From NCBI RefSeq assembly GCF_006381105.1, contig NZ_VDET01000007.1:440705-504704 (forward strand): a DNA stretch of 64,000 nt, read 5' to 3'. The notes under the pieces were generated by a model. It ran no database searches. It had not been told where the DNA came from and worked only from the letters and a program-made list of their open reading frames with translations. Of this stretch, positions 1 to 64,000 are shown in pieces. The DNA comes from Flavicella sediminum (GTDB lineage: Bacteria > Bacteroidota > Bacteroidia > Flavobacteriales > Flavobacteriaceae). The translations under genes and the position numbers were made by a program. Every line of letters starts with the position of its first letter. The first letter of the stretch is position 1.

Positions 1-235
1 CTAAACTTTCCGTTGGTAAAACAGAAGCATCAATAAAAATATTTTGCTCCATTTCCACCATTGGAAACTTCTCCTCTAAATAATCTTCTGTTAAAACCGT
101 ACACGTACTGCCTAAATGTTTTTCCCACTTCTCTTTAATAGTTAAAATTCCTATTCTCAGTTCGGCAACGGGTCTGGTATAGGTTAAGGGTAAAAATCGA
201 TCTCGAAACGGACCGTCAAATAATATATAATTCAT
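1..235 (-). CDS. GlmU-like sugar nucleotidyltransferase, N-terminal part only
   Basis: The reading frame starts at the ATG complementary to 233-235 and runs off the left edge, so only about 78 residues are visible. The opening MNYILFDGPFRDRFLPLTYT followed by RPVAELRIGILTIKEKWE is typical of the Bacteroidota GlmU-family proteins, which combine a nucleotidyltransferase fold with a left-handed beta-helix. These are thought to act in sugar-nucleotide or cell-envelope metabolism. The exact substrate cannot be told from this fragment. It is on the same strand as the DUF5777 gene just upstream, with about 60 bases between them. Confidence 0.72.
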   Translation of the reverse strand, partial: MNYILFDGPFRDRFLPLTYTRPVAELRIGILTIKEKWEKHLGSTCTVLTEDYLEEKFPMVEMEQNIFIDASVLPTESL

Positions 236-296
236 AGAAATTTTAACTGCTAAATTCTTTATTCGTTTAACTATGGTATTGACAATAACTCAACTT

Positions 297-1148
297 CTAA
301 AACACGCGGTACAAATTAAATCCGAAAAACACATTTCCATCAGACCAATCTCCATTGGCATGAATAAAACCAGCATCATTCATACGTTGTGAATTTGAAA
401 AATGCAATTGAAATACATGGCCACCTGTTTCAATATCTACCCCAACAGAAAGTGGATTTTGAAACGTATTTTCTGTAGCTCTATTAAAATGTGCCAAATA
501 GTCAAGATTTAAAGTCAGCCGTTTTGTTAGCTTATAACGCCCTCCTAGTCCTAAACCATACTGGCTATTTTTTTGTGTATCAAACTCGGTAAAATTTTCA
601 TGTAAAAAAGTTGGAGAAGCCTGTAGAGAGAGTTTCTCATTCATTTTTCTAGAAACTAACAACTGTGCTAAATAATTAGCTCTGTGTTTGTTTTCATAAA
701 GCACAAAAGTAGGATCCGGATCTCCTGTTTTATAGCCCATAGCAGCAAACCCGACAATATTTAGTGGAAAGCCATTTTTTTCTTGGGTCTTCAATTTCAA
801 CTTAGTGGTTAAATCAAATGTTTTTTCAATAGAACTTCTAGACAAACCGGCAGTCCACCAATCGTTAAATCCATAAATAAAACTAAAGCGAATATTTGAC
901 TCATCCAAACCAAACAAATCTTTAAAACCATTTTTAACCGTTCCAAAACGATGTGCAATTACAAAATAGAAGTCGCCTTTAGCAGCCATTTTTGTGGACT
1001 CTAAATTGACGATTTTCAAACTTTTAAAAACAGAACTCACTTCTGAGCTTTCTTCTAATTCGTTAGTTAACTCATCTAACAAATCATTTTGTGCAAATAC
1101 ACTTGAGCTTAGCAATAAAACGAAAACATTTATAAGGATATTTTTCAT
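297..1148 (-). CDS. DUF5777 family outer-membrane beta-barrel protein
   Basis: The product has 283 residues, begins with a clear signal peptide (about residues 1-19, ending VFAQ) and ends in a phenylalanine. The rest is made of alternating aromatic and hydrophobic beta strands of the kind found in outer-membrane barrels. The pattern (KMAAKGDFYFVIAHRFG near the start, then repeated barrel strands) matches DUF5777 proteins of Bacteroidota, whose function is unknown. Across a divergent promoter region lie haem-c-like lipoproteins and a YceI protein. Such genes often cluster in flavobacteria, so a shared envelope redox role is possible but inferred. Confidence 0.72.
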   Translation of the reverse strand: MKNILINVFVLLLSSSVFAQNDLLDELTNELEESSEVSSVFKSLKIVNLESTKMAAKGDFYFVIAHRFGTVKNGFKDLFGLDESNIRFSFIYGFNDWWTAGLSRSSIEKTFDLTTKLKLKTQEKNGFPLNIVGFAAMGYKTGDPDPTFVLYENKHRANYLAQLLVSRKMNEKLSLQASPTFLHENFTEFDTQKNSQYGLGLGGRYKLTKRLTLNLDYLAHFNRATENTFQNPLSVGVDIETGGHVFQLHFSNSQRMNDAGFIHANGDWSDGNVFFGFNLYRVF

Positions 1149-1191
1149 ACAATGAAATTAGGATTTGGTAATTTGTTTTGGTAAGAAATTT

Positions 1192-1578
1192 TTATTCTAT
1201 CAAGGAACATTGATCTAGTTTTACAACTTCTAAAAGTTCATCATAACCGATACATCTTCCTTTAATAGTTACTTCCGTTGCTATTTGAATATTTGCATCT
1301 AGTCCGTCTAAATAACATAAAATTGTTGTTCCCAAAGTTACGCTTTCCATATCTTTTTCAGACAACTCACCGCTAATCAAAATGACTTTATTTAAATATT
1401 TTTGACTTGCCTTATCAAAATCAACGCTAAATTCATTTCCTAGTGCTTCGGCTGTTGTCTTAAAATCTGCTTGAGAAACTTCAATATTTCGATGTCCTTT
1501 ATAGATATAGGTATAACTAGCAACAGCTATTCCTATAAACGCTAGGGTAAACAGTAATACTACGTTTTTTTTCTGCAT
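1192..1578 (-). CDS. Membrane-anchored OB-fold (tRNA_anti-like) protein
   Basis: A 128-residue protein with one N-terminal membrane segment (about residues 7-24), followed by a small beta-rich domain. The stretch YLNKVILISGELSE, then a cluster ending VTIKGRCIGYDELL, looks like the tRNA_anti-like OB fold common in small Bacteroidota envelope proteins. No catalytic residues are visible. It is probably co-transcribed with the downstream DUF5777 gene (43-base gap, same strand). Function unknown. Confidence 0.6.
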   Translation of the reverse strand: MQKKNVVLLFTLAFIGIAVASYTYIYKGHRNIEVSQADFKTTAEALGNEFSVDFDKASQKYLNKVILISGELSEKDMESVTLGTTILCYLDGLDANIQIATEVTIKGRCIGYDELLEVVKLDQCSLIE

Positions 1579-1715
1579 GATACTAAAGTATCAAATTCTT
1601 AGTAGAATGTAAAACCAAATGTATTTTTAATACAAATTTTTATCTTATCTTAAAACCTTTGTAATTAAAATACTAATTATTCGACAATTCAATTATTTAC
1701 ATGTAAAATCAACTT

Positions 1716-2060
1716 ATGTCTAAAAACATTCTTATTGCCTTATGCATCCCTCTTTCTTTCCTTAGCTGTGCCTCAGATTCAGCCGAAGATTTAACAGAAA
1801 AAACAACAGATCCAATTAGCTACACCAATACAATAGAAGCCATTATTACCCCCGGTTGCGCAAGTTCAAACTGCCATGGAGGAACACAAAACCCGGAACT
1901 TACATCTTATGAATTGGTTAAAAGTGCTTTTCAATCTACTGGTGGATCAAGTGCCTTGGGTAGAATTGAAAGTGGAAATATGCCAAAAAACGCGAGTGCA
2001 TTTTCTTCCAGTACCATCAACACTATAAAAGAATGGATTGCTACAGATTTCCCTAACTAA
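1716..2060 (+). CDS. Haem-c-like lipoprotein with one CX4CH motif
   Basis: A 114-residue lipoprotein. Residues 1-18 form a lipoprotein signal with the lipobox Cys in FLSCAS. The mature part contains one small cytochrome-like module: CASSNCH (C-x4-C-H, a non-standard haem c attachment motif), then a downstream GNMP whose Met could be the distal haem ligand, then an amphipathic helix (IKEWIATDF). It is the first gene of a three-gene run with YceI and a larger lipoprotein carrying two copies of the same module. Function as an electron carrier is inferred; covalent haem at CX4CH needs experimental proof. Confidence 0.62.
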   Translation: MSKNILIALCIPLSFLSCASDSAEDLTEKTTDPISYTNTIEAIITPGCASSNCHGGTQNPELTSYELVKSAFQSTGGSSALGRIESGNMPKNASAFSSSTINTIKEWIATDFPN

Positions 2061-2067
2061 ACCTATT

Positions 2068-2616
2068 ATGAAAAAAATATTCTTATACGTACTCTTGTTA
2101 AATGGTCTATTTGCTTACAGCCAAGAAAAATACTTTACAAAAAATGGTACAATAACGTTTGAAGCCTCTGTCCCTTCTTTTGAAGAAGTAAAAGCAACAA
2201 ATAACAAAGTCACCGCCATACTAAAAACAGATACGGGTGAATTAGCCGCCTTGGCCTTGGTAAAAGGTTTCCGGTTTAAAATTGCTTTGATGGAAGAGCA
2301 TTTCAATGAAAATTATGCCGATTCAGACACCTACCCAAAGGCAAAATTTACAGGAAAAATTGTTGCCTACGATCATCAAATCTTTTTACAAAAAAAAGAA
2401 CGCAAAATAGAAATAGAAGGAAACTTAACTTTTCATGGTGTCACACATAAAATTAAAACACCTGCCAACCTCAGCTTTTCAAACAACAGCCTAAAACTTT
2501 TAGCAAACTTCAAGGTCAAACCACAAGACTATCGTATTGAAATTCCGAATCTACTTCGTAAAAAAGTAGCCGAAGAAATTGACATTCAATTAAACTTTAC
2601 TTTAGAAAAAAAATAA
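2068..2616 (+). CDS. YceI family periplasmic lipocalin-like protein
   Basis: I take the ATG at 2068 (MKKIFLYVLLLNGLFAYSQ), which gives a clean signal peptide; an upstream start would add residues in front of it and overlap the previous stop. The 182-residue product has the YceI pattern: GTITFEASVPSFEEVKATN, then FAxAL-type strands, YPKAKFTGKI and GNLTFHGVTHKIK. YceI proteins form a beta-barrel that binds isoprenoid-type lipids, often next to cytochromes. The spacing of 7 bases to the preceding haem-c-like gene indicates one operon. Confidence 0.85.
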   Translation: MKKIFLYVLLLNGLFAYSQEKYFTKNGTITFEASVPSFEEVKATNNKVTAILKTDTGELAALALVKGFRFKIALMEEHFNENYADSDTYPKAKFTGKIVAYDHQIFLQKKERKIEIEGNLTFHGVTHKIKTPANLSFSNNSLKLLANFKVKPQDYRIEIPNLLRKKVAEEIDIQLNFTLEKK

Positions 2617-2635
2617 CCTCAACCCACATTTTTTT

Positions 2636-3553
2636 ATGAAAAACTTACTACCACACTTAGTAGCCACAGCATTTTTATTTGTTATTTCAGCATGTTCTTC
2701 TTCAGGAGGCAGCGACGAACCTATTGACACAAGTACTTTTAGCATTGACCTTAGTGCTACTTCCTTTGATTTTGGAGATGTAGCTACTGATGGTACAGGA
2801 ACAGAAAATTTTACCATTAGCAATACGGGTACCGGAAGTATTTCTATTACAGGTATGACTAGTAGTTCAAATTTCACTGTAAACCCAAGTACAAGTACCA
2901 TAGCTGCTGGGACGAGTAAATCGTTTAGCATTACTTTTTCTCCAGATGCACAAAAAGCTTTCAGTCAGACTATCGCTGTTAGCTCCAATGCGACGAATGG
3001 TTCTAAAACCATTGCCTTGACAGGATACGGAGTCGAGCCTTTTTACGAAAATATCATTGCACCTATTGTAGCTAATAATTGCTCTACCACCGGCTGCCAT
3101 TCCACAGCTAGTAAATCGGGAGGTATTGCGATGACCACATTTTTAGAATCTAAAAATGCTTTTGTTACAGACAAAGCTTGGGATGAAATTCAAAGTGGAA
3201 GAATGCCAAAAGGAGGATCATTGACAACAACACAAAAAGATGAATTGTTAAAATGGATCGAAAGTAATTATACCGATGGAATTGTACCGGTAAGCGCCAG
3301 CTACCAAACAGACATTGCTCCGATTATCAATCAAAGTTGTGCAACCACAGCTTGTCATGATAGCAATAGTCCAAAAGCAGGTTTAGATTTATCAACCTAC
3401 GCATTTGTAAAAACAGCATTTACTGCTACAGGTACTTCTAGTGCAATAGGAAGAATTGAAAGCGGAAATATGCCGCAAGGAGGTTCCAAATTGTCACAAA
3501 CTAAAATAGACCTGATTAAAAGTTGGATTGCTGGTGGATTTTCAGAACAATAG
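2636..3553 (+). CDS. Lipoprotein with ASH-type Ig domain and two CX4CH haem-c-like modules
   Basis: The 305-residue product has a lipoprotein signal (lipobox Cys in ISACSSSGGSDE, with the acidic residues typical of surface-exported flavobacterial lipoproteins). About residues 35-130 form an immunoglobulin-like ASH/choice-of-anchor-D domain (LSATSFDFGDV, TISNTGTGSISITG). Two cytochrome-like modules follow, with CSTTGCH and CATTACH. Each is trailed by a possible Met ligand (GRMPKGG, GNMPQGG) and a closing amphipathic helix. The second module closely resembles the single module in the 1716-2060 gene. Probably the last gene of the operon. Confidence 0.62.
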   Translation: MKNLLPHLVATAFLFVISACSSSGGSDEPIDTSTFSIDLSATSFDFGDVATDGTGTENFTISNTGTGSISITGMTSSSNFTVNPSTSTIAAGTSKSFSITFSPDAQKAFSQTIAVSSNATNGSKTIALTGYGVEPFYENIIAPIVANNCSTTGCHSTASKSGGIAMTTFLESKNAFVTDKAWDEIQSGRMPKGGSLTTTQKDELLKWIESNYTDGIVPVSASYQTDIAPIINQSCATTACHDSNSPKAGLDLSTYAFVKTAFTATGTSSAIGRIESGNMPQGGSKLSQTKIDLIKSWIAGGFSEQ

Positions 3554-3573
3554 AATACAAAAATTCTAAACAT

Positions 3574-3609
3574 AAAAAAGGCTCCCAATATACTGGAAGC
3601 CTTTTTTTT
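3574..3609. terminator. Bidirectional intrinsic terminator
   Basis: An A-run, a hairpin whose arms are ggctccc and ggaagcc (one mismatch), and a T-run lie between the converging ends of the haem-c-like operon and carB. It can serve both strands. Confidence 0.8.
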
Positions 3610-3645
3610 ATACTAAGATTTAAAACTTATGAGATCGATTCGATC

Positions 3646-6501
3646 CTATTTGTTCAAATACATTTTTCTTCTAGAGTACAATTCATAAAAAGCATCATCT
3701 TTCAAGTTATCAATAAATAAGATAGACTCTCCTGTTGATTTCATTTCAGGTCCTAGTTTCTTATCTACATTCGGGAACTTATTGAAAGAGAAAACAGGCT
3801 GTTTGATTGCATACCCGTCTAATTTAGGGTTGAATTTAAAGTCGGTTACTTTATTTACACCCAACATTACTTTCGTTGCAAAATTCACATAAGGTTCTCC
3901 ATAAGCTTTCGCTATAAAAGGAACTGTACGAGATGCTCTTGGATTTGCTTCAATGATATAAACCGTATCATCTTTTACAGCAAATTGAATATTCATCAAT
4001 CCAACTGTTTTTAATGCGATGGCTATTTTCTTTGTATGCTCTTTAATTTGATCCATAACAAACTCTCCTAAGTTAAAAGGAGGTAAAGTTGCATTTGAAT
4101 CTCCAGAATGTACTCCACAAGGTTCAATATGCTCCATAATACCGATTATGTATACATTTCCGTCAGCATCACAAATAGCATCCGCTTCCGCTTCAATGGC
4201 ACCTTCTAAGTAATGATCTAACAACAATTTATTTCCAGGAATAGAACGTAGCAAACTTACGACATGCTCTTCAAGTTCTTCTTTGTTGATCACAATTTTC
4301 ATTCCTTGACCACCTAATACATAAGAAGGACGAACTAAAATTGGGAAATCTAAGGTATCTGCTATTTTTAAAGCTTCATCTGCATTTGTAGCTGTTCCAA
4401 ACTGAGGGAAAGGAATATTTAATTCTGTTAACATTTCAGAAAAACGTCCTCTATCCTCTGCTAAATCTAAAGCTTCAAAACTAGTTCCCATGATTTTAAT
4501 TCCATAAGCTTCTAATTTCTCTGCCAATTTCAATGCCGTTTGTCCACCTAATTGAACAATAACTCCTTCTGGTTTTTCATGACGAATGATGTCGTAAATA
4601 TGTTCCCAGAATACAGGTTCAAAGTATAATTTATCTGCTGTATCAAAATCTGTAGAAACTGTTTCAGGATTACAGTTGATCATGATCGTTTCATAACCAA
4701 CTTCTTTTGCTGCCAAAACTCCATGTACACAACAGTAGTCAAATTCAATTCCTTGTCCAATTCTATTTGGTCCAGAACCTAGTACTACTACTTTTTTCTT
4801 ATCTGTAACAACCGACTCGTTATGTGCATAAGGTTTCCCTCCTGCAACGGTCATCGTATTTTCAAAAGTAGAATAGAAATAAGGGGTTTGTGCTTCAAAC
4901 TCTGCAGCACAGGTATCTACTAATTTATAAACACGGTTGATGTTTAATTCTTCACGTTTGTTATAAACTTCAGATTCTAAACAACCCAACATGTGTGCTA
5001 TTTGTCTATCACCGTATCCTTTTTGTTTTGCTTCTAACAACAATTCTTTAGACAAAGTATCTAATTTGAAAGTAGAAATTTCTTTTTCCAAAGTAAACAA
5101 CTCTTCGTATTGTTTTAAGTACCACATATCAATTTTCGTGATATCGTGTATTTTACTTAAAGAAATACCAGCTTTGATAGCATCGTAGATAGTAAATACT
5201 CTATCCCAAGACGCATAGGTCAATTTAGAGATAATTGTATCGTAATGTGTTTCTTCTTTTCCATCAGCACCTAAACCGTTACGTTTAATTTCTAACGACT
5301 GTGTAGCTTTGTGCAATGCTTCTTGGAACGAACGTCCAATTCCCATTACCTCACCTACAGATTTCATTTGAAGACCTAAAGTTCTATCAGCTCCTTCAAA
5401 TTTATCAAAGTTGAAACGTGGTATTTTTACAATTACATAATCCAACGTAGGCTCAAATAAAGCAGAAGTTGTTTTTGTAATTTGATTTTTCAATTCATCT
5501 AAATTATACCCTAAGGCTAATTTAGTAGCAATTTTTGCAATTGGATACCCAGTCGCTTTTGATGCCAAGGCAGAAGAACGAGATACACGAGGGTTAATTT
5601 CAATGGCAATAATATCTTCTTTTTCATCAGGAGAAACTGCAAACTGTACGTTACATCCTCCTTCAAAATCTCCAATTGAACGCATCATATGGATTGCCAT
5701 ATCACGCATTTTTTGGAAAGTAGAATCACTTAAGGTCATTGCTGGAGCAACTGTAATCGAATCTCCGGTATGAATTCCCATAGGATCCATATTTTCAATA
5801 GAACATACAATTACAACATTGTCATTTGCATCACGTAACAATTCCAATTCGTATTCTTTCCAGCCCATCATGGCTTTGTCAATCATTACCTCATGGATTG
5901 GAGAAATTTCCAGTCCTCTAGATAACAATTCATCAAAATCATTTTCATCATAAACAATAGCGGCTCCTGCACCTCCTAAAGTAAATGAAGAACGGATACA
6001 CAATGGAAAACCAAATTCTTGTGCGATTGTTTTTCCTTGTAAAAAAGAAGTTGCTGTAGCTTGAGGTGCCATGTCAACACCGATTCTTCCCATTAATTCA
6101 CGGAATTGTTCTCTATCTTCTGTAATATTGATGGCATCGATATCAACACCAATCATGTTTACATTGTGATCTTCCCAAATTCCTTTTTCATCAGCTTCAA
6201 TACATAAGTTCAAAGCTGTTTGACCTCCCATGGTTGGTAAAACAGAATCAATGTTTGGATGCGCTACTAAAATTTCACGAATTGAATTGGTGGTTAAGGG
6301 TTTTAAATAAACATTATCCGCTAATGACGGATCTGTCATAATGGTTGCAGGATTAGAATTGATCAAAGTTACTTCAATTCCTTCTTCCTTTAAAGAGCGT
6401 ATAGATTGAGAACCTGAATAATCAAATTCACATGCTTGTCCAATAATAATTGGACCAGAACCTATAATTAAAACCGACTTGATGTTTTTGTTTTTTGGCA
6501 T
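3646..6501 (-). CDS. carB: Carbamoyl-phosphate synthase large subunit, short form
   Basis: CarB uses ammonia from the small subunit, bicarbonate and two ATP to make carbamoyl phosphate for arginine and pyrimidine synthesis. The two homologous ATP-grasp halves are visible: GSGPIIIGQACEFDYSG near residue 12 and GSGPNRIGQGIEFDYC near residue 570, each followed by LGGQTALxL-type motifs and grasp loops. The protein is 951 residues, against about 1070 for the E. coli enzyme. It stops shortly after the second ATP-grasp half, so the C-terminal MGS-like regulatory domain is absent. As I recall, this short form is usual in flavobacteria. No carA is adjacent in the window. Confidence 0.95.
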   Translation of the reverse strand: MPKNKNIKSVLIIGSGPIIIGQACEFDYSGSQSIRSLKEEGIEVTLINSNPATIMTDPSLADNVYLKPLTTNSIREILVAHPNIDSVLPTMGGQTALNLCIEADEKGIWEDHNVNMIGVDIDAINITEDREQFRELMGRIGVDMAPQATATSFLQGKTIAQEFGFPLCIRSSFTLGGAGAAIVYDENDFDELLSRGLEISPIHEVMIDKAMMGWKEYELELLRDANDNVVIVCSIENMDPMGIHTGDSITVAPAMTLSDSTFQKMRDMAIHMMRSIGDFEGGCNVQFAVSPDEKEDIIAIEINPRVSRSSALASKATGYPIAKIATKLALGYNLDELKNQITKTTSALFEPTLDYVIVKIPRFNFDKFEGADRTLGLQMKSVGEVMGIGRSFQEALHKATQSLEIKRNGLGADGKEETHYDTIISKLTYASWDRVFTIYDAIKAGISLSKIHDITKIDMWYLKQYEELFTLEKEISTFKLDTLSKELLLEAKQKGYGDRQIAHMLGCLESEVYNKREELNINRVYKLVDTCAAEFEAQTPYFYSTFENTMTVAGGKPYAHNESVVTDKKKVVVLGSGPNRIGQGIEFDYCCVHGVLAAKEVGYETIMINCNPETVSTDFDTADKLYFEPVFWEHIYDIIRHEKPEGVIVQLGGQTALKLAEKLEAYGIKIMGTSFEALDLAEDRGRFSEMLTELNIPFPQFGTATNADEALKIADTLDFPILVRPSYVLGGQGMKIVINKEELEEHVVSLLRSIPGNKLLLDHYLEGAIEAEADAICDADGNVYIIGIMEHIEPCGVHSGDSNATLPPFNLGEFVMDQIKEHTKKIAIALKTVGLMNIQFAVKDDTVYIIEANPRASRTVPFIAKAYGEPYVNFATKVMLGVNKVTDFKFNPKLDGYAIKQPVFSFNKFPNVDKKLGPEMKSTGESILFIDNLKDDAFYELYSRRKMYLNK

Positions 6502-6628
6502 GCTTCTAATTAAGTTTAATGTGTTAAGGTTTTATTTTTCAGAGTTCTAAAAGGACTTCTTTTTAAAACAATAACGGCATTCATTCTTACTTCTTAAATT
6601 TTTACTACTCGTTGACAAATATATTCAA

Positions 6629-6661
6629 AAAAAAGGTGTTACTAAATATTAGCAACACCTT
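6629..6661 (-). terminator. rpmH terminator
   Basis: Inverted repeat aaggtgtt / aacacctt (6633-6640 and 6654-6661). On the minus strand it is followed by a run of T. It sits just after rpmH and before carB. Confidence 0.8.
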
Positions 6662-6681
6662 ATATATGAATCAAATATTCA

Positions 6682-6843
6682 TTATTTCTTTGGTCTAGGA
6701 TCTGAAGAAACAGATAATCTTTTTCTTCCTTTAGCACGTCTTCTAGCTAAAACTTTACGCCCATTAGCTGAAGCCATTCTTTCTCTGAAACCGTGTTTGT
6801 TTCTTTTTTTTCTTTTCGATGGTTGGAATGTTCTTTTCGGCAT
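6682..6843 (-). CDS. rpmH: 50S ribosomal protein L34
   Basis: A 53-residue, very basic protein read from the ATG at 6843. It opens [20 protein letters not shown] and continues [20 protein letters not shown], the hallmark of bacterial L34. It is a structural component of the large ribosomal subunit. The C-terminal tail ([13 protein letters not shown]) is longer than in E. coli L34 (46 residues), as often seen in Bacteroidota. The gene has its own terminator and is not next to rnpA or dnaA here. Confidence 0.96.
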
Positions 6844-7170
6844 TACTTATATTTTTAAAATCTTATTTTATGAATCATAGTTTCGGTACTAAACCATCCA
6901 CTAAAAGCGATGGCAAATATACAATTACTTTTGTGTACTACAAGCGCTTTTATTAAAAAAATATTAAATTATTTTTCTTTGGCTAAATATCTGATAATAA
7001 TGTCATTTTCATCGCATATAAACCTCGTTACAATTACTTCTAATCCTAATAAAAGCTTTTAAATGTCATCTTGTCATTTAAATCTGTCTTGTCGTCATAA
7101 ATAATACTTTGGTATTTTATTTGACTAGTACCTTTATGTAAAAAATAAATTTAATAATAAACATATACTT
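6844..7170. promoter_or_regulatory. Divergent promoter region between rpmH and htpG
   Basis: A 327-base AT-rich stretch with no gene. A possible Bacteroidota promoter for htpG is TTTG at 7109-7112 and TACCTTTA at 7130-7137 (consensus TAnnTTTG, one fixed base off, 17-base spacer). No heat-shock inverted repeat of the CIRCE type was seen. Confidence 0.4.
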
Positions 7171-9084
7171 ATGGCTAAAGGAAACATTAATGTATCGGTA
7201 GAAAATATTTTCCCGTTAATTAAAAAGTTCTTGTATTCAGATCACGAAATCTTTTTAAGAGAATTGATCTCTAATGCAACAGATGCAACTTCTAAAATGA
7301 AACATTTAGTTGCTATGGGAGAAGCTGAAGGCGTTGAATACGGAAATCCAAACATTGAAATTATTGCTGACAAGGAAGCAAAAACACTTCGTATTATTGA
7401 CCAAGGGATTGGAATGAGCGAAGAAGAGGTTGAAAAATACATCAACCAAATTGCTTTTTCTGGTGCTGAAGAATTTATCGACAAGTACAAAGATAAAGTA
7501 GAAGATTCAGGAATTATTGGTCATTTTGGACTTGGTTTCTATTCTGCTTTTATGGTTGCTGAAAAAGTTGACATTATTACAAAGTCTTTTAAAGACGCTC
7601 CTGCCGTTAAATGGTCTTGTGACGGTTCTCCAAACTACACCATTGAACCTGCTGAAAAAGAAACAAGAGGTTCTGAAATTGTATTACACATTGCAGACGA
7701 TTCTTTAGAATTTTTAGAAGATTCAAGAATTAATGAACTTTTATCTAAATACAATCGTTTCAACCAAATTCCAATCAAATTTGGAACTAAAGAAATAAAC
7801 GATCCTGAGTTTACTCCACAAACTACGAAGGATGAAGACGGAAAAGAAACGACAGAACCACACAAGAAAATTAGCGTTGATAACATCATCAACAATACCG
7901 CTCCAGCATGGACCAAAAAACCTGCTGATTTAGAAACTGAAGATTACAATAATTTTTATAGAGAATTGTATCCTGCGCAGTTCGAAGAGCCCTTGTTTAA
8001 CATTCACTTAAATGTTGACTATCCGTTTAACTTAACAGGTATTTTATACTTCCCTAAGTTGAGTAGAAACATGGATATCCAAAAGGATAAAATTCAATTG
8101 TACCAAAACCAAGTGTTTATTACAGATAATGTTGAAGGAATTGTACCTGACTTCTTACAGATGTTAAAAGGGGTAATTGATTCTCCAGACATTCCTTTGA
8201 ATGTTTCTCGTTCTTATTTACAAGCAGACGGTGCTGTAAAGAAAATATCGGGGTATATCACTAAGAAAATTGCAGACAAATTAAGTTCTTTATTCAAAAA
8301 CAATAGAGAAGACTTTGAGCAAAAATGGGATGACATCAAATTGATTATTGAGTACGGAATGTTGTCTGATGATAAGTTCTATGACAAAGCTCAAAAATTT
8401 GCCTTGTACCCAACTGTTGACAATGCGTATTTTACTTTTGAAGAATTCAAAGAAAAAATAAAGGATGCGCAAACAGACAAGGATGGAAATACAATTGTAT
8501 TGTATGCTGCTCATAAGGAAGCGCAACACGGTTATATTCAAGAAGCTAAGGAAAAAGGATACGAGGTATTGTTATTAGACTCTCCTATCATTTCTCACTT
8601 GATTCAAAAATTAGAAGGAAGCAACGAGAAAGTAAAATTCACTCGTGTAGATTCTGATCATATTGACAACCTTATCAAAAAAGACGAAGAAAAAATAAGC
8701 AAACTTTCTGATGAAGAAAAAGAGGCTTTAAAACCTATTATTGAAGCCAATGTTCCTAAGGAAAACTATACAGTTCAATTAGAAGCTTTGGATTCTTCTT
8801 CAAATCCTTTCAGCATTACGGTACCTGAATTTATGCGTAGAATGAAAGAAATGAGTCAGTCTGGAGGTGCAGGAATGTTTGGAATGGAAAACATGCCTGA
8901 AATGTACAACTTGGTTGTAAATACAAACAACGACTTGATCAAGGAAATTTTAGATACAAAAGATGAAGCTGCTCAAAAAGCATTGATCAGTCAAGCTTTT
9001 GATTTAGCAAAATTATCTCAAAACCTATTGCATGGTGAAGAGTTGACAAACTTTATCAAACGTAGCTACCAAATGATTAAATAG
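7171..9084 (+). CDS. htpG: HtpG, bacterial Hsp90 chaperone
   Basis: A 637-residue ATP-dependent cytosolic chaperone. The GHKL ATPase motifs are intact: ELISNATDAT with Asn35, DQGIGM at 77-82, and GHFGLGF at 117-123. The middle domain (FNIHLNVDYPFNLTGILYFP, with the catalytic Arg in NVSRSYLQ) and the C-terminal dimerisation region follow. The length fits the family (about 625-635). It stands alone between its own promoter region and a strong terminator. Family assignment is secure. Confidence 0.96.
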   Translation: MAKGNINVSVENIFPLIKKFLYSDHEIFLRELISNATDATSKMKHLVAMGEAEGVEYGNPNIEIIADKEAKTLRIIDQGIGMSEEEVEKYINQIAFSGAEEFIDKYKDKVEDSGIIGHFGLGFYSAFMVAEKVDIITKSFKDAPAVKWSCDGSPNYTIEPAEKETRGSEIVLHIADDSLEFLEDSRINELLSKYNRFNQIPIKFGTKEINDPEFTPQTTKDEDGKETTEPHKKISVDNIINNTAPAWTKKPADLETEDYNNFYRELYPAQFEEPLFNIHLNVDYPFNLTGILYFPKLSRNMDIQKDKIQLYQNQVFITDNVEGIVPDFLQMLKGVIDSPDIPLNVSRSYLQADGAVKKISGYITKKIADKLSSLFKNNREDFEQKWDDIKLIIEYGMLSDDKFYDKAQKFALYPTVDNAYFTFEEFKEKIKDAQTDKDGNTIVLYAAHKEAQHGYIQEAKEKGYEVLLLDSPIISHLIQKLEGSNEKVKFTRVDSDHIDNLIKKDEEKISKLSDEEKEALKPIIEANVPKENYTVQLEALDSSSNPFSITVPEFMRRMKEMSQSGGAGMFGMENMPEMYNLVVNTNNDLIKEILDTKDEAAQKALISQAFDLAKLSQNLLHGEELTNFIKRSYQMIK

Positions 9085-9107
9085 TAGTCAAAATACTTTT
9101 AAACACA

Positions 9108-9142
9108 AATCCCATCATTGTTCTCAATGATGGGATTTTTTA
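9108..9142 (+). terminator. htpG terminator
   Basis: A perfect 13-bp stem (9108-9120 with 9125-9137), loop ttct, then a T-run. It lies between htpG and the convergent sulfatase gene and could act on both strands. Confidence 0.9.
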
Positions 9143-9165
9143 TTCTTAGAATGCAACCGCTCTCT

Positions 9166-12081
9166 TTAAGCTTTGATTACTTTTTTTACTACTTGTCCAC
9201 TATTTGTTTCAATGACTAAAAAGTACATTCCAGCAGGAAATTCAGAAATATCCAAACTTGATTGGTTTGTTTTCTTTAGCACAGCACTAGAAAAATTCAG
9301 CAAACGAACTTCTTTTATTTCTACACCCTTTTTTAAACGAACGTAAATTTTATTTTTTGCAGGATTTGGAAAAACGCTGCTACTTTTTTCTAAAGAAAAG
9401 GAAGCCACCGCCAAATTACCAGAAACACCAATGGAACCTCCACTACTATAACTGTGTAATTCGTAAACTGTAGTATCACTAGTATCCCAATTAGCCGGAT
9501 TGTGAATAGCCGCTCTTAACTGAGACAACCCTCCTACTATTTTTCCTTTATACACTGCGTTGTTCAATTCTGGATCTATTTCAATAGCATTGATTCCTAA
9601 AGTCAGATTCGATGGTTTACAACCAGCGGTATTTCCACCTCCCACACAGAGTTGTCCATTCATTCCTAAAACAGCAATAAATTTAGATACATCAGCTTCA
9701 TCTGCAGGTTCTGAACCTTGATAAGCATACAAAACATCTCCATTGGCATTAAAATTCATATAGCCAGAACCTTGATCTTGCGTCACCGCATCTGTTCCAA
9801 TTTCTGAAGTCCCCACGTAAGCTTTACTTTGGTTAATTCTAATAATAGTCCCTGAAGAATAACTCCTATCTGCTGTCCAAGTTACCGTGTCATCCACAGA
9901 AAAAGCAGAACCTGAACCAGAAACCAACCAACCTCCAGGAGCCTTCCATCCTCGATCACAAAATGAAATGCTTGTATTCGGACTGATATCCTTCAACAGC
10001 ATAAACGCAAAATCGTGTTCCGCAGCACCTTCTGAACTATTGTAGCCCACAAAGGCAATATCACCCGCAGTCAATATCGTTGGTGTTCCGCTAGCTTCAT
10101 CGGTTATTGTAATTTGTGCAGCCGTTGTATTAACACTTCCTAATGAGGTACTTGACAAGGTTATTTCTATGGTTTCAACGCCTTCTTCCAAAGCATCTTC
10201 TAAAACAACTATAGGAATACTTACTGAATTATTACCTTCTAAAATAGTTACAGCACCTGATAGGTTTTCATAATCAACTCCTTCTATAGCCGAACCTGAA
10301 ACAGAAAACTGAACCACTATATTTTCACTAGCTACAGCTCCTTCTGGCAAACGCACCGTAAACAAGCCATTCGACAAGGCTTCAATTCCGTTTGTTGTTC
10401 CTTCTACAAAAACTTCACTCAACGCACTTTCTAGTTGCAATTGAGCACTTCCAAAAAGTTGGTCATAGGCAGGCAAAGTTCCATCATTCCAAAAACCAGA
10501 ATGTGCATGTCCACTGCCATCTCCATCATTGTCAAACCACGCAGGCTTTTCATCTTTAAAATCTTTGACCACAACAACTGCCTGGTCTAATAAATCTTGA
10601 ATGATTGTCTCCGCATTTGTTTCAGTTCCGCTAACATCTGTAGATTCTCCAGGATCTGTTACAATATTATACAAACGCCAACTTCCATTGGTAGCCGTTT
10701 TAACAATTTTCCATGGATAAGAAATCACCGCTGCATTGTGAAATCCGTTTTGCGGTCGCATTACATAAATAGGTTCCCCGTCAGGTCTAATTCCTTGTCC
10801 AACTATAAGGTCATCCATAAAATTTTTACCATCTATGGTTTTTCCTGTTGGTACAGATCCCCCCGCAAGATCAATAAGCGTTGGATAAATATCTAAGGCA
10901 CTGATTTGTTTGTTGTAAATAGCAGGACTTGTAATTTTATTTGGCCAATGCACAAACATAGGTACTCTATGACCGCCTTCTAACACACTTCCTTTTAAAG
11001 CATCTAAGGGAAAATTTACCGCTCCTTTGCTATAGGTATACCCACCATTATCACTAATAAAAATAATGACTGTATTGTTATACACCAGCATGTCTTTTTT
11101 CAGTTCCGCTACCAACCTACCAATATTCGTATCTAAATTGGTAACCATAGTTGCGTAGGTAATTCTATCTGCCACAAACTCTTCAATTTTTGCCGCTTGC
11201 TCCTCTTCAGGCCATTTGGTAACCTGATTCGCCTCTGTCAAATAGGTGCTATTTCTCACCAAATTTTCAAAATCAGGATTTGCAGCTTTAAATGCAGCAA
11301 TCTCATCAGAAGGCGCTTCCAAAGGCGTATGTGGCGCATTGTAAGACAGGTACATGAAAAAAGGATCTGAATCCCCGCTATTCGCATTCATATAGGTTAT
11401 AGCATCATCAGTAAGAATATCTGTTAAATAATCTTCATCGACCGCATTGCTAAATTCATTTCTATCTACATAACTCCTATTTCTTTGCAAAGGATCTTGG
11501 TATTCATTGGTTACCGGATTGGAACCATTCAATCGGTTGTAAAAATTATCTTCATAGCCGTTTTCAAAGTAGCCCTTTCCTCCTCCTAAAAAACCAAAGA
11601 AATAATCGAAGCCTCTGTCCAAAGGTTGAAAAGCACCTTCTTTAAATCCTAAATGCCATTTTCCAAAAGCCGCAGTATTATAATTGTTGTTTTGAAGCAC
11701 TTTCGGAAAATAAGTTTCGGAAGTTGGAATCCCCAATTCTGAGGTAATGTCGTTAGGTAAATTGTACTGCGCTCCTATTCTATGAGGATACATTCCTGTA
11801 AGCAAAGCCGCTCTACTAGGTCCACAAAAGGGATGAGCCACATGGGCATTTTTACAGATAATTCCACTATTGGCCAGTACATCTAACTGTGGCGTTGGAA
11901 TAATTCCTCGATCCGCTGGAAAAGCTTCTGCATTTGTAGCTCGGTTAAAACCAACATCGCCATAGCCTAAATCATCGGCAACTATTAAAATAATATTTGG
12001 CCTTGTATTGGTGGTCGATTGTCCAAAAGTAACTGCTGAAATAAGCAGAGTAAAAAATACAATTTGATGTTTGATATTCAT
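9166..12081 (-). CDS. Secreted S1 sulfatase with Calx-beta and T9SS sorting domains
   Basis: A 971-residue exported sulfatase. After a signal peptide (to about residue 20), NIILIVADDLGYGD and CGPSRAALLTG mark the catalytic domain. Cys86 is the residue converted to formylglycine in family S1. The sulfatase fold runs to about residue 500. A Calx-beta-like domain follows (about 555-655), then a roughly 200-residue beta-rich domain (FVGYNSSEGAAEHDFAFM) resembling lamin-tail-like modules. A type IX sorting domain (about 900-971, VFPNPAKNKIYV to the end) closes the protein. It probably desulfates algal polysaccharides at the cell surface; the substrate is unknown. No maturase or SusCD pair is adjacent. 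Confidence 0.88.
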   Translation of the reverse strand: MNIKHQIVFFTLLISAVTFGQSTTNTRPNIILIVADDLGYGDVGFNRATNAEAFPADRGIIPTPQLDVLANSGIICKNAHVAHPFCGPSRAALLTGMYPHRIGAQYNLPNDITSELGIPTSETYFPKVLQNNNYNTAAFGKWHLGFKEGAFQPLDRGFDYFFGFLGGGKGYFENGYEDNFYNRLNGSNPVTNEYQDPLQRNRSYVDRNEFSNAVDEDYLTDILTDDAITYMNANSGDSDPFFMYLSYNAPHTPLEAPSDEIAAFKAANPDFENLVRNSTYLTEANQVTKWPEEEQAAKIEEFVADRITYATMVTNLDTNIGRLVAELKKDMLVYNNTVIIFISDNGGYTYSKGAVNFPLDALKGSVLEGGHRVPMFVHWPNKITSPAIYNKQISALDIYPTLIDLAGGSVPTGKTIDGKNFMDDLIVGQGIRPDGEPIYVMRPQNGFHNAAVISYPWKIVKTATNGSWRLYNIVTDPGESTDVSGTETNAETIIQDLLDQAVVVVKDFKDEKPAWFDNDGDGSGHAHSGFWNDGTLPAYDQLFGSAQLQLESALSEVFVEGTTNGIEALSNGLFTVRLPEGAVASENIVVQFSVSGSAIEGVDYENLSGAVTILEGNNSVSIPIVVLEDALEEGVETIEITLSSTSLGSVNTTAAQITITDEASGTPTILTAGDIAFVGYNSSEGAAEHDFAFMLLKDISPNTSISFCDRGWKAPGGWLVSGSGSAFSVDDTVTWTADRSYSSGTIIRINQSKAYVGTSEIGTDAVTQDQGSGYMNFNANGDVLYAYQGSEPADEADVSKFIAVLGMNGQLCVGGGNTAGCKPSNLTLGINAIEIDPELNNAVYKGKIVGGLSQLRAAIHNPANWDTSDTTVYELHSYSSGGSIGVSGNLAVASFSLEKSSSVFPNPAKNKIYVRLKKGVEIKEVRLLNFSSAVLKKTNQSSLDISEFPAGMYFLVIETNSGQVVKKVIKA

Positions 12082-12416
12082 TAGAATTGGTTATAAAATT
12101 AATGGTTGAATTTTGTTTTGAATCGTGCCCAAAACTTGGTCTTGTAAATTTAGTTCTGTAAACCAAAAAATTTACGGAGAATATTAACTGCTACTTCCTC
12201 TATTTTACCCTAAAAAAACAAACAACAACTAAACATGGCGACTAAACAAGTACCTACAAACGCTTTGTTTATATGAATAAATTGCAGAACTGACATTTTT
12301 CATAAAAAAACTAAACACCCCAAAAAGTGTCTGAAAAAAGGAAAAATTGTTTGTTTATTCGTTTCTCTACTTCGTCCTTTATTTTTGGTTATTTTTGCCC
12401 CATAAAACAGGATTAG
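12082..12416. promoter_or_regulatory. Divergent intergenic region, sulfatase / DUF4268
   Basis: 335 bases without a gene. On the plus strand TATTTTTG at 12390-12397 matches the TAnnTTTG promoter element and lies about 20 bases before the ATG at 12417. No convincing TTTG was found at the right distance upstream. Confidence 0.4.
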
Positions 12417-12857
12417 ATGTTCAGCAAAGAAGAAGCAGCAATTATTAGAAAGGATTTTTGGGTGAGTTATGGAAAATCGTTTCCCAGAAAATGGTTGAAA
12501 TACAATACCAAAATAAAAAATTTCAGCTTTAAGTTTTATGCCGACAATAAAATTGCACGTGTCATGCTAGACATAGAGCCCACAAGTGAAGCCAAAAGAG
12601 AATTGTTGTACCAGCAAGTTTTGGCTTTAAAAACAGTATTGACAGAAGAATACCTACCGGAGGTTATTTTTGATGAAAATCATTTTTTAGAAAACGGAAA
12701 GTGCTTGTCGAGAATTTATGTACAACTAGATGCCAAATTTAGTATTTACAATAAAAATACCTGGGGCGTAGCTTTTGAATTCTTTAATGAACATATGCAT
12801 CAGTTTGAATTGTTCTTTTATGAATTTGAAGATTTTATCAAGCAGGCGGACCTATAA
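12417..12857 (+). CDS. DUF4268 domain protein
   Basis: A 146-residue protein beginning MFSKEEAAIIRKDFWVSYGK, with FYADNKIARVMLDIEP in the middle and an FELFFYEFEDFIKQ-type end. This agrees with free-standing DUF4268 proteins of flavobacteria. The domain resembles the non-catalytic part of some nuclease-like proteins, but no function is established and no catalytic motif is visible. A single gene; the tandem repeat begins 8 bases after its stop. Confidence 0.7.
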   Translation: MFSKEEAAIIRKDFWVSYGKSFPRKWLKYNTKIKNFSFKFYADNKIARVMLDIEPTSEAKRELLYQQVLALKTVLTEEYLPEVIFDENHFLENGKCLSRIYVQLDAKFSIYNKNTWGVAFEFFNEHMHQFELFFYEFEDFIKQADL

Positions 12858-12864
12858 ATAATTG

Positions 12865-12960
12865 TGAGTGTTGAGTGTTGAGTGTTGAGTGTTGAGTGTT
12901 GAGTGTTGAGTGTTGAGTGTTGAGTGTTGAGTGTTGAGTGTTGAGTGTTGAGTGTTGAGT
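12865..12960. repeat. Tandem repeat, 7-bp unit TGAGTGT, about 13.7 copies
   Basis: Ninety-six bases consist of uninterrupted, identical TGAGTGT units, starting 8 bases past the DUF4268 stop. The unit is not a multiple of three and the tract is non-coding. Perfect copies suggest recent expansion by slippage; the length may vary between strains. Confidence 0.97.
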
Positions 12961-13568
12961 AAATATATTTTTTTTAACTAAAAACTAAAAATTTAACACT
13001 CATAATATTCAATCTAGTTTGAATATTTCGACAAACTCAAGGTACGTGCTCAGAGAACAATTCTCTAATGTAAATCAAACACTTCCCCTGTCTCTTTGAG
13101 TGAAATAGCTTGTAATGAAACGGAAAACTGTTTTGTATCGAGAAACTCTTAAACCATTGTTCTTCATTTTCTTTTTCCATTGCTGAAAAAGAAACAAAAA
13201 ATCTAGTCTTGAATTCTCATCGGTCTTTACACATTTGGAAATTGAAAAGAAAAGAACTCGAACTCCGTTCTCAAACAGCTTTTCTTTTTACAACTTCTTC
13301 AATGGTACGACGCTCGATTACGAATTCTATGACCTTTAAAAAAAGCTATATTTCAAACTGACTTACTTGTCTCTTCAAGTGAATTACGAAATGTAATGGA
13401 TTATTTGTGCCTAGACTGAGCATAGTCAAAGTATCGAGAAGCCTCCGTTAACCTATTCAAATCCTTGAGACTTCCACTACACTCAGCCACCAAAAAACTA
13501 AGTCACTCTGGAACTCAAAAAAACAACTAAAAACTCAAAATAGACTTCTTATTAATTATCTTTGCCGC
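12961..13568. other. Non-coding stretch with degenerate dispersed repeat copies
   Basis: About 600 bases without a credible gene before mnmE. Two parts resemble each other, about 280 bases apart. Around 13089-13145: tgtctctt, agtgaa, tgtaatgaaa, gtatcgagaa. Around 13368-13440: tgtctctt, agtgaa, tgtaatgga, gtatcgagaa. Short pieces such as gactgagcatagtcaaagta and cgacaaactcaag look like the intergenic repeats scattered through many flavobacterial genomes. The function is unknown. Confidence 0.5.
13557..13564 (+). promoter_or_regulatory. Candidate -7 promoter element of mnmE
   Basis: TATCTTTG matches TAnnTTTG perfectly and ends 4 bases before the mnmE ATG at 13569. If used, transcription would begin at or near the start codon, giving a leaderless message. 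No TTTG element is visible at the usual upstream distance, so this is tentative. Confidence 0.35.
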
Positions 13569-14981
13569 ATGAATCAACAAGATACTATCGTTGCCTTAGC
13601 AACCGCGGCCGGTGTAGGAGCCATTGCTATTATCCGTTTGTCGGGTGCAGATGCTATAAAAATTGCAGATGCTCACTTTCAATCTATTCACAAAGAAAAA
13701 TCTTTAGTAGCTCAGAAATCACATACCCTTCATTTAGGACATTTAATGGATGGCAAAAGAGCCATTGACCAAGTTTTGGTTTCTATTTTTAAAGATCCGA
13801 ATTCGTATTCAGGTGAAAACACGGTAGAAATTTCTTGTCATGGTTCTGTATACATTCAACAAGAAATTATTCAGCTATTTTTAAGAAATGGTTGTAGAAT
13901 GGCAGATGCCGGTGAATTCACCTTACGTGCTTTTTTAAACGGAAAATTAGATTTAAGTCAGGCCGAAGCTGTGGCAGATTTGATTGCTTCTGATTCTGAA
14001 GCTTCACACCAAGTAGCCATGCAGCAAATGCGTGGAGGCTTTTCTAATGAAATTCAATTGTTACGAGAGCAGTTATTAAATTTTGCTTCCTTAATAGAAT
14101 TAGAATTGGATTTTGCTGAAGAAGATGTAGAGTTTGCCGATAGAGAACAATTTAGATCATTGATTGCAAGAATTCAGTTGGTTTTAAAAAGATTGATTGA
14201 TTCTTTTGCTGTAGGAAACGTGATTAAAAACGGAATTCCTGTGGCTATTGTTGGGGAACCCAATGTTGGAAAATCTACTTTACTAAATGCTTTGTTAAAT
14301 GAAGATAGAGCGATTGTTTCTGAAATTGCAGGTACAACTAGAGATACCATTGAAGATGAAATAATTATTGATGGTGTTGCTTTTCGGTTTATAGATACGG
14401 CTGGAATTAGAGAGACAGAAGATGTGGTTGAAAATATTGGAATTAAAAAAACTTTCGAAAAAATTACCCAGGCACAAGTCGTTATTTATTTGTTTGATTT
14501 ATCGAGTGTAAAGTATCAGGTATCAAGTAGCCAAAATCAGTTGACTACCATTAAAACTGAAATTGAATCTATCAAAAATCAGTTTCCTTTAAAACAATTA
14601 ATTGTTATTGGAAACAAAGCAGATACCATTTCTACAGACGAATTGGAAAATTTAAAAACGGTTATCCCTGAACTGCTAGCTATTTCTGCCAAACAAAAAA
14701 TGGGAATCGAAACCTTGACCAATCAGTTAACAGCCTTGATCAATACGGGTGCTCTTCAAAATAACGAAACCATTGTGACCAATTCTCGCCATTTTGATGC
14801 TTTGTTAAAAGCCTTGAATGAAATTAATAAAGTAGATGAAGGAATGCAACTGGGCTTGTCTGGTGATTTGTTGGCCATTGACATACGTGAAGCTTTGTAC
14901 TTTTTCGGCTTAATTACCGGTGAGGTTACCACAGATGATTTGTTAGGAAATATTTTTGCGAACTTCTGTATTGGCAAATAA
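13569..14981 (+). CDS. mnmE: tRNA modification GTPase MnmE
   Basis: With MnmG it installs the carboxymethylaminomethyl group on U34 of certain tRNAs. The 470-residue protein has the N-terminal tetrahydrofolate-binding domain (DTIVALATAAGVGAIAIIRL), a helical domain interrupted by a Ras-like G domain (GEPNVGKST near residue 228, DTAGIRET near 276), and the diagnostic C-terminal CIGK with the catalytic Cys. The gene is complete. The integrative element begins about 120 bases beyond the stop and does not disturb the reading frame. Confidence 0.96.
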   Translation: MNQQDTIVALATAAGVGAIAIIRLSGADAIKIADAHFQSIHKEKSLVAQKSHTLHLGHLMDGKRAIDQVLVSIFKDPNSYSGENTVEISCHGSVYIQQEIIQLFLRNGCRMADAGEFTLRAFLNGKLDLSQAEAVADLIASDSEASHQVAMQQMRGGFSNEIQLLREQLLNFASLIELELDFAEEDVEFADREQFRSLIARIQLVLKRLIDSFAVGNVIKNGIPVAIVGEPNVGKSTLLNALLNEDRAIVSEIAGTTRDTIEDEIIIDGVAFRFIDTAGIRETEDVVENIGIKKTFEKITQAQVVIYLFDLSSVKYQVSSSQNQLTTIKTEIESIKNQFPLKQLIVIGNKADTISTDELENLKTVIPELLAISAKQKMGIETLTNQLTALINTGALQNNETIVTNSRHFDALLKALNEINKVDEGMQLGLSGDLLAIDIREALYFFGLITGEVTTDDLLGNIFANFCIGK

Positions 14982-15020
14982 ATAGGGCAAAACAACCCAA
15001 AATAAACCAAAACAAAACAT

Positions 15021-15057
15021 AAAAAACCCTGTAGAATTAATTGCTACAGGGTTTTTT
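15021..15057. terminator. mnmE terminator
   Basis: A perfect 14-bp stem, AAAAAACCCTGTAG (15021-15034) with its complement at 15044-15057, ending in T6. It separates mnmE from the integrative element. Confidence 0.95.
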
Positions 15058-15101
15058 GTTGATTTCTTATTTATCGTTATTTATACATGTTTTGCTCCCT
15101 T

Positions 15102-15124
15102 TTGTACCTTTATTGTACCTCAAA
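15102..15124 (+). other. Putative attL
   Basis: TTGTACCT, TTA, then TTGTACCTCAAA, with the two TTGTACC words 11 bases apart. It matches 41008-41030 at 21 of 23 positions and lies between the mnmE terminator and the integrase operon, as expected of an attachment site. Confidence 0.65.
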
Positions 15125-15204
15125 ACGCTCTAGCTTTTTGGTGGTGAGATAAAAAGAATAATTATGAACCTTAAAAAAACTGATTGATACTGTTTGAACG
15201 CTTA

Positions 15205-15255
15205 TGACACATTTTGACACAGTTCAAAAGATTAACTCAGAACTCTATTGACACA
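15205..15255 (+). repeat. TGACACA repeats near attL (candidate integrase arm sites)
   Basis: TGACACA occurs at 15205-15211, 15215-15221 and 15249-15255. The first two are 10 bases apart, one helical turn. Related TTGACAAA words occur near the right end around 40849 and 40871. Location between attL and the integrase operon fits arm-type or excisionase sites, but binding is inferred. Confidence 0.4.
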
Positions 15256-15325
15256 ATAATAAGTTGTTTTTAAGACTTTCTATGATTACTCATTTTTTAA
15301 TAACAACAAAACACCTATTTTTGAT

Positions 15326-15895
15326 ATGAAAATTAGAAAAACTTGTGAATTCTGTTCCAAAACATTTTACGCAAAAAGATTGAGTACTAGATACTGTAGT
15401 TCAAACTGCAACAGTAAACATTACAAACAAAAAAAAAGAGAAGAGAACATAAGTGTTTCCAATACGAAAACATTACATATTTCAAATAACATTACACCAG
15501 ATCTTTTAAACAAACCTTATTTAAGCATCCTTGAAACTTGCATAATTTTAGGTATTAGTAGATCTTCAGTTATGAGAATGCTAAAATCAGACAAATTAGA
15601 GTCTCATAAAATTGGTGGAAAACGCATTATTAAAAGAGATGATTTAGACAATTTATTTAAATCATTTGAATTTGTTGAAATACCTGATGAAGCGATAAAA
15701 GTAAAAAGTGATTATAATATCGATAATTGCTATTATATAGGAGAAATTCAAAATGATTATCATATTTCCTCTAGCCATTTGAATAAACTTCTTAATCAAA
15801 AAAAGGTTGAAAAAATTCAAATAGGAAAACATAAATACGTTTTAAAAAAAGAAATCCATCAAATATTAGGAACACCAAAAAACAAGCAGCTATGA
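15326..15895 (+). CDS. Zinc-ribbon plus double-HTH DNA-binding protein
   Basis: A 189-residue protein. Residues about 8-32 carry four cysteines (CEFC and, after a gap, CSSNC) like a small zinc finger. Two helix-turn-helix segments of the excisionase/MerR type follow: LSILETCIILGISRSSVMRM (about 64-83, then IGGKRIIKRDDLDNLF) and a second, looser copy near 133-185 (YYIGEIQNDYHISSSHLNKL). The stop overlaps the integrase ATG by 4 bases, so the two are translationally coupled. A role as excisionase or regulator of integration is likely but inferred. Confidence 0.65.
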   Translation: MKIRKTCEFCSKTFYAKRLSTRYCSSNCNSKHYKQKKREENISVSNTKTLHISNNITPDLLNKPYLSILETCIILGISRSSVMRMLKSDKLESHKIGGKRIIKRDDLDNLFKSFEFVEIPDEAIKVKSDYNIDNCYYIGEIQNDYHISSSHLNKLLNQKKVEKIQIGKHKYVLKKEIHQILGTPKNKQL

Positions 15896-17037
15896 TAACC
15901 GTAAACTTAAGAAAGAAAAAAATAGCCAATGACAAATACAGCTTGTATTTAGATTTCTATCCTCCTATCATCAATTCAAAGACTGGAAAGCCTTCTCGTA
16001 GAGAGTTTTTAAAGTTGTACCTAAATGAACCTCCAAAAAACAGTGTTGAAAAAAGTCAAAATAAAAAGAACCTAGAATTTGCTGAACTAATAAGATCCAA
16101 AAGACATGTTCAACTTAGAGATAGAGAATATGGTTTTGAAGACAATGTTCGATTAAATATAGATTTTATTGAATACTATGATTCTATAGTAGCATCTAAG
16201 TTTGAATCAGAAAATATGTCGAATTATTCCTGTTGGAAATCATCCTTAAAGTACTTTAAAGCTTTTTGTGGTAATTCTGTTGTATACTCTAATTCTGTAA
16301 GTTTACAAATGGCGAATAATTTCAGAAGGTATTTATTAGCCGCTTATCAATTCCGAAGTAAAGAAAAAAAGCTTTCGACAAATACAGCTTCAAAATATTA
16401 CAAGATTTTTATTTACGTTTTAAAACAAGCTTATAAAGAAAATATTTTAACAAAGAATATTGCTGAGGATATTAGCTTTATTAAAGAGGAAGAGACTTTT
16501 AGAGAATATTTAAGTGAGGAAGAAATAACGAAACTATGGAACACAAAAATTAGCAAACCTATTGTTAAGAGAATGGCTATTTTTTCAGCCTTCACAGGAC
16601 TTCGATTTTCTGATATACTAAAGTTAAAATGGGATGATATTTATGGAGATGAGCATCAAGGTTATTATATCCAACTTCGCCAACAAAAAACAAAATCTAC
16701 CCAAAACCATCCCATTTCACCTAATGCCTATAAAATTCTTGAAATAGACAAAGAACCTAATGCTATTTTAATTTTTAACAATATTACCTATCATGCCATT
16801 AACAGACCTTTGAAAGAATGGATCACAAACTCTGGTATTAGGAAAAAAATTTCCTTTCATAATTTCAGACACAGTTATGCAACTTTACAGTTAGCTAAAG
16901 GAACGGACATCTATACCGTTTCAAAACTATTAGGACATAAAAATGTAGCTACCACACAAATTTACACGAAAGTCCTAGACAAGAATAAAATAAAAGCAGC
17001 TAACCTTATAAATATTGACCTTGATGGAATATCATAA
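15892..17037 (+). CDS. Tyrosine recombinase / integrase
   Basis: A 381-residue integrase of the Bacteroidota type. It has an N-terminal arm-binding region, a SAM-like core-binding domain (about 95-200) and a catalytic domain. The catalytic residues can be seen: Arg in TGLRFSD (about 237), Lys in QQKTKS, His-x-x-Arg in HNFRHSYA (about 325), His in GHKNVATT and the nucleophile Tyr in TQIYTKV (about 358). It is expected to recombine the TTGTACC-containing att sites located 0.8 kb upstream. It overlaps both neighbouring genes, so the three form one transcription unit. Confidence 0.93.
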   Translation: MITVNLRKKKIANDKYSLYLDFYPPIINSKTGKPSRREFLKLYLNEPPKNSVEKSQNKKNLEFAELIRSKRHVQLRDREYGFEDNVRLNIDFIEYYDSIVASKFESENMSNYSCWKSSLKYFKAFCGNSVVYSNSVSLQMANNFRRYLLAAYQFRSKEKKLSTNTASKYYKIFIYVLKQAYKENILTKNIAEDISFIKEEETFREYLSEEEITKLWNTKISKPIVKRMAIFSAFTGLRFSDILKLKWDDIYGDEHQGYYIQLRQQKTKSTQNHPISPNAYKILEIDKEPNAILIFNNITYHAINRPLKEWITNSGIRKKISFHNFRHSYATLQLAKGTDIYTVSKLLGHKNVATTQIYTKVLDKNKIKAANLINIDLDGIS

Positions 17038-17941
17038 AATTTTCAAAACGAATAAACAAAATACACTTAATGAGCAAACTGCTTCTGCAAAAATAATGTT
17101 TCAGCAAGCCTACAAAAATGAACTCGCTTATATTCCCGTTTATAATAAAATTCTATTTCACCTAAATCTAGAAATAAAAAAATTATACATATACACTTCT
17201 AACTGGGTACCAACACTTAACAAACTCTATGAAGAACAAGGTAACTACAATAAAAACTATGAAATAAACGTCTTTAAAAATGAATTCAAAAACTACTTTG
17301 AATCAAATGACAGGTTGGCTATTCCTGACAGCCATACTCCTGCATTGATACTTCAAGAATTTGGAATTTATAGAGGTCTAGAAGAAGCCAAAAGATTACT
17401 AAGTAGAAATAGCAATTTATATGAACTAATGTATAAAACAAATGAGTTTGGTAAATTTGAATTCATCAAATATGAAAACGGAATAGAAATATTGCCTGAA
17501 TACAATAGATTGATGGAAATAGTTAGCCCAAAAAACAATTCCAATCTATCTACAGATTCTAAAAAACAAGATAAACCATTAATCAACATCAATAAAACCA
17601 GCGAAGTTAAACCTTTAAAAATAATCCTTGAACAACAACAGCAACTGTACCTATTGTATTTAATGAATAAAAACTTAAAAGAATTGAACAAAACAGATTT
17701 GTTTAAAATTATCTGTCTTTGCTCAATTAATTACAATCCAAGTATATTTAGTGGTGCCATTTCTGACTCATACGAGTACAAAATATTTACACAAGGTTAC
17801 CTTTCTAAAAACACAAATACTAGAGTTCAATTTGTAGAAAATATTATGAACTTAGTAAAACCACTAAATTTTAAAAAGTTAAATCAACTATTAACCGACC
17901 AATACAATAAAGAATTATCGCTTACTTTGAATAAAAAATAA
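17015..17941 (+). CDS. Hypothetical protein of the integrase operon
   Basis: A 308-residue soluble, lysine- and asparagine-rich protein that I do not recognise. Its start overlaps the integrase gene by 23 bases; a second ATG at 17024 is equally possible. No signal peptide, membrane segment or catalytic motif is visible. A polyglutamine-containing helix (ILEQQQQLYLLYLMNKNLKE, about 206-225) suggests a small coiled coil. The gene ends at a strong terminator, so it is the last gene of the integration operon. Perhaps an accessory factor of the element; this is context only. Confidence 0.6.
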   Translation: MTLMEYHKIFKTNKQNTLNEQTASAKIMFQQAYKNELAYIPVYNKILFHLNLEIKKLYIYTSNWVPTLNKLYEEQGNYNKNYEINVFKNEFKNYFESNDRLAIPDSHTPALILQEFGIYRGLEEAKRLLSRNSNLYELMYKTNEFGKFEFIKYENGIEILPEYNRLMEIVSPKNNSNLSTDSKKQDKPLININKTSEVKPLKIILEQQQQLYLLYLMNKNLKELNKTDLFKIICLCSINYNPSIFSGAISDSYEYKIFTQGYLSKNTNTRVQFVENIMNLVKPLNFKKLNQLLTDQYNKELSLTLNKK

Positions 17942-17966
17942 ACCTATTGAAAGGAAAATATTATTC

Positions 17967-17999
17967 AAACCAGGATAACAAAATTACCCTGGTTTTTTT
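17967..17999 (+). terminator. Terminator of the integrase operon
   Basis: Stem AAACCAGG (17967-17974) with CCTGGTTT (17988-17995), followed by T. It lies 26 bases past the stop of the 308-residue protein. Confidence 0.85.
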
Positions 18000-18189
18000 A
18001 TGTTTATTTATCAATACTTTTGTTTTACGCCATTCTGTACTAGTGTAACACTATAAATAGCTTCATTTTTTACCGTACTTTCCTTGTTGTTTTCAAACAA
18101 AATAAAGTTAAAACAAAAACAACTCTAAAAACGACTTTGAAAAACAAAACATAAACAACTACATATCAAACACATACAACCAGTTTAGT

Positions 18190-18220
18190 TTCCGTACAGT
18201 TTCCGTACTCCTCTCCGTAC
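18190..18220 (+). repeat. Three TCCGTAC repeats upstream of the HTH gene
   Basis: TTCCGTAC at 18190-18197 and 18201-18208 (11 bases apart), and CTCCGTAC at 18213-18220. Further GTAC words occur at 18037 and 18074. The 11-base phasing and GTAC core resemble the paired TTGTACC words of the att sites. Possible operator for the HTH protein that starts at 18255, or recombinase-accessory sites. Confidence 0.45.
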
Positions 18221-18254
18221 AGCTTCACTTTACATATTTCTCGAGATTTGAAAT

Positions 18255-18596
18255 ATGTCAAAACAAACAATTATAATGTTCAATGACGAAGGTATTAAAG
18301 TACTCATTGAACAACTTGCAAAAAAACTTCAACCATTTCTAAAAACCTCTAACTCTATACCGGAAATAGAGAAAGAACCTTTTATTACTTTGGACGAAGT
18401 ATCAAAAATTCTAAATCTAAAAAAAGCAACCATTTACGGATATACGCATAAATCCACTATCCCATTTAGAAAGCAAGGAAAGAAACTCCTTTTTTTAAAA
18501 TCTGAAATATACGCTTGGATAGACGAAAGAAAAAACACAACAAAAAACGATTTAGAAATGAAGGCTGATGCCTATCTATTAAAAAATAAATTATAA
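18255..18596 (+). CDS. Excisionase-like helix-turn-helix protein
   Basis: A 113-residue protein with a helix-turn-helix of the HTH_17/excisionase family at about residues 46-93. It shows ITLDEVSKILNLKKATIYGY, then PFRKQGKKLLFLKSEIYAWI, including the beta-wing. Such proteins bind DNA to direct excision or to control replication and mobilisation genes in Bacteroidota elements. The stop codon overlaps the next ATG by one base (TAATG). The TCCGTAC repeats upstream are a plausible binding site. Confidence 0.8.
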   Translation: MSKQTIIMFNDEGIKVLIEQLAKKLQPFLKTSNSIPEIEKEPFITLDEVSKILNLKKATIYGYTHKSTIPFRKQGKKLLFLKSEIYAWIDERKNTTKNDLEMKADAYLLKNKL

Positions 18597-18937
18597 TGGA
18601 GAAGCTCAATATAGAAGAAATAAGAAGTCAAAACGATATTCTATTTCACATTGAAAACCTAAAGAAAGATTTTAAAACATCTCAATATAATGCTAACAGA
18701 AATAGAGGCATTTATTTAGCATATGAATCTCATTTTAAGCGACTCATATTAATTGAAGAATTGATCTGTAAAAAAACTCGATTTCCTTGGATGGAAATCC
18801 AAAATGAAATGGATTTATTACACGGTTTAGATAAAACCATATCTGGGCATAATATTACATTTGATTACAAGCCTGAAGCAACTCATAGAGGTCAGATAAT
18901 ATACAAACATTATAATAATAACCCGTTAAAACTTTAA
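18596..18937 (+). CDS. Small hypothetical protein between HTH and helicase genes
   Basis: A 113-residue charged, mostly helical protein with no recognised domain. It is tightly packed between the excisionase-like gene (1-base overlap) and the helicase gene (2-base gap), which argues for a shared role in replication or maintenance of the element. No catalytic motif or membrane segment is visible. Confidence 0.6.
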   Translation: MEKLNIEEIRSQNDILFHIENLKKDFKTSQYNANRNRGIYLAYESHFKRLILIEELICKKTRFPWMEIQNEMDLLHGLDKTISGHNITFDYKPEATHRGQIIYKHYNNNPLKL

Positions 18938-18939
18938 TT

Positions 18940-20130
18940 ATGCCGTACGTTAGAATTGGAACAGATTATTATAAAAAAGGAGAAATACCTTTGCATAGCG
19001 GAGACACTTATAATACATTATTAAAATGGAAAAAAAGTGAAATTGTGACTGATATGGGAAAAGATTACTTACATCAAATAAAAAAATATGATGGTTTTTG
19101 TTTGATTCCATCACACACTGAATATAAGCAAGAAATCAAATGTTTCTATAATAAATATGAAGAATTAGATCATCATTTTTCAGAAGGAACCTATCACAAA
19201 ACAAAGACGTTTCTAAAACATATATTTGGAGAACAATACGACTTAGGTTTAGATTTTCTATCTATTTTATGGCATAAACCATCACAAGTCTTACCAATTT
19301 TATGTCTTGTTAGTAGTGAACGTAAAACAGGTAAAACTACCTTTCTTAACTGGCTTAAAATGGTCTTTCAAGGAAATATGACCATTAATAAAAATGAAGA
19401 TTTCAGAAGTCGATTCAACTCTGACTGGGCTGAGAAATTAATTATTGCCGTTGATGAAGTTTTGCTAGATAAAAAAGAGGATAGTGAACGAATTAAAAAT
19501 TTGTCTACTGCTAGATCTTACAAAAAGGAATCTAAAGGTGTTGATAAAGTTGAATCCTATTTCTTTGGAAAATTTATTCTTTGTTCAAACAATGAAGACA
19601 ATTTTATTTGGATTGATAAAGATGAGATTCGCTATTGGGTTAGAAAAGTTCCCACGTTTAAAGATTCTGAAGAAGATCCTGATCTATTGGACAACCTTAA
19701 AAAGGAACTTCCCCAATTCATGCAATTTCTTCATACTAGAAAAATTAAAGCACCAAAGAAAACAAGAATGTGGTTTACAAAAGACCAAATAAATACTGAA
19801 GCATTAAACAATCTTGTAAAAGGAAATAAAACCTATCTCAATAAAGAAATTGAAGAAGTTCTATCTGATGCTTTTATAAAGTTTGAAGTCGATGAGTTGA
19901 AATTTTCTTTAAGTGATTTAGTTGATATGCTTTCCAAAAACAACATCCGTGTTTCAACTTCTAAAATTTCAGAGTTTCTAAAAAATCATTACAAACTTGA
20001 AAGCAAAAATGGAGCGTATTCAAAATACCATGTTGCGGTAAGCCCATTTAATGGAAGTCTATTTACAGAAGAGACAAAACACAAAGGAAGATATTTTACA
20101 TTTAATAAAAAGGACTTTCAAAATGATTAA
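18940..20130 (+). CDS. Primase-associated SF3-like helicase of the element
   Basis: A 396-residue ATPase with Walker A in SSERKTGKTTF (about residues 127-137) and Walker B in LIIAVDEVLL (about 167-176). A downstream GKFILCSNNE segment resembles sensor motif C of superfamily 3 helicases. This is the pattern of phage and plasmid primase-helicase C-terminal halves (DUF5906/P4-like), and of proteins that replicate Bacteroidota mobile elements. No primase catalytic domain is visible in the N-terminal 100 residues. The repeat-rich region directly downstream could be its origin. Confidence 0.7.
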   Translation: MPYVRIGTDYYKKGEIPLHSGDTYNTLLKWKKSEIVTDMGKDYLHQIKKYDGFCLIPSHTEYKQEIKCFYNKYEELDHHFSEGTYHKTKTFLKHIFGEQYDLGLDFLSILWHKPSQVLPILCLVSSERKTGKTTFLNWLKMVFQGNMTINKNEDFRSRFNSDWAEKLIIAVDEVLLDKKEDSERIKNLSTARSYKKESKGVDKVESYFFGKFILCSNNEDNFIWIDKDEIRYWVRKVPTFKDSEEDPDLLDNLKKELPQFMQFLHTRKIKAPKKTRMWFTKDQINTEALNNLVKGNKTYLNKEIEEVLSDAFIKFEVDELKFSLSDLVDMLSKNNIRVSTSKISEFLKNHYKLESKNGAYSKYHVAVSPFNGSLFTEETKHKGRYFTFNKKDFQND

Positions 20131-20134
20131 TCCC

Positions 20135-20673
20135 TGTTGAAATGTTGACTTAACCAAGTAAAAAACTAATTAACAAATAGTTACAAAAACTTTTTAAGTC
20201 AACATTTTATCAACATACAACTAAACCCAAAATCTATCAACCAATTACACCCAACCTATTGTTGACCTCTTGTTGAATAGAAATCGATAATCAAAACACT
20301 CATTAACAATAGTTTGCATAAACTTCAACAATTCAACAGTCTTTCTACTGAAAAGTTTCTAGAAAATCATTTACTCAACTTTCTATTAAACTCTAGACCT
20401 ACTTTGGCAATAATTTTTGTTGCAACAATAGTAAAATAATACCAACAACTTCATTAGTAGTACAAACATTGCAAAAACCTATGTTTTCAACAGTTTCAAC
20501 AACATCAACAATGGAATCAACAACGGCTCCAACAACTTTTGCAACATTACCAACAACAGTTTCAACAGATTTTTTAACTCCTCAACAATTACATCAACAA
20601 ACTTTGCAACAGTAGCAACAATCTTTTCAACAAGACCAACATCGGAATCAACAACTTTTTAATGCTAGCAACA
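20135..20673. repeat. CAACA/TGTTG repeat field, candidate replication origin
   Basis: The 626-base gene-free interval behind the helicase gene is filled with the pentamer CAACA or its complement TGTTG. The left part has pairs: TGTTG at 20135 and 20144, CAACA at 20200 and 20211, TGTTG at 20260 and 20271, CAACA at 20326 and 20334. Next come a perfect 12-bp palindrome TTGTTGCAACAA (20417-20428) and CAACA at 20443. From 20488 to 20673 sixteen CAACA copies follow, at spacings of 9 or 12 bases, with two gaps of 20. The layout resembles iterons bound by a replication initiator. Binding and origin function are inferred. Confidence 0.6.
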
Positions 20674-20756
20674 ATATTTACAACTACTTGAACTGCATTT
20701 GTAAGTATAAAAATATTCGAGGCAGTTTGTAACAGTTACTGTCTAAACATTACAAA

Positions 20757-23726
20757 TCAATAATACTCTTTTATATAAGCATAGGCCCTTTCAAAAAGCA
20801 TTTGATCTTTATGAAGCTTGTATTTCAGTAATGCTTTTCTCAATGACTTTTGTACTTCTCTTTCTCCAGTACTTGTTGTTTGCCAACCTGGGAAATTGAC
20901 TATCCTTACGATACCATCAATATCTGTAACTATTCTTTCTACAACTGCTGGCGTTTCCTCTGTCTTTAATTCTAAAAACAATTCTGTTAAAGCCGCTTTA
21001 GGGGATTTTTCTTGAAGAGTTTCTTCAGACTCTTTTTCAGCTTCTACAGTCTCCTTAGCTATCTTACATAATTCTTTTACAAACTCAATGGAAGTTATCA
21101 AGCCTAGTTCTGCTTTATTTCTTAAAGCTTCTAAACGTTCACTTAGTTTTTTGAATTTTGGATCTCCAGCGTGCTTTTTAAAACGCTTGACCAACACCTT
21201 CTGTAATTCTTTTGCTTTTTTAGGATCAGGGTTGTTGAATATATTTTCTATGACATCTGCATCTAAAACAAATTCATTTAGTTTATGTACTTCTCCAACA
21301 TGAATATTTTCATGTATCAATTTAGTAGTTTGAGCTCCTAATGTAAACCATAATAATTTCCCTAAATTATTTGATGCTGGTTTAACAGATTCAAAAACCT
21401 GTGTCAACCATTTGTAGTCTTCATTGTAGTCATCTAAAATAGCATCCGGAGATAAAGATTCCCATAATTTAGAAACATATTTATAATCTTTTGCAAAAGC
21501 ATCTTTTGCTGCATCATCTTTAATAGCATTTTGAGCGTTTTCTAACCCTTCAAAACCATCTATTTTTCTATCTACACCTTTAAAATGTGATAACGCCTCA
21601 GCCATCGCTTCAGGTAGTTTTGATCTTAAATTCGATAAATTTGTAATCACTTGTTTTACACTTTCTTCATCAAATTGCAAAGCTTTAGCAGCATCATCAA
21701 AAACACCGTAATAATCTACAATTCTTCCAAATTTCTTTCCTTTGAACAATCTGTTTGTTCTACAAATGGCCTGTAACAATGTATGGTCTTTGATAGATTT
21801 ATCTAAGTACATTGTTTGCAATACAGGAGCATCAAAACCAGTTAAGAGTTTCGCTGTTACAATGATGAATTTCACATGACTGGATGGATCACAAAAAGTT
21901 TCAACGATCTTTTCTTGTTTGCCTTTATCACAGGCCCATTTTTGTTTAAACTCAGGTTTGTCATTTGCCGTAGTCGAAATCACCACCACGCTTTCATTTT
22001 CTGAAAAATATTTATCCAGTTGTTCTTTATATTGAACACAAGCATGTCTGTCTGGAGTAACTATCATCGCTTTAAAACCATGAGGTGCTACTTTTTCTTT
22101 AAAGTGAATTGCAATATCTTCTGTAATTTTCGCTACTCTCTCAGGAGACTTTAAAAACGCAGCCATTTTAGCTGACTTTTGATTCAATATATTCAATTCT
22201 TCTGAAGACAAATCTACTGAGGCTTTAAACTCCTTCATTTTTTTATCAATATTCTCTATATCCACATGTACATCAACCAAACGAGGTTCGAAGTGCAATG
22301 GTAATGTTGCTTCATCACGAATAGAGTCATGGAATGTGTAACGAGACATATACCCTCCTTGATCTTCTTCTGCTCCAAAAGCCCAAAATGTATTTTTATC
22401 AGCTTTATTTACTGGAGTACCTGTTAGTCCGAATAAAAATGCATTTGGTAAGGCTGCTCTCATTTGTCTACCTAAATCACCCTCCTGGGTTCTATGCGCT
22501 TCATCTACCAGAACGATAATATTATCTCTGGTATTCATGTTTGGTGTTGCATCTCTAAATTTAAAGATGGTAGATATAATAATTTTACGTGTATCTCTAG
22601 CCAACATTTCTTGTAACTCTGAAATACTGTCAGTCGTTTCTACATTGGCTATATCTGCTGTATTAAAAGTACTGCTTATCTGTGTGTCTAAATCTGTTCT
22701 ATCAACTAGAACAAGTACTGTAGGACTTTTTAATTCTTGTGCTTTTCTTAATTTCTGTGCAGCAAACACCATTAGTAAAGATTTACCCGATCCTTGAAAA
22801 TGCCAAATCAATCCTTTTTTTATCTTTCCTTCTTTAACACGAGCAACTATTTTATTAGCCCCTTCATATTGTTGAAAACGAGGAATAATTTTAATGCGTT
22901 GCTTTTTAGTATTACTAGAGAACAAAGAAAAGTTTTGTAAAATATCTAAGATCCTTTCAGGCTTTAACAGATCTGATAATTCTTTTCCAATTTCTGACAA
23001 TCCCAATTGTTTTGCCAACTGATCATCATTATTTTCTAACCTCCAAGGTGCCCAAAATTCCAAAGGACATCGTACTGCTCCATAAAACAATTCTTTTCCT
23101 TCTGTAGCAAAGGATAATATATTAGGCACAAATAATTGTGGAATGCTATTCTCGTAAATATCGTGTACTTCATGAGCACCATCTAACCAACTCACAGCAG
23201 GACGTATTGGTGTTTTAGCTTCTCCAACAACTACTGGTATTCCATTTATAAAAAATACCACATCTGGTATTTTGGTTTCTCGTTGCTGAAAACGAAATTG
23301 ATTGGTTGCTATAAACTCATTTTCTTCAAGGTTTTTAAAGTCAATTAACTTTACAGGAACATGTCTGTTGTTTTCTCCAAAAGGCATTGTTTTTTCACCA
23401 GTTAACCATTTAAAAAATTCTTCATTGGCTTTTACCAGACCAACTTGATTGACAGCAACAATAATAGCTCTTAATTTATAGATAACCTCATCTGCATAGT
23501 TTGGCTGTTTTGCTATCTCTGGATTTAATTTTATCAAAGCAGTTCTTAGATTTTCATATAGAAAAACATCACTAGTTTCTCTTTTTAAATCTTTTGGAGC
23601 AACAAAATTCCATTGTAAACCATAAGTATTACTTGGTTCTTTTACAGAATTCTGATTGTTTAGGTTTACCCCAGTTAATTGTTTTATGATATAATGCTCA
23701 ACACTATTTAATTCGTTAAATCCCAT
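20757..23726 (-). CDS. hsdR: Type I restriction enzyme, R subunit
   Basis: The motor and nuclease subunit of the type I system. I use the ATG at 23726 (MGFNELNSVEHYIIKQLTG), a typical HsdR beginning, rather than a longer GTG-started form. The 989-residue product has a PD-(D/E)xK nuclease (IPDVVFF then VVVGEAKTP, about residues 150-172) and an SF2 translocase with Walker A in FQGSGKSLL (about 312) and VDEAH (about 409). A C-terminal helical domain for subunit contacts completes it. It is last in the defence cluster, separated from hsdM and hsdS by four inserted genes and a small ORF. Confidence 0.93.
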   Translation of the reverse strand: MGFNELNSVEHYIIKQLTGVNLNNQNSVKEPSNTYGLQWNFVAPKDLKRETSDVFLYENLRTALIKLNPEIAKQPNYADEVIYKLRAIIVAVNQVGLVKANEEFFKWLTGEKTMPFGENNRHVPVKLIDFKNLEENEFIATNQFRFQQRETKIPDVVFFINGIPVVVGEAKTPIRPAVSWLDGAHEVHDIYENSIPQLFVPNILSFATEGKELFYGAVRCPLEFWAPWRLENNDDQLAKQLGLSEIGKELSDLLKPERILDILQNFSLFSSNTKKQRIKIIPRFQQYEGANKIVARVKEGKIKKGLIWHFQGSGKSLLMVFAAQKLRKAQELKSPTVLVLVDRTDLDTQISSTFNTADIANVETTDSISELQEMLARDTRKIIISTIFKFRDATPNMNTRDNIIVLVDEAHRTQEGDLGRQMRAALPNAFLFGLTGTPVNKADKNTFWAFGAEEDQGGYMSRYTFHDSIRDEATLPLHFEPRLVDVHVDIENIDKKMKEFKASVDLSSEELNILNQKSAKMAAFLKSPERVAKITEDIAIHFKEKVAPHGFKAMIVTPDRHACVQYKEQLDKYFSENESVVVISTTANDKPEFKQKWACDKGKQEKIVETFCDPSSHVKFIIVTAKLLTGFDAPVLQTMYLDKSIKDHTLLQAICRTNRLFKGKKFGRIVDYYGVFDDAAKALQFDEESVKQVITNLSNLRSKLPEAMAEALSHFKGVDRKIDGFEGLENAQNAIKDDAAKDAFAKDYKYVSKLWESLSPDAILDDYNEDYKWLTQVFESVKPASNNLGKLLWFTLGAQTTKLIHENIHVGEVHKLNEFVLDADVIENIFNNPDPKKAKELQKVLVKRFKKHAGDPKFKKLSERLEALRNKAELGLITSIEFVKELCKIAKETVEAEKESEETLQEKSPKAALTELFLELKTEETPAVVERIVTDIDGIVRIVNFPGWQTTSTGEREVQKSLRKALLKYKLHKDQMLFERAYAYIKEYY

Positions 23727-23828
23727 TACAATTCTTTTTCTAGTTTTTTCAATTTTTCTTGCTCTAAAGATAAGCGTTAATATATCTATAGAAGCTACAA
23801 TATAAAAAATATACACAAGCTATCTAAA

Positions 23829-26800
23829 TTAGAGCAATTTTGATTTAATTAGCTGTATTAATTGATTATAATCTCCAGTTTCTTTTAAAAGTTCTTCACT
23901 AGAAATTTTTACTCTAGGATCTGTAATACATGGTATTTCTAGAGGAATTGTACCTTTTTTACTTTCTTTATAAATTGTATTAAACATATTAATTTTGTCA
24001 AAATTATCCTTTTTTACAATACCGCTAAGATTGTTTTGAATTGCCAAGTTTGATTTTAAATACTGAATACTTGTTAAACCTTCTTTTTCTCTTTCTAGAG
24101 TGCAAACAATGTAGTTAGAAGAATCATTTCTTGATTCTACAATTTGACTTGGAGCAAAACTAAAATCAAAAGTTGATCCATGTTTGTAAGATTTCACTTC
24201 TAATTTAAGAATCTTTGTAGGATCATTTTTTTTGTAAAGCTCTATATCATATGCCCCTGCATAAGATTTATCTGGTATAATATCTATATCCTCACTACCT
24301 AATGCTTCTCTCAGTAATTCTTCTATGTTTTGACCAATTTTCAACCTATCTTCAAATAGCTCTTTCTTTTCAATAAATTTATCTACTTTATTCAAAAACT
24401 CATCTACTGATCCTTGTCCAAGTTTTTCATGCATTTCTTCAAGCTTGTCAATTGTTTGTTCAATTGTTTGGGCAGAGAGTTCTGATTTATGTATTTTTTT
24501 TGCCAAATTAAAAGTCTTTTCATCTTTTATTATATCTACTAATTCTTTTGAAAAAGTAATTTGAGAATATAATTTATCTGCTATAGAATCAAGTGTTTTA
24601 AAAAACTCACCTGCTTTATTTTTATTATTATCCCGCCATTGCAATAGTTCTAATAAATCTAATTTATAAACAAGTTTTTCTGTATCTGTATCATTTAAAA
24701 TACTCTCGCTTATAACCTTAACACAAGCATCAATTTCCTTACCTAAATCCACCCACTTTTTTGCAGGAAGAGAATTTAGCTCTATACCATCGTGTAATAA
24801 TATTTTTTTCCAATTTTCTTTAGGATTAAAAATTGAAAGATTCTTAATAAGTTGAGGTTCTAAGAAATTGACGGCCTTGCCCTCATTGATTTCATAAGAC
24901 CTGTACATTTTAATCTGATCCTCTGACTTTCCGTGAGCACAAAATTCACCACATTGATTTGGAATAATATTCGCCCAATGAAGTAGTTTATCAAACTCAC
25001 TAGTCTTAGCCTGTAAATTAAAAAAACTATTAAGCCAAATTATAGAAGCATCATAATTTTTATCCAACTTTAACGCTAATCCATTTACATTAACCGAAGC
25101 CTGTATTTCCTGATTGATTAAACGTATGGCGTGTTTGATTACATTTTCTAAATCGAAATCTTGAAAAAATGGAATTACTTTCTTTTCTATCGGACCAAAC
25201 ACATCTTGGATAAAAGCAAATACTTTCCCCTTATTAGTCTCCAAAGATTCACCTTCTTTTTGATAAGACAGCAGTGTTTGAAGAATTTCAACTGCATTAT
25301 CTCTGTCGTGTAATAATATGTAATCTCCTTTAGACTTCTCTCTTAATAAGAGTTTATTGATAATCGTACTTACATCATCTTTCAATTTTCTTTTTTCGAA
25401 AGAAAAATTACTTTTCACTTCACGATGGACTAAATGAGGACGTAGATCCTTTTCCGGGTCTAACTTGAACAAGATTTCAAGCAGCTCTGGTTCAATTTTT
25501 GATTTTGGATCTTCACTATACAACTTGTGAGTATCGTCTTTTCCTTTTCGGAAAGTGCCATTTAAATCCGGAAAAACATTGTTGTTATAAATAAATGAAT
25601 ACTCGTAAGTATCACAAAATTCGTAAAATTTATTTAGCCAAATAAAGGCATCTTTTTCTGTTTTCTCATAACCTAAACTTTCTATAAGTGATTTTAAATT
25701 TCCTTTTGATTTAATCTCCTTACTCACTAAAATTGTCATTAACTTAACAGTGGTTGCATATGAAAAATCCTGTGAGAAAAATACCTCTTCCGCTAAAATT
25801 TCCTGTTGAAATATAACTTCATTTATCGAATATATTGATATGACCTTTTTATCTATAACTTCTGAATTGGTGTCTCGAAATGAAAGCAAGGTTTGTAATA
25901 TTTCTTTCGCTTTTACAGAATCGCTAAGAAATGGATATTTATTATCCTTTTTATCACCAATTATTTCATTAATTTTATCTGAAATGTGTATTACGGAAAT
26001 TTCATGTAGATCAATCCCGGATAAATTAATTCCTCTGTGAAGTAAAAATGATTTCCAGTTCTCTTTAGGATCTAATTCTAGTAAAATTTCGAGAAACTGA
26101 TTTTCTATCTTGGATTTGGGTTTTTCAGTTTTAAGAGTTCCTATGGTAGAATCACCTCTAACCATGAAATTCCCTTCTTGATTTGGAAGAATAGCAAATT
26201 CTTTGTACAAATCAAATTCATTTACATCTTTGATGAAGATTATTAGATCATTTATCCAATCAATAGTTTCTGTCTCACTATTAAAGTTTAATTTAATTTG
26301 CAAATTTGAAATTGAGGCAGATTTTGATACTTCTTCTACAATATCTTTTATCTTAAGAATTTTAATTTTTTCACTTTCTTTCCAAAGCACATTGTGCCAA
26401 GAAGAAAGATTTCTTTCTAATGGAATTCTTGTTCCATATAATTTTCTACAAAATTTGTAAAAATCAGAATTTAACTTGGATCTTTTTTCGGTTTCTCCAT
26501 TTTTAATACATGGAAAGAATACTTGTGGTTTACCATCATCACCTATTATTGTTTTTCTTTCAGCTTTATCTTCACTTACATCAATAATAGGCGCTGTTAA
26601 TACAGTATTTCTAAAATTGTCAATTACATGATCTTTAAACCAATCTTTATCAATCCAAGATTCTGATGCTATTTTATTTAAAGAAGTTATATTAAATATT
26701 GATTCACCATCAATAGAAACTAATTGAACAAATTCAGCATACAACTCAGTTGCACTTTCAATTAAAGCTCTATTTACTTTATCTAAATCCTCTTCCTTAT

Positions 26801-27893
26801 CTTTTTCTTTGTTGGTGATTTTTTCTGTTGTTAAAGAAATACCATCCCTTGTCTCATTAGGTGTAAAAGAGTTTGAGTGAATCGTAATTGGAAGTTTAAT
26901 TGTATCACTTCCAATAAGAGGAAATGTGCAATAGAGAATGGGCATATTATCCTCTAAACTATCTTTATATACAGACTTAGCATCTTTAAGAATTAATTTA
27001 TCATCTTTAAAATTTTCAATAGGCCAACTTAACGTGACTTTATCATTTGACAAAGTAGCTACAGAGTATTTCTCCACCAGAACGCCTTTATTCAATTTTT
27101 GAGTAGTATTAACCACTATTCTTTTATATGAAGATACTTCCCCCTTTTTATATGTGAAATTTTTATCATTAAACTTATCTTCAATGGTAACACTAGAGAC
27201 CTTATCATTTAGTGCAAATACCGTAGGTAATGATTGTTCAATTTCTAAAAAACCTGTGTTTACACGAAATATTGAATCTGGATCATTTAAAAAATACGTG
27301 AATTTTGTTATATCAGTTTCTGAATCTGGAGGAGTTCTGTCTCGTTTCATTTTGTCATATTCCTCAAGACTCGAAATAATCCCTGTTATTCGTTGTTTGG
27401 CCGAATCTTCAGATTTACTCATGTAATGAGTTCTATCTAATGTCGTTTTAAGTTGTATACGCTCACCTTCATTAGTCAAAAGAACACCTTCTACTTCAAT
27501 TTGTAATGACAGATTGTGAGTAGATAAAAAACCCGTACCAAATTTACCTACAGTACTTTCATCACTCACACTTTTACCTGAAACAGGTGAAATTAAATTC
27601 TCAAAGTCATCTGCATATAAAAGTTCGTCTTTAGTTTCTTTAAAAGGACCACCATTATGACTAAAATGCATTCTAGCCGTTTGTTCTAACTCACATTTTT
27701 CTAGAGAAACCCAAATATCTACTTTTCTATTTGGCTCTGAAGAAATTGAATCAATAGCATTTTGAAGTAACTCCCAAAACCATCGTTTTGGTCCAGACGG
27801 ACTTCTAACGGCTTTGTCTACTTTTTGTAAAATTTCCTTAGCAGCATTTCTAGCTGCTCTTACATTTCCTGCGGAAGCTGATGAGTTTTTCAT
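23829..27893 (-). CDS. Sacsin-like GHKL ATPase with repeats and a DUF3883/nuclease-like C-terminus
   Basis: A 1354-residue protein. The N-terminus is an Hsp90-type ATPase: WFWELLQNAIDS (Asn motif, about 41-52), SHNGGPF (about 78) and GKFGTGFLSTH (about 117). Three internal repeats follow near residues 565-630, 772-835 and 975-1045. Each reads roughly PN..G.F, then a leucine-rich stretch, then LDP.ENWK..LLHRGI, the modular build of sacsin. The C-terminus (about 1185-1290) resembles DUF3883, with YDIEL and LKLEVKSY as a possible D...ExK nuclease site. It sits between a PtuB-like gene and hsdR. A defence role is likely from context; the mechanism is unknown. Confidence 0.75.
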   Translation of the reverse strand: MKNSSASAGNVRAARNAAKEILQKVDKAVRSPSGPKRWFWELLQNAIDSISSEPNRKVDIWVSLEKCELEQTARMHFSHNGGPFKETKDELLYADDFENLISPVSGKSVSDESTVGKFGTGFLSTHNLSLQIEVEGVLLTNEGERIQLKTTLDRTHYMSKSEDSAKQRITGIISSLEEYDKMKRDRTPPDSETDITKFTYFLNDPDSIFRVNTGFLEIEQSLPTVFALNDKVSSVTIEDKFNDKNFTYKKGEVSSYKRIVVNTTQKLNKGVLVEKYSVATLSNDKVTLSWPIENFKDDKLILKDAKSVYKDSLEDNMPILYCTFPLIGSDTIKLPITIHSNSFTPNETRDGISLTTEKITNKEKDKEEDLDKVNRALIESATELYAEFVQLVSIDGESIFNITSLNKIASESWIDKDWFKDHVIDNFRNTVLTAPIIDVSEDKAERKTIIGDDGKPQVFFPCIKNGETEKRSKLNSDFYKFCRKLYGTRIPLERNLSSWHNVLWKESEKIKILKIKDIVEEVSKSASISNLQIKLNFNSETETIDWINDLIIFIKDVNEFDLYKEFAILPNQEGNFMVRGDSTIGTLKTEKPKSKIENQFLEILLELDPKENWKSFLLHRGINLSGIDLHEISVIHISDKINEIIGDKKDNKYPFLSDSVKAKEILQTLLSFRDTNSEVIDKKVISIYSINEVIFQQEILAEEVFFSQDFSYATTVKLMTILVSKEIKSKGNLKSLIESLGYEKTEKDAFIWLNKFYEFCDTYEYSFIYNNNVFPDLNGTFRKGKDDTHKLYSEDPKSKIEPELLEILFKLDPEKDLRPHLVHREVKSNFSFEKRKLKDDVSTIINKLLLREKSKGDYILLHDRDNAVEILQTLLSYQKEGESLETNKGKVFAFIQDVFGPIEKKVIPFFQDFDLENVIKHAIRLINQEIQASVNVNGLALKLDKNYDASIIWLNSFFNLQAKTSEFDKLLHWANIIPNQCGEFCAHGKSEDQIKMYRSYEINEGKAVNFLEPQLIKNLSIFNPKENWKKILLHDGIELNSLPAKKWVDLGKEIDACVKVISESILNDTDTEKLVYKLDLLELLQWRDNNKNKAGEFFKTLDSIADKLYSQITFSKELVDIIKDEKTFNLAKKIHKSELSAQTIEQTIDKLEEMHEKLGQGSVDEFLNKVDKFIEKKELFEDRLKIGQNIEELLREALGSEDIDIIPDKSYAGAYDIELYKKNDPTKILKLEVKSYKHGSTFDFSFAPSQIVESRNDSSNYIVCTLEREKEGLTSIQYLKSNLAIQNNLSGIVKKDNFDKINMFNTIYKESKKGTIPLEIPCITDPRVKISSEELLKETGDYNQLIQLIKSKLL

Positions 27894-27926
27894 ATTCTAA
27901 CACTTTTTCATAAAATAATTATTATC

Positions 27927-28058
27927 CTATTTTTTAAATTTTATTCGTTGCTCAACTAAAACACTTAATTGTAAAGTTATTGGCCCTTTTATATCTAACA
28001 AATTTGCACTAATATAATGTGGACCCGGTCTACCTAAACTAACAACAAAATAATTCAT
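27927..28058 (-). CDS. Possible small protein, 43 residues
   Basis: An ATG at 28058 opens MNYFVVSLGRPGPHYISANL, then LLDIKGPITLQLSVLVEQRI, ending KFKK. It falls in the 300-base gap between the PtuB-like and sacsin-like genes, on the same strand. The composition is protein-like, but it has no recognised family and no clear ribosome binding site. It may be a real small gene, the tail of a decayed one, or chance. The rest of the gap shows nothing recognisable. Confidence 0.3.
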   Translation of the reverse strand: MNYFVVSLGRPGPHYISANLLDIKGPITLQLSVLVEQRIKFKK

Positions 28059-28193
28059 AACAATTCTTTTCTATTTATAATAATCTACTTCAACACATAA
28101 ATTAAATCAATTCCTGAAAAATACTTAAACCAATATTTTTTATTTCTTCTTGTACATCTAATTCATGACTTACATTATTTACAACTATTTTAA

Positions 28194-29096
28194 TCAAATA
28201 GCTTTAAAAGCTGCCAACACAACATTTCTAATTTTTTTATTTAAAAACGGCAAAACAATAGCCGAAAAATTCTGATGAGATTTCATTACAAATTTTCTTA
28301 ATAATGTATGTGTACTCTCTACACTCCCAGCATTAGTTATTAATTGATTAAGTTGAAATAAAATTTGTTGCTCAAATTGAGCTTGATTAAAACTTCCGTT
28401 ACCCCACATAACAAAAGAACTTTCGATAGCTTGCTTAAATGGATTAATAACATTCTCAACTCTTTCCAATCTTAATTCTTGGCGATTAAGTCGACATATT
28501 TCAATTGTTTTTTTTCCTCTATCGTCATTGTCAATTCCTCTAATTCTTATTCCTTCTCCATTAGGATCTAGGAAAAAATCAAAGAAATCTTCAGGGTTAT
28601 CAATTTCAGGATGTAACAAATATGGGTTCTCAGTAAGCAATGGGTTATTTTGTGCTTTATTGTCTTCTAAGTTTAAATTATTGTCTGGTAAAAAACTTGG
28701 ATGTGTTACCCTAGTTCCAATTACAGGGAATTTAAAATGTTTAGCTCCCTCTCTATTACATTTAACACAAGCCGGTAAAAGATTAGTCCATTCATAACAA
28801 AGCCAATAATAACCTTCATGCATATTATCTTCAGAAACTTTTTTCTTTGGTCTGTAGTGCTCAATATCTGCCTTAGCCAAACGTTCACAATAAGCACACT
28901 TGTTATGATAACTCAAGGATAATTGATCTTCAACCCTAGATTTTTTTTCATCATCAGTACTATATGACTCTCTGTAAATTGTATCTTTTATATCGTCTTT
29001 AGCAACATCTCTAGCTATAACCAAAAGTTCACTATAAGTTTGTGCAGAAGTTAATTTTGCTGTTTTATGGTTATCTGGTTTAATTACAAATCTCAT
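28194..29096 (-). CDS. PtuB-like HNH endonuclease (Septu-type)
   Basis: A 300-residue protein with an HNH nuclease fold: CAYCERLAKADIEHYRPK (about residues 66-83) supplies two zinc cysteines and the His, and NLLPACVKCN (about 104-113) the second cysteine pair. This matches the HNH family found as PtuB in Septu systems and as the effector of retron Ec78. Its ATG overlaps the stop of the upstream ATPase gene (ATGA), the usual ptuA-ptuB arrangement. No reverse transcriptase is nearby. It probably degrades DNA or RNA when released by the partner ATPase, by analogy. Confidence 0.8.
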   Translation of the reverse strand: MRFVIKPDNHKTAKLTSAQTYSELLVIARDVAKDDIKDTIYRESYSTDDEKKSRVEDQLSLSYHNKCAYCERLAKADIEHYRPKKKVSEDNMHEGYYWLCYEWTNLLPACVKCNREGAKHFKFPVIGTRVTHPSFLPDNNLNLEDNKAQNNPLLTENPYLLHPEIDNPEDFFDFFLDPNGEGIRIRGIDNDDRGKKTIEICRLNRQELRLERVENVINPFKQAIESSFVMWGNGSFNQAQFEQQILFQLNQLITNAGSVESTHTLLRKFVMKSHQNFSAIVLPFLNKKIRNVVLAAFKAI

Positions 29097-30805
29097 TTCC
29101 TTTTGTTTTCGAACCTTTTAATTAACTCATTTTCCTTCTCACTTGTAAGAAATTCATTTATTTTCTTATCCAATTGATTGGAAAACTCAACTTCTGAATA
29201 TGTTTCTTCAGTTCTAACTAAGGTGCCTTTATCTCTGTTCTCATTGGATATATTATCCATTCCAAAAATTGGTGAAGTCAAAATAGTATTTGGCAGTAAT
29301 TCTTCTAAATATATTTTATCATCAACTCTTTCTACAAAAGTCCCTTTCAACCTATCAATTTTCACAACACAAACAACAGCATTTTGGGGAGCCCCCAGTA
29401 AAGGTATTGGACTATGTGTTGAAACAATAAATTGAAGTTTAGGAAATGTATCTGACAATTGATTTATTAACTCTAATTGAAGTTTTGGATGTAGATGGAT
29501 ATCTATTTCATCTATTAACACCACACCCGTATAATCTGCTAAATCTGATATATCTGGCTGCTGCTTATTTAAGCGTATTAGAAGATCCATTATTAAAGAA
29601 ACAAAACTTCGAGTACCTGAAGGCAATTTCTCAAAAGGCATTCCTTTTTTTAAACCTTCAGTATTATGGGATGATTCAAAAAACAATAATTTACCTTTAC
29701 GGTCTTCTTCTATATTAAAAATGTTTGGTAAGATCAGTAGTAAATTACTAATTAATACGTCCCTATAAAGCTCTTGATACTTAGCCTTAGTATGAAATGG
29801 ATAATCACCACTCAAGTCTTTAAGAACTCCTATAGGATTAAAAAGACCAAAAGTAGCTTTATCATGATCATCTAGTGAATCATTAATTATTCCAATATCG
29901 CTTGCTCCATCTGTAACAATTCTAATAGGGCCATAGCACGCAAAACCTTTCGTTAATATTTTTTTATCAAAGACCTGAGAATTTGGAGTTACTATAACAG
30001 GTGACAAATCATTGTTCTCTGTATGAAGTTGAACCCTAATTTCATATTCACCGTAATCATGTCTACTGGCTATAGGTTCATTCTTATCATTGTTTTGACA
30101 CAACCCAGTTGCAATTGCTTTTAATACAGATGTTTTTCCAGAACCGTTTTCTCCAGTCAAATAAATCCATTTCGTTTTTAATGGAATATTCAGAATAGCA
30201 ACATTTTTAATAGGTCCAAAATTTTGAATTTCAATATTTTTTAACGAACCAAAATGTTTTAAATTGTCTTTCCTTCTCTTTTGAAATGTTTTTATTTTTT
30301 CTAATTGTTTATTAAAATCACCAGGATATATAAATTCCATAGGTTTAGCATACTCTGAAGCTGTATATTTATTATCTGGAGACTTAATATATTTATCTAT
30401 TATTGGTTTTTCGTTTTTTAAAAACAATTTCAAAGATTCTATGTAATCTTTAGTCTTAAATTTTCTCGAATACCCATAGTAAGATTCCTTTACTTTCACA
30501 TCTTCCAATAACCTCACGTCAAAGAAATCATTATGTCCTGAAACATCACTATTTCTGAATTCCAAACTAGAATTACCATGCTTATTTATTTCAAAGAAAA
30601 TTCTTGGCGTTTTACTCTTCCAATCCGTTCCTCTCCAAAATGACACTGCTAGATAATCATCGCCTCCTAAAAACCAATACCCTTTATCTAATTTCTCAGC
30701 CCTATTAATTTGTCTAAAAGCAAATAAAAAATTGTCATCCATTTTATGATGCTCCATCAATAAATCAAAAACATCTTGATGAATTTGTGACATTGTCTTT
30801 TTCAT
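29093..30805 (-). CDS. PtuA-like AAA/SMC-type ATPase with N-terminal extension
   Basis: I choose the ATG at 30805 because AGGAG lies just upstream. The 570-residue product has an ABC-class ATPase: Walker A in GENGSGKTSVL (about 218), a signature-like LPSGTRSF (about 397) and Walker B VVLIDEIDIHLHP (about 432) followed by the His-switch region FIVSTHSPIPL. This is the PtuA/AAA_21 type. The first 170 or so residues are not part of the ATPase. They form a separate alpha/beta region (YWFLGGDDYLAVSFWRGTDW) of unknown function that I do not associate with standard PtuA. Coupled to the PtuB-like gene by a 4-base overlap. Confidence 0.78.
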   Translation of the reverse strand: MKKTMSQIHQDVFDLLMEHHKMDDNFLFAFRQINRAEKLDKGYWFLGGDDYLAVSFWRGTDWKSKTPRIFFEINKHGNSSLEFRNSDVSGHNDFFDVRLLEDVKVKESYYGYSRKFKTKDYIESLKLFLKNEKPIIDKYIKSPDNKYTASEYAKPMEFIYPGDFNKQLEKIKTFQKRRKDNLKHFGSLKNIEIQNFGPIKNVAILNIPLKTKWIYLTGENGSGKTSVLKAIATGLCQNNDKNEPIASRHDYGEYEIRVQLHTENNDLSPVIVTPNSQVFDKKILTKGFACYGPIRIVTDGASDIGIINDSLDDHDKATFGLFNPIGVLKDLSGDYPFHTKAKYQELYRDVLISNLLLILPNIFNIEEDRKGKLLFFESSHNTEGLKKGMPFEKLPSGTRSFVSLIMDLLIRLNKQQPDISDLADYTGVVLIDEIDIHLHPKLQLELINQLSDTFPKLQFIVSTHSPIPLLGAPQNAVVCVVKIDRLKGTFVERVDDKIYLEELLPNTILTSPIFGMDNISNENRDKGTLVRTEETYSEVEFSNQLDKKINEFLTSEKENELIKRFENKRK

Positions 30806-30826
30806 GATATACTCTCCTTTAAACAA

Positions 30827-31189
30827 TTAATAAACAACCTCCTTCACTACAAACCCACTAAAATCAAAACCAGTACCACCAGATTTTACGTCTTGTAAAT
30901 ATTTGAAGTTTTTATCTGCTGAGATTTCTAAGTCTACTGCGTTTTTATCTTCTCTAATCTTAAAGTTACTTTGCATACTTCCAACAAAACCTTTAGGTAG
31001 TTTTACCCAAAGAGCATGACTCTCTGTATTTAATAACAAATGAACCTCATCTTTAAACTTATCTACCCCAATATTAAACCACCAAACTTCTTTGGACTTA
31101 TTTATTTTAGAATAGCTAGTACTACTGCTTGTTAAACCAATACCTTCTGTATTGTTGATATACTCAATTATCTCTTTTTTCGTTTTCAT
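30827..31189 (-). CDS. Small hypothetical protein in the hsd/Septu-like cluster
   Basis: A 120-residue soluble protein starting MKTKKEIIEYINNTEGIGLT. Its core (VWWFNIGVDKFKDEVHLLLN, then ALWVKLPKG) looks like a small alpha/beta domain, with no motif I can name. It starts 10 bases after hsdS ends and ends 22 bases before the PtuA-like start, so it belongs to the same transcript. It could be an accessory subunit of either system. Confidence 0.6.
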   Translation of the reverse strand: MKTKKEIIEYINNTEGIGLTSSSTSYSKINKSKEVWWFNIGVDKFKDEVHLLLNTESHALWVKLPKGFVGSMQSNFKIREDKNAVDLEISADKNFKYLQDVKSGGTGFDFSGFVVKEVVY

Positions 31190-31198
31190 AGCAGCATT

Positions 31199-32461
31199 TT
31201 AAAAGATTTGATTGATGATACTTTTTTGAATGTTTTTGGAGCTTTCAATTGAATAATCAATCAATTTCCTGTTTTTCTCAACTTCGGTCAAAACTTCAAT
31301 AACCCTTTCTTGTTCAATTACAGAATCAGGAATTGCCAGTTTAAAACCTCTTTGTGAAGTTATACCTACATAGGCTCTTGTTGATTGAGAACTTAATCTC
31401 AATATTTGATTTTGAAAATAGCTTGAATTAAAAACGTAGTACAAAAACTTATGCTTTAACTTACTTTCATTAGTACGATACAATGTAACTTGAGGCGTCA
31501 ACATTAAATACGGATAATCAATTTTGTCGGGTACAATCGCGACTTCACCTACGGTTCCCTTATGACTTAACAAGACGTCATTTGGATAGGAAAACCCAAT
31601 TCGTAGTTTGTCCGTAATCGATCGAGGAAGTTTTTTTGATTTGTTGAAATCAATTTCCCCATCAATAAGAGTATTCGCCATAATGAAAGGAATACCTTCA
31701 TCTACATAATCTGCAGATTTTGGATGAATTTCACCATGGTTTCCATCTTGGACTTTAATTATTGCTTCGTTCCTTATAAGATCTCCAATAGTTGTGATAT
31801 TCCATCTTTCGGCAACATCACGCTTTAGGTTTTCAGAAAAATTTACTTGATTATTCAGCCCTTCAAGAACTAAATTGCTTTTTGATACTTCGTATTGAAC
31901 ATTTGCAACATTTTTCAATTCAATCTCCTTCTCAATCACTTCATCCATAGACCACAATAATTCTGCTAATTTAACTTGCTGGTCTTTTGGTGGCAAGAGG
32001 AATTCGTATTCTGCTAAATCACGCCATTTTACCCTTTTCGACATTGTACCAGCCGCATTAGAGTTCGCATAGTCCCAAAGTGCATTAGAATTCATTAAAA
32101 AAGCTAAAAAACCAGGTTCAACTTTATCATGATTTTCTCTTAACACAAAGGCATCTCCAGAACAACAACCATCAAAATCAACTAAAGAAGCTCTTCTTAA
32201 ATAAGCATTTCTACGAGCAAAAAGAATATCTCCAGCCTGAAAGGCCTTAGCTGATGATGCTAAACCATCCGTAGAATCCCAAAATTTAATTTTAATATCA
32301 CCAGAAACAAAACTTCTCAAACTAACAAAACGATCATACTCCGATTTACTTGGATTGTCAACACGTTTTAAAATATCAGTAGCTAGATCACCTAATTTTG
32401 TAGGAGTCCAATTTGTTTTGTCTAGGTTTAACACTTTATTATCTACTATAGTATTAATCAT
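31199..32461 (-). CDS. hsdS: Type I restriction-modification specificity subunit
   Basis: The 420-residue protein recognises the bipartite DNA target. It has two target-recognition domains (about residues 17-155 and 215-390), each followed by a conserved helix. The central spacer ends the first with LLPPKDQQVKLAELLWSMDE; the second ends with IPDSVIEQERVIEVLTEVEK. The start overlaps the end of the second hsdM by 8 bases. The two recognition domains are different from each other, so the target should be asymmetric. The sequence recognised cannot be predicted here. Confidence 0.92.
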   Translation of the reverse strand: MINTIVDNKVLNLDKTNWTPTKLGDLATDILKRVDNPSKSEYDRFVSLRSFVSGDIKIKFWDSTDGLASSAKAFQAGDILFARRNAYLRRASLVDFDGCCSGDAFVLRENHDKVEPGFLAFLMNSNALWDYANSNAAGTMSKRVKWRDLAEYEFLLPPKDQQVKLAELLWSMDEVIEKEIELKNVANVQYEVSKSNLVLEGLNNQVNFSENLKRDVAERWNITTIGDLIRNEAIIKVQDGNHGEIHPKSADYVDEGIPFIMANTLIDGEIDFNKSKKLPRSITDKLRIGFSYPNDVLLSHKGTVGEVAIVPDKIDYPYLMLTPQVTLYRTNESKLKHKFLYYVFNSSYFQNQILRLSSQSTRAYVGITSQRGFKLAIPDSVIEQERVIEVLTEVEKNRKLIDYSIESSKNIQKSIINQIF

Positions 32462-33917
32462 TTGATAAAGTTTTAAAAAGTGTATTCATAGATTTTTTTA
32501 ATGTTTTGGAACTTTTTTTCCAATCTGAAAGTAATACATCAAAATCCTCTTCTATAATTGCATCTTCTTTTACAAATAACTGTACGCTTAAACGTATGTT
32601 CTTATCTTTTAGGATTTCTTGTTTATCTACAATAGTAGCAAAGTTTTTCTCACCTTCAAAGTTTAAGTAAGCATTATGGATACGTTCTATATGGTGAGGA
32701 TCTAAGTAACTAATCGTTTTTTCATTTCTCACTTCATCTACAGCCTGAATAAATAAAACTTTATTTTTCCTTTCAGCTGGTTTATTATTATTCGTAATCA
32801 ATAGACATGAAGTCATGGAAGAGTTATAAAATAAGTTCGGCCCTAGGCTTATAACACACTCTACAACATCTTCTTCAATCATTTTTTCACGCATTTCTGC
32901 TTCTTTATCTCTAAACAACACCCCATGAGGCCAAAGAGAAATAGAACGACCATTATCATCATCCAAACTCTTTTGTATATGTTGCTGAAAAGCATAATCT
33001 GCACAACCCTGTGGTGGTACTCCCCATAAATTACGTCCAAACGGATCATTTGCAAAAGATTTTTGGTCCCATACTTTAATCGAGTATGGAGGATTGGCCA
33101 ATATTACATTGAATTTTTTCAATTCATCATCATGTATAAAAGCAGGATCCGCCAAGGTATCACCACGTACAATACTAAATTCTTCTATACCATGCATAAA
33201 CATATTCATACGAGCAATGGCAGAAGTTATTAAGTTAATTTCTTGTCCATATAACTTAAGCGTACGGTATTCTTTTCCTTCACTTTTTAAATGCAAAGCA
33301 CAGTTTAATAGTAAACCTCCAGAACCACAAGTAGGATCGTATACAGATTCTCCTGGCTGTGGGTCCATTATTTTAGTCATTAAGGTTACTACAGTCCGGT
33401 TGGTGTAAAACTCCGCTGCTGTATGTCCACTATCGTCTGCAAATTCTTTAATTAAGTATTCATAGGCGTTTCCTAATTTATCATCAGGAATATTACTTAA
33501 GCTTAATATATGCTTAGAATAATGTTCTACCAAATTGGTCAACGTTTCATCACTCAAACGGTTTTTATTGGTCCAAGCTGCATCTCCAAAGATACCATAC
33601 AAGGTTTCAGGATTCGCCTGTTCAATGATACGCATGGCATCTTGCAAGGCCAAACCTACATTTGTAGTTGTTTCTCTAACATCATTCCAATGTGCTCCTT
33701 CAGGAACCTGAAAATGGTGGTTTTCTGCAAAGGATGCAAACTCTATATCTCCATCAGATTCTTTTAACGCATTTTGATACTCTTCATCGTATACATCACA
33801 AATACGCTTAAAGAATAGCAATGGGAAAATATACTGTTTGTAATCTCCTGCATCTATAGTACCACGCAATTGTACAGCGGCACCCCACAGGTATTTTTCT
33901 AATTCTTTTTGTGTCAT
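32454..33917 (-). CDS. hsdM: Type I methyltransferase subunit, second copy
   Basis: A 487-residue N6-adenine methyltransferase with the SAM motif DPTCGSGG (about 193) and catalytic NPPYS (about 275), plus an N-terminal helical domain (LWGAAVQLRGTIDAGDYKQY). Its ATG overlaps the stop of the preceding hsdM by one base (TAATG). It is a clear homologue of that gene along the whole length, but the sequences differ throughout, so this is an old duplication or paired subunits, not a recent copy. Both keep their catalytic motifs. Confidence 0.92.
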   Translation of the reverse strand: MTQKELEKYLWGAAVQLRGTIDAGDYKQYIFPLLFFKRICDVYDEEYQNALKESDGDIEFASFAENHHFQVPEGAHWNDVRETTTNVGLALQDAMRIIEQANPETLYGIFGDAAWTNKNRLSDETLTNLVEHYSKHILSLSNIPDDKLGNAYEYLIKEFADDSGHTAAEFYTNRTVVTLMTKIMDPQPGESVYDPTCGSGGLLLNCALHLKSEGKEYRTLKLYGQEINLITSAIARMNMFMHGIEEFSIVRGDTLADPAFIHDDELKKFNVILANPPYSIKVWDQKSFANDPFGRNLWGVPPQGCADYAFQQHIQKSLDDDNGRSISLWPHGVLFRDKEAEMREKMIEEDVVECVISLGPNLFYNSSMTSCLLITNNNKPAERKNKVLFIQAVDEVRNEKTISYLDPHHIERIHNAYLNFEGEKNFATIVDKQEILKDKNIRLSVQLFVKEDAIIEEDFDVLLSDWKKSSKTLKKSMNTLFKTLSND

Positions 33918-35398
33918 TATAAAAATGTTTTCAAAATAGCTTTAAACTTCTCTTCTGCTTTTAAACTTTCATCCCATGCTGTTTTTAAATCAGACAAGGC
34001 TTCTTCTACAGAAGGTAAATTGTCTTCAATAATTTTTTCAACGTACAAAGGAATGTTTAAATTGTAATCGTTTTCTTCTAAATCTTTATGGGAAGCTACT
34101 TTTACAAAATTCTCCACATCTTCAAAATTTTGATACCATTCAAATATTTGATCTACATGATTCGATTCTAAATAGTTTTGAGCCCTTCCCACACGTACCT
34201 GATCAGAAGCATCTATGAACAATACCTTGTTTTTCTTTGCAGTAGGTTTATTATGTTTAAACACCATGACACAAGCAGCTAACTGAGTACCATAAAAAAT
34301 ATTAGATCCCAAACCAATTACAGCTTCTAACAAATCTTGTTCTAACAAAGCTTTACGAATTTTACCTTCGGCACCTTTACGGAACAAAGCACCATGAGGT
34401 AACACTACAGTCATACGCCCATTTTCCTTCATTGAAGAAATCATATGTTGTACCCAAGCCATGTCTCCATTTCCTTTAGGAGGAACACCAGCAATATTTC
34501 TACCAAAAGGATCGTTTGCCCAAACATCTGCTCCCCATTCTTTTAATGAAAAAGGTGGATTCGCTATTACACAGTCAAATTTCTGTAAACCATCTGCCTC
34601 AAAAAATGCAGGATCTCTTAGTGTATCCCCTCTTTTAATATCAAAGTCTTCTATACCGTGCAAAAACATGTTCATACGGGCAATAGAACTAGAAGTTAAG
34701 TTCTTTTCTTGTCCGTATATTTTAAGTGTCCTATAATCTTGACTGTGTTCTTTTAAGTGATCAACACATTCTAGTAGCATTCCTCCAGTACCACAGGCAG
34801 GATCATAAATTGTTTCTCCTTCTTTGGGATCTAAAATCTGCCCTAATAAATGTACTACAGAACGAGGTGTATAAAATTCACCCGCTTTTTTATTGGTTAA
34901 ATCTGCAAAGTGTTTTATCAAATACTCATATGCATTCCCCAACAAATCAGGATCTACATTGCTGTTTGATAAATTGTATTGAGAAAAATGCTCAATCAAA
35001 TCAATCAACAATCTATCCGAGAGTTTGTTTTTATTGGACCACTGAGCATCACCGAAAATACCATATAAAAACTGCTGATTTGCTTGTTCTATATTTCTAA
35101 GTGAACTCTCTATTGCAAGTCCAACATTAGAAGTTGTTTCTCTAATATTATTCCAATGGCATCCATCTGGCACATCAAAACGATGAAACTCGGGTAAAGA
35201 AGCGTATTCTGTATCCCCTTCAGATTCCTCTAAAGCTATTTGGTACTCTTCATCGTATACATCAGAGATACGTTTAAAAAAAAGTAATGGGAATATATAT
35301 ACCTTAAAATCAGATGCATCAACCGGACCTTTTAAAATCCATGCTGCTTTTTCTAAATATTTTTCTAATTGAGATAAAGTTATTTTTTCTTTAATCAT
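33917..35398 (-). CDS. hsdM: Type I methyltransferase subunit, first copy
   Basis: A 493-residue N6-adenine methyltransferase with SAM motif DPACGTGG (about 199) and catalytic NPPF (about 277). The N-terminal helical domain begins LSQLEKYLEKAAWILKGPVD. It is the promoter-proximal gene of the restriction operon. Together with the second copy it could form a hetero-dimeric modification core on a single HsdS. Some type I loci carry two M genes, but most have one. Confidence 0.92.
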   Translation of the reverse strand: MIKEKITLSQLEKYLEKAAWILKGPVDASDFKVYIFPLLFFKRISDVYDEEYQIALEESEGDTEYASLPEFHRFDVPDGCHWNNIRETTSNVGLAIESSLRNIEQANQQFLYGIFGDAQWSNKNKLSDRLLIDLIEHFSQYNLSNSNVDPDLLGNAYEYLIKHFADLTNKKAGEFYTPRSVVHLLGQILDPKEGETIYDPACGTGGMLLECVDHLKEHSQDYRTLKIYGQEKNLTSSSIARMNMFLHGIEDFDIKRGDTLRDPAFFEADGLQKFDCVIANPPFSLKEWGADVWANDPFGRNIAGVPPKGNGDMAWVQHMISSMKENGRMTVVLPHGALFRKGAEGKIRKALLEQDLLEAVIGLGSNIFYGTQLAACVMVFKHNKPTAKKNKVLFIDASDQVRVGRAQNYLESNHVDQIFEWYQNFEDVENFVKVASHKDLEENDYNLNIPLYVEKIIEDNLPSVEEALSDLKTAWDESLKAEEKFKAILKTFL

Positions 35399-35428
35399 AT
35401 TTTGTTAATTCCTGTTTTAGGATATTTT

Positions 35429-35791
35429 TTAAGAGATAATTTGATAATTACGACTATCTTTCATTTTCATGACACCTTCGTGTTCAAATAATTTACCCAC
35501 AGCGTGTACTTTGCAAGGTTTAGCATTAAGCTCGCTAGGAAAACAGTCTTTAAAAACTGCTCTGTTGTAAATATTGTTATTCTCTATAGCAGCGTCCCAA
35601 TATGGTTTCCAACATTTCAAGTGGAATATTTACAATACTAGCTGTACCCTCTTGAATCCTTCAACATTGCTATAATTCTTACATTTATAGGGTGGTATTT
35701 CTCTTACAAATTTTAAATTTTTATCAGGTGTTAATTGTAGCTCCGACTTTATGCTTTTTTTCAATAATTCACTTGCTTGATTCCAATTCAT
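35429..35791 (-). pseudogene. Broken small gene upstream of hsdM
   Basis: From an ATG at 35791 the frame reads MNWNQASELLKKSIKSELQL and continues protein-like for 53 codons to a TAA at 35630-35632. It then continues in the same frame to a stop at 35429, ending AKPCKVHAVGKLFEHEGVMK and a short tail. Around the stop a neighbouring frame gives the more sensible VNIPLEMLET. Two small indels of opposite effect would therefore explain the break. The whole span (121 codons) has the size of a complete small protein. The family is not recognised. Real decay or a sequencing error are both possible. Confidence 0.55.
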
Positions 35792-36033
35792 ACATCTTCT
35801 TTTTTTTTCAAAAACAAAAACAGCTACATAAAAACAAATCCCCCCCTTAGAAAGTATATTAAATAGAGTGATATTAAGGAAAATGTATAAATAAAGTATT
35901 GTTTTTCATAACGCAAGCAATATACATTTTTTTCTACTAATTTTTAATTCGATGATTGAAATTTGTATTTGCTAAAACAGAATTTACTGAGTAAACAATC
36001 TCCTTGTGCAATCATCTCATCCTACAAGAAATC

Positions 36034-36855
36034 TTATTTAGTTTGATAATATTTCATTGCGTCTAAGGACAGTTTTTTTTCATACACGTTGCCTTTATAC
36101 GCAATCACACTTTTTTTAATTTGTCTAATTTCAATTTCAATTTGATTTTCTTCATTCTCATATTCTAATTGCAGAAACATAATTGAACGTTTGTGTAGTT
36201 GCATACTATTAGCTTCAAAATCGTAAAAGGTACTAGTTCCTTTTTGTTTGTTAAAAAACACCGCAAAATCAGATTGGTTTATTTTACTTAAAATTGGTCT
36301 GTTTTTATGAGGTATTTGTACTACCTCATTATTCATTAATTTATGTGTCTGTGTAATCTGATAACCCGAAAATGATTTATTCTTACGGTTATTGTTATCT
36401 ATTTGATCTTTAGGATTAAAATACTCTTTTGATAAATCATTATAAAAACACTCAAAATCAACTGTTTCTATTTTTTGAATTTTTGCTTTTTTATCATTTA
36501 AAAAAGAGATGCCTTGATGTGTTATTTCATACACTATATTTCCTTCCTCATAATGTTCTTCTATTAATTCCTGTTTAAGTAAATAGTGAATTTGCATTGT
36601 GGTAAAGTCACTTTCAGTTATGCCCAAAAAATCACAAATTCCCTTATGCGTCTTTATTTTAGAGTGAATTAACTCTAAAATAATTTTACTAAACCGATCT
36701 ATTTCAACAAAATTTTCAACTACAATTTTTTGTTTACAATACCAAAAAGGAATAAAAACCTCCGTTATATTTTTAAGTTCAAAACCTTCTGTGCTTCTAT
36801 GATTTTTAAATTTATTATAAACACTCTGGTAATCTCTTTTTTCCTTTTTAAGCAT
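36034..36855 (-). CDS. Winged-helix-like partner of the pseudokinase helicase
   Basis: A 273-residue protein of no recognised family. Residues about 50-120 look like a winged helix (SKIILELIHSKIKTHKGICD, FTTMQIHYLLKQELIEEHYE, YEITHQGISFLND), as in MarR/ArsR-type regulators. The rest is a beta-rich domain. It overlaps the upstream helicase gene by 8 bases, so the two are translated together. No phospholipase-D HxK motif or other nuclease signature is visible. Probably the second component of a two-gene defence or nucleic-acid surveillance unit. Confidence 0.55.
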   Translation of the reverse strand: MLKKEKRDYQSVYNKFKNHRSTEGFELKNITEVFIPFWYCKQKIVVENFVEIDRFSKIILELIHSKIKTHKGICDFLGITESDFTTMQIHYLLKQELIEEHYEEGNIVYEITHQGISFLNDKKAKIQKIETVDFECFYNDLSKEYFNPKDQIDNNNRKNKSFSGYQITQTHKLMNNEVVQIPHKNRPILSKINQSDFAVFFNKQKGTSTFYDFEANSMQLHKRSIMFLQLEYENEENQIEIEIRQIKKSVIAYKGNVYEKKLSLDAMKYYQTK

Positions 36856-39800
36856 TTATTGCATCTTTTAATGAGTTAAATATCAATTCTTGTTCCTCCA
36901 ATTCTTTAACAATATTTTGAAGTTTAAATTCTTTAAATTTATCATCCTTAAACAACATTGCTCTTTTTAAAATATAGTCACTATCACCAACAATAATAAG
37001 TAAACGCTTGGCTCTAGAAAAAGCAACATTTATTCTACGATAATCTTGTAAGAACCCTATAGTACTTTTTCCACTATCACTTCTTACAACATCATAAATT
37101 ATAATATCTCGTTCAGCACCCTGAAATTTATCAACAGTGTTTATTTCAATTAATGATTTGGTTTTATCTTTATCAACTATCGTGAAGTTAGAATACTCTG
37201 AATATTTTATTTTTTCCTTTAACAAATCTACTTGTCCTCGGTATCCAGCAATTACCCCAATATCAAAAGGAGTTGCTTTTTTACTATTTTCACTATAACG
37301 TTCATTTAACTCTTTAAGCACTTCCTTAATCACATCAACATTGCATTGATTTTTCCTTTCAAACTTATTTCCATTGTCATTGTGATTATGTCTATTTGAT
37401 GTGGTAACAAATAAAACCGAACTTGGGACTTGAATTTTTGAGTCGCTAAACTTGTCCGTTATTTGAACAAAAGGTTTCTTTAATTTTAGGTGATGAAATT
37501 TTTTCTGATCATAATCACTTAAACCTTTCAATCTAATATCAGGGTTTTTTAAATGACCGTTATAAAAATGATTTGAAATAATAGTTCCTAATTGTCTAGG
37601 CATTCTATATTGAATATCTAACATCTTTATATATGCCTGTAGACTAGGGTTCGCTTCAAAAGAAGTTATAAGTCCTTCGAATAAACTTTCTCCAAACTCT
37701 TTTTCAAAATCTAAACCATTATCATCTAATTCGTTCCTAACCTTATTTTTTATAGCTTCTTCTCGTGTTACAACTGGTGGAAGTTGTTTGTGATCTCCAA
37801 TTAAAATAACATTTCTTGCCATATTAATCGGTACAAGTGTTTCCGCTGGTGAAGCTTTGCTTGCTTCATCCATAATAACATAATCAAATTTTAAATCAAA
37901 TTTGCTATACTTTGCACTTGCTATATGAATACACGTTGCTCCAAAAACATTCATAGATAAAGCATAGGCCGATGAAAAATCAATTTCATTACTTCCATTA
38001 TTCAACATAGATTTCCCTTCAGATGTAGCGTTAGAAATAAAAGCAAACCATTCTTTTTTCAGCTGAATTAATTTTCGATAATCTTCCCCTAATTCTTTAT
38101 CAAAAATTTTCTGAATATCATTTTTAGAAGAAACTCCTCCAAATTGTTTTTTGATATAATTTGGACGAAACTTTAAACTATTATAAAACTCACCCAATAA
38201 TTTTTTTTCATTCTTTTTTTGCATCCTGCTATATGCCAAATAAAAGTCGATTAGAATATTGTTTTTAGATTTTGATCCAAATCTTTTTTCAAAATACTTA
38301 TCTGAATTCTCTTTTGTTTTTTCTATCCAATATTTTAATTTGTTTTCAAACAAATGTGCTTTAACATTTTGATTTATATTCTCATTTTCTACAACCTCTC
38401 TACTTGCAAGACGCATAGATAAAATTTCTTCTGGTAATCTTTCTAAAACATTATCAACCGCCAAATTTGACTGAGAAGTAATTAAAATTTTACAACTTGA
38501 ATTTTTATTAACCAGTTGTTGCACCAGCTCCACAATTACAGTCGTCTTTCCTGTACCAGGGGGTCCTTGAATTAGGAAAACAGGTTTTTTATATAAAGCT
38601 TCTAACACAGCTTCTTTTTGACTCGCATCATTTTTTAAATACCCTGAAATAATTTCATTTTCAAATGCTTCAAAATCTAAATCAACACGATTAAAAGGAG
38701 GTGTTTTTTCTGGAGTGGCAAGAATCCCTGCAATATCAGGATTTGTAATATCCCTTTTTGAAAACTGCTTACAAGCTTCAACTTGCTTTTTAAACTGACT
38801 CGTTTCTTGTCTCACATCTTGAACTAACTCTCCTGTTTTTGGAATCTCCTCAAGACTTAAGTTTGAATCTTTTATTATCAAAAAATTACCTGAAGGATTA
38901 AAATCTAGAATTTCACCAATTTCAGCATCATCAATACATAAAACAGTTTTCTGACCTTTAAGTTCCTTTACGCCTCCCCAATCTTTAAAATCTTCATTGA
39001 GGCTAAATCTAATATTTTGATTATTACTTTTACTTTCTTCTCTTTTTAAATAAGTAGCTTTAAATGCTTTTTCTTCAATAAATTCTTTTTCTTTTTCAGG
39101 AAGTGCTTGCCATTTCTTTAAAATGCTTGTTTGCTTCTTATACAAAGAGTCAAGTTTGTTGTTTTTCTCAAATTCTGTTTCAAAAAACGCTACACAATTA
39201 TATACTGAATTTTCAAAAGAGAAATTAAAAGGAGCTATTGTCCCCTTATTTTTAACCCTATCATTGGCTCCAGTATGATTAGGAAATGGAATAAACATTT
39301 GGTTTTGATTCCCTACAAAATAACGGCCTGAGAAATTCTCTGTCGAAAATTGACCTGTAATTTCATTCTTTTGTTCTGATTTTTTGCTCTCAATTGTCCA
39401 ATAACAAGAAGTATTCATTTCTTGAAGTATTTCTAAAAAATCATTATCTGATACATTTGAAACTACCTTAATGATCTCCTTGGAATGTTTTGAACCTGTT
39501 TCTAATTTTTCAATATCAAAAAGTAATTCTGAATATTTTTTATAGCGACCTACTCTATCCTTCGTTAAACACCTATCAAGTATCTCTAAATTGTTTGATA
39601 AAAATTCTGAGTATAAAATACCGATCGCAAATACATCATCTTGAAGCCTTGGTTTTTTGTTCTCTAGTAATTGTGGCGATAGAAAATCTTTATCTAATGC
39701 TTCATAAAGTTTAAAAATCTCAAACAAACCGATAAACTTAATTAGAATATCATTTTCCCCGTTCTGTATGATTCCCCCCTTATTCAGAATAAAACCATAT

Positions 39801-40156
39801 CTATTATTATTTTTTAACTCATTTAATGTTTCAACTAAGCTTAAGAAGTTTTTTTTATCGAATTCCTTAATAGGATAAAATTGCTCTTGGGTGTTTTCGT
39901 AAACAATAAAATGAAAATTATTTTTTTTATCAAATCCCGTTTCTACAATTTGTTGAATACCTTTTATTTCTGATTTAACAAATGGATAAACTTCATTTTT
40001 AAGAATTCTATTTATTTGATTTTCGAACTCTTTTTTTGAAACGATTGTTAATGCTTCAAGCTCGACGCCTGAAACATCTTCAACTAGCCACAATGTTAAA
40101 TTTTCTCCATAAGATTCTATTTCTTCTATAATTTCATAATTCGCAATTTTCTCCAT
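36848..40156 (-). CDS. SF1 (UPF1/Dna2-like) helicase with N-terminal pseudokinase domain
   Basis: A 1102-residue protein. Residues about 1-220 follow a protein-kinase fold: an opening YEIIEEIESYGENLTLWLVE; FLSPQLLENKKPRLQDDVFA where kinases have APE and the DxW/FxxG helix; and a closing LTKDRVGRYKKYSELL. The HRD and DFG catalytic motifs are missing, so it is probably inactive. An SF1 helicase of the COG1112 type follows: Walker A GPPGTGKTT (about 530), DEASKASP (about 762), QYRMPRQLG (about 847), DKFQGAERDIIIYDVVRSD (about 1010) and INVAFSRAK. The kinase-like plus COG1112 helicase build is that of Mokosh defence helicases. Confidence 0.75.
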   Translation of the reverse strand: MEKIANYEIIEEIESYGENLTLWLVEDVSGVELEALTIVSKKEFENQINRILKNEVYPFVKSEIKGIQQIVETGFDKKNNFHFIVYENTQEQFYPIKEFDKKNFLSLVETLNELKNNNRYGFILNKGGIIQNGENDILIKFIGLFEIFKLYEALDKDFLSPQLLENKKPRLQDDVFAIGILYSEFLSNNLEILDRCLTKDRVGRYKKYSELLFDIEKLETGSKHSKEIIKVVSNVSDNDFLEILQEMNTSCYWTIESKKSEQKNEITGQFSTENFSGRYFVGNQNQMFIPFPNHTGANDRVKNKGTIAPFNFSFENSVYNCVAFFETEFEKNNKLDSLYKKQTSILKKWQALPEKEKEFIEEKAFKATYLKREESKSNNQNIRFSLNEDFKDWGGVKELKGQKTVLCIDDAEIGEILDFNPSGNFLIIKDSNLSLEEIPKTGELVQDVRQETSQFKKQVEACKQFSKRDITNPDIAGILATPEKTPPFNRVDLDFEAFENEIISGYLKNDASQKEAVLEALYKKPVFLIQGPPGTGKTTVIVELVQQLVNKNSSCKILITSQSNLAVDNVLERLPEEILSMRLASREVVENENINQNVKAHLFENKLKYWIEKTKENSDKYFEKRFGSKSKNNILIDFYLAYSRMQKKNEKKLLGEFYNSLKFRPNYIKKQFGGVSSKNDIQKIFDKELGEDYRKLIQLKKEWFAFISNATSEGKSMLNNGSNEIDFSSAYALSMNVFGATCIHIASAKYSKFDLKFDYVIMDEASKASPAETLVPINMARNVILIGDHKQLPPVVTREEAIKNKVRNELDDNGLDFEKEFGESLFEGLITSFEANPSLQAYIKMLDIQYRMPRQLGTIISNHFYNGHLKNPDIRLKGLSDYDQKKFHHLKLKKPFVQITDKFSDSKIQVPSSVLFVTTSNRHNHNDNGNKFERKNQCNVDVIKEVLKELNERYSENSKKATPFDIGVIAGYRGQVDLLKEKIKYSEYSNFTIVDKDKTKSLIEINTVDKFQGAERDIIIYDVVRSDSGKSTIGFLQDYRRINVAFSRAKRLLIIVGDSDYILKRAMLFKDDKFKEFKLQNIVKELEEQELIFNSLKDAINA

Positions 40157-40326
40157 TATAATTATTTCATAGTTTTATTTTTTTCATCAATTGCTCCACA
40201 ATACTAAAAGCGTTTATTTTGCAAGAATGACAATTAAACGTATAAATAATAGTTTTAGTTTATTTTCCAATTTATTCTAAATATACAAACTCTTTTGACT
40301 TAGAAAAACATCAACTAAACAAAATA

Positions 40327-40572
40327 TTAAGACAGCTCAATTAATTCTAAGAACAAGTCTGCTGGCTCCAAATCTTTAGTTATATGCGCTAGCTTAGCTT
40401 CTAGTCTATCTATATGCTTAACTACCGCAACACAACTTATTTTTAACTGATTAAGTTGCTGTAAGTGAAATTCAATTGCAACAATATTAAAATACCTACT
40501 ATGTTGATCTGAATTTAAATGAGGAACCCCTTTTTCAATTTTCATTTTTTTGAAGTGCTGCGTATATTTCAT
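40327..40572 (-). CDS. Small hypothetical protein near the right end of the element
   Basis: An 81-residue, mostly helical protein (YFNIVAIEFHLQQLNQLKIS, then a second helix with leucines at regular spacing). No known family. It is the gene closest to attR and is separated from the helicase by 170 bases. Two long amphipathic helices would suit a small antitoxin or regulator, but that is speculation. Confidence 0.45.
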   Translation of the reverse strand: MKYTQHFKKMKIEKGVPHLNSDQHSRYFNIVAIEFHLQQLNQLKISCVAVVKHIDRLEAKLAHITKDLEPADLFLELIELS

Positions 40573-40902
40573 GTTACAAAATTAACACCAAAAACAATGA
40601 TGTCTTGCCAACTGTTGTAGCAAAACAAATTACTTTTATCTGAGTTTTGTCCCCCTAAATTCAAACAGACAATTCAATAAACTATTTTCATACTAAACCT
40701 AACGAATATAATTTTCTTTTTTAAGGTAAATTTACACCCAACAAGATCTACTTTTTTAAGTAAAAATTTTAAGTTATCGAATTTCACCCTGAATAAAAGC
40801 ATTCAAATTCTTTCATTACAAAATATATTTTACGCCATAATTGATCTTTTGACAAAGAAAAAAGAGTATTAATTGACAAAAAAAGAAGGAAAATTTAGCT
40901 GT

Positions 40903-40937
40903 ATTTGGCTAAATAAATCCTTAATTTGGCTAAATAA
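40903..40937 (+). repeat. ATTTGGCTAAATAA direct repeat, period 21
   Basis: Exact copies at 40903-40916 and 40924-40937, two helical turns apart. A partial copy, ATTTAGCT, sits 10 bases before the first. They lie about 80 bases inside attR and are candidate arm-type or accessory-protein sites. Confidence 0.5.
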
Positions 40938-41007
40938 CCGGTGAGCTAACTTAAGTTGTTAACATTCAAAAATCGTTTGCAAATTTCTGTGGAGTTTCCG
41001 TTTGGGC

Positions 41008-41030
41008 TTGTACCTATTTTGTACCTCAAA
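41008..41030 (+). other. Putative attR
   Basis: TTGTACCT, ATT, then TTGTACCTCAAA: the same two-word structure as 15102-15124, with 21 of 23 bases identical. It marks the switch from defence cargo to ordinary flanking genes. Confidence 0.62.
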
Positions 41031-41148
41031 TCTCCTAAGCCTAATAAAATAAGGATTTTCAATTTATGTATTGGTAAGTAAATCAAATAAGGTTTTCTAT
41101 ATAAGAAATAAGTAAAATATTACCTAGCCTATTAATTAATATTTAAAT

Positions 41149-42120
41149 ATGGATACTCTTTTATCGAATTACATTCAAAATTTCTCAAAATTAAGAAGAG
41201 CATCTCCTAAAAATTTAGGTAAAGCGCCTCATAAACCAATTTTGCTATTATCCATAATTCAGCTAATCAAATCTGGTCGTATAAATTCAAACAGAATATT
41301 TATCATACATGAGTTAGTATTAGCCTTTAAATCTAATTGGAAGCTCTTAGTAGAAACAAATCATACAGCTAACTTTGCTCTTCCCTTTTTTCACATGAGA
41401 AGTGAACCTTTCTGGAATTTAGTTTGCAAACCAGGAATGCAGCTTTCTATAACAAAATCAAAAAGTATAAAAAGTTTTAAAACTTTAAAAGATGCTATTG
41501 CTTTTGCGGAAATTGACAAAGCTTTATTTGAATTATTAAATGACCCTAAATGCAACTTTATACTAGAAGAAATCTTAATAAAAAATTATTTCAATAACTC
41601 AAATTTCCAGTTAACAGAAATACCTCAACTTCAATTAGAAATTGAATATCAAATTTTAAATGATGATCGTGAGACTTATTCCTCTAAAATTAAAGATTTA
41701 CAAGAAAATTTAGATGAATCAAGTTTTCAGGAAGAAATATTTGTAAGAGGTGGTGTCTTTAAAAAAACCATTCCAGAAATATACAATCACCAATGTTGTA
41801 TCTCTGAAATGAAAATTCAGTCTTCAATTAATGCCCAAATGATTGATGCTTGTCATATCGTTCCTTTTAGCATCTCTCACAATGACACCGTTCAAAATGG
41901 CATTAGTTTGTCTCCCAACCTACATAGAGCTTATGACAGAGGTTTAATTACCATAAATAAAGATTATATTGTTAGAGTTTCCCCAACAGTAACTGATAAT
42001 GATTCTGTGTATTCAATTTCTCAATTTGATGGCAAACAAATAGCTTTACCTAATGACCTAAAAAATTATCCCTCTCCGGAATCCTTAGTATGGCATACAA
42101 AAGAAGTTTTTCAATTATAA
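41149..42120 (+). CDS. HNH restriction endonuclease, possibly sulfur-DNA sensing
   Basis: A 323-residue protein. The C-terminal half is an HNH nuclease of the COG3440/HNH_2 type: DACHIVPFSISHNDTVQNGI and LSPNLHRAYDRGLITI (about residues 239-275), with a Cys before it (QCCISEM). The N-terminal half (LRRASPKNLGKAPHKPILLL, then a long helix and PFFHMR) resembles the sulfur-binding domain of ScoMcrA-type enzymes that cut phosphorothioate DNA. That reading is tentative. It starts 118 bases outside attR and may be a remnant of another insertion at this hotspot. No dnd genes are in the window. Confidence 0.72.
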   Translation: MDTLLSNYIQNFSKLRRASPKNLGKAPHKPILLLSIIQLIKSGRINSNRIFIIHELVLAFKSNWKLLVETNHTANFALPFFHMRSEPFWNLVCKPGMQLSITKSKSIKSFKTLKDAIAFAEIDKALFELLNDPKCNFILEEILIKNYFNNSNFQLTEIPQLQLEIEYQILNDDRETYSSKIKDLQENLDESSFQEEIFVRGGVFKKTIPEIYNHQCCISEMKIQSSINAQMIDACHIVPFSISHNDTVQNGISLSPNLHRAYDRGLITINKDYIVRVSPTVTDNDSVYSISQFDGKQIALPNDLKNYPSPESLVWHTKEVFQL

Positions 42121-42186
42121 GTAAACCCTAGCTCAATTAAAGAAGCATTATACATATCAAAGTAATCCTTCTTTAAATTACATGAA

Positions 42187-43131
42187 TTAATTCTTTTCAC
42201 AAACCCATATTTTTCTAGCAAAATTACCTTTTCCCTTTTTGCTTACGCTGCAAGTATCCAAAATACGGAAACCTATGTTGTTTATCAAGTTGGTAATATC
42301 TGTAGTAGATACAATAACAAGTCGATCTGTTATTTTTGCTGTTGATTGAATTATATGTACAATATCAGAATCGGTTGCAGAGGTAAATAAATTATAGGGA
42401 AGGTCAATTATTGCAGCCTCATACCTTTTGCAAATGTCTTTTATATCGGAATGGTATATTTTTGCTGTATAGTTGAAATGAGAAATGTTTGCTTGTGCAG
42501 ACTTACAAATTTTACGGTTAATCTCGCAACCCTCAATCGTATTACCTGCAAAACAAGCTTCTAGTAGTATGGTGCCAACGCCGCAACAGGCATCTAACAA
42601 TTTTATTTCTTTGCTGCCTTTTGTTGCTATATTAATAAGCGATTTGGCAATATTTACACTTATTGAATTGCTAAATGAATAAGGTTTTTGCTTGTGCTTG
42701 TGCCAGTCTAGATTGTTTTTTATCAAAACTCCAAAATACCACACATCTTCATAATAGCTCAGCGCAAATGTTGTTTTGGGTTGGTAATAATCATGAATCC
42801 CTTCTATACTGTAACCGATCTCTCTTAATTTTTCAAGCCTATCTGTATATCCAATTGTATCTCCCTTAAAAACTAGGTATTCAACTTTGAATCCTTCAAT
42901 CTGAATCTTTTTATTTTTAATATCGGTAATTAAAGTCTCATAATTATTGGATGCAGCAAGAATGTCAAGTCTATTTTTTAAAAAGGCACTGCAGGAGGGT
43001 GCCACTTTTATGTCCGAAAAAAGCAGTTTATTCTTTTCTTCGGCATTAAAAAGATATCTCGATTCAAGTTTCGACAGCTCTCTTTCATTATTGTCATAAT
43101 TAATGGAATATATGTATTTGTTTATTTGCAT
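42187..43131 (-). CDS. Trm11-like RNA methyltransferase
   Basis: I use the ATG at 43131 (MQINKYIYSINYDNNERELS), giving 314 residues; an ATG 14 codons earlier gives no recognisable extra sequence. The Rossmann methyltransferase motifs are LLDACCGVGTILLEA (SAM binding, about 178-192) and AIIDLPYNLF (catalytic motif IV, about 240). The KPYSFSNSISVNIAKSLINI segment is typical of the Trm11/TrmN-like family that methylates guanosine N2 in tRNA, but the RNA target here is unknown. It is convergent with the HNH gene. Confidence 0.8.
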   Translation of the reverse strand: MQINKYIYSINYDNNERELSKLESRYLFNAEEKNKLLFSDIKVAPSCSAFLKNRLDILAASNNYETLITDIKNKKIQIEGFKVEYLVFKGDTIGYTDRLEKLREIGYSIEGIHDYYQPKTTFALSYYEDVWYFGVLIKNNLDWHKHKQKPYSFSNSISVNIAKSLINIATKGSKEIKLLDACCGVGTILLEACFAGNTIEGCEINRKICKSAQANISHFNYTAKIYHSDIKDICKRYEAAIIDLPYNLFTSATDSDIVHIIQSTAKITDRLVIVSTTDITNLINNIGFRILDTCSVSKKGKGNFARKIWVCEKN

Positions 43132-43462
43132 TTTTATTTCCCTAAAAAAGAACTTCGTCCCTATTACACTCAAATATGATCGCTATACAACCTGTTTTAT
43201 TATTTTTTAAAGATAGGTACTTTCAATAGCGATCAATACTTCCTTTCAAAATAAGTTTTCATTCAATATTTTTCTACATATGAATTCAATAAATACTTAT
43301 AAAAACCTATTTTTTTAAACTTATACTGTTTTCATTCCGTTACGCTTACTTAGAAAAGACAACACTGAAATTCATAAAAAAGAAAAACCAATCACATTTT
43401 TATGCTTTAAATCGTTAGCTAATTTTATTTTTCTATATTTAGCTCGAACTAAAAAATATTTT

Positions 43463-43672
43463 ATGCCTGTAGTAAAATTAGAAGAAGGAAAAAACTATTC
43501 GTATTGTACGTGCGGAAATTCTGAAAACAAACCCTTTTGTGATGGTGCTCATAAAGCAAAAGGAGGTGGAACTCCCCTGCGCTTTAAAGGAGAAACTTCT
43601 GGAGATGTTGCGTTATGTGGCTGCGGAAAAAGCCAGAACAAACCTTACTGTGACGGATCACACAACGGATAA
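43463..43672 (+). CDS. CDGSH iron-sulfur domain protein, double motif
   Basis: A 69-residue protein with two CDGSH-type [2Fe-2S] motifs: CTCGNSENKPFCDGAHKA and CGCGKSQNKPYCDGSHNG. Each has three Cys and one His ligand, as in mitoNEET-type and bacterial homologues. It is likely a small redox or cluster-transfer protein in the cytosol. A single gene with its own terminator directly after the stop. Confidence 0.95.
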   Translation: MPVVKLEEGKNYSYCTCGNSENKPFCDGAHKAKGGGTPLRFKGETSGDVALCGCGKSQNKPYCDGSHNG

Positions 43673-43675
43673 TAT

Positions 43676-43702
43676 AAAAAGCACCTTATAGGTGCTTTTT
43701 TT
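43676..43702 (+). terminator. Terminator of the CDGSH gene
   Basis: Stem AAAAAGCACCT (43676-43686) with AGGTGCTTTTT (43690-43700), loop TAT, then further T. It starts 4 bases after the stop codon. Confidence 0.93.
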
Positions 43703-43945
43703 GAAAGAAATCAACCTGTTTTAAAATTGTTTAAGAAGAATCCTTCTTTAAACTAGCACAATTTATTTTTCCTATTCATACAAAAAAACGAAAAGTAAAT
43801 ACATAAATCCGAATTAATTAAAAACAGAGCAAACTTAGACTCGTTTAATACACAAGCACAACGCTACTAATAACTTTTAGAAAGGCAATCACCTTCATTG
43901 TCCTTATATCTTTCTAATTTTAATGGGGCTCTATTCATCTAAAAA

Positions 43946-46900
43946 CTATTCAACAATAATTTTAGTTTTTTTCATAACCGTACTTGACATTATTTTCACA
44001 AAATAAACACCTGTTTTTAAACCTGGTAAAACTATTGAGTAGCTGCTAGAGCCACTTACTTCTTTTGTAAAAACTTGCTTTCCTAAAACATCAAATATCC
44101 GAACATCCAATAGCTCATCAGAAACTTCTCTAATATATAAGTTTTGTTTAAGAGCATATACTTTAAGGAAAGAAAGAAGACTCTCATTTACACTTAAAAC
44201 ACTTTCTTGACTCCTGTAATTTGATTTCCCACCTGTGCTTGAAAAATTGTCGGTTTGTGTAGCATCAAAAATACCGTTTGTATCCGCATAATTATCTGAA
44301 ACTTCTAAAGTATCGTCTAAACCATTCACCCCAACGACACCATCTGTTTGACCATCAGTGTTTGCATCTGTTAATTCAGAACCCGATTCTGCAATATCAT
44401 AAAAGCCATCATTATCTGAATCTAAGTCTATATAATCTGGATTGACTATACCATCTGTATTTTCTGGAGTTACACCTCCTAAATAAGCTGAGTTTACACC
44501 ATTATTTGTTAAATAAAGTGCTGGACTATCTGCATTTGGAGCTATGTAACCAGCAGTGGTTTGTGCCTCTATATTATCTGGAATACCATCGTTGTCTGAA
44601 TCTAAATCCAACCTGTTTATAATGCCATCTTTGTCATTGTCCATAACGCATACTGATATATCACTTAAAGTATATGGGTTTCCTAAGTCAGATTTAAAGT
44701 AAGTATCAATATAGTAATCGGCTGCCGAAGCAGCAATAGCACTGGTATAAAAAACGACATCATTTTTTAAGTATGTTATAACAGTTCCTGTTTTTTGAAT
44801 ACTATAAACTGCACCTGCAGTTTGTTGACCAATGAAATCACCAATAAGGCTATTGTTTTCAGTAATCCTAACAGTAGTTGAAGAAAGAAAAATAGCATAA
44901 TCTATATCCGAAAAATTAGCTGAAGTATTGTCACCACTTTGGTTTACACCTATATACACAGTCTTACTAGTAGCTTGATCTAAGGTGAAATTAAATTTAA
45001 AATCGGCTGTAATACCTACTGTAGATAAATCTGTAGAGTACATAGATTCAACGGTACGTCGTCCTGTCGTACCATTTACCGAAATGGAATTCTCAGAAAC
45101 AGAGGCTGTCGAACCTGTATTTCTGGCATCTATAATCCAATTGGTTATTGGTACGCAATCATTTTCTAGAGCATCTAAAATACCATCGTTATCATCATCT
45201 AAATCAATCACATCTAAAACACCATCATTATCTGTATCAAAAAGTGTTGTAAAATTGGCAACTACAGACCAATCACTTTTTTCGCTACCACTACAGTTTG
45301 TTCTTACATAAGCGTTATACTTTGTACCAGGGGGTAATCCAGAAAGTGTAGTTGCAAGAACTCCTGTGCCTACTGTACCTGCAGTTTTAGCTGTTGTGGC
45401 ATCTGGGACATCCCCCTCAGCCATAACAACCCATTCGTAACCATTGGCTGCTGTGATTGAACTATCCCAAGAAAGAGTAGCCATAGTCTCTAAAATGTTA
45501 GTAACAGATACATTTACTGGCTTCACACAAGTAACTTCTTCTACTTTTATATTATCGATGCTTAAATCATCAATTGATCGGTTTCCGCCTTTTCTATCAA
45601 ACCTCAATTTAAAGTCGGCACTCAATCCCGAAGTAATAATATATTCTTTGTTCGTAGTCCAATTCTGAGGAATAAAAATAGGGTTTAAGTCTTCAAGATT
45701 TTGCCAAGCAGTCCCATTCCAATAATCAATACCCAGCAGTTCACCATCTTCAGAAATATCATTACACCCATTTGAAATATCAAAACTCACTGCTAAGAAG
45801 TTAACACCACTTGCATCAATAACATTAGTTACTACCGAATGAGAACTACCACTGATCTGTAAGAAGTTGGTCAAATTAGTACCACAATTTGATTGTATAT
45901 TGGCCTCTTGATAAGAACTTTTAATCCAACATCCATCTATTTTATTACCGCTTTCAAAATCTTCAAGGTATGGAAGGCTTTCAGGGCTACAAGGTGTTGT
46001 AAAACTTTTTACAGTAGACCACAGACCTTTTCCATCTCCATCAAAATCTGTTCTCATATAAACGTCATAGATTGAATTATCTGGCAAGCTAGAAACCGTC
46101 TTTGTAACCACACCTGTTGCTACAGTACCTGTAGCTATAGCTGTTGTGGTATCTGGTTTAACACCCGTAGGCATTATGACCCATTCATAACCATTGTTTA
46201 CCGCAGTCTCAGCATCCCAAGAAAGAACGACCGATGTAGCTAAAACGTTATCTATTATTACATTAGTTACAGGTTGTAGCCCACACAGTACACTTGCCTC
46301 CCAACCGCGTTTATTGTGACTATCACTACCATCCTGTATAAATACAACCGCCAATGCACCTTCTGGATGTGTTGATACAACTCTTCCTGGGGAAATGTAT
46401 TTAAAAGTACCTATTAAAGGTGCATTCTGATCTGGGCCATCATAAATCTTAAAGATATCATCTGGTTTTAAGTCAAAAACTGAAAAATTAAGTTCAACTG
46501 CCTCACCTGAATTATTTGGAGTGATTACAGTTATTTCGTCAAAAGTAGAAAGATACGTATAAGGGTTATCTGGTCCTCCATTGTCATAAAAATTAGCTCC
46601 ACATAGATTGACACTTGTGTAAAAAAATGAAGTTTCGCCATAAGGCTCCCCATAACTAATCCCTAAAGCATTGATAGCATAGGTATTAATATGATATTTA
46701 GTACCTTCTATTAAACCGGTTATAGATGCTGTAAAAACTCCTGTTCCAGTTCCGTTTGCTTCTTTGGTAGCTCCTTCTGCAATGGTTGGTGATATGTCTG
46801 ATGTAGAATAAACAAATCCTCTTTCTGTAACCGTTAGCCCACCATCATCAGTTACATTTCCTCCCAATGTTGCAGAAAATCTTGTTATAGAGCTTGCAGC

Positions 46901-49900
46901 AGTTGTAGTAACAGTTGGTGCTGTATGAACCTTACTTTTAACAGTAAAACTATAGGCTGCTTCGATGCAATCATCATTATTAATGGTTATTTTAGCTTCT
47001 TTTTCCCCGCCTGAGGCCGATTCAAATGTAAGTGTAAAAGTACTGTTTGCACCTGCTGCAATGCTGGCTGGTAAAGTAATACCACCTACAACAAAATCTG
47101 TAGCATTGGTACCACTACTAACAATACTATTTACGCTAAGTGGTGATGTACCTGTATTTTGAATGGTATAGGTTTTAATGATAGCTGTGTTTATCGTTGC
47201 GTTACCAAAATCTGTAGCATTGGTTGTGCTTGTTGTAGTGGCACCTGCAACTATAGCTGCTGAGTTACCTTGCAAGTTAATTGCTGCCCGAATTCCAAAT
47301 TGAATAAAACCAGCTGTTATAAGATCTTGCAAACCATCTTGATTAAAATCGCCAACAGTAATGGTTTGTGGATTGTTACCCACTGCTAACTCTGTACTTC
47401 CTGAAAAACCACCTAGTCCGTCACCTAAACGAACAGAAACGTTATTTGTAGTCCTATTCGCAGCTGCAATATCTTGGTTCCCATCTCCATTAAAATCGGC
47501 TATGGTTACATCCCAAGGACCTGTTCCAACAGTTACAGAAGTTGCTGCTGAAAAGGTTCCGTTTCCATTCCCTAAAACAATGGAAACTGTATTTTCAGTA
47601 TAATTTGAGCTTGCAAAATCTTGTCTATTATCATTATTAAAATCGCTAATAGCAATACCTACAGGATTTGTACCTACTGCTATATCTGTCTTCAACCCAA
47701 AGGTAGCATCTCCATTTCCTAAATTAATAGAAACTGTATTGTCATTAGGATTTGTTGTTGCCAAATCTTGATGAGCATCACCATTAAAATCGCCTATAAC
47801 CACATCTTTACTATTTAAACCAACAATAACGGGTGTACCAACCGTAAAGGCTCCTAAACCATCTCCTATGAGTATAGAAACAGAGCCTCCATTACCATAA
47901 TTTTGATTTGCTACGGCAATATCTTGTTTGCCATCTTCGTTAAAATCGCCTATGGAAATAGATTGTGGTCCAGTACCTACAGAAATACTTTGTTGTCCAT
48001 TGGTAAAAGTTCCATCTCCAATCCCTAAAAAAATGGCTACTTTACGAGTAGCATAATGTGTTGTTGCAACATCTTGATTACCATCTCCATTAAAATCTCC
48101 AATAGTAAGATCAGAAATACTTGTTCTTGTTGTTGTTGTGTTGATAGCTCCACCAAATCCGCCAACTCCGTTACCGAAGTTTACGGAGAACTGATCTGTA
48201 GCCGTACCACTGACGATATCTTGATATCCATCATTATTAATATCTCCAACAACGGGATCACCACCTATTGTTGAACCTGCAGCTGCATCTACCATAAAAT
48301 TACCTTGACTGCAATGGGCATTTCCTACCGTTAAAATAAAAGGAGGTCGTGTACCTACCGTTACGGAATAGGTACCAGCTGGATGTGCATTGGTAATATG
48401 TACCACACCCGTAACTTGATTTACAGAAAATTCACCCTTAAAATGGGTATCTGTATAAGCCATAATTCCTGTACTACCTGAAGGCGCTTCATATGGCGTA
48501 ACAACGCTACTACCACCTGCAAAAGGAATTGTTACATTTGGATATGGATTGGCTGTTGTAAAATTTAAACTTGTTGCATTAGATATTCCTGCAAAACTAT
48601 TTCCAGCGGTATCATCAATAGCCGTTGCTGCTATTTGAATTGCATATACATTTGCGCTTGACAAAGACAAAGTTGGATTGATGTATAATTTACCTTCCAA
48701 AATACCCAAAGCTCCTGAAGCTGGTGAACTTGTTGCAGTAGCTGTAGAACTATCAAACACTTCAAAATTTGCATTTCCTGTAACGTCTCTAAGGACAATA
48801 GTTCCAGTTCCTGCTACAATGTTTTCATCAAAACCGATAATAATAGCTGTGCTAATGGCTATTCCTGTCGAATTATCAGCTGGAGTAGCACTGGTAAATG
48901 TTGGATTTATATCATCTTTGGTTGAAAAATTAAACCTTGTTTCGTCAATAATTCCTGCAAAACTATTATTTGATATATCCCGAATTGCGGTAGTAGCTAT
49001 TTGTACTGCATATGCATTATTTATTGCCAATATATTTGTTGGGTTGATATAAAGTTTGTCGTTTAAAATACCCAAAGCTCCTGCAGACGGTGAACTTGTT
49101 GCGGTAGCAGTAGCGCTATCAAATACTTCAAAGTCTGAAGCAGCTGTAACATCTCGAAGAATAATAGTTCCTGATCCTGCAACAATGTTTTCATCAAAAT
49201 CCACTACAATAGTAGTAGCAGTTGCTATTTCTGTAGCGTTATCAATTGGAGTAGACCCAATACTATTAAATGTTGGAGGAATATTATCTGTTGTTCTAAA
49301 ATTGAATGTTGTTTCATCAGTAATTCCTGCAAAACTATTATTCGAAGTATCATCTATTGCTGTAGCCGCTATTTGTACTGCATATATAGTTCCCCCTACT
49401 GCCAAGCTATTTGTTGGATTGATATATAATTTATCATTTAAGATCCCCAAAGTTCCTGCAAGGGGTGAACTTGTTGCCGTGGCTGTTGCCATGTCAAATA
49501 CTTCAAAATTTGAAGCTGCTAATACATTTCTCAGAATGATACTACCTGTTCCTTTTTTAATGTTTTCATCAAAATCCACAATAATATTTGCTGTTGCTGC
49601 AACTTCTATTTCATTATCCTTCGGAATAGAACCAACACTCCTAAATAGTGGATCTAAATCGTCTGTTGTTGTAAAATTAAACGTTGTAGTGTTCGTGATT
49701 CCTGCAAAACTATTATTTGAAGTATCGTCAATTGCCGTAGCAGCTATTTTTACAGCGTATACATTCGTTGCTGAAAGTACATTTGTTGGGTTGATGTATA
49801 ATTTATCATTTAAGATACCCAAAGCTCCTGCAAGGGGTGAACTTGTTGCCGTGGCGGTACTTACATCAAATACTTGAAAGTTTTTAGCACCCGTAACATC

Positions 49901-50872
49901 TCTAAGAATAATAGTACCTGTTCCTTTTTTTATGTTTTCGTTAAAACCGATACTAATAGTAGCCGCGGTTGCGATTCCTGTCGCATTATCAATTGGTGTG
50001 GACCCTACATTATTAAAGGTTGGAGGAATATTATCTAGTGTTGAAAAAGTAGTAACGGCACTATAACCTACACCTGCTGAACTAATAGCATAAGCCTTAA
50101 ATGCGTATTTAGTATCAGACATCAAACCGGTCAGAGCGCTATTAAAAGAACCTATTCCTGAACCTTTCATTGCTTTTAAAACTCCTGTACCGGCAATCAA
50201 AGGATTTGAGTTTGTCGTTTTAATAGCATATACAAAGCCTCTTTCTGTTATCGCAGCGCCATAGTCTGCTTCGGCTTCCCCAAAAACACTTGCATCTGTA
50301 AAATCAATTAAGTAAGCACCTTGTGACTTTACTAAGGGTGCAGCTATAAGAGTAATATCTTTAAATTCAATATTATTTGTTGTATTGCTAAAACCATCTA
50401 AATCTACAGTTATAAGCATCTCCGTTACCCCTGTAACAGGACTAGATTCTCCAAAAATAGTTTTTGCAGTAGTATCTCCATCTAAAGCAGCTGCTGAAAG
50501 TGTCCAAGTAACATCTGGCAACGCACCTCTTTTAAAAACAATTTGGGTACCTGCTGCTAATACTCGAGCTGTCTCCCTATAATTCCTCCAAGTCATGTCG
50601 TAAAAAGTGAATGAGCTTGCATAAGTAGGGTTTGTTTTTATGGTAAATGTAAAAGCGTCTTCAGTTATCGCTGTTTGATAAAACACATGATCAACAAAAT
50701 CAAGGGTATTAGATATCAAAATTTCAGGTCCTGAAGGACTCATTCCAATGGATCTAAATCCACCGCTATTGCCACTTAGATGATTAAAACTATATTTAGT
50801 TTGACTATTTCCAATTCCAAAAGCGAGTACAACAAATAGTATAAAGAGTAATTTTGTTTTCATAGCGTTCAC
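43946..50872 (-). CDS. Giant T9SS-secreted multidomain surface protein
   Basis: A 2308-residue protein with a signal peptide (about 1-23). Rough order: an N-terminal beta domain (to 180); an Fn3-like domain; four SbsA/Big_5 Ig-like repeats (about 282-776, each opening with PxF and an STPxDNAT-like turn); and seven FG-GAP/VCBS repeats (about 867-1194, [11 protein letters not shown] type). Then come an ASH domain (about 1217-1314), Fn3, a CUB-like domain (about 1420-1534), further Fn3 and MAM-like parts, two sets of thrombospondin type 3 calcium repeats ([20 protein letters not shown]) and a T9SS sorting domain (about 2227-2308). Probably a surface adhesin or matrix-binding protein. Its ligand is unknown. 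Confidence 0.85.
48540..50030 (-). repeat. Four tandem coding repeats of about 365 bp
   Basis: Four copies of the Ig-like (Big_5) module lie head to tail inside the giant surface protein. They share long near-identical DNA stretches, for example around DENIxxGxGTIxLRDVT and the [14 protein letters not shown] segment. High DNA similarity suggests recent duplication or homogenisation, so copy number may vary and the assembly deserves checking here. Confidence 0.85.
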
Positions 50873-51369
50873 AGTTTTTAATGATTTTAAAGCTTTTCAA
50901 TTCTCTATTATTCTAAAACCCTGTTTTCTTAGATGTGAAATTTTATAAAACAAAAATGCTATCACTACAACAGTATTTATAGCTCGTTTCTCTAAAATTT
51001 CTATACAAAGTATTAAACCACAAAAAACACCTATTTACGCTACAGTAAGGGCCTTAATACCTTCAAATGTTTTCCATTTTTAAAAATGTAAAACATTTTT
51101 GTTTTTTTAATCAATAGTAAAAAGGTCAAAAACAAACACCTACATAACTTATTTTAAACCAATTAAGACTTATAACAAAAACAACAAACTCTGTTTTCAA
51201 TTCTTCTACCTAAAAAGAGTACAATGAGAATACGGATGACAGCAAGCATCTTTTAAAACACTTAAAAAGCTTCTTTTTTCAAAAAAAACAGGTCGGTTAT
51301 TGTAATAAGTTTGTATTCTTGGCTAGTTGATGAAGTACAAAAAAATACTTACCATTTTCCTAAGAAAAT
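50873..51369. other. Gene-free upstream region of the giant surface protein
   Basis: 497 AT-rich bases with no credible gene. The one notable structure is the long inverted repeat at 51065-51098. The AraC-family regulator gene ends at its left-hand neighbour's side, on the same strand, so control of the surface protein from this region is plausible. Confidence 0.5.
51065..51098. repeat. 34-bp inverted repeat
   Basis: AAATGTTTT (51065-51073) pairs with AAAACATTT (51090-51098), and the centre CATTTTT/AAAAATG is a perfect palindrome. One mismatched pair (51074/51089) interrupts the symmetry. It is followed by a T-rich run on the plus strand. It may be an operator upstream of the giant gene or a hairpin terminator; there is no plus-strand gene for it to terminate. 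Confidence 0.6.
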
Positions 51370-52575
51370 TTAAGAAAGTGATTTTAAATATTTACTAGGC
51401 GTGGTTCCTGTGGCTTTTTTAAAAGCTCTTATAAAGGTGTTTTGTGAAGCGAAACCACAATTTAAAGAAATGGTATGCAAGGTTATTTTATCTGTTACTC
51501 CTTGATCGAACAGAACTTTTGCATGTTCTACTCGTAAGTTATTACGCCAATCTATAAAAGATATTTTTTTGATCTCATTAAAAAAGTACGTTAAATGATG
51601 TGCTGGAATACCTGATTCCGTTGCAACTTGGACAAGCTTAAAATTAGCATTCAAAAATGCTTTTCTATCCTTAAAAATCCCTAATGCAATTTTAATGGTA
51701 TCTAAATATTCAGGAGTAAATAGCTGAAGTTCGTTTTTTGAATCAGACTCTTTTACAAGGGTAGATTTTTCTGATAAATCTTTCTCCTCTGCTATCGGCC
51801 CCAGTTTTAAATCCGCTGAAAATCCATACATAATTTGTGGAAAAAATAGAATAATCATATTCATTCCAACATAAACCAAAGAAGCAAAAAGCAAAGCTCC
51901 ACTAGTTCTATTTAAAAAAATAGATTTATCATCATAGATCCATAAATTCACCATTGCTATGGTAAAATTAATAGTAATAATCGTAATGATTGCTGCAAAA
52001 ACAATCAGCCAATTCTTAATTGTTTTATAAGGTTTTGAATAAACAATCGACTTGTTCTTCGGTTTTTTATAAAACCACAACAAATACCAAAGACTCACAG
52101 AATAGATATAGGTATTCAATACACTTAAAACTTGATCAATTTTATGAGGCAATAATATATTGGTACGAAATTGAGATAAATCCCAGTTTTCGCCAAGCGT
52201 ATTTTGGGCGATTATCAATTTATAATCCCAACTTGTAAAAAAATAAGGTATATACCCAATAAAAGAAATTACAAAAGGAGCAAAATGTAAATAATCCATT
52301 TTACTCAGCTTACTATTATCCCTCAAAATACTTCTCATATAGAAAAAAGCAAATGGACTCATCAAATAAAAGAAAGCATGTGTATTGGTGAAAAGTGCAA
52401 TTTTAGACAAAGATTCACCATAAAAAAAGTAAAAATTCTCTAATAAATACAAGCTTGCAAAAAACAAAAAACTTGCCAAATAACGATTGGCAACTAATCG
52501 ACCTCTACTAAAATATAAAAGAATTAGCGGTAAAAACAACCCCAGTAAACACGTATAAGCAATTGTAGAATTCAA
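51370..52575 (-). CDS. AraC-family regulator with N-terminal membrane domain
   Basis: A 401-residue protein. The first 250 residues or so contain about seven hydrophobic membrane segments (starting STIAYTCLLGLFLPLILLYF). The C-terminal 100 residues form an AraC double HTH (FLNANFKLVQVATESGIPAH, FNEIKKISFIDWRNNLRVEH, NCGFASQNTFIRAFKKATGT). Such membrane-bound AraC proteins are common in Bacteroidota and are assumed to sense envelope or extracellular signals. It lies upstream of the giant surface protein on the same strand, 497 bases away. Confidence 0.88.
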   Translation of the reverse strand: MNSTIAYTCLLGLFLPLILLYFSRGRLVANRYLASFLFFASLYLLENFYFFYGESLSKIALFTNTHAFFYLMSPFAFFYMRSILRDNSKLSKMDYLHFAPFVISFIGYIPYFFTSWDYKLIIAQNTLGENWDLSQFRTNILLPHKIDQVLSVLNTYIYSVSLWYLLWFYKKPKNKSIVYSKPYKTIKNWLIVFAAIITIITINFTIAMVNLWIYDDKSIFLNRTSGALLFASLVYVGMNMIILFFPQIMYGFSADLKLGPIAEEKDLSEKSTLVKESDSKNELQLFTPEYLDTIKIALGIFKDRKAFLNANFKLVQVATESGIPAHHLTYFFNEIKKISFIDWRNNLRVEHAKVLFDQGVTDKITLHTISLNCGFASQNTFIRAFKKATGTTPSKYLKSLS

Positions 52576-52801
52576 TGTATGAGATTTGTTTAGCAGCGAA
52601 AATAGTCTTATTTATTTCAAAAATTTACTAATTCTGATAATTATATTGTTATCAATACTTTATTAATTTGGAAGTTTTGGTAGAAAACATCCCAACAAAT
52701 CAGCAAAACTAAACTTCAATAGCTTAAACCTACAAACCAAAATAGAGCGCTACTTAAAATAGATCATGTCCTGTTTATTTCTACATACGAGTAGATTTAA
52801 G

Positions 52802-52906
52802 CTAGTCCTTTTTATTCATTTTATAAATCAAGTACGCAAAGCCTGCTGCAAAATGCAGTAGTATAATGGCGGCGACAACATAAAGGGTGGTGTTTGAATT
52901 ATTCAT
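52802..52906 (-). CDS. Small single-pass membrane protein, 34 residues
   Basis: From the ATG at 52906 the frame reads MNNSNTTLYVVAAIILLHFA, then AGFAYLIYKMNKKD and a stop. A short polar N-terminus, a 22-residue hydrophobic helix and a positively charged end make a convincing small membrane protein. It lies between the AraC regulator and a methyltransferase, on the same strand. The family is unknown; small proteins of this shape also occur as subunits of cytochrome oxidases or stress regulators. Confidence 0.55.
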   Translation of the reverse strand: MNNSNTTLYVVAAIILLHFAAGFAYLIYKMNKKD

Positions 52907-53000
52907 AAGGCAATAGTATGAATTTCTACACAAATTTTATGTAACCTAAGTTACAGCCATTTTTTTGGTGTTTTTGTTTTATCTAAAAAAGCTATTCTTT

Positions 53001-53675
53001 CTAAAAAACAGTATATAAATTTGTTGTGATCCTTCCTTTATTATTTTCTAATTCAACCGAGACTAATTCTCTTTTTTCTTTTACTTTAAAATAAAACGGA
53101 GCAGCTTGTAAATCGAGACCACTTTGTTTTTTTAAACGAATTCCCTGTCCTGAAATAATGCCTTTATTGGGAATAAATTCTCCTTTTGGAAGGTGTTCCG
53201 TAAGGATTACATATTGAAAATTTGCTAATTTTTTCACCACATTTTGTACTTCTGCATTGGACAAATGTTGCAATACTTGACGAACAATTGCACAATCGCC
53301 TTCAGGTAAATTTGCTACGGCTATATCCAAACAATGAAATTCTAAATTTTCTACTTCGAAATTTTCTTTGTTGTATTCAATAAGATTTGCGACAATATCT
53401 ACAGCCTTGTATTTTTGGGTATAGGGAACCAATTCTTTTCCTACATTAAAATCGCCACAACCCAAGTCGCAAACCACTAGTGGACTTTTAAACGATTTTA
53501 AAAATGCAATTACAGCCGCTTTGTAAGGAGCAACAATTTCCAATTCATGCGAACCTCCTCCTGAATAAAATTGAGTGTTACCACTTCCCCATAGTTTTAA
53601 TTCATATACCTGTTCCATAGCAGCTTTTGTAGGCCATGGTGTTTTTGCTTTTTTTACTTCGCTTTTTTTATTCAT
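53001..53675 (-). CDS. SAM-dependent methyltransferase, class I
   Basis: A 224-residue protein with the Rossmann SAM-binding motif VVCDLGCGDFNVGKEL (about residues 67-82), acidic motif II in YKAVDIVANLI and motif III-like FHCLDIA. IVRQVLQHLSNAEV follows. The N-terminal ELKLWGSGNTQFYSGGGSHE is characteristic of a conserved but functionally uncharacterised family. The small-molecule or protein substrate is unknown. No operon partner besides the 34-residue membrane protein. Confidence 0.8.
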   Translation of the reverse strand: MNKKSEVKKAKTPWPTKAAMEQVYELKLWGSGNTQFYSGGGSHELEIVAPYKAAVIAFLKSFKSPLVVCDLGCGDFNVGKELVPYTQKYKAVDIVANLIEYNKENFEVENLEFHCLDIAVANLPEGDCAIVRQVLQHLSNAEVQNVVKKLANFQYVILTEHLPKGEFIPNKGIISGQGIRLKKQSGLDLQAAPFYFKVKEKRELVSVELENNKGRITTNLYTVF

Positions 53676-53835
53676 GTTTTACAATATCTTCAATAACTCG
53701 TGCTAAGAGATGGCTAATTTCGGAAGATCAATGGAATTATACCGTATCCAAACTTCTTTTTCTTTTTGAAAAAAAACTGTGCTAAAAATAGTAGGCGTAC
53801 TAAAATCTATTGGACCATCGAAATTAGAGCAAAAC

Positions 53836-53865
53836 AAAAAACATCCATATTTCTATGGATGTTTT
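53836..53865 (-). terminator. Terminator of the PL6 lyase gene
   Basis: Stem AAAACATCCATA (53838-53849) with TATGGATGTTTT (53854-53865). On the minus strand it follows the lyase stop at 53888 and ends in a T-run. Confidence 0.88.
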
Positions 53866-53887
53866 GTCTAAAAAAAAGAAGAAGTTT

Positions 53888-56488
53888 TTAATTAGTTCCT
53901 ATTAAAACAAGTTTGGATTGTTGTGCATTGCCGCCATTAAGTTGAACGACATAAATTCCTTTTACCAAGTTCGCCACATCTATAATAGCTTCTGATTTTG
54001 AATTCACAGCATTGCTTACAATTTTTCTCCCTTCCACACTATACAATGTAATTGTATTCACATTGCTAAGGTTTTCTAAATGCAGACTTGCATCTGAAGA
54101 GGAATAATAAATCAATGTTTTATTCAACTTAATATCATCAACTGACAAGTCGCTATTCTTTTTATAAAACTCAATTTCTTTAATGGTGTTCCAATTACTT
54201 GGTCTGGCTGGTTGACCGTAACCAATAACTTTAACATATTTAACACCAACTATTACTTCAGAAAGCAGGTAACTTTCAAATTCTCCTTTAGAATTACTGA
54301 CCAAATTTCCTGATCCATTTAACTGATCGGTAAAGGCTTTTACAAAATCTCCAGAAGCTGTTCCCGTTGTAGAAACCCAAATTTGAAATTCATAGGTTTT
54401 TCCTTTCGTTGTTGCAAAATCAATTAAAGTCAAATCAAAAGCACCACCTAAATCGTATACAATTTCACCAGGAACTCCTTCCCCAGACCATTGGGTATTC
54501 GTATCCTTGTCCAAACTATGAATAGCCACATTGTTTTTTGTACTGGTTACCTCCTCATTAAAAACAGACGCTACACTTACCTGATCATTTTCAGATGCAT
54601 CATTAATTAATGTAAAATTAGACCTAACATCTGCCGCTTCTTGAGAAATTGTTAAGGTTTTTACAATATCGTCTCCGCCTGCAACTTCAGAAAAAGTAAC
54701 CGAACCTGTTCTGCTTGTAAAAGCACTATTCTTTGTAACTGATACGGATACGGTTCCATTCGCTGTTCCTGATGCTGGATTGATTGTAATCCAATCATCA
54801 TTAGATACGGCTGTCCAGCTTACATTGGCAGCAACCGCAACATCACTATTTCCTGCTGCCGCAGAAAAAGTAGGCAAACTTCCGATAGTTAAATAATTTC
54901 CTGGTTCTGGAATAACAATGATACACTCTCCATCGGTAATATTTGCTCCTGTATAATCCACAAAACAAGCACCAATTCCGTATCCAACATTAGCATCCGT
55001 TGTAGGTGCATAACTCCCCATGTTAGCGCCTTTACCAGCAGCTCCCGAAAAAGTAAATATTTCACCAATTGCTGTTGCTGTAATTCCTGTAGCTTCTGAA
55101 AACCCAGAATTTGTTACACCTAAATTCGTTCCTTTAAAACTATTATTTGTGTACGTTAATGCAGTTCCAAGTGAAGCGTATTCGCCAGAAATAACATCAG
55201 ATAGATTGGCATCACCACTTTCAAAATAAATTAAATTGTTGCTAATTGTTCCTTTTGGATCCGTTGATCCTTTATCGGTATTATAAAACAAAGGTGCATT
55301 GGTATTGATAATTGTATTATTAGAAACTTCAATGTTCTCTGTTTTTTGATAACCATTTGAAACATCTGTAGAAGTACATGCAACAGCAGCATTTGCTGAC
55401 CCACCAATAAAGGTAATTCCGTTATTCCACTTGGCTTGGTTGGTTACTGCTATACAATCTTGTATGTAATTATTTCTAATGGTGTGATCGCTGTCTGTAA
55501 TTCGAATTCCTCCCGTTCCATCAACATCTTCCCCTAAAAAATAATTTTGTTCTACCGTTGCATTCGATCCATGACGTAACACCAAAGAACCTCTACATCT
55601 TCTAAAGGTATTGTTATAGTAGGTATTGTTTTTACTTTTATTGGTAATGATTTCATTTTCTCCATCCGACTGCACAAAATAATTATTGCTAACCGTTGCT
55701 CCAGAATTGACCATTTGATACTCACTAGTACCAATACGAATAGTTTCACTATCGCCAGAATTACTTAAAGTAGGATCCATTTTTTCAAAATTATAGAAGT
55801 AGTTATTGCTGATAGTATGCCCCACCAATTCACAACTATTATTTATTTCTGGTTGTCCATCTGGTACATTTGGAAATGCATTGTAAGAATATTCTGCTAA
55901 CACAATGGCACCCGCACTTGTTTTGTTCATAAAGGAACAATTAATTACGGTATTATAAGTTCCATACAGTACGATCCATCTGTGTTTTGTAATGGCATTA
56001 TCGGCTAAATCTTCGGCCAATTCGCTAGGTTCTACCCCTAGCCCATCAATGACACAATTTTGAATGGTACTATGATCGGCATAGTCGTAGCCATTTCTAA
56101 ATTCAATAAAATTACTTGCCCCATAACCGCCTTTCCAATGAAAACCATCAACCACCAAATAATCTCCTGTTGCTATCACAGTTCCATCATCTTCAGATTC
56201 ACCTCCGATAGTTAATCTAGGCCCTCCTGTAAAAACAACACCTCCTGGTGTTTCTGCCCGAAAAGTAACTGGATTTTCAGCAGTTCCTGAACCTAAAAAT
56301 CGAATTCGTTCGTCTGTGGTATAAGTACCATTTTTTAAAATAATTTCATCTCCTGGTTGGTAAAATACGTTGCGTAAATCTTCCGGATCATCAATCTCAT
56401 AGGTTTTATTTTGTGCCGTCACATTAAAGGACACAAATAGCAGGCAAATTAAAAAAGATGCAATTTGAAATAAGTAATTTTTTTTCAT
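53888..56488 (-). CDS. Secreted PL6 (chondroitinase B/alginate lyase type) polysaccharide lyase
   Basis: I take the ATG at 56488, whose product opens with a good signal peptide (MKKNYLFQIASFLICLLF to TAQ). Of 866 residues, about 27-480 form the PL6 right-handed beta-helix (IILKNGTYTTDERIRF, SETIRIG). The likely catalytic pair is Lys284 (TNKSKNN) and Arg305 (LRHGSN), 21 residues apart as in chondroitinase B (Lys250/Arg271). A BACON-like domain (about 525-625), a discoidin-like region and a T9SS sorting domain follow. It probably cleaves alginate or a related uronate polymer outside the cell. The substrate is not proven. Confidence 0.88.
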   Translation of the reverse strand: MKKNYLFQIASFLICLLFVSFNVTAQNKTYEIDDPEDLRNVFYQPGDEIILKNGTYTTDERIRFLGSGTAENPVTFRAETPGGVVFTGGPRLTIGGESEDDGTVIATGDYLVVDGFHWKGGYGASNFIEFRNGYDYADHSTIQNCVIDGLGVEPSELAEDLADNAITKHRWIVLYGTYNTVINCSFMNKTSAGAIVLAEYSYNAFPNVPDGQPEINNSCELVGHTISNNYFYNFEKMDPTLSNSGDSETIRIGTSEYQMVNSGATVSNNYFVQSDGENEIITNKSKNNTYYNNTFRRCRGSLVLRHGSNATVEQNYFLGEDVDGTGGIRITDSDHTIRNNYIQDCIAVTNQAKWNNGITFIGGSANAAVACTSTDVSNGYQKTENIEVSNNTIINTNAPLFYNTDKGSTDPKGTISNNLIYFESGDANLSDVISGEYASLGTALTYTNNSFKGTNLGVTNSGFSEATGITATAIGEIFTFSGAAGKGANMGSYAPTTDANVGYGIGACFVDYTGANITDGECIIVIPEPGNYLTIGSLPTFSAAAGNSDVAVAANVSWTAVSNDDWITINPASGTANGTVSVSVTKNSAFTSRTGSVTFSEVAGGDDIVKTLTISQEAADVRSNFTLINDASENDQVSVASVFNEEVTSTKNNVAIHSLDKDTNTQWSGEGVPGEIVYDLGGAFDLTLIDFATTKGKTYEFQIWVSTTGTASGDFVKAFTDQLNGSGNLVSNSKGEFESYLLSEVIVGVKYVKVIGYGQPARPSNWNTIKEIEFYKKNSDLSVDDIKLNKTLIYYSSSDASLHLENLSNVNTITLYSVEGRKIVSNAVNSKSEAIIDVANLVKGIYVVQLNGGNAQQSKLVLIGTN

Positions 56489-56823
56489 TGGTTTATTTTT
56501 TTTGGTTACCCAATCTGGTTTACTAGATTGGAAAACCAAATATAGCAAAAAATATATTCCAAACAAATGTTAACGAAAAACATTTTACATTTTATGAACT
56601 ATTGATAATCAATACTCTTAAGCTGTAAAAAAACTCAGATTTATTCGTTACTTCGCTTAGTCTTTCCTATTGTTTCTAATTTTTACAAAATCCTTTTCAC
56701 CACTATTTTGGCATCAACAAATTAACACGTCCTACTCCCATTCTATTTGAACAATTTACTACTTGTCTAGGTAAAACTGAACATTTTAACCATATGTGGC
56801 AAGCTAAAAAACAATAGTATCCA

Positions 56824-56851
56824 TTGCTTGCAGTGCGCTTAACTAATTTTG
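56824..56851 (+). promoter_or_regulatory. Candidate promoter of the glycosidase gene
   Basis: TTG at 56824-56826 and TAATTTTG at 56844-56851, spaced by 17 bases, match the Bacteroidota promoter pattern TTTG/TAnnTTTG. The ATG follows 37 bases later. The rest of the 322-base region between the two divergent carbohydrate genes shows nothing recognisable. Confidence 0.5.
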
Positions 56852-56888
56852 CTTTGAGGATTCATCTCAATTTTAATTTATAATAATC

Positions 56889-57989
56889 ATGAAATTTTAT
56901 CCACTTTTAGTATTCTTCTTATCCCTTTCGTTTATAAGTCGCGCCCAACAAGAGCAAAACAACGAAACAGATTATGCCAATTTAACTTTTAGTCCGTTAA
57001 CACCTGAAACGGTAAAAAGCTTTCAATCTAACACAAAGACCAAACAAATTTTGGTTGAACCTGGCTATTATGTTTGGGGATTAAGTGTTGTAAAATGGAA
57101 TGGAAAATACCATGCCTATTATTCTAGATGGGACAAAAAACAAGAGCACAAAGGTTGGATGACGCATTGTGAAATTGCGCATGGCATATCTGACAACCCT
57201 GCAGGACCTTTTACTTTTGTAAATGTTGTTTTAAAAGCTGAAAAAATGGGGGGTTGGGATATCAATAATTCACACAATCCTTATGCTTTGGTTGCGGAAG
57301 GTAAAATTGTATTGTATTATATCGCCAACGATATCAAACCGCTTTTAGACAAAAAAGACAGCTACCCAACAAACGAGTGGTTTGAAGAAAACAGAGTTTT
57401 AATAAGAGAAAGTCAATGTATAGGAGTTGCCACGGCCAATAACCCAAGTGGTCCTTTTAAAAGAGCTGAAAAAGTGGTGGTAAAACCTGACAATAAAAAA
57501 TTCAGAAAAATTGCCGTTAACCCTGCTACTATTTATCATAATGGAACTTATTTGATGATTATGAAAGGAGATGACCTAATTCATAAAGATCCATTTAGAA
57601 TTCAATTGGTAGGAAACTCAGAAAATCCAGAAGGTCCTTTCGATTTTTACGAAAAACCTGTATACAAACAGGCACAAACGGAAGATGCTTGCTTGTGGTT
57701 TGATCAAGTGATTGGAAAATATTTTATGGTTTGTCATGTCATGGGAAAAAGTGAATTGGCCATGTTTAGTTCCAAAAATGGTTTTGACTGGCAACCTGCT
57801 AAAAGAAACATTTTTATGAAAAAAGAATTTATCCTTTCTGACGGAACTCTTTGGAAGCCAAAAAGAGTAGAAAGACCTTTTGTGTTGACCAACGATAAAG
57901 GGCAGCCTATTGTATTATATGTTGCGGTGTACGACCAAGATGTGAACGGCAATATTGCCATTCCTATAAATTATACGGAAAATAACTAG
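56889..57989 (+). CDS. Secreted five-bladed-propeller glycoside hydrolase (GH43/GH117-like)
   Basis: A 366-residue exported protein (signal peptide ending SRAQ). Repeated blades such as VVKWNGKYHAYYSRW, NSHNPYALVAEGKIVLYYIA, NPATIYHNGTYLMIMKGDD and DACLWFDQVIGKYFMVCHVM give a five-bladed beta-propeller of the GH43/GH117 kind. Acidic residues at the blade tops (GGWDINN, EDACLWFD, DGTLWKPKR) are candidate catalytic groups. The family number and substrate are uncertain. It is divergent from the PL6 lyase and probably in one transcript with the beta-helix gene that follows. Confidence 0.65.
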   Translation: MKFYPLLVFFLSLSFISRAQQEQNNETDYANLTFSPLTPETVKSFQSNTKTKQILVEPGYYVWGLSVVKWNGKYHAYYSRWDKKQEHKGWMTHCEIAHGISDNPAGPFTFVNVVLKAEKMGGWDINNSHNPYALVAEGKIVLYYIANDIKPLLDKKDSYPTNEWFEENRVLIRESQCIGVATANNPSGPFKRAEKVVVKPDNKKFRKIAVNPATIYHNGTYLMIMKGDDLIHKDPFRIQLVGNSENPEGPFDFYEKPVYKQAQTEDACLWFDQVIGKYFMVCHVMGKSELAMFSSKNGFDWQPAKRNIFMKKEFILSDGTLWKPKRVERPFVLTNDKGQPIVLYVAVYDQDVNGNIAIPINYTENN

Positions 57990-58029
57990 TTTTAAAAGTG
58001 CCCTATTCTTCCTCTCTAAAAAAAATAAA

Positions 58030-59271
58030 ATGACCCGCCTACACTATCTTCTAACAAGCGTGCTCCTATTCTTAAGTTTTACCATAAACGCAAAAGAAAT
58101 TTCGGTAAAAAAAACAAAAGGATCAACCAGTTATCTTCAATTTAGCAAAGCCATCTCCAAAGCAAAGAATGGCGATGTTATTTTGGTTGATATCGATGTA
58201 TTTTTCGAAAGTAATGATCTGATGTTAGTTGTTACAAAAGCCATCAAAATATTTGGTAAAAAAGGAAAAAGAAAATACAAGCTTGTCAGAAAAAACAAAT
58301 ACCAGAAAAATAAAAAAGAAGCCATCCTTAGAATTTTAGGAGATAATATTCAACTAGAAAATCTTGAAATAGTGGTTGCAAAAGGCCAAGGATACAAAGC
58401 CATAGAAGTTGGAGATGCCTACACCAACAAAACGCTATACAGCAATTTGACTTTTAAAAATTGTGATTTCTTACAAACAGATGTGCATTATAGTGCACGA
58501 GGCTTGTTTTTTCAAGGAAAATTTAAAAACGTTTTGGTTGAAAATTGCAAATTTAATTATTGGTTTAGTCTAGTAGCACGTGATTGCCCTGTGTTAGATG
58601 GCTTTTTAATTACCGGCTGTGAATTTAGTTATGGCAGTCACCAAATATCTTTTGATGGTGCTATTTTAGATGAAGACGATGCAACACATGGATTGGGTAT
58701 TCATTTGGAAAAACATGAAAATATTGTCATAGAAAAATGCAAATTCAATATTTCTGAATCTTTTAATATTGCTTTGGCCTATACCAAAAACGTTATTATT
58801 AGAGACAATATATTAGCGGGTGGATCTCGTGTCAAATATTCTCAACCCATTCATATTGAAGACAGAAGTAGCAATATTTTGATTGAAAACAACAAAATGA
58901 AAAGCAAGCAAACGGGTATTCTGTTATTTTCAACAGGCAAAGTTGGGCATGGACAAGGAAGAAAATTCTCTCCAGCAGAAAAAAGTGCCAAAGGATCTGG
59001 AAATACTACAATCATAAATAATCGTATTGAAACCGATGGCGATGGAATTTCTGCTACCTATTTAAATGGCTATTTAAAAATAAAAGGGAATAAAATTATC
59101 AGTACTCAAAAAAGAGCTTTGAATGTTCTCAATTCATATAAAAAAAACAGCACTCCCTCTTTAGAAATTGAGGATGATGTATTTATGCAAGGAAAACAAT
59201 TTAAAGAAATAAAATTACTGAGCAAAGAGGCTCAAAAAATATATTTCAGTTCCGATATTCCGGTACAATAA
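58030..59271 (+). CDS. Secreted right-handed beta-helix protein
   Basis: A 413-residue exported protein (signal peptide to about residue 21, INAKE). Its coils are of the pectate-lyase/parallel beta-helix type: LTFKNCDF, VLVENCKFNY, IVIEKCKFNI, VIIRDNILAG, ILIENNKMKS, TTIINNRIET. No lyase-family catalytic signature is obvious, so it may be an enzyme of an unassigned family or a binding protein. It directly follows the propeller glycosidase (40-base gap). Confidence 0.7.
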   Translation: MTRLHYLLTSVLLFLSFTINAKEISVKKTKGSTSYLQFSKAISKAKNGDVILVDIDVFFESNDLMLVVTKAIKIFGKKGKRKYKLVRKNKYQKNKKEAILRILGDNIQLENLEIVVAKGQGYKAIEVGDAYTNKTLYSNLTFKNCDFLQTDVHYSARGLFFQGKFKNVLVENCKFNYWFSLVARDCPVLDGFLITGCEFSYGSHQISFDGAILDEDDATHGLGIHLEKHENIVIEKCKFNISESFNIALAYTKNVIIRDNILAGGSRVKYSQPIHIEDRSSNILIENNKMKSKQTGILLFSTGKVGHGQGRKFSPAEKSAKGSGNTTIINNRIETDGDGISATYLNGYLKIKGNKIISTQKRALNVLNSYKKNSTPSLEIEDDVFMQGKQFKEIKLLSKEAQKIYFSSDIPVQ

Positions 59272-59290
59272 CTTTCACTCCAAAACAAAA

Positions 59291-59322
59291 AAATAAGGCT
59301 GTCTTTTCAGACAGCCTTATTT
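59291..59322. terminator. Bidirectional terminator
   Basis: A perfect 14-bp stem, AAATAAGGCTGTCT (59291-59304) with its complement (59309-59322), loop tttc, lies between the convergent beta-helix and lysC genes. There is only a short T-run on each side. Confidence 0.85.
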
Positions 59323-59338
59323 ACAATTATTATTATTA

Positions 59339-60676
59339 TTAAGAGACTACATTATCAAAAACGCCTTCATTTAAAGCTCTAAGTGCAGGAATTTTATCAT
59401 CTGTACTTACCACCAATGAAACATTGTAATTACTTCCACCGTAAGAAATCATACGAATAGGAATATTAGTTAGACTATTAAAAATAGCAGCACTTGCTCC
59501 TTTTTGTTTCGAAGAAAAATCTCCAGCCAAACAGATAATACTTAAATTATCATCAACTTCAACGCTTCCTATATCTTCTAATTCTTTCGTTATTTCAGCT
59601 AAATGACTTGCATCATCAATTGTTAAAGAAACGGCAACTTCAGAAGTTGTAACCATATCAATTGAAGTTTTGTATTTTTCAAAAACTTCAAATATATTTT
59701 TTAAGAAACCATACGCCATTAGCATTCGGTACGACTTAATTTTTATAGCTGTAATTCCATCTTTGGCAGCAATAGCGCGTACTCTATTCGGTACCTCACA
59801 ATTTTTAATAATTGTTCCAGGCGACTCAGGGTTAAAAGTATCTTTTAATAAAACAGGTACATTTTTTTCTTTGGCAGGAATAACACTTTGTGGATGCAAG
59901 ATTTTAGCTCCAAAATAAGCCAACTCCGCAGCTTCGTCGAATGAAATTTCTTTTAATGAAAACGTATTGTCTACATAACGAGGATCATTGTTATGCATTC
60001 CATCAATATCTGTCCAAATTTGAATTTCTTCTGCAACAATTCCCGCTCCAATTAAAGATGCCGAATAATCACTTCCTCCACGTTTTAAATTATCGATATC
60101 ACCTACGTGATTCAAACAAATATAACCTTGAGTTACAAAAATATCTGTCTGAGGATTCGCTTCCGTAATGGCTCCTAAACTTTCCGTAATAAAAGCAGAA
60201 TCAGGCTCCCCTGCTTCGTCAATACGCATAAAATCAAACGCTGATAAAAGACTAGCATTTTGCTTGATTTCTTCCAAATACATGGCAAACATATTGGTAG
60301 ACAGAATTTCTCCTTGTGCTACAATAATTTTTTCTATTCCTTCAATAACAGCAACAGAACCTTCATGTGCATATGATTTTATAAAATCAAAACGCTCTTC
60401 AATAAAAGCACTTGCTTGCTTTCTGTAAGCATCACTACTATACAATTCAGTAATAACGTCCTTGTATTTTGCACACAATTCATCAATGGTGTTTTCAGCT
60501 TCAACAAATTTTGAAGTCGCTATAAAATCTGTAATTTTATGCAACACATTTGTTGTTTGAGACATTGCCGATAAAACAACAATTTTACGTCCCTCAATAT
60601 TCGCTACAATTTTCGCTACTTCTTTGATGCTTTTTGCGCTACCAACAGAAGTTCCTCCAAATTTTAAAACTTTCAT
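59339..60676 (-). CDS. lysC: Aspartate kinase, monofunctional
   Basis: Phosphorylates aspartate, the first step to lysine, threonine and methionine. I take the ATG at 60676, where MKVLKFGGTSVGS gives the conserved amino-terminus (KFGGTS). The 445-residue protein then has the kinase domain (VVLSAMSQTT, GGSDYSASLIGAGI, WTDIDGMHNNDPR) and two C-terminal ACT domains for feedback control (DGITAIKIKSYRM, and IGSVEVDDNLSIICLAGDFS). No fused homoserine dehydrogenase. It is divergent from an ACT-like protein gene 107 bases away. Confidence 0.93.
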   Translation of the reverse strand: MKVLKFGGTSVGSAKSIKEVAKIVANIEGRKIVVLSAMSQTTNVLHKITDFIATSKFVEAENTIDELCAKYKDVITELYSSDAYRKQASAFIEERFDFIKSYAHEGSVAVIEGIEKIIVAQGEILSTNMFAMYLEEIKQNASLLSAFDFMRIDEAGEPDSAFITESLGAITEANPQTDIFVTQGYICLNHVGDIDNLKRGGSDYSASLIGAGIVAEEIQIWTDIDGMHNNDPRYVDNTFSLKEISFDEAAELAYFGAKILHPQSVIPAKEKNVPVLLKDTFNPESPGTIIKNCEVPNRVRAIAAKDGITAIKIKSYRMLMAYGFLKNIFEVFEKYKTSIDMVTTSEVAVSLTIDDASHLAEITKELEDIGSVEVDDNLSIICLAGDFSSKQKGASAAIFNSLTNIPIRMISYGGSNYNVSLVVSTDDKIPALRALNEGVFDNVVS

Positions 60677-60783
60677 TATTTTATATAATTTTATGCTGCA
60701 AAAATCCTCCAATTGTTGATGTAGCGCAAAAAATTATAATATATTTACACTTTACTACAAATTGTTTAATTTTAAACATATCC

Positions 60784-61443
60784 ATGAAAACAATACAAGA
60801 ATCTGTAGAGAGTATCATCCGAAAAACGCCCTTTTATGAAGAGGCCTTGAATGATAAATTAATCAACGTTTCTTCGTTGGCAAGGGCTATTCAGGAGGAT
60901 GTAGAAAAGGATTTAGGGAAAGAAGTAAAACCTGGTGCCATTATGATGGCCATTAACAGACTATCACCTTCTAATTTACTAAGAATTAGAAAAAACATTA
61001 AAAAATTCACCTTTTCATTAGGCGATTTTATTGTTCGATCTGACCTTTGTAATTTCACCTATAAAAATACGACTAGCCTATTAAAATCAATCACCTCTTT
61101 GCTAACCGAAATTGGAGATGATAAAGATTATTTTTTCACAATTTCACAAGGAATTTTTGAAACAAATATAGTAACAAGTAAAAATTTAGAAATCAAAGTA
61201 AAAGAATTATTTGCCAAAGAAATATTGATTTATTCACATGTAGACTTGGCTTCAATTACCATTAAACTTCCAAAAACAAACGTAGAACAATCTGGAGTTT
61301 ATTATTTTATTTTAAAGCAATTGGCTTGGGCAGGTATTTCTGTTCAAGAAATAATTTCAACCACACACGAAATGACCATAGTTGTAAAGGAAGAAGACGT
61401 AAACAGCACCTTTTCAATTTTAATAGATATGAAGAAAAAGTAA
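60784..61443 (+). CDS. ACT-domain-like regulatory protein, divergent from lysC
   Basis: A 219-residue protein from the ATG at 60784 (MKTIQESVESIIRKTPFYEE); a longer upstream frame would run through the lysC promoter. The N-terminal part (LINVSSLARAIQEDVEKDLG, PGAIMMAINRL) looks like a small helical DNA-binding domain. The C-terminal part (about 135-219) has the beta-alpha-beta pattern of ACT domains (ASITIKLP, QSGVYYFILKQLAWAGISVQ, HEMTIVVKEEDV). A role in amino-acid-responsive control near lysC is likely but inferred. Confidence 0.68.
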   Translation: MKTIQESVESIIRKTPFYEEALNDKLINVSSLARAIQEDVEKDLGKEVKPGAIMMAINRLSPSNLLRIRKNIKKFTFSLGDFIVRSDLCNFTYKNTTSLLKSITSLLTEIGDDKDYFFTISQGIFETNIVTSKNLEIKVKELFAKEILIYSHVDLASITIKLPKTNVEQSGVYYFILKQLAWAGISVQEIISTTHEMTIVVKEEDVNSTFSILIDMKKK

Positions 61444-61447
61444 ACAC

Positions 61448-61897
61448 ATGGAAAGTATATTTGACAACAACGTAGCCCATAAACTAATTGACAGAATTAA
61501 TAGTTTGTCTCATGACTGTATGCCTATTTGGGGTAAAATGAATGTAGCACAAATGTTAGCACATAGTTCAGTAATGTTTGATTTGGCTTATAACGAACAT
61601 GAAAAACCTAATAAGGTCAAACAATTTTTATTAAAACAATTTGTAAAACCAATTGTGGTAGGTAAAAAACCTTACAAAACAAATTCTAGAACAGCACCTG
61701 AATTTATTATTTCAGAGGAAAGAGTTTTTGAAGTTGAAAAAGAAATACTCATTGATTATATCAAAAAAACACAGCAACTAGGCGCTGATTATTTTGAAGG
61801 AAAAGAATCTAACTCCTTTGGAAAATTAACCGCCAATGAATGGGATATCTCTTTTTACAAACATTTAGATCACCATTTACGACAATTCGCTGTTTAA
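61448..61897 (+). CDS. DUF1569/DinB-like protein
   Basis: A 149-residue helical-bundle protein with His in MNVAQMLAHSSVMF (about residues 31-44) and a closing YKHLDHHLRQFAV. These histidines are placed like the metal ligands of the DinB superfamily and DUF1569. Functions in this superfamily are thiol-transferase-like or unknown. It starts 5 bases after the ACT-like gene and is followed by miaA after 11 bases, so the four genes from 60784 to 63311 probably form one operon. Confidence 0.8.
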   Translation: MESIFDNNVAHKLIDRINSLSHDCMPIWGKMNVAQMLAHSSVMFDLAYNEHEKPNKVKQFLLKQFVKPIVVGKKPYKTNSRTAPEFIISEERVFEVEKEILIDYIKKTQQLGADYFEGKESNSFGKLTANEWDISFYKHLDHHLRQFAV

Positions 61898-61907
61898 TTC
61901 ATAAAAA

Positions 61908-62816
61908 ATGTCAAAGACTCTCATTAGCATTGTAGGTCCAACTGCAATTGGAAAAACAGCTTTAAGTATTGCCTTGGCAAAACAGTTCCAGGCGCCTATT
62001 ATTTCTTGTGACTCACGTCAGTTTTACAAAGAAACAACTATTGGCACAGCTGTTCCTACACAGAAAGAATTGGCACAAGCCGATCATTATTTTATTCAAA
62101 ATAGATCTATTTTTGAAGACTATAATGTTGGACAATTTGAAAGAGATGCACTCCTAAAACTTGACGAATTGTTTCAAGAAAACAATGTTGTGATTATGGT
62201 GGGTGGAAGTGGTTTGTATGTAGATGCTGTTTTAAATGGATTGGATTATTTTCCTGATGTTGATCCAAAAATTAGAGAACAATTAAACGCTAATTTAGAA
62301 AGCAAAGGGCTGACCTACTTGCAAGCTCAATTAGAAAATTTAGATCCGGAAACCTATGCTACTATTGCTATTGACAATCCGCATAGAGTTATTAGGGCCT
62401 TAGAAGTTTGCATCGGTTCAGGAGAAACCTATTCTTCTTTTAAAAACAAACCCAAAGCACCAAGAAACTTCATGTCTATCAAAGTCGGTTTAACAGCAGA
62501 CCGTGCTATTATGTACGATAGAATAAACCAACGCGTGGATATAATGCTAAATGAAGGCTTGTTAGAAGAAGCAAAACAAGTATATCCTAACAAACATTTA
62601 AACGCCTTGCAAACGGTCGGTTATCGAGAATTATTTTCATACTTCGATGGAACTATTTCTTTAGAATTTGCCATAGAAGAAATTAAAAAAAACACCAGAA
62701 GATTTGCCAAACGACAAGTAACCTGGTTTAAAAAAGACAGCACAACTTTATGGTTTGATTATTTAGCAGCTAAGAAAACCATTTACGAAGAATTAGAAAA
62801 AAAAATAAACCCCTAA
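61908..62816 (+). CDS. miaA: tRNA dimethylallyltransferase
   Basis: Transfers the dimethylallyl group to A37 of tRNAs that read UNN codons. The 302-residue protein has the P-loop GPTAIGKTALS (about 9-19), the conserved SCDSRQFYKETTIGTAVPT (about 33-51), GGSGLYVDA, and the tRNA-binding QTVGYRELFSYF and KNTRRFAKRQVTWFKK. The length and motifs are normal, so it should be active. Confidence 0.95.
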   Translation: MSKTLISIVGPTAIGKTALSIALAKQFQAPIISCDSRQFYKETTIGTAVPTQKELAQADHYFIQNRSIFEDYNVGQFERDALLKLDELFQENNVVIMVGGSGLYVDAVLNGLDYFPDVDPKIREQLNANLESKGLTYLQAQLENLDPETYATIAIDNPHRVIRALEVCIGSGETYSSFKNKPKAPRNFMSIKVGLTADRAIMYDRINQRVDIMLNEGLLEEAKQVYPNKHLNALQTVGYRELFSYFDGTISLEFAIEEIKKNTRRFAKRQVTWFKKDSTTLWFDYLAAKKTIYEELEKKINP

Positions 62817-62819
62817 GTC

Positions 62820-63311
62820 ATGGCACTAGCAAAAATATTAGAAAGTTCAAAAAAAATACGTTTCCAAGATTGTGATCCTTTCAATCATTTAAACAACGGT
62901 CGTTATGTAGATTATTACTTAAATTCTAGGGAAGACCAATTGTTTGACAATTACAATATTGATGTTTTTCAAATAGTACAAAATGAAGGTTTGGGCTGGG
63001 TTATTTGCAACAACCAAGTAGCATATATACGCCCTGTTTTTACCATGGAAGAAATTGTCTTTGAATCGCAATTAATTTCTTATGCTCCCAAACATTTACT
63101 TGTAGAAATGCGTATGTGGAATAAAGATAAAACGATTCTTAAATCGGTAGCTTGGTTTGGCTACGTTCCTTTTAATTTAAAAAAGAATCGCGTTGTTCGA
63201 CATGATGAAAAGTACATGGAATTATTTAAAGAAGTGCTATTGCCCATAGAGGAAAAAACCTTTGAAGAAAGAGAATTATTTTTCAGACAAAAATCCCGAA
63301 AAAATGGCTAA
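62820..63311 (+). CDS. Acyl-CoA thioesterase, hotdog fold
   Basis: A 163-residue hotdog-fold protein. RFQDCDPFNHLNNGRYVDYY (about residues 14-33) is the 4-hydroxybenzoyl-CoA thioesterase/YbgC-type signature, in which the Asp is catalytic. It begins 3 bases after the miaA stop, so it is co-transcribed. The acyl substrate is unknown. Confidence 0.82.
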   Translation: MALAKILESSKKIRFQDCDPFNHLNNGRYVDYYLNSREDQLFDNYNIDVFQIVQNEGLGWVICNNQVAYIRPVFTMEEIVFESQLISYAPKHLLVEMRMWNKDKTILKSVAWFGYVPFNLKKNRVVRHDEKYMELFKEVLLPIEEKTFEERELFFRQKSRKNG

Positions 63312-63316
63312 TAAAT

Positions 63317-64000
63317 TTAAGCTTTGTAAATAGCTTTCTTAAGCGTATCAATTAGTTTAACAAAGGTATAAGGTTTTGATAAAACATTGAAAAAGCCTAG
63401 TACCACGTACCTGTCTTGATCGGTTTTGCCTGTATTTCCTGTTAAGGCTATAAAAGGCGTCTCTTTATTATATTCCGTAAACAAGTCATTTTTTCGCATC
63501 AATTCTTCACCCGTCATTCTTGGCATATTGATGTCTAAAATAACTGCGTCAAAACGTTTTGTTTTCAACAACTCAAGAGCATCTTGACCATCGCCCACTA
63601 AAGTTAAAGCACAACCTTCTTTACTCAATACATGATCCATGATCGTAAGATTCAAACGATCATCATCTACCAATAAAATTTCTTTCCCAATTAAATCAAT
63701 AGTAACTAGCTCTTCAGATTTCACATATTCAACACTGTCCAAATGTGTTCTTCTAAAAGGAATATCTACACTAAATTTTGTTCCAACATTAACCGTACTT
63801 TCTACAGTCACCAATCCTTTCATGGCTTCTGTAAGACGCTTTACAATAGACAAGCCCAAACCTGCTCCCCCTTTGTTATGTTGGTCTCTTGCTTGAGTTT
63901 GTTCGTACTCTCTAAATATAGTTTTGATCTGATCTTGAGTCATTCCTCTACCCGTATCATTTACATAAAAGCGAATGGTACTTATGGATTCATCTTCTGA
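63317..64000 (-). CDS. Hybrid sensor histidine kinase, C-terminal part
   Basis: The frame enters from the right edge and ends at 63317. The visible part first gives the end of a histidine-kinase ATPase: VNDTGRGMT (G1 box), IFREYEQTQ (F box) and GGAGLGLSIVKRL (G2 box). A receiver domain follows: ILLVDDDRLN, the phospho-acceptor Asp in VILDINMPRM, the Thr in FIALTGNTG and the Lys in VLSKPY. The sensor and His-containing parts lie beyond the window. An internal ATG near 63943 lies inside the ATPase domain and is not the true start. Confidence 0.9.
   Translation of the reverse strand, partial: SEDESISTIRFYVNDTGRGMTQDQIKTIFREYEQTQARDQHNKGGAGLGLSIVKRLTEAMKGLVTVESTVNVGTKFSVDIPFRRTHLDSVEYVKSEELVTIDLIGKEILLVDDDRLNLTIMDHVLSKEGCALTLVGDGQDALELLKTKRFDAVILDINMPRMTGEELMRKNDLFTEYNKETPFIALTGNTGKTDQDRYVVLGFFNVLSKPYTFVKLIDTLKKAIYKA

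What the first reader, a model, noticed from the sequence alone, without database searches (positions are those of the whole stretch)
36034..40156. Pseudokinase-helicase and winged-helix protein as a possible new two-gene defence system
The 1102-residue protein keeps the kinase fold landmarks after the activation loop but lacks the HRD and DFG catalytic motifs, then continues as a COG1112 SF1 helicase. Mokosh systems pair a kinase-like/COG1112 helicase with a phospholipase-D nuclease. Here the overlapping partner has a winged-helix-like region and no visible PLD motif. It could be a Mokosh variant with another effector, or a separate type.
Basis: partly seen in the sequence, partly recalled or inferred. 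Interest (0 to 1): 0.68.

Follow-up and report, generated by a model that had tools for sequence, protein, structure and literature searches.

The report
Mokosh variant lacking kinase and nuclease
Two overlapping genes in a mobile defence island form a previously unlisted branch of the Mokosh anti-phage family, in which a helicase keeps a dead kinase domain and its partner protein has lost the nuclease; the pair is conserved across two bacterial phyla, so it lets one ask whether Mokosh needs its nuclease at all.

Summary
The 1102-aa protein (36848-40156, minus strand) is a COG1112/UPF1-like SF1 helicase. Its N-terminus folds as a protein kinase (AlphaFold2 plus Foldseek, best hit PknB, E 3e-10) but lacks the beta3 Lys, HRD and DFG residues. 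The 273-aa partner overlaps it by 8 bp, carries a winged helix and has no PLD motif. The partner is MkoB's N-terminal half (profile-profile E 5e-18 over its whole length) with the C-terminal PLD nuclease absent. This is not decay. A scan of 84,980 genomes found 23 related loci in Bacteroidota and Fibrobacterota, one helicase clade with the window (SH-aLRT 100). Every readable member is a pseudokinase (21/21), every one with downstream sequence carries the PLD-less partner (22/22 with the window; one cut by a contig end), and dN/dS is 0.07-0.21. Neighbouring canonical Mokosh I loci are nearly all active-kinase plus PLD. So this is a conserved kinase-dead, nuclease-less Mokosh subtype, on a probable 26-kb integrative element with Septu and type I RM. 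Mechanism is inferred: helicase-driven remodelling, or a nuclease recruited in trans. Three Fibrobacterota loci have a coupled third gene that looks like a PIN nuclease.

The parts
36848..40156 (-). Pseudokinase-SF1 helicase (kinase-dead MkoA homologue), 1102 aa
39497..40156 (-). N-terminal protein-kinase fold without catalytic residues (residues 1-220)
   Evidence: AF2 plus Foldseek; motif table
38642..39475 (-). Middle region between kinase fold and helicase core (residues 228-505), conserved in the clade, fold not identified
36962..38641 (-). SF1 (UPF1-like, COG1112) helicase core with intact Walker A GPPGTGKT, DEAS motif II, FQGAERD and RINVAFSR (residues 506-1065)
36034..36855 (-). PLD-less MkoB homologue, 273 aa; overlaps the helicase gene by 8 bp
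   Evidence: PADLOC MkoB 2.8e-5 over positions 4-124 of 610; hhalign to canonical MkoB 5e-18
36496..36696 (-). Winged-helix part of the partner (residues 54-120)
36037..36495 (-). C-terminal alpha/beta domain of the partner with clade-specific H183, P187, R223 besides Y211, D212, R244; corresponds to the domain that precedes the PLD domain in canonical MkoB
36848..36855 (-). 8-bp gene overlap (translational coupling inferred)
15102..15124 (+). Candidate attL of the integrative element carrying the pair, just downstream of mnmE
   Evidence: (family D13); inferred
41008..41030 (+). Candidate attR, 23-nt direct repeat of the above (91% identity), about 850 bp upstream of the helicase gene
   Evidence: family D13; inferred

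Best explanation
The pair is a conserved subtype of Mokosh type I in which the MkoA kinase has become a pseudokinase and MkoB has lost its PLD nuclease. Shown by sequence: homology of both genes to MkoA and MkoB, loss of kinase residues and PLD throughout the clade, an intact helicase, overlapping genes and purifying selection. Inferred: it is a mobile anti-phage or anti-element system. The helicase, docked to the winged-helix partner through the conserved pseudokinase and middle domains, loads on invader RNA or DNA and acts by ATP-driven unwinding or stripping of nucleoprotein complexes. In some lineages (Fibrimonadaceae) it may hand the substrate to a nuclease that is not part of the core pair. 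The pseudokinase is an allosteric or scaffolding switch that replaces the phosphorylation step of canonical Mokosh. I put 0.9 on the identity (PLD-less, kinase-dead Mokosh subtype), 0.8 on defence function and about 0.4 on the helicase itself being the effector.
For: MkoA 7e-133 and MkoB 2.8e-5; 19/21 partner sequences hit MkoB; hhalign of partner against canonical MkoB N-terminal half, prob 99, E 5.4e-18. 23 loci from the genome scan; partner next to the helicase in all loci with downstream sequence. Kinase residues in the clade against canonical: beta3 Lys 0/21 v 36/37, HRD Asp 0/21 v 36/37, DFG Asp 0/21 v 37/37; PLD HxKx4D 0/22 v 32/33. Monophyly SH-aLRT 100. Helicase motifs Ia, II, III, V, VI in at least 23/24 (L061 is truncated by its contig); Walker A GPPGTGKT in 17 of 24 and GPPGAGKT in L042, L044, L058 and L060, not resolved in L048, L051 and L061. 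dN/dS 0.21 pseudokinase, 0.16 and 0.065 partner. Mantel r 0.90 between helicase and partner distances. Defence context: Septu and type I RM in the window; type IIG, I and III RM, PbeC and Orf5/HEC-06 families near relatives.
Against: No activity data. No structure of the complex was computed. Canonical Mokosh itself has no mechanism in the papers I could read beyond domain inference. Some relatives sit next to housekeeping genes such as a DnaK-like gene (L051, L060, by eye). The partner has clade-specific conserved residues (H183, P187, R223) that could hide an enzymatic role.
Confidence: 0.55

Rival explanations
1. Effector in trans: the pair senses invader nucleic acid and recruits a separate host- or island-encoded nuclease, the PLD being replaced by interchangeable partners.
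For: In three Fibrimonadaceae loci (L050, L053, L057) a third gene overlaps the partner and encodes a zinc ribbon plus a PIN-like domain with conserved Asp/Glu positions; the partners there also gained a zinc ribbon.
Against: No third gene is shared by the other loci; the PIN call is borderline (PIN_4 6.7e-4, below the Pfam cut-off, in one of three proteins; no PIN structure hit).
Confidence: 0.3
2. Cryptic enzyme: the partner's C-terminal domain (residues 121-273) has itself become the effector, for example a nuclease, using clade-specific H183, R223 and E259 with D212 and R244.
For: H183 and P187 are invariant in 21/21 and D212 and E259 nearly so; the H..P, FYD and R-S-I-x-F patterns are absent from the equivalent region of canonical MkoB.
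Against: Foldseek of the AF2 model matches only the winged helix among the listed hits; D212 and R244 are also common in canonical MkoB, where the PLD is the obvious enzyme; no Pfam or PDB enzyme match.
Confidence: 0.13
3. Degraded Mokosh: a pseudogenised remnant kept by chance.
For: Two enzymatic parts are missing compared with canonical Mokosh.
Against: Same loss in a clade of 24 sequences over two phyla, dN/dS far below 1 in both genes, open frames, overlapping genes. No PLD remnant near the operon.
Confidence: 0.02
4. Not defence: a nucleic-acid housekeeping or mobile-element maintenance module.
For: No functional test; carried by an integrative element, so element maintenance is possible.
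Against: Sporadic distribution (no clade member except the own locus among 301 genomes of the family and 395 of the class), two diverged copies in one Kordia genome, Mokosh homology, defence-rich neighbourhoods.
Confidence: 0.12

Closest known systems
Mokosh type I (MkoA: Ser/Thr kinase + COG1112 helicase; MkoB: PLD nuclease)
   Same: Two coupled genes in the same order; helicase core and kinase fold homologous to MkoA; partner homologous over its full length to the N-terminal half of MkoB.
   Different: Kinase catalytic residues lost in the whole clade; MkoB's C-terminal PLD domain absent; a separate monophyletic helicase clade at about 30% identity to canonical Bacteroidota MkoA.
Mokosh type II (MkoC: helicase fused to PLD)
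   Same: COG1112 helicase; PADLOC MkoC 2e-34 to the helicase region.
   Different: Not fused, no PLD, has a pseudokinase N-terminus and a winged-helix partner.
PglW / BREX type 2 and DndF pseudokinase modules
   Same: Pseudokinase modules in defence proteins, in PglW together with wHTH modules (PMC12839542).
   Different: Those pair the pseudokinase with an active kinase and a NERD nuclease in one protein; here there is neither, and there is a helicase.
Aliarcobacter kinase-less helicase + 491-aa partner (L036)
   Same: COG1112 helicase followed by a partner without a recognisable PLD motif.
   Different: No kinase fold recognised at the N-terminus, coiled-coil-like partner, only distantly related (long branch in the tree).

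Membership tests
Mokosh type I | MkoA-type COG1112/SF1 helicase | tested here: met
   PDLC03920 E 7e-133; helicase motifs intact
Mokosh type I | Serine/threonine kinase domain on MkoA | tested here: not met
   Kinase fold present but catalytic residues absent in window and clade
Mokosh type I | Partner gene homologous to MkoB, adjacent downstream | tested here: met
   hhalign E 5.4e-18, 8-bp overlap
Mokosh type I | PLD nuclease domain in MkoB | tested here: not met
   HxKx4D 0/22 in clade v 32/33 canonical; no PLD remnant near the operon in the window
Mokosh type I | Anti-phage activity | not testable with these tools
   needs plaque assays
Mokosh type II | Single protein with helicase and C-terminal PLD | tested here: not met
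   two genes, no PLD
Protein kinase | Kinase fold | tested here: met
   Foldseek 4eqm PknB E 3.2e-10; PDB profile hit 3.5e-4
Protein kinase | Catalytic Lys, HRD Asp, Asn, DFG Asp | tested here: not met
PLD-less Mokosh clade proposed here | Pseudokinase-helicase plus PLD-less MkoB, monophyletic, co-inherited | tested here: met

The most novel reading that the evidence does not exclude
A defence system whose only enzyme is the SF1 helicase: kinase and nuclease were both shed and invader nucleic acid is defeated by unwinding or stripping alone, which would make PLD cleavage dispensable for Mokosh-type immunity.
Probability: 0.33. Interest if true: 0.75.

Novelty: new variant of a known kind. Interest (0 to 1): 0.6.

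Why it matters
In the published definition, Mokosh's effector is the PLD nuclease and type I carries a kinase. Here is a natural, selected double loss: kinase residues and PLD are both absent from one clade while helicase and MkoB N-terminal half are kept. That suggests a functional link between the kinase and the PLD step, marks the helicase plus winged-helix subunit as the core, and gives a direct test of what the core does alone. It also means detection models that require MkoB's PLD part may miss this branch: the partner scores only 21.6 bits, over positions 4-124 of PADLOC's 610-position MkoB model.

Tried and rejected
Plasmid tblastn with the partner: no match. Single-protein searches in 301 family, 398 order and 395 class genomes found no clade member except the own locus, so a two-sequence alignment was used for the genome scan. 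Viral contigs: no relative; phage records: only distant helicases, 26% identity. Pseudogene remnant of PLD downstream: tblastn of the full-length canonical MkoB proteins against the window gives the partner as the best match and no significant PLD match beside it. Weak UDPGT, DUF3644 and LmuC hits were taken as chance or as generic winged-helix similarity. A shared third gene was sought by clustering neighbours of 23 loci: none across the clade. Literature: no held paper found that describes a pseudokinase or PLD-less Mokosh, but the library holds open-licence papers only and the original Mokosh paper was not among those found.

Full report
OBSERVATION. Both genes are real and at the stated coordinates: a 1102-aa ORF (36848-40156, minus) and a 273-aa ORF (36034-36855, minus) that starts 8 bp before the first one ends. 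The large protein hits AAA_11, AAA_12 and the UPF1/SEN1/DNA2/SMUBP2 class of SF1 helicases in the PDB and PADLOC's MkoA at 7e-133. Its N-terminus gives no Pfam kinase hit alone, but an AlphaFold2 model of residues 1-450 (mean pLDDT 88) matches bacterial Ser/Thr kinases of the PknB type, E 3e-10, and a profile of the clade finds the same kinases by sequence, 3.5e-4. So it is a kinase fold. The motif table shows it is dead: Leu at the beta3 Lys, Gly and Ile at HRD His and Asp, Phe at DFG Asp; APE Pro, alphaF Asp and aH-aI Arg remain.

THE PARTNER IS HALF OF MkoB. The 273-aa protein matches PADLOC MkoB over positions 4-124 of 610 at 2.8e-5, and 19 of 21 partner sequences (itself included) match MkoB. 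A profile-profile comparison with 19 canonical MkoB proteins aligns the partner over residues 8-273 with the N-terminal half of MkoB, probability 99, E 5.4e-18, and ends before the PLD domain begins. Canonical MkoB proteins continue with the PLD motif HRKxxIKD; the partner stops. No PLD remnant lies in the 0.6 kb before hsdM. The AF2 model (pLDDT 87) has a winged helix of MarR/ArsR type (all E above 0.001, so fold class only; HTH_45 up to 1.2e-6 in homologues) and an alpha/beta domain with no structural match among the hits listed.

A CONSERVED BRANCH, NOT DECAY. A scan of 84,980 species genomes returned 23 loci matching at 37-63% identity (L042-L064), followed by a drop to 34% or below for canonical MkoA. 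Every one of these loci with enough downstream sequence has the PLD-less partner between -65 and +9 bp: 21 of 21, plus the window; one of the 21 is cut by the contig end. In the 21 N-termini that can be read, beta3 Lys, HRD His and Asp and DFG Asp are never present; in 37 canonical proteins they are present in 36 or 37. The PLD motif is in 0 of 22 clade partners and 32 of 33 canonical partners; the exception, L096, has an active-type kinase and an MkoB that stops at 272 aa in front of another gene. In a helicase-core tree the PLD-less pseudokinase proteins are one side of a branch with SH-aLRT 100 (quick search, no bootstrap). Cyanobacterial Mokosh I (L034, L035) has kinase motifs and PLD, so loss of both in this clade is the parsimonious reading, although the order of the deepest branches is not resolved. 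dN/dS between Lacinutrix and Bizionia copies is 0.21 in the pseudokinase, 0.16 in the middle, 0.07 in the helicase core and 0.16 in the partner; other pairs give 0.065-0.16. Helicase and partner distances correlate at r = 0.90 (0 of 2000 permutations as high). One Kordia genome holds two copies only 46% identical, and a Fibrobacter sequence nests among Bacteroidota, both signs of horizontal transfer.

LIMITS OF THE SURVEY. The genome scan used only the peptides FDYVIMD and MEK[IL][AG][NA]Y[EN], so members without them were missed; 23 is a lower bound and intermediates cannot be excluded. In a sample of 396 phylum genomes a profile of the partner found only the own locus and two canonical MkoB, so the subtype is rare.

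CONTEXT. The pair is the last cargo of what looks like an integrative element next to mnmE: tyrosine recombinase at 15892-17037, an excisionase-like gene, a primase-like ATPase (these named by eye), then HsdR, Septu PtuAB, HsdS and two HsdM genes, flanked by a 23-nt direct repeat at 15102 and 41008 with 91% identity. The repeat search also lists chance repeats of similar length, so att is an inference from position. Relatives lie beside type IIG, type I and type III restriction, PbeC and Orf5/HEC-06 families; some lie beside genes that look like housekeeping, such as a DnaK-like gene.

MECHANISM. Shown: intact SF1 helicase motifs in nearly all members, dead kinase, missing nuclease, co-inheritance. 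Inferred: the helicase with its winged-helix subunit is the working core; pseudokinase and middle domain link or gate it; the outcome is ATP-driven remodelling of invader RNA or DNA. Papers held describe Mokosh as COG1112 helicase plus PLD nuclease, type I with an added STK domain (PMC11672841), and describe transcript degradation as its action, with piRNA-pathway domain homology (PMC11291487); without PLD this cannot be the pair's own chemistry unless another enzyme joins. The clearest hint of that is a third gene in three Fibrimonadaceae loci, overlapping the partner by 8 to 14 bp, with a zinc ribbon and a PIN-like domain, while the partners there also gained a zinc ribbon. PIN assignment is tentative: one Pfam hit below cut-off and no PDB hit. 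A cryptic enzyme in the partner's C-terminal domain remains possible because H183 and P187 are invariant and clade-specific or nearly so.

VERDICT. A new variant of a known kind: kinase-dead, PLD-less Mokosh. It works, most likely, like a stripped-down Mokosh; it is not a member of Mokosh type I as defined, because two defining features were tested and not met.

Noticed in passing
window 15102-41030: Probable integrative element of about 26 kb at mnmE (13569-14981) with integrase 15892-17037 and defence cargo (type I RM, Septu PtuAB, the Mokosh-like pair); candidate att repeats at 15102-15124 and 41008-41030.
   Followed up: partly
window 23829-27893: 1354-aa protein with a sacsin-like HATPase N-terminus and DUF3883-like C-terminus (by eye) inside the type I RM operon, between HsdR and the other subunits; possible embedded defence gene.
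   Followed up: no
window 32454-35398: Two tandem HsdM-type methyltransferases (MTase_I 1e-206 and 5e-165) with a single HsdS; unusual for a type I operon.
   Followed up: partly
window 41149-42120: HNH protein related to phosphorothioated-DNA restriction endonucleases (NF045808, 2.6e-28, below cut-off), just outside the candidate attR.
   Followed up: partly
L050 11519-12421, L053 6960-7850, L057 10745-11572: Third gene with zinc ribbon and PIN-like domain overlapping the partner gene in Candidatus Fibrimonadaceae; possible replacement nuclease.
   Followed up: partly
L036 4867-9127 (Aliarcobacter cryaerophilus plasmid): Kinase-less COG1112 helicase followed by a 491-aa partner with no PADLOC match and no obvious PLD motif, next to Qat genes: perhaps another Mokosh-like variant.
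   Followed up: partly
L096 9316 onwards: Canonical MkoA with intact kinase motifs whose MkoB stops at 272 aa in front of a GxxExxY-like gene (by eye); a natural truncation at the same domain boundary.
   Followed up: partly
L059 4046-5881, L054 12825-15413: A second MkoA-like/COG1112 helicase gene lies close to the PLD-less Mokosh pair.
   Followed up: no
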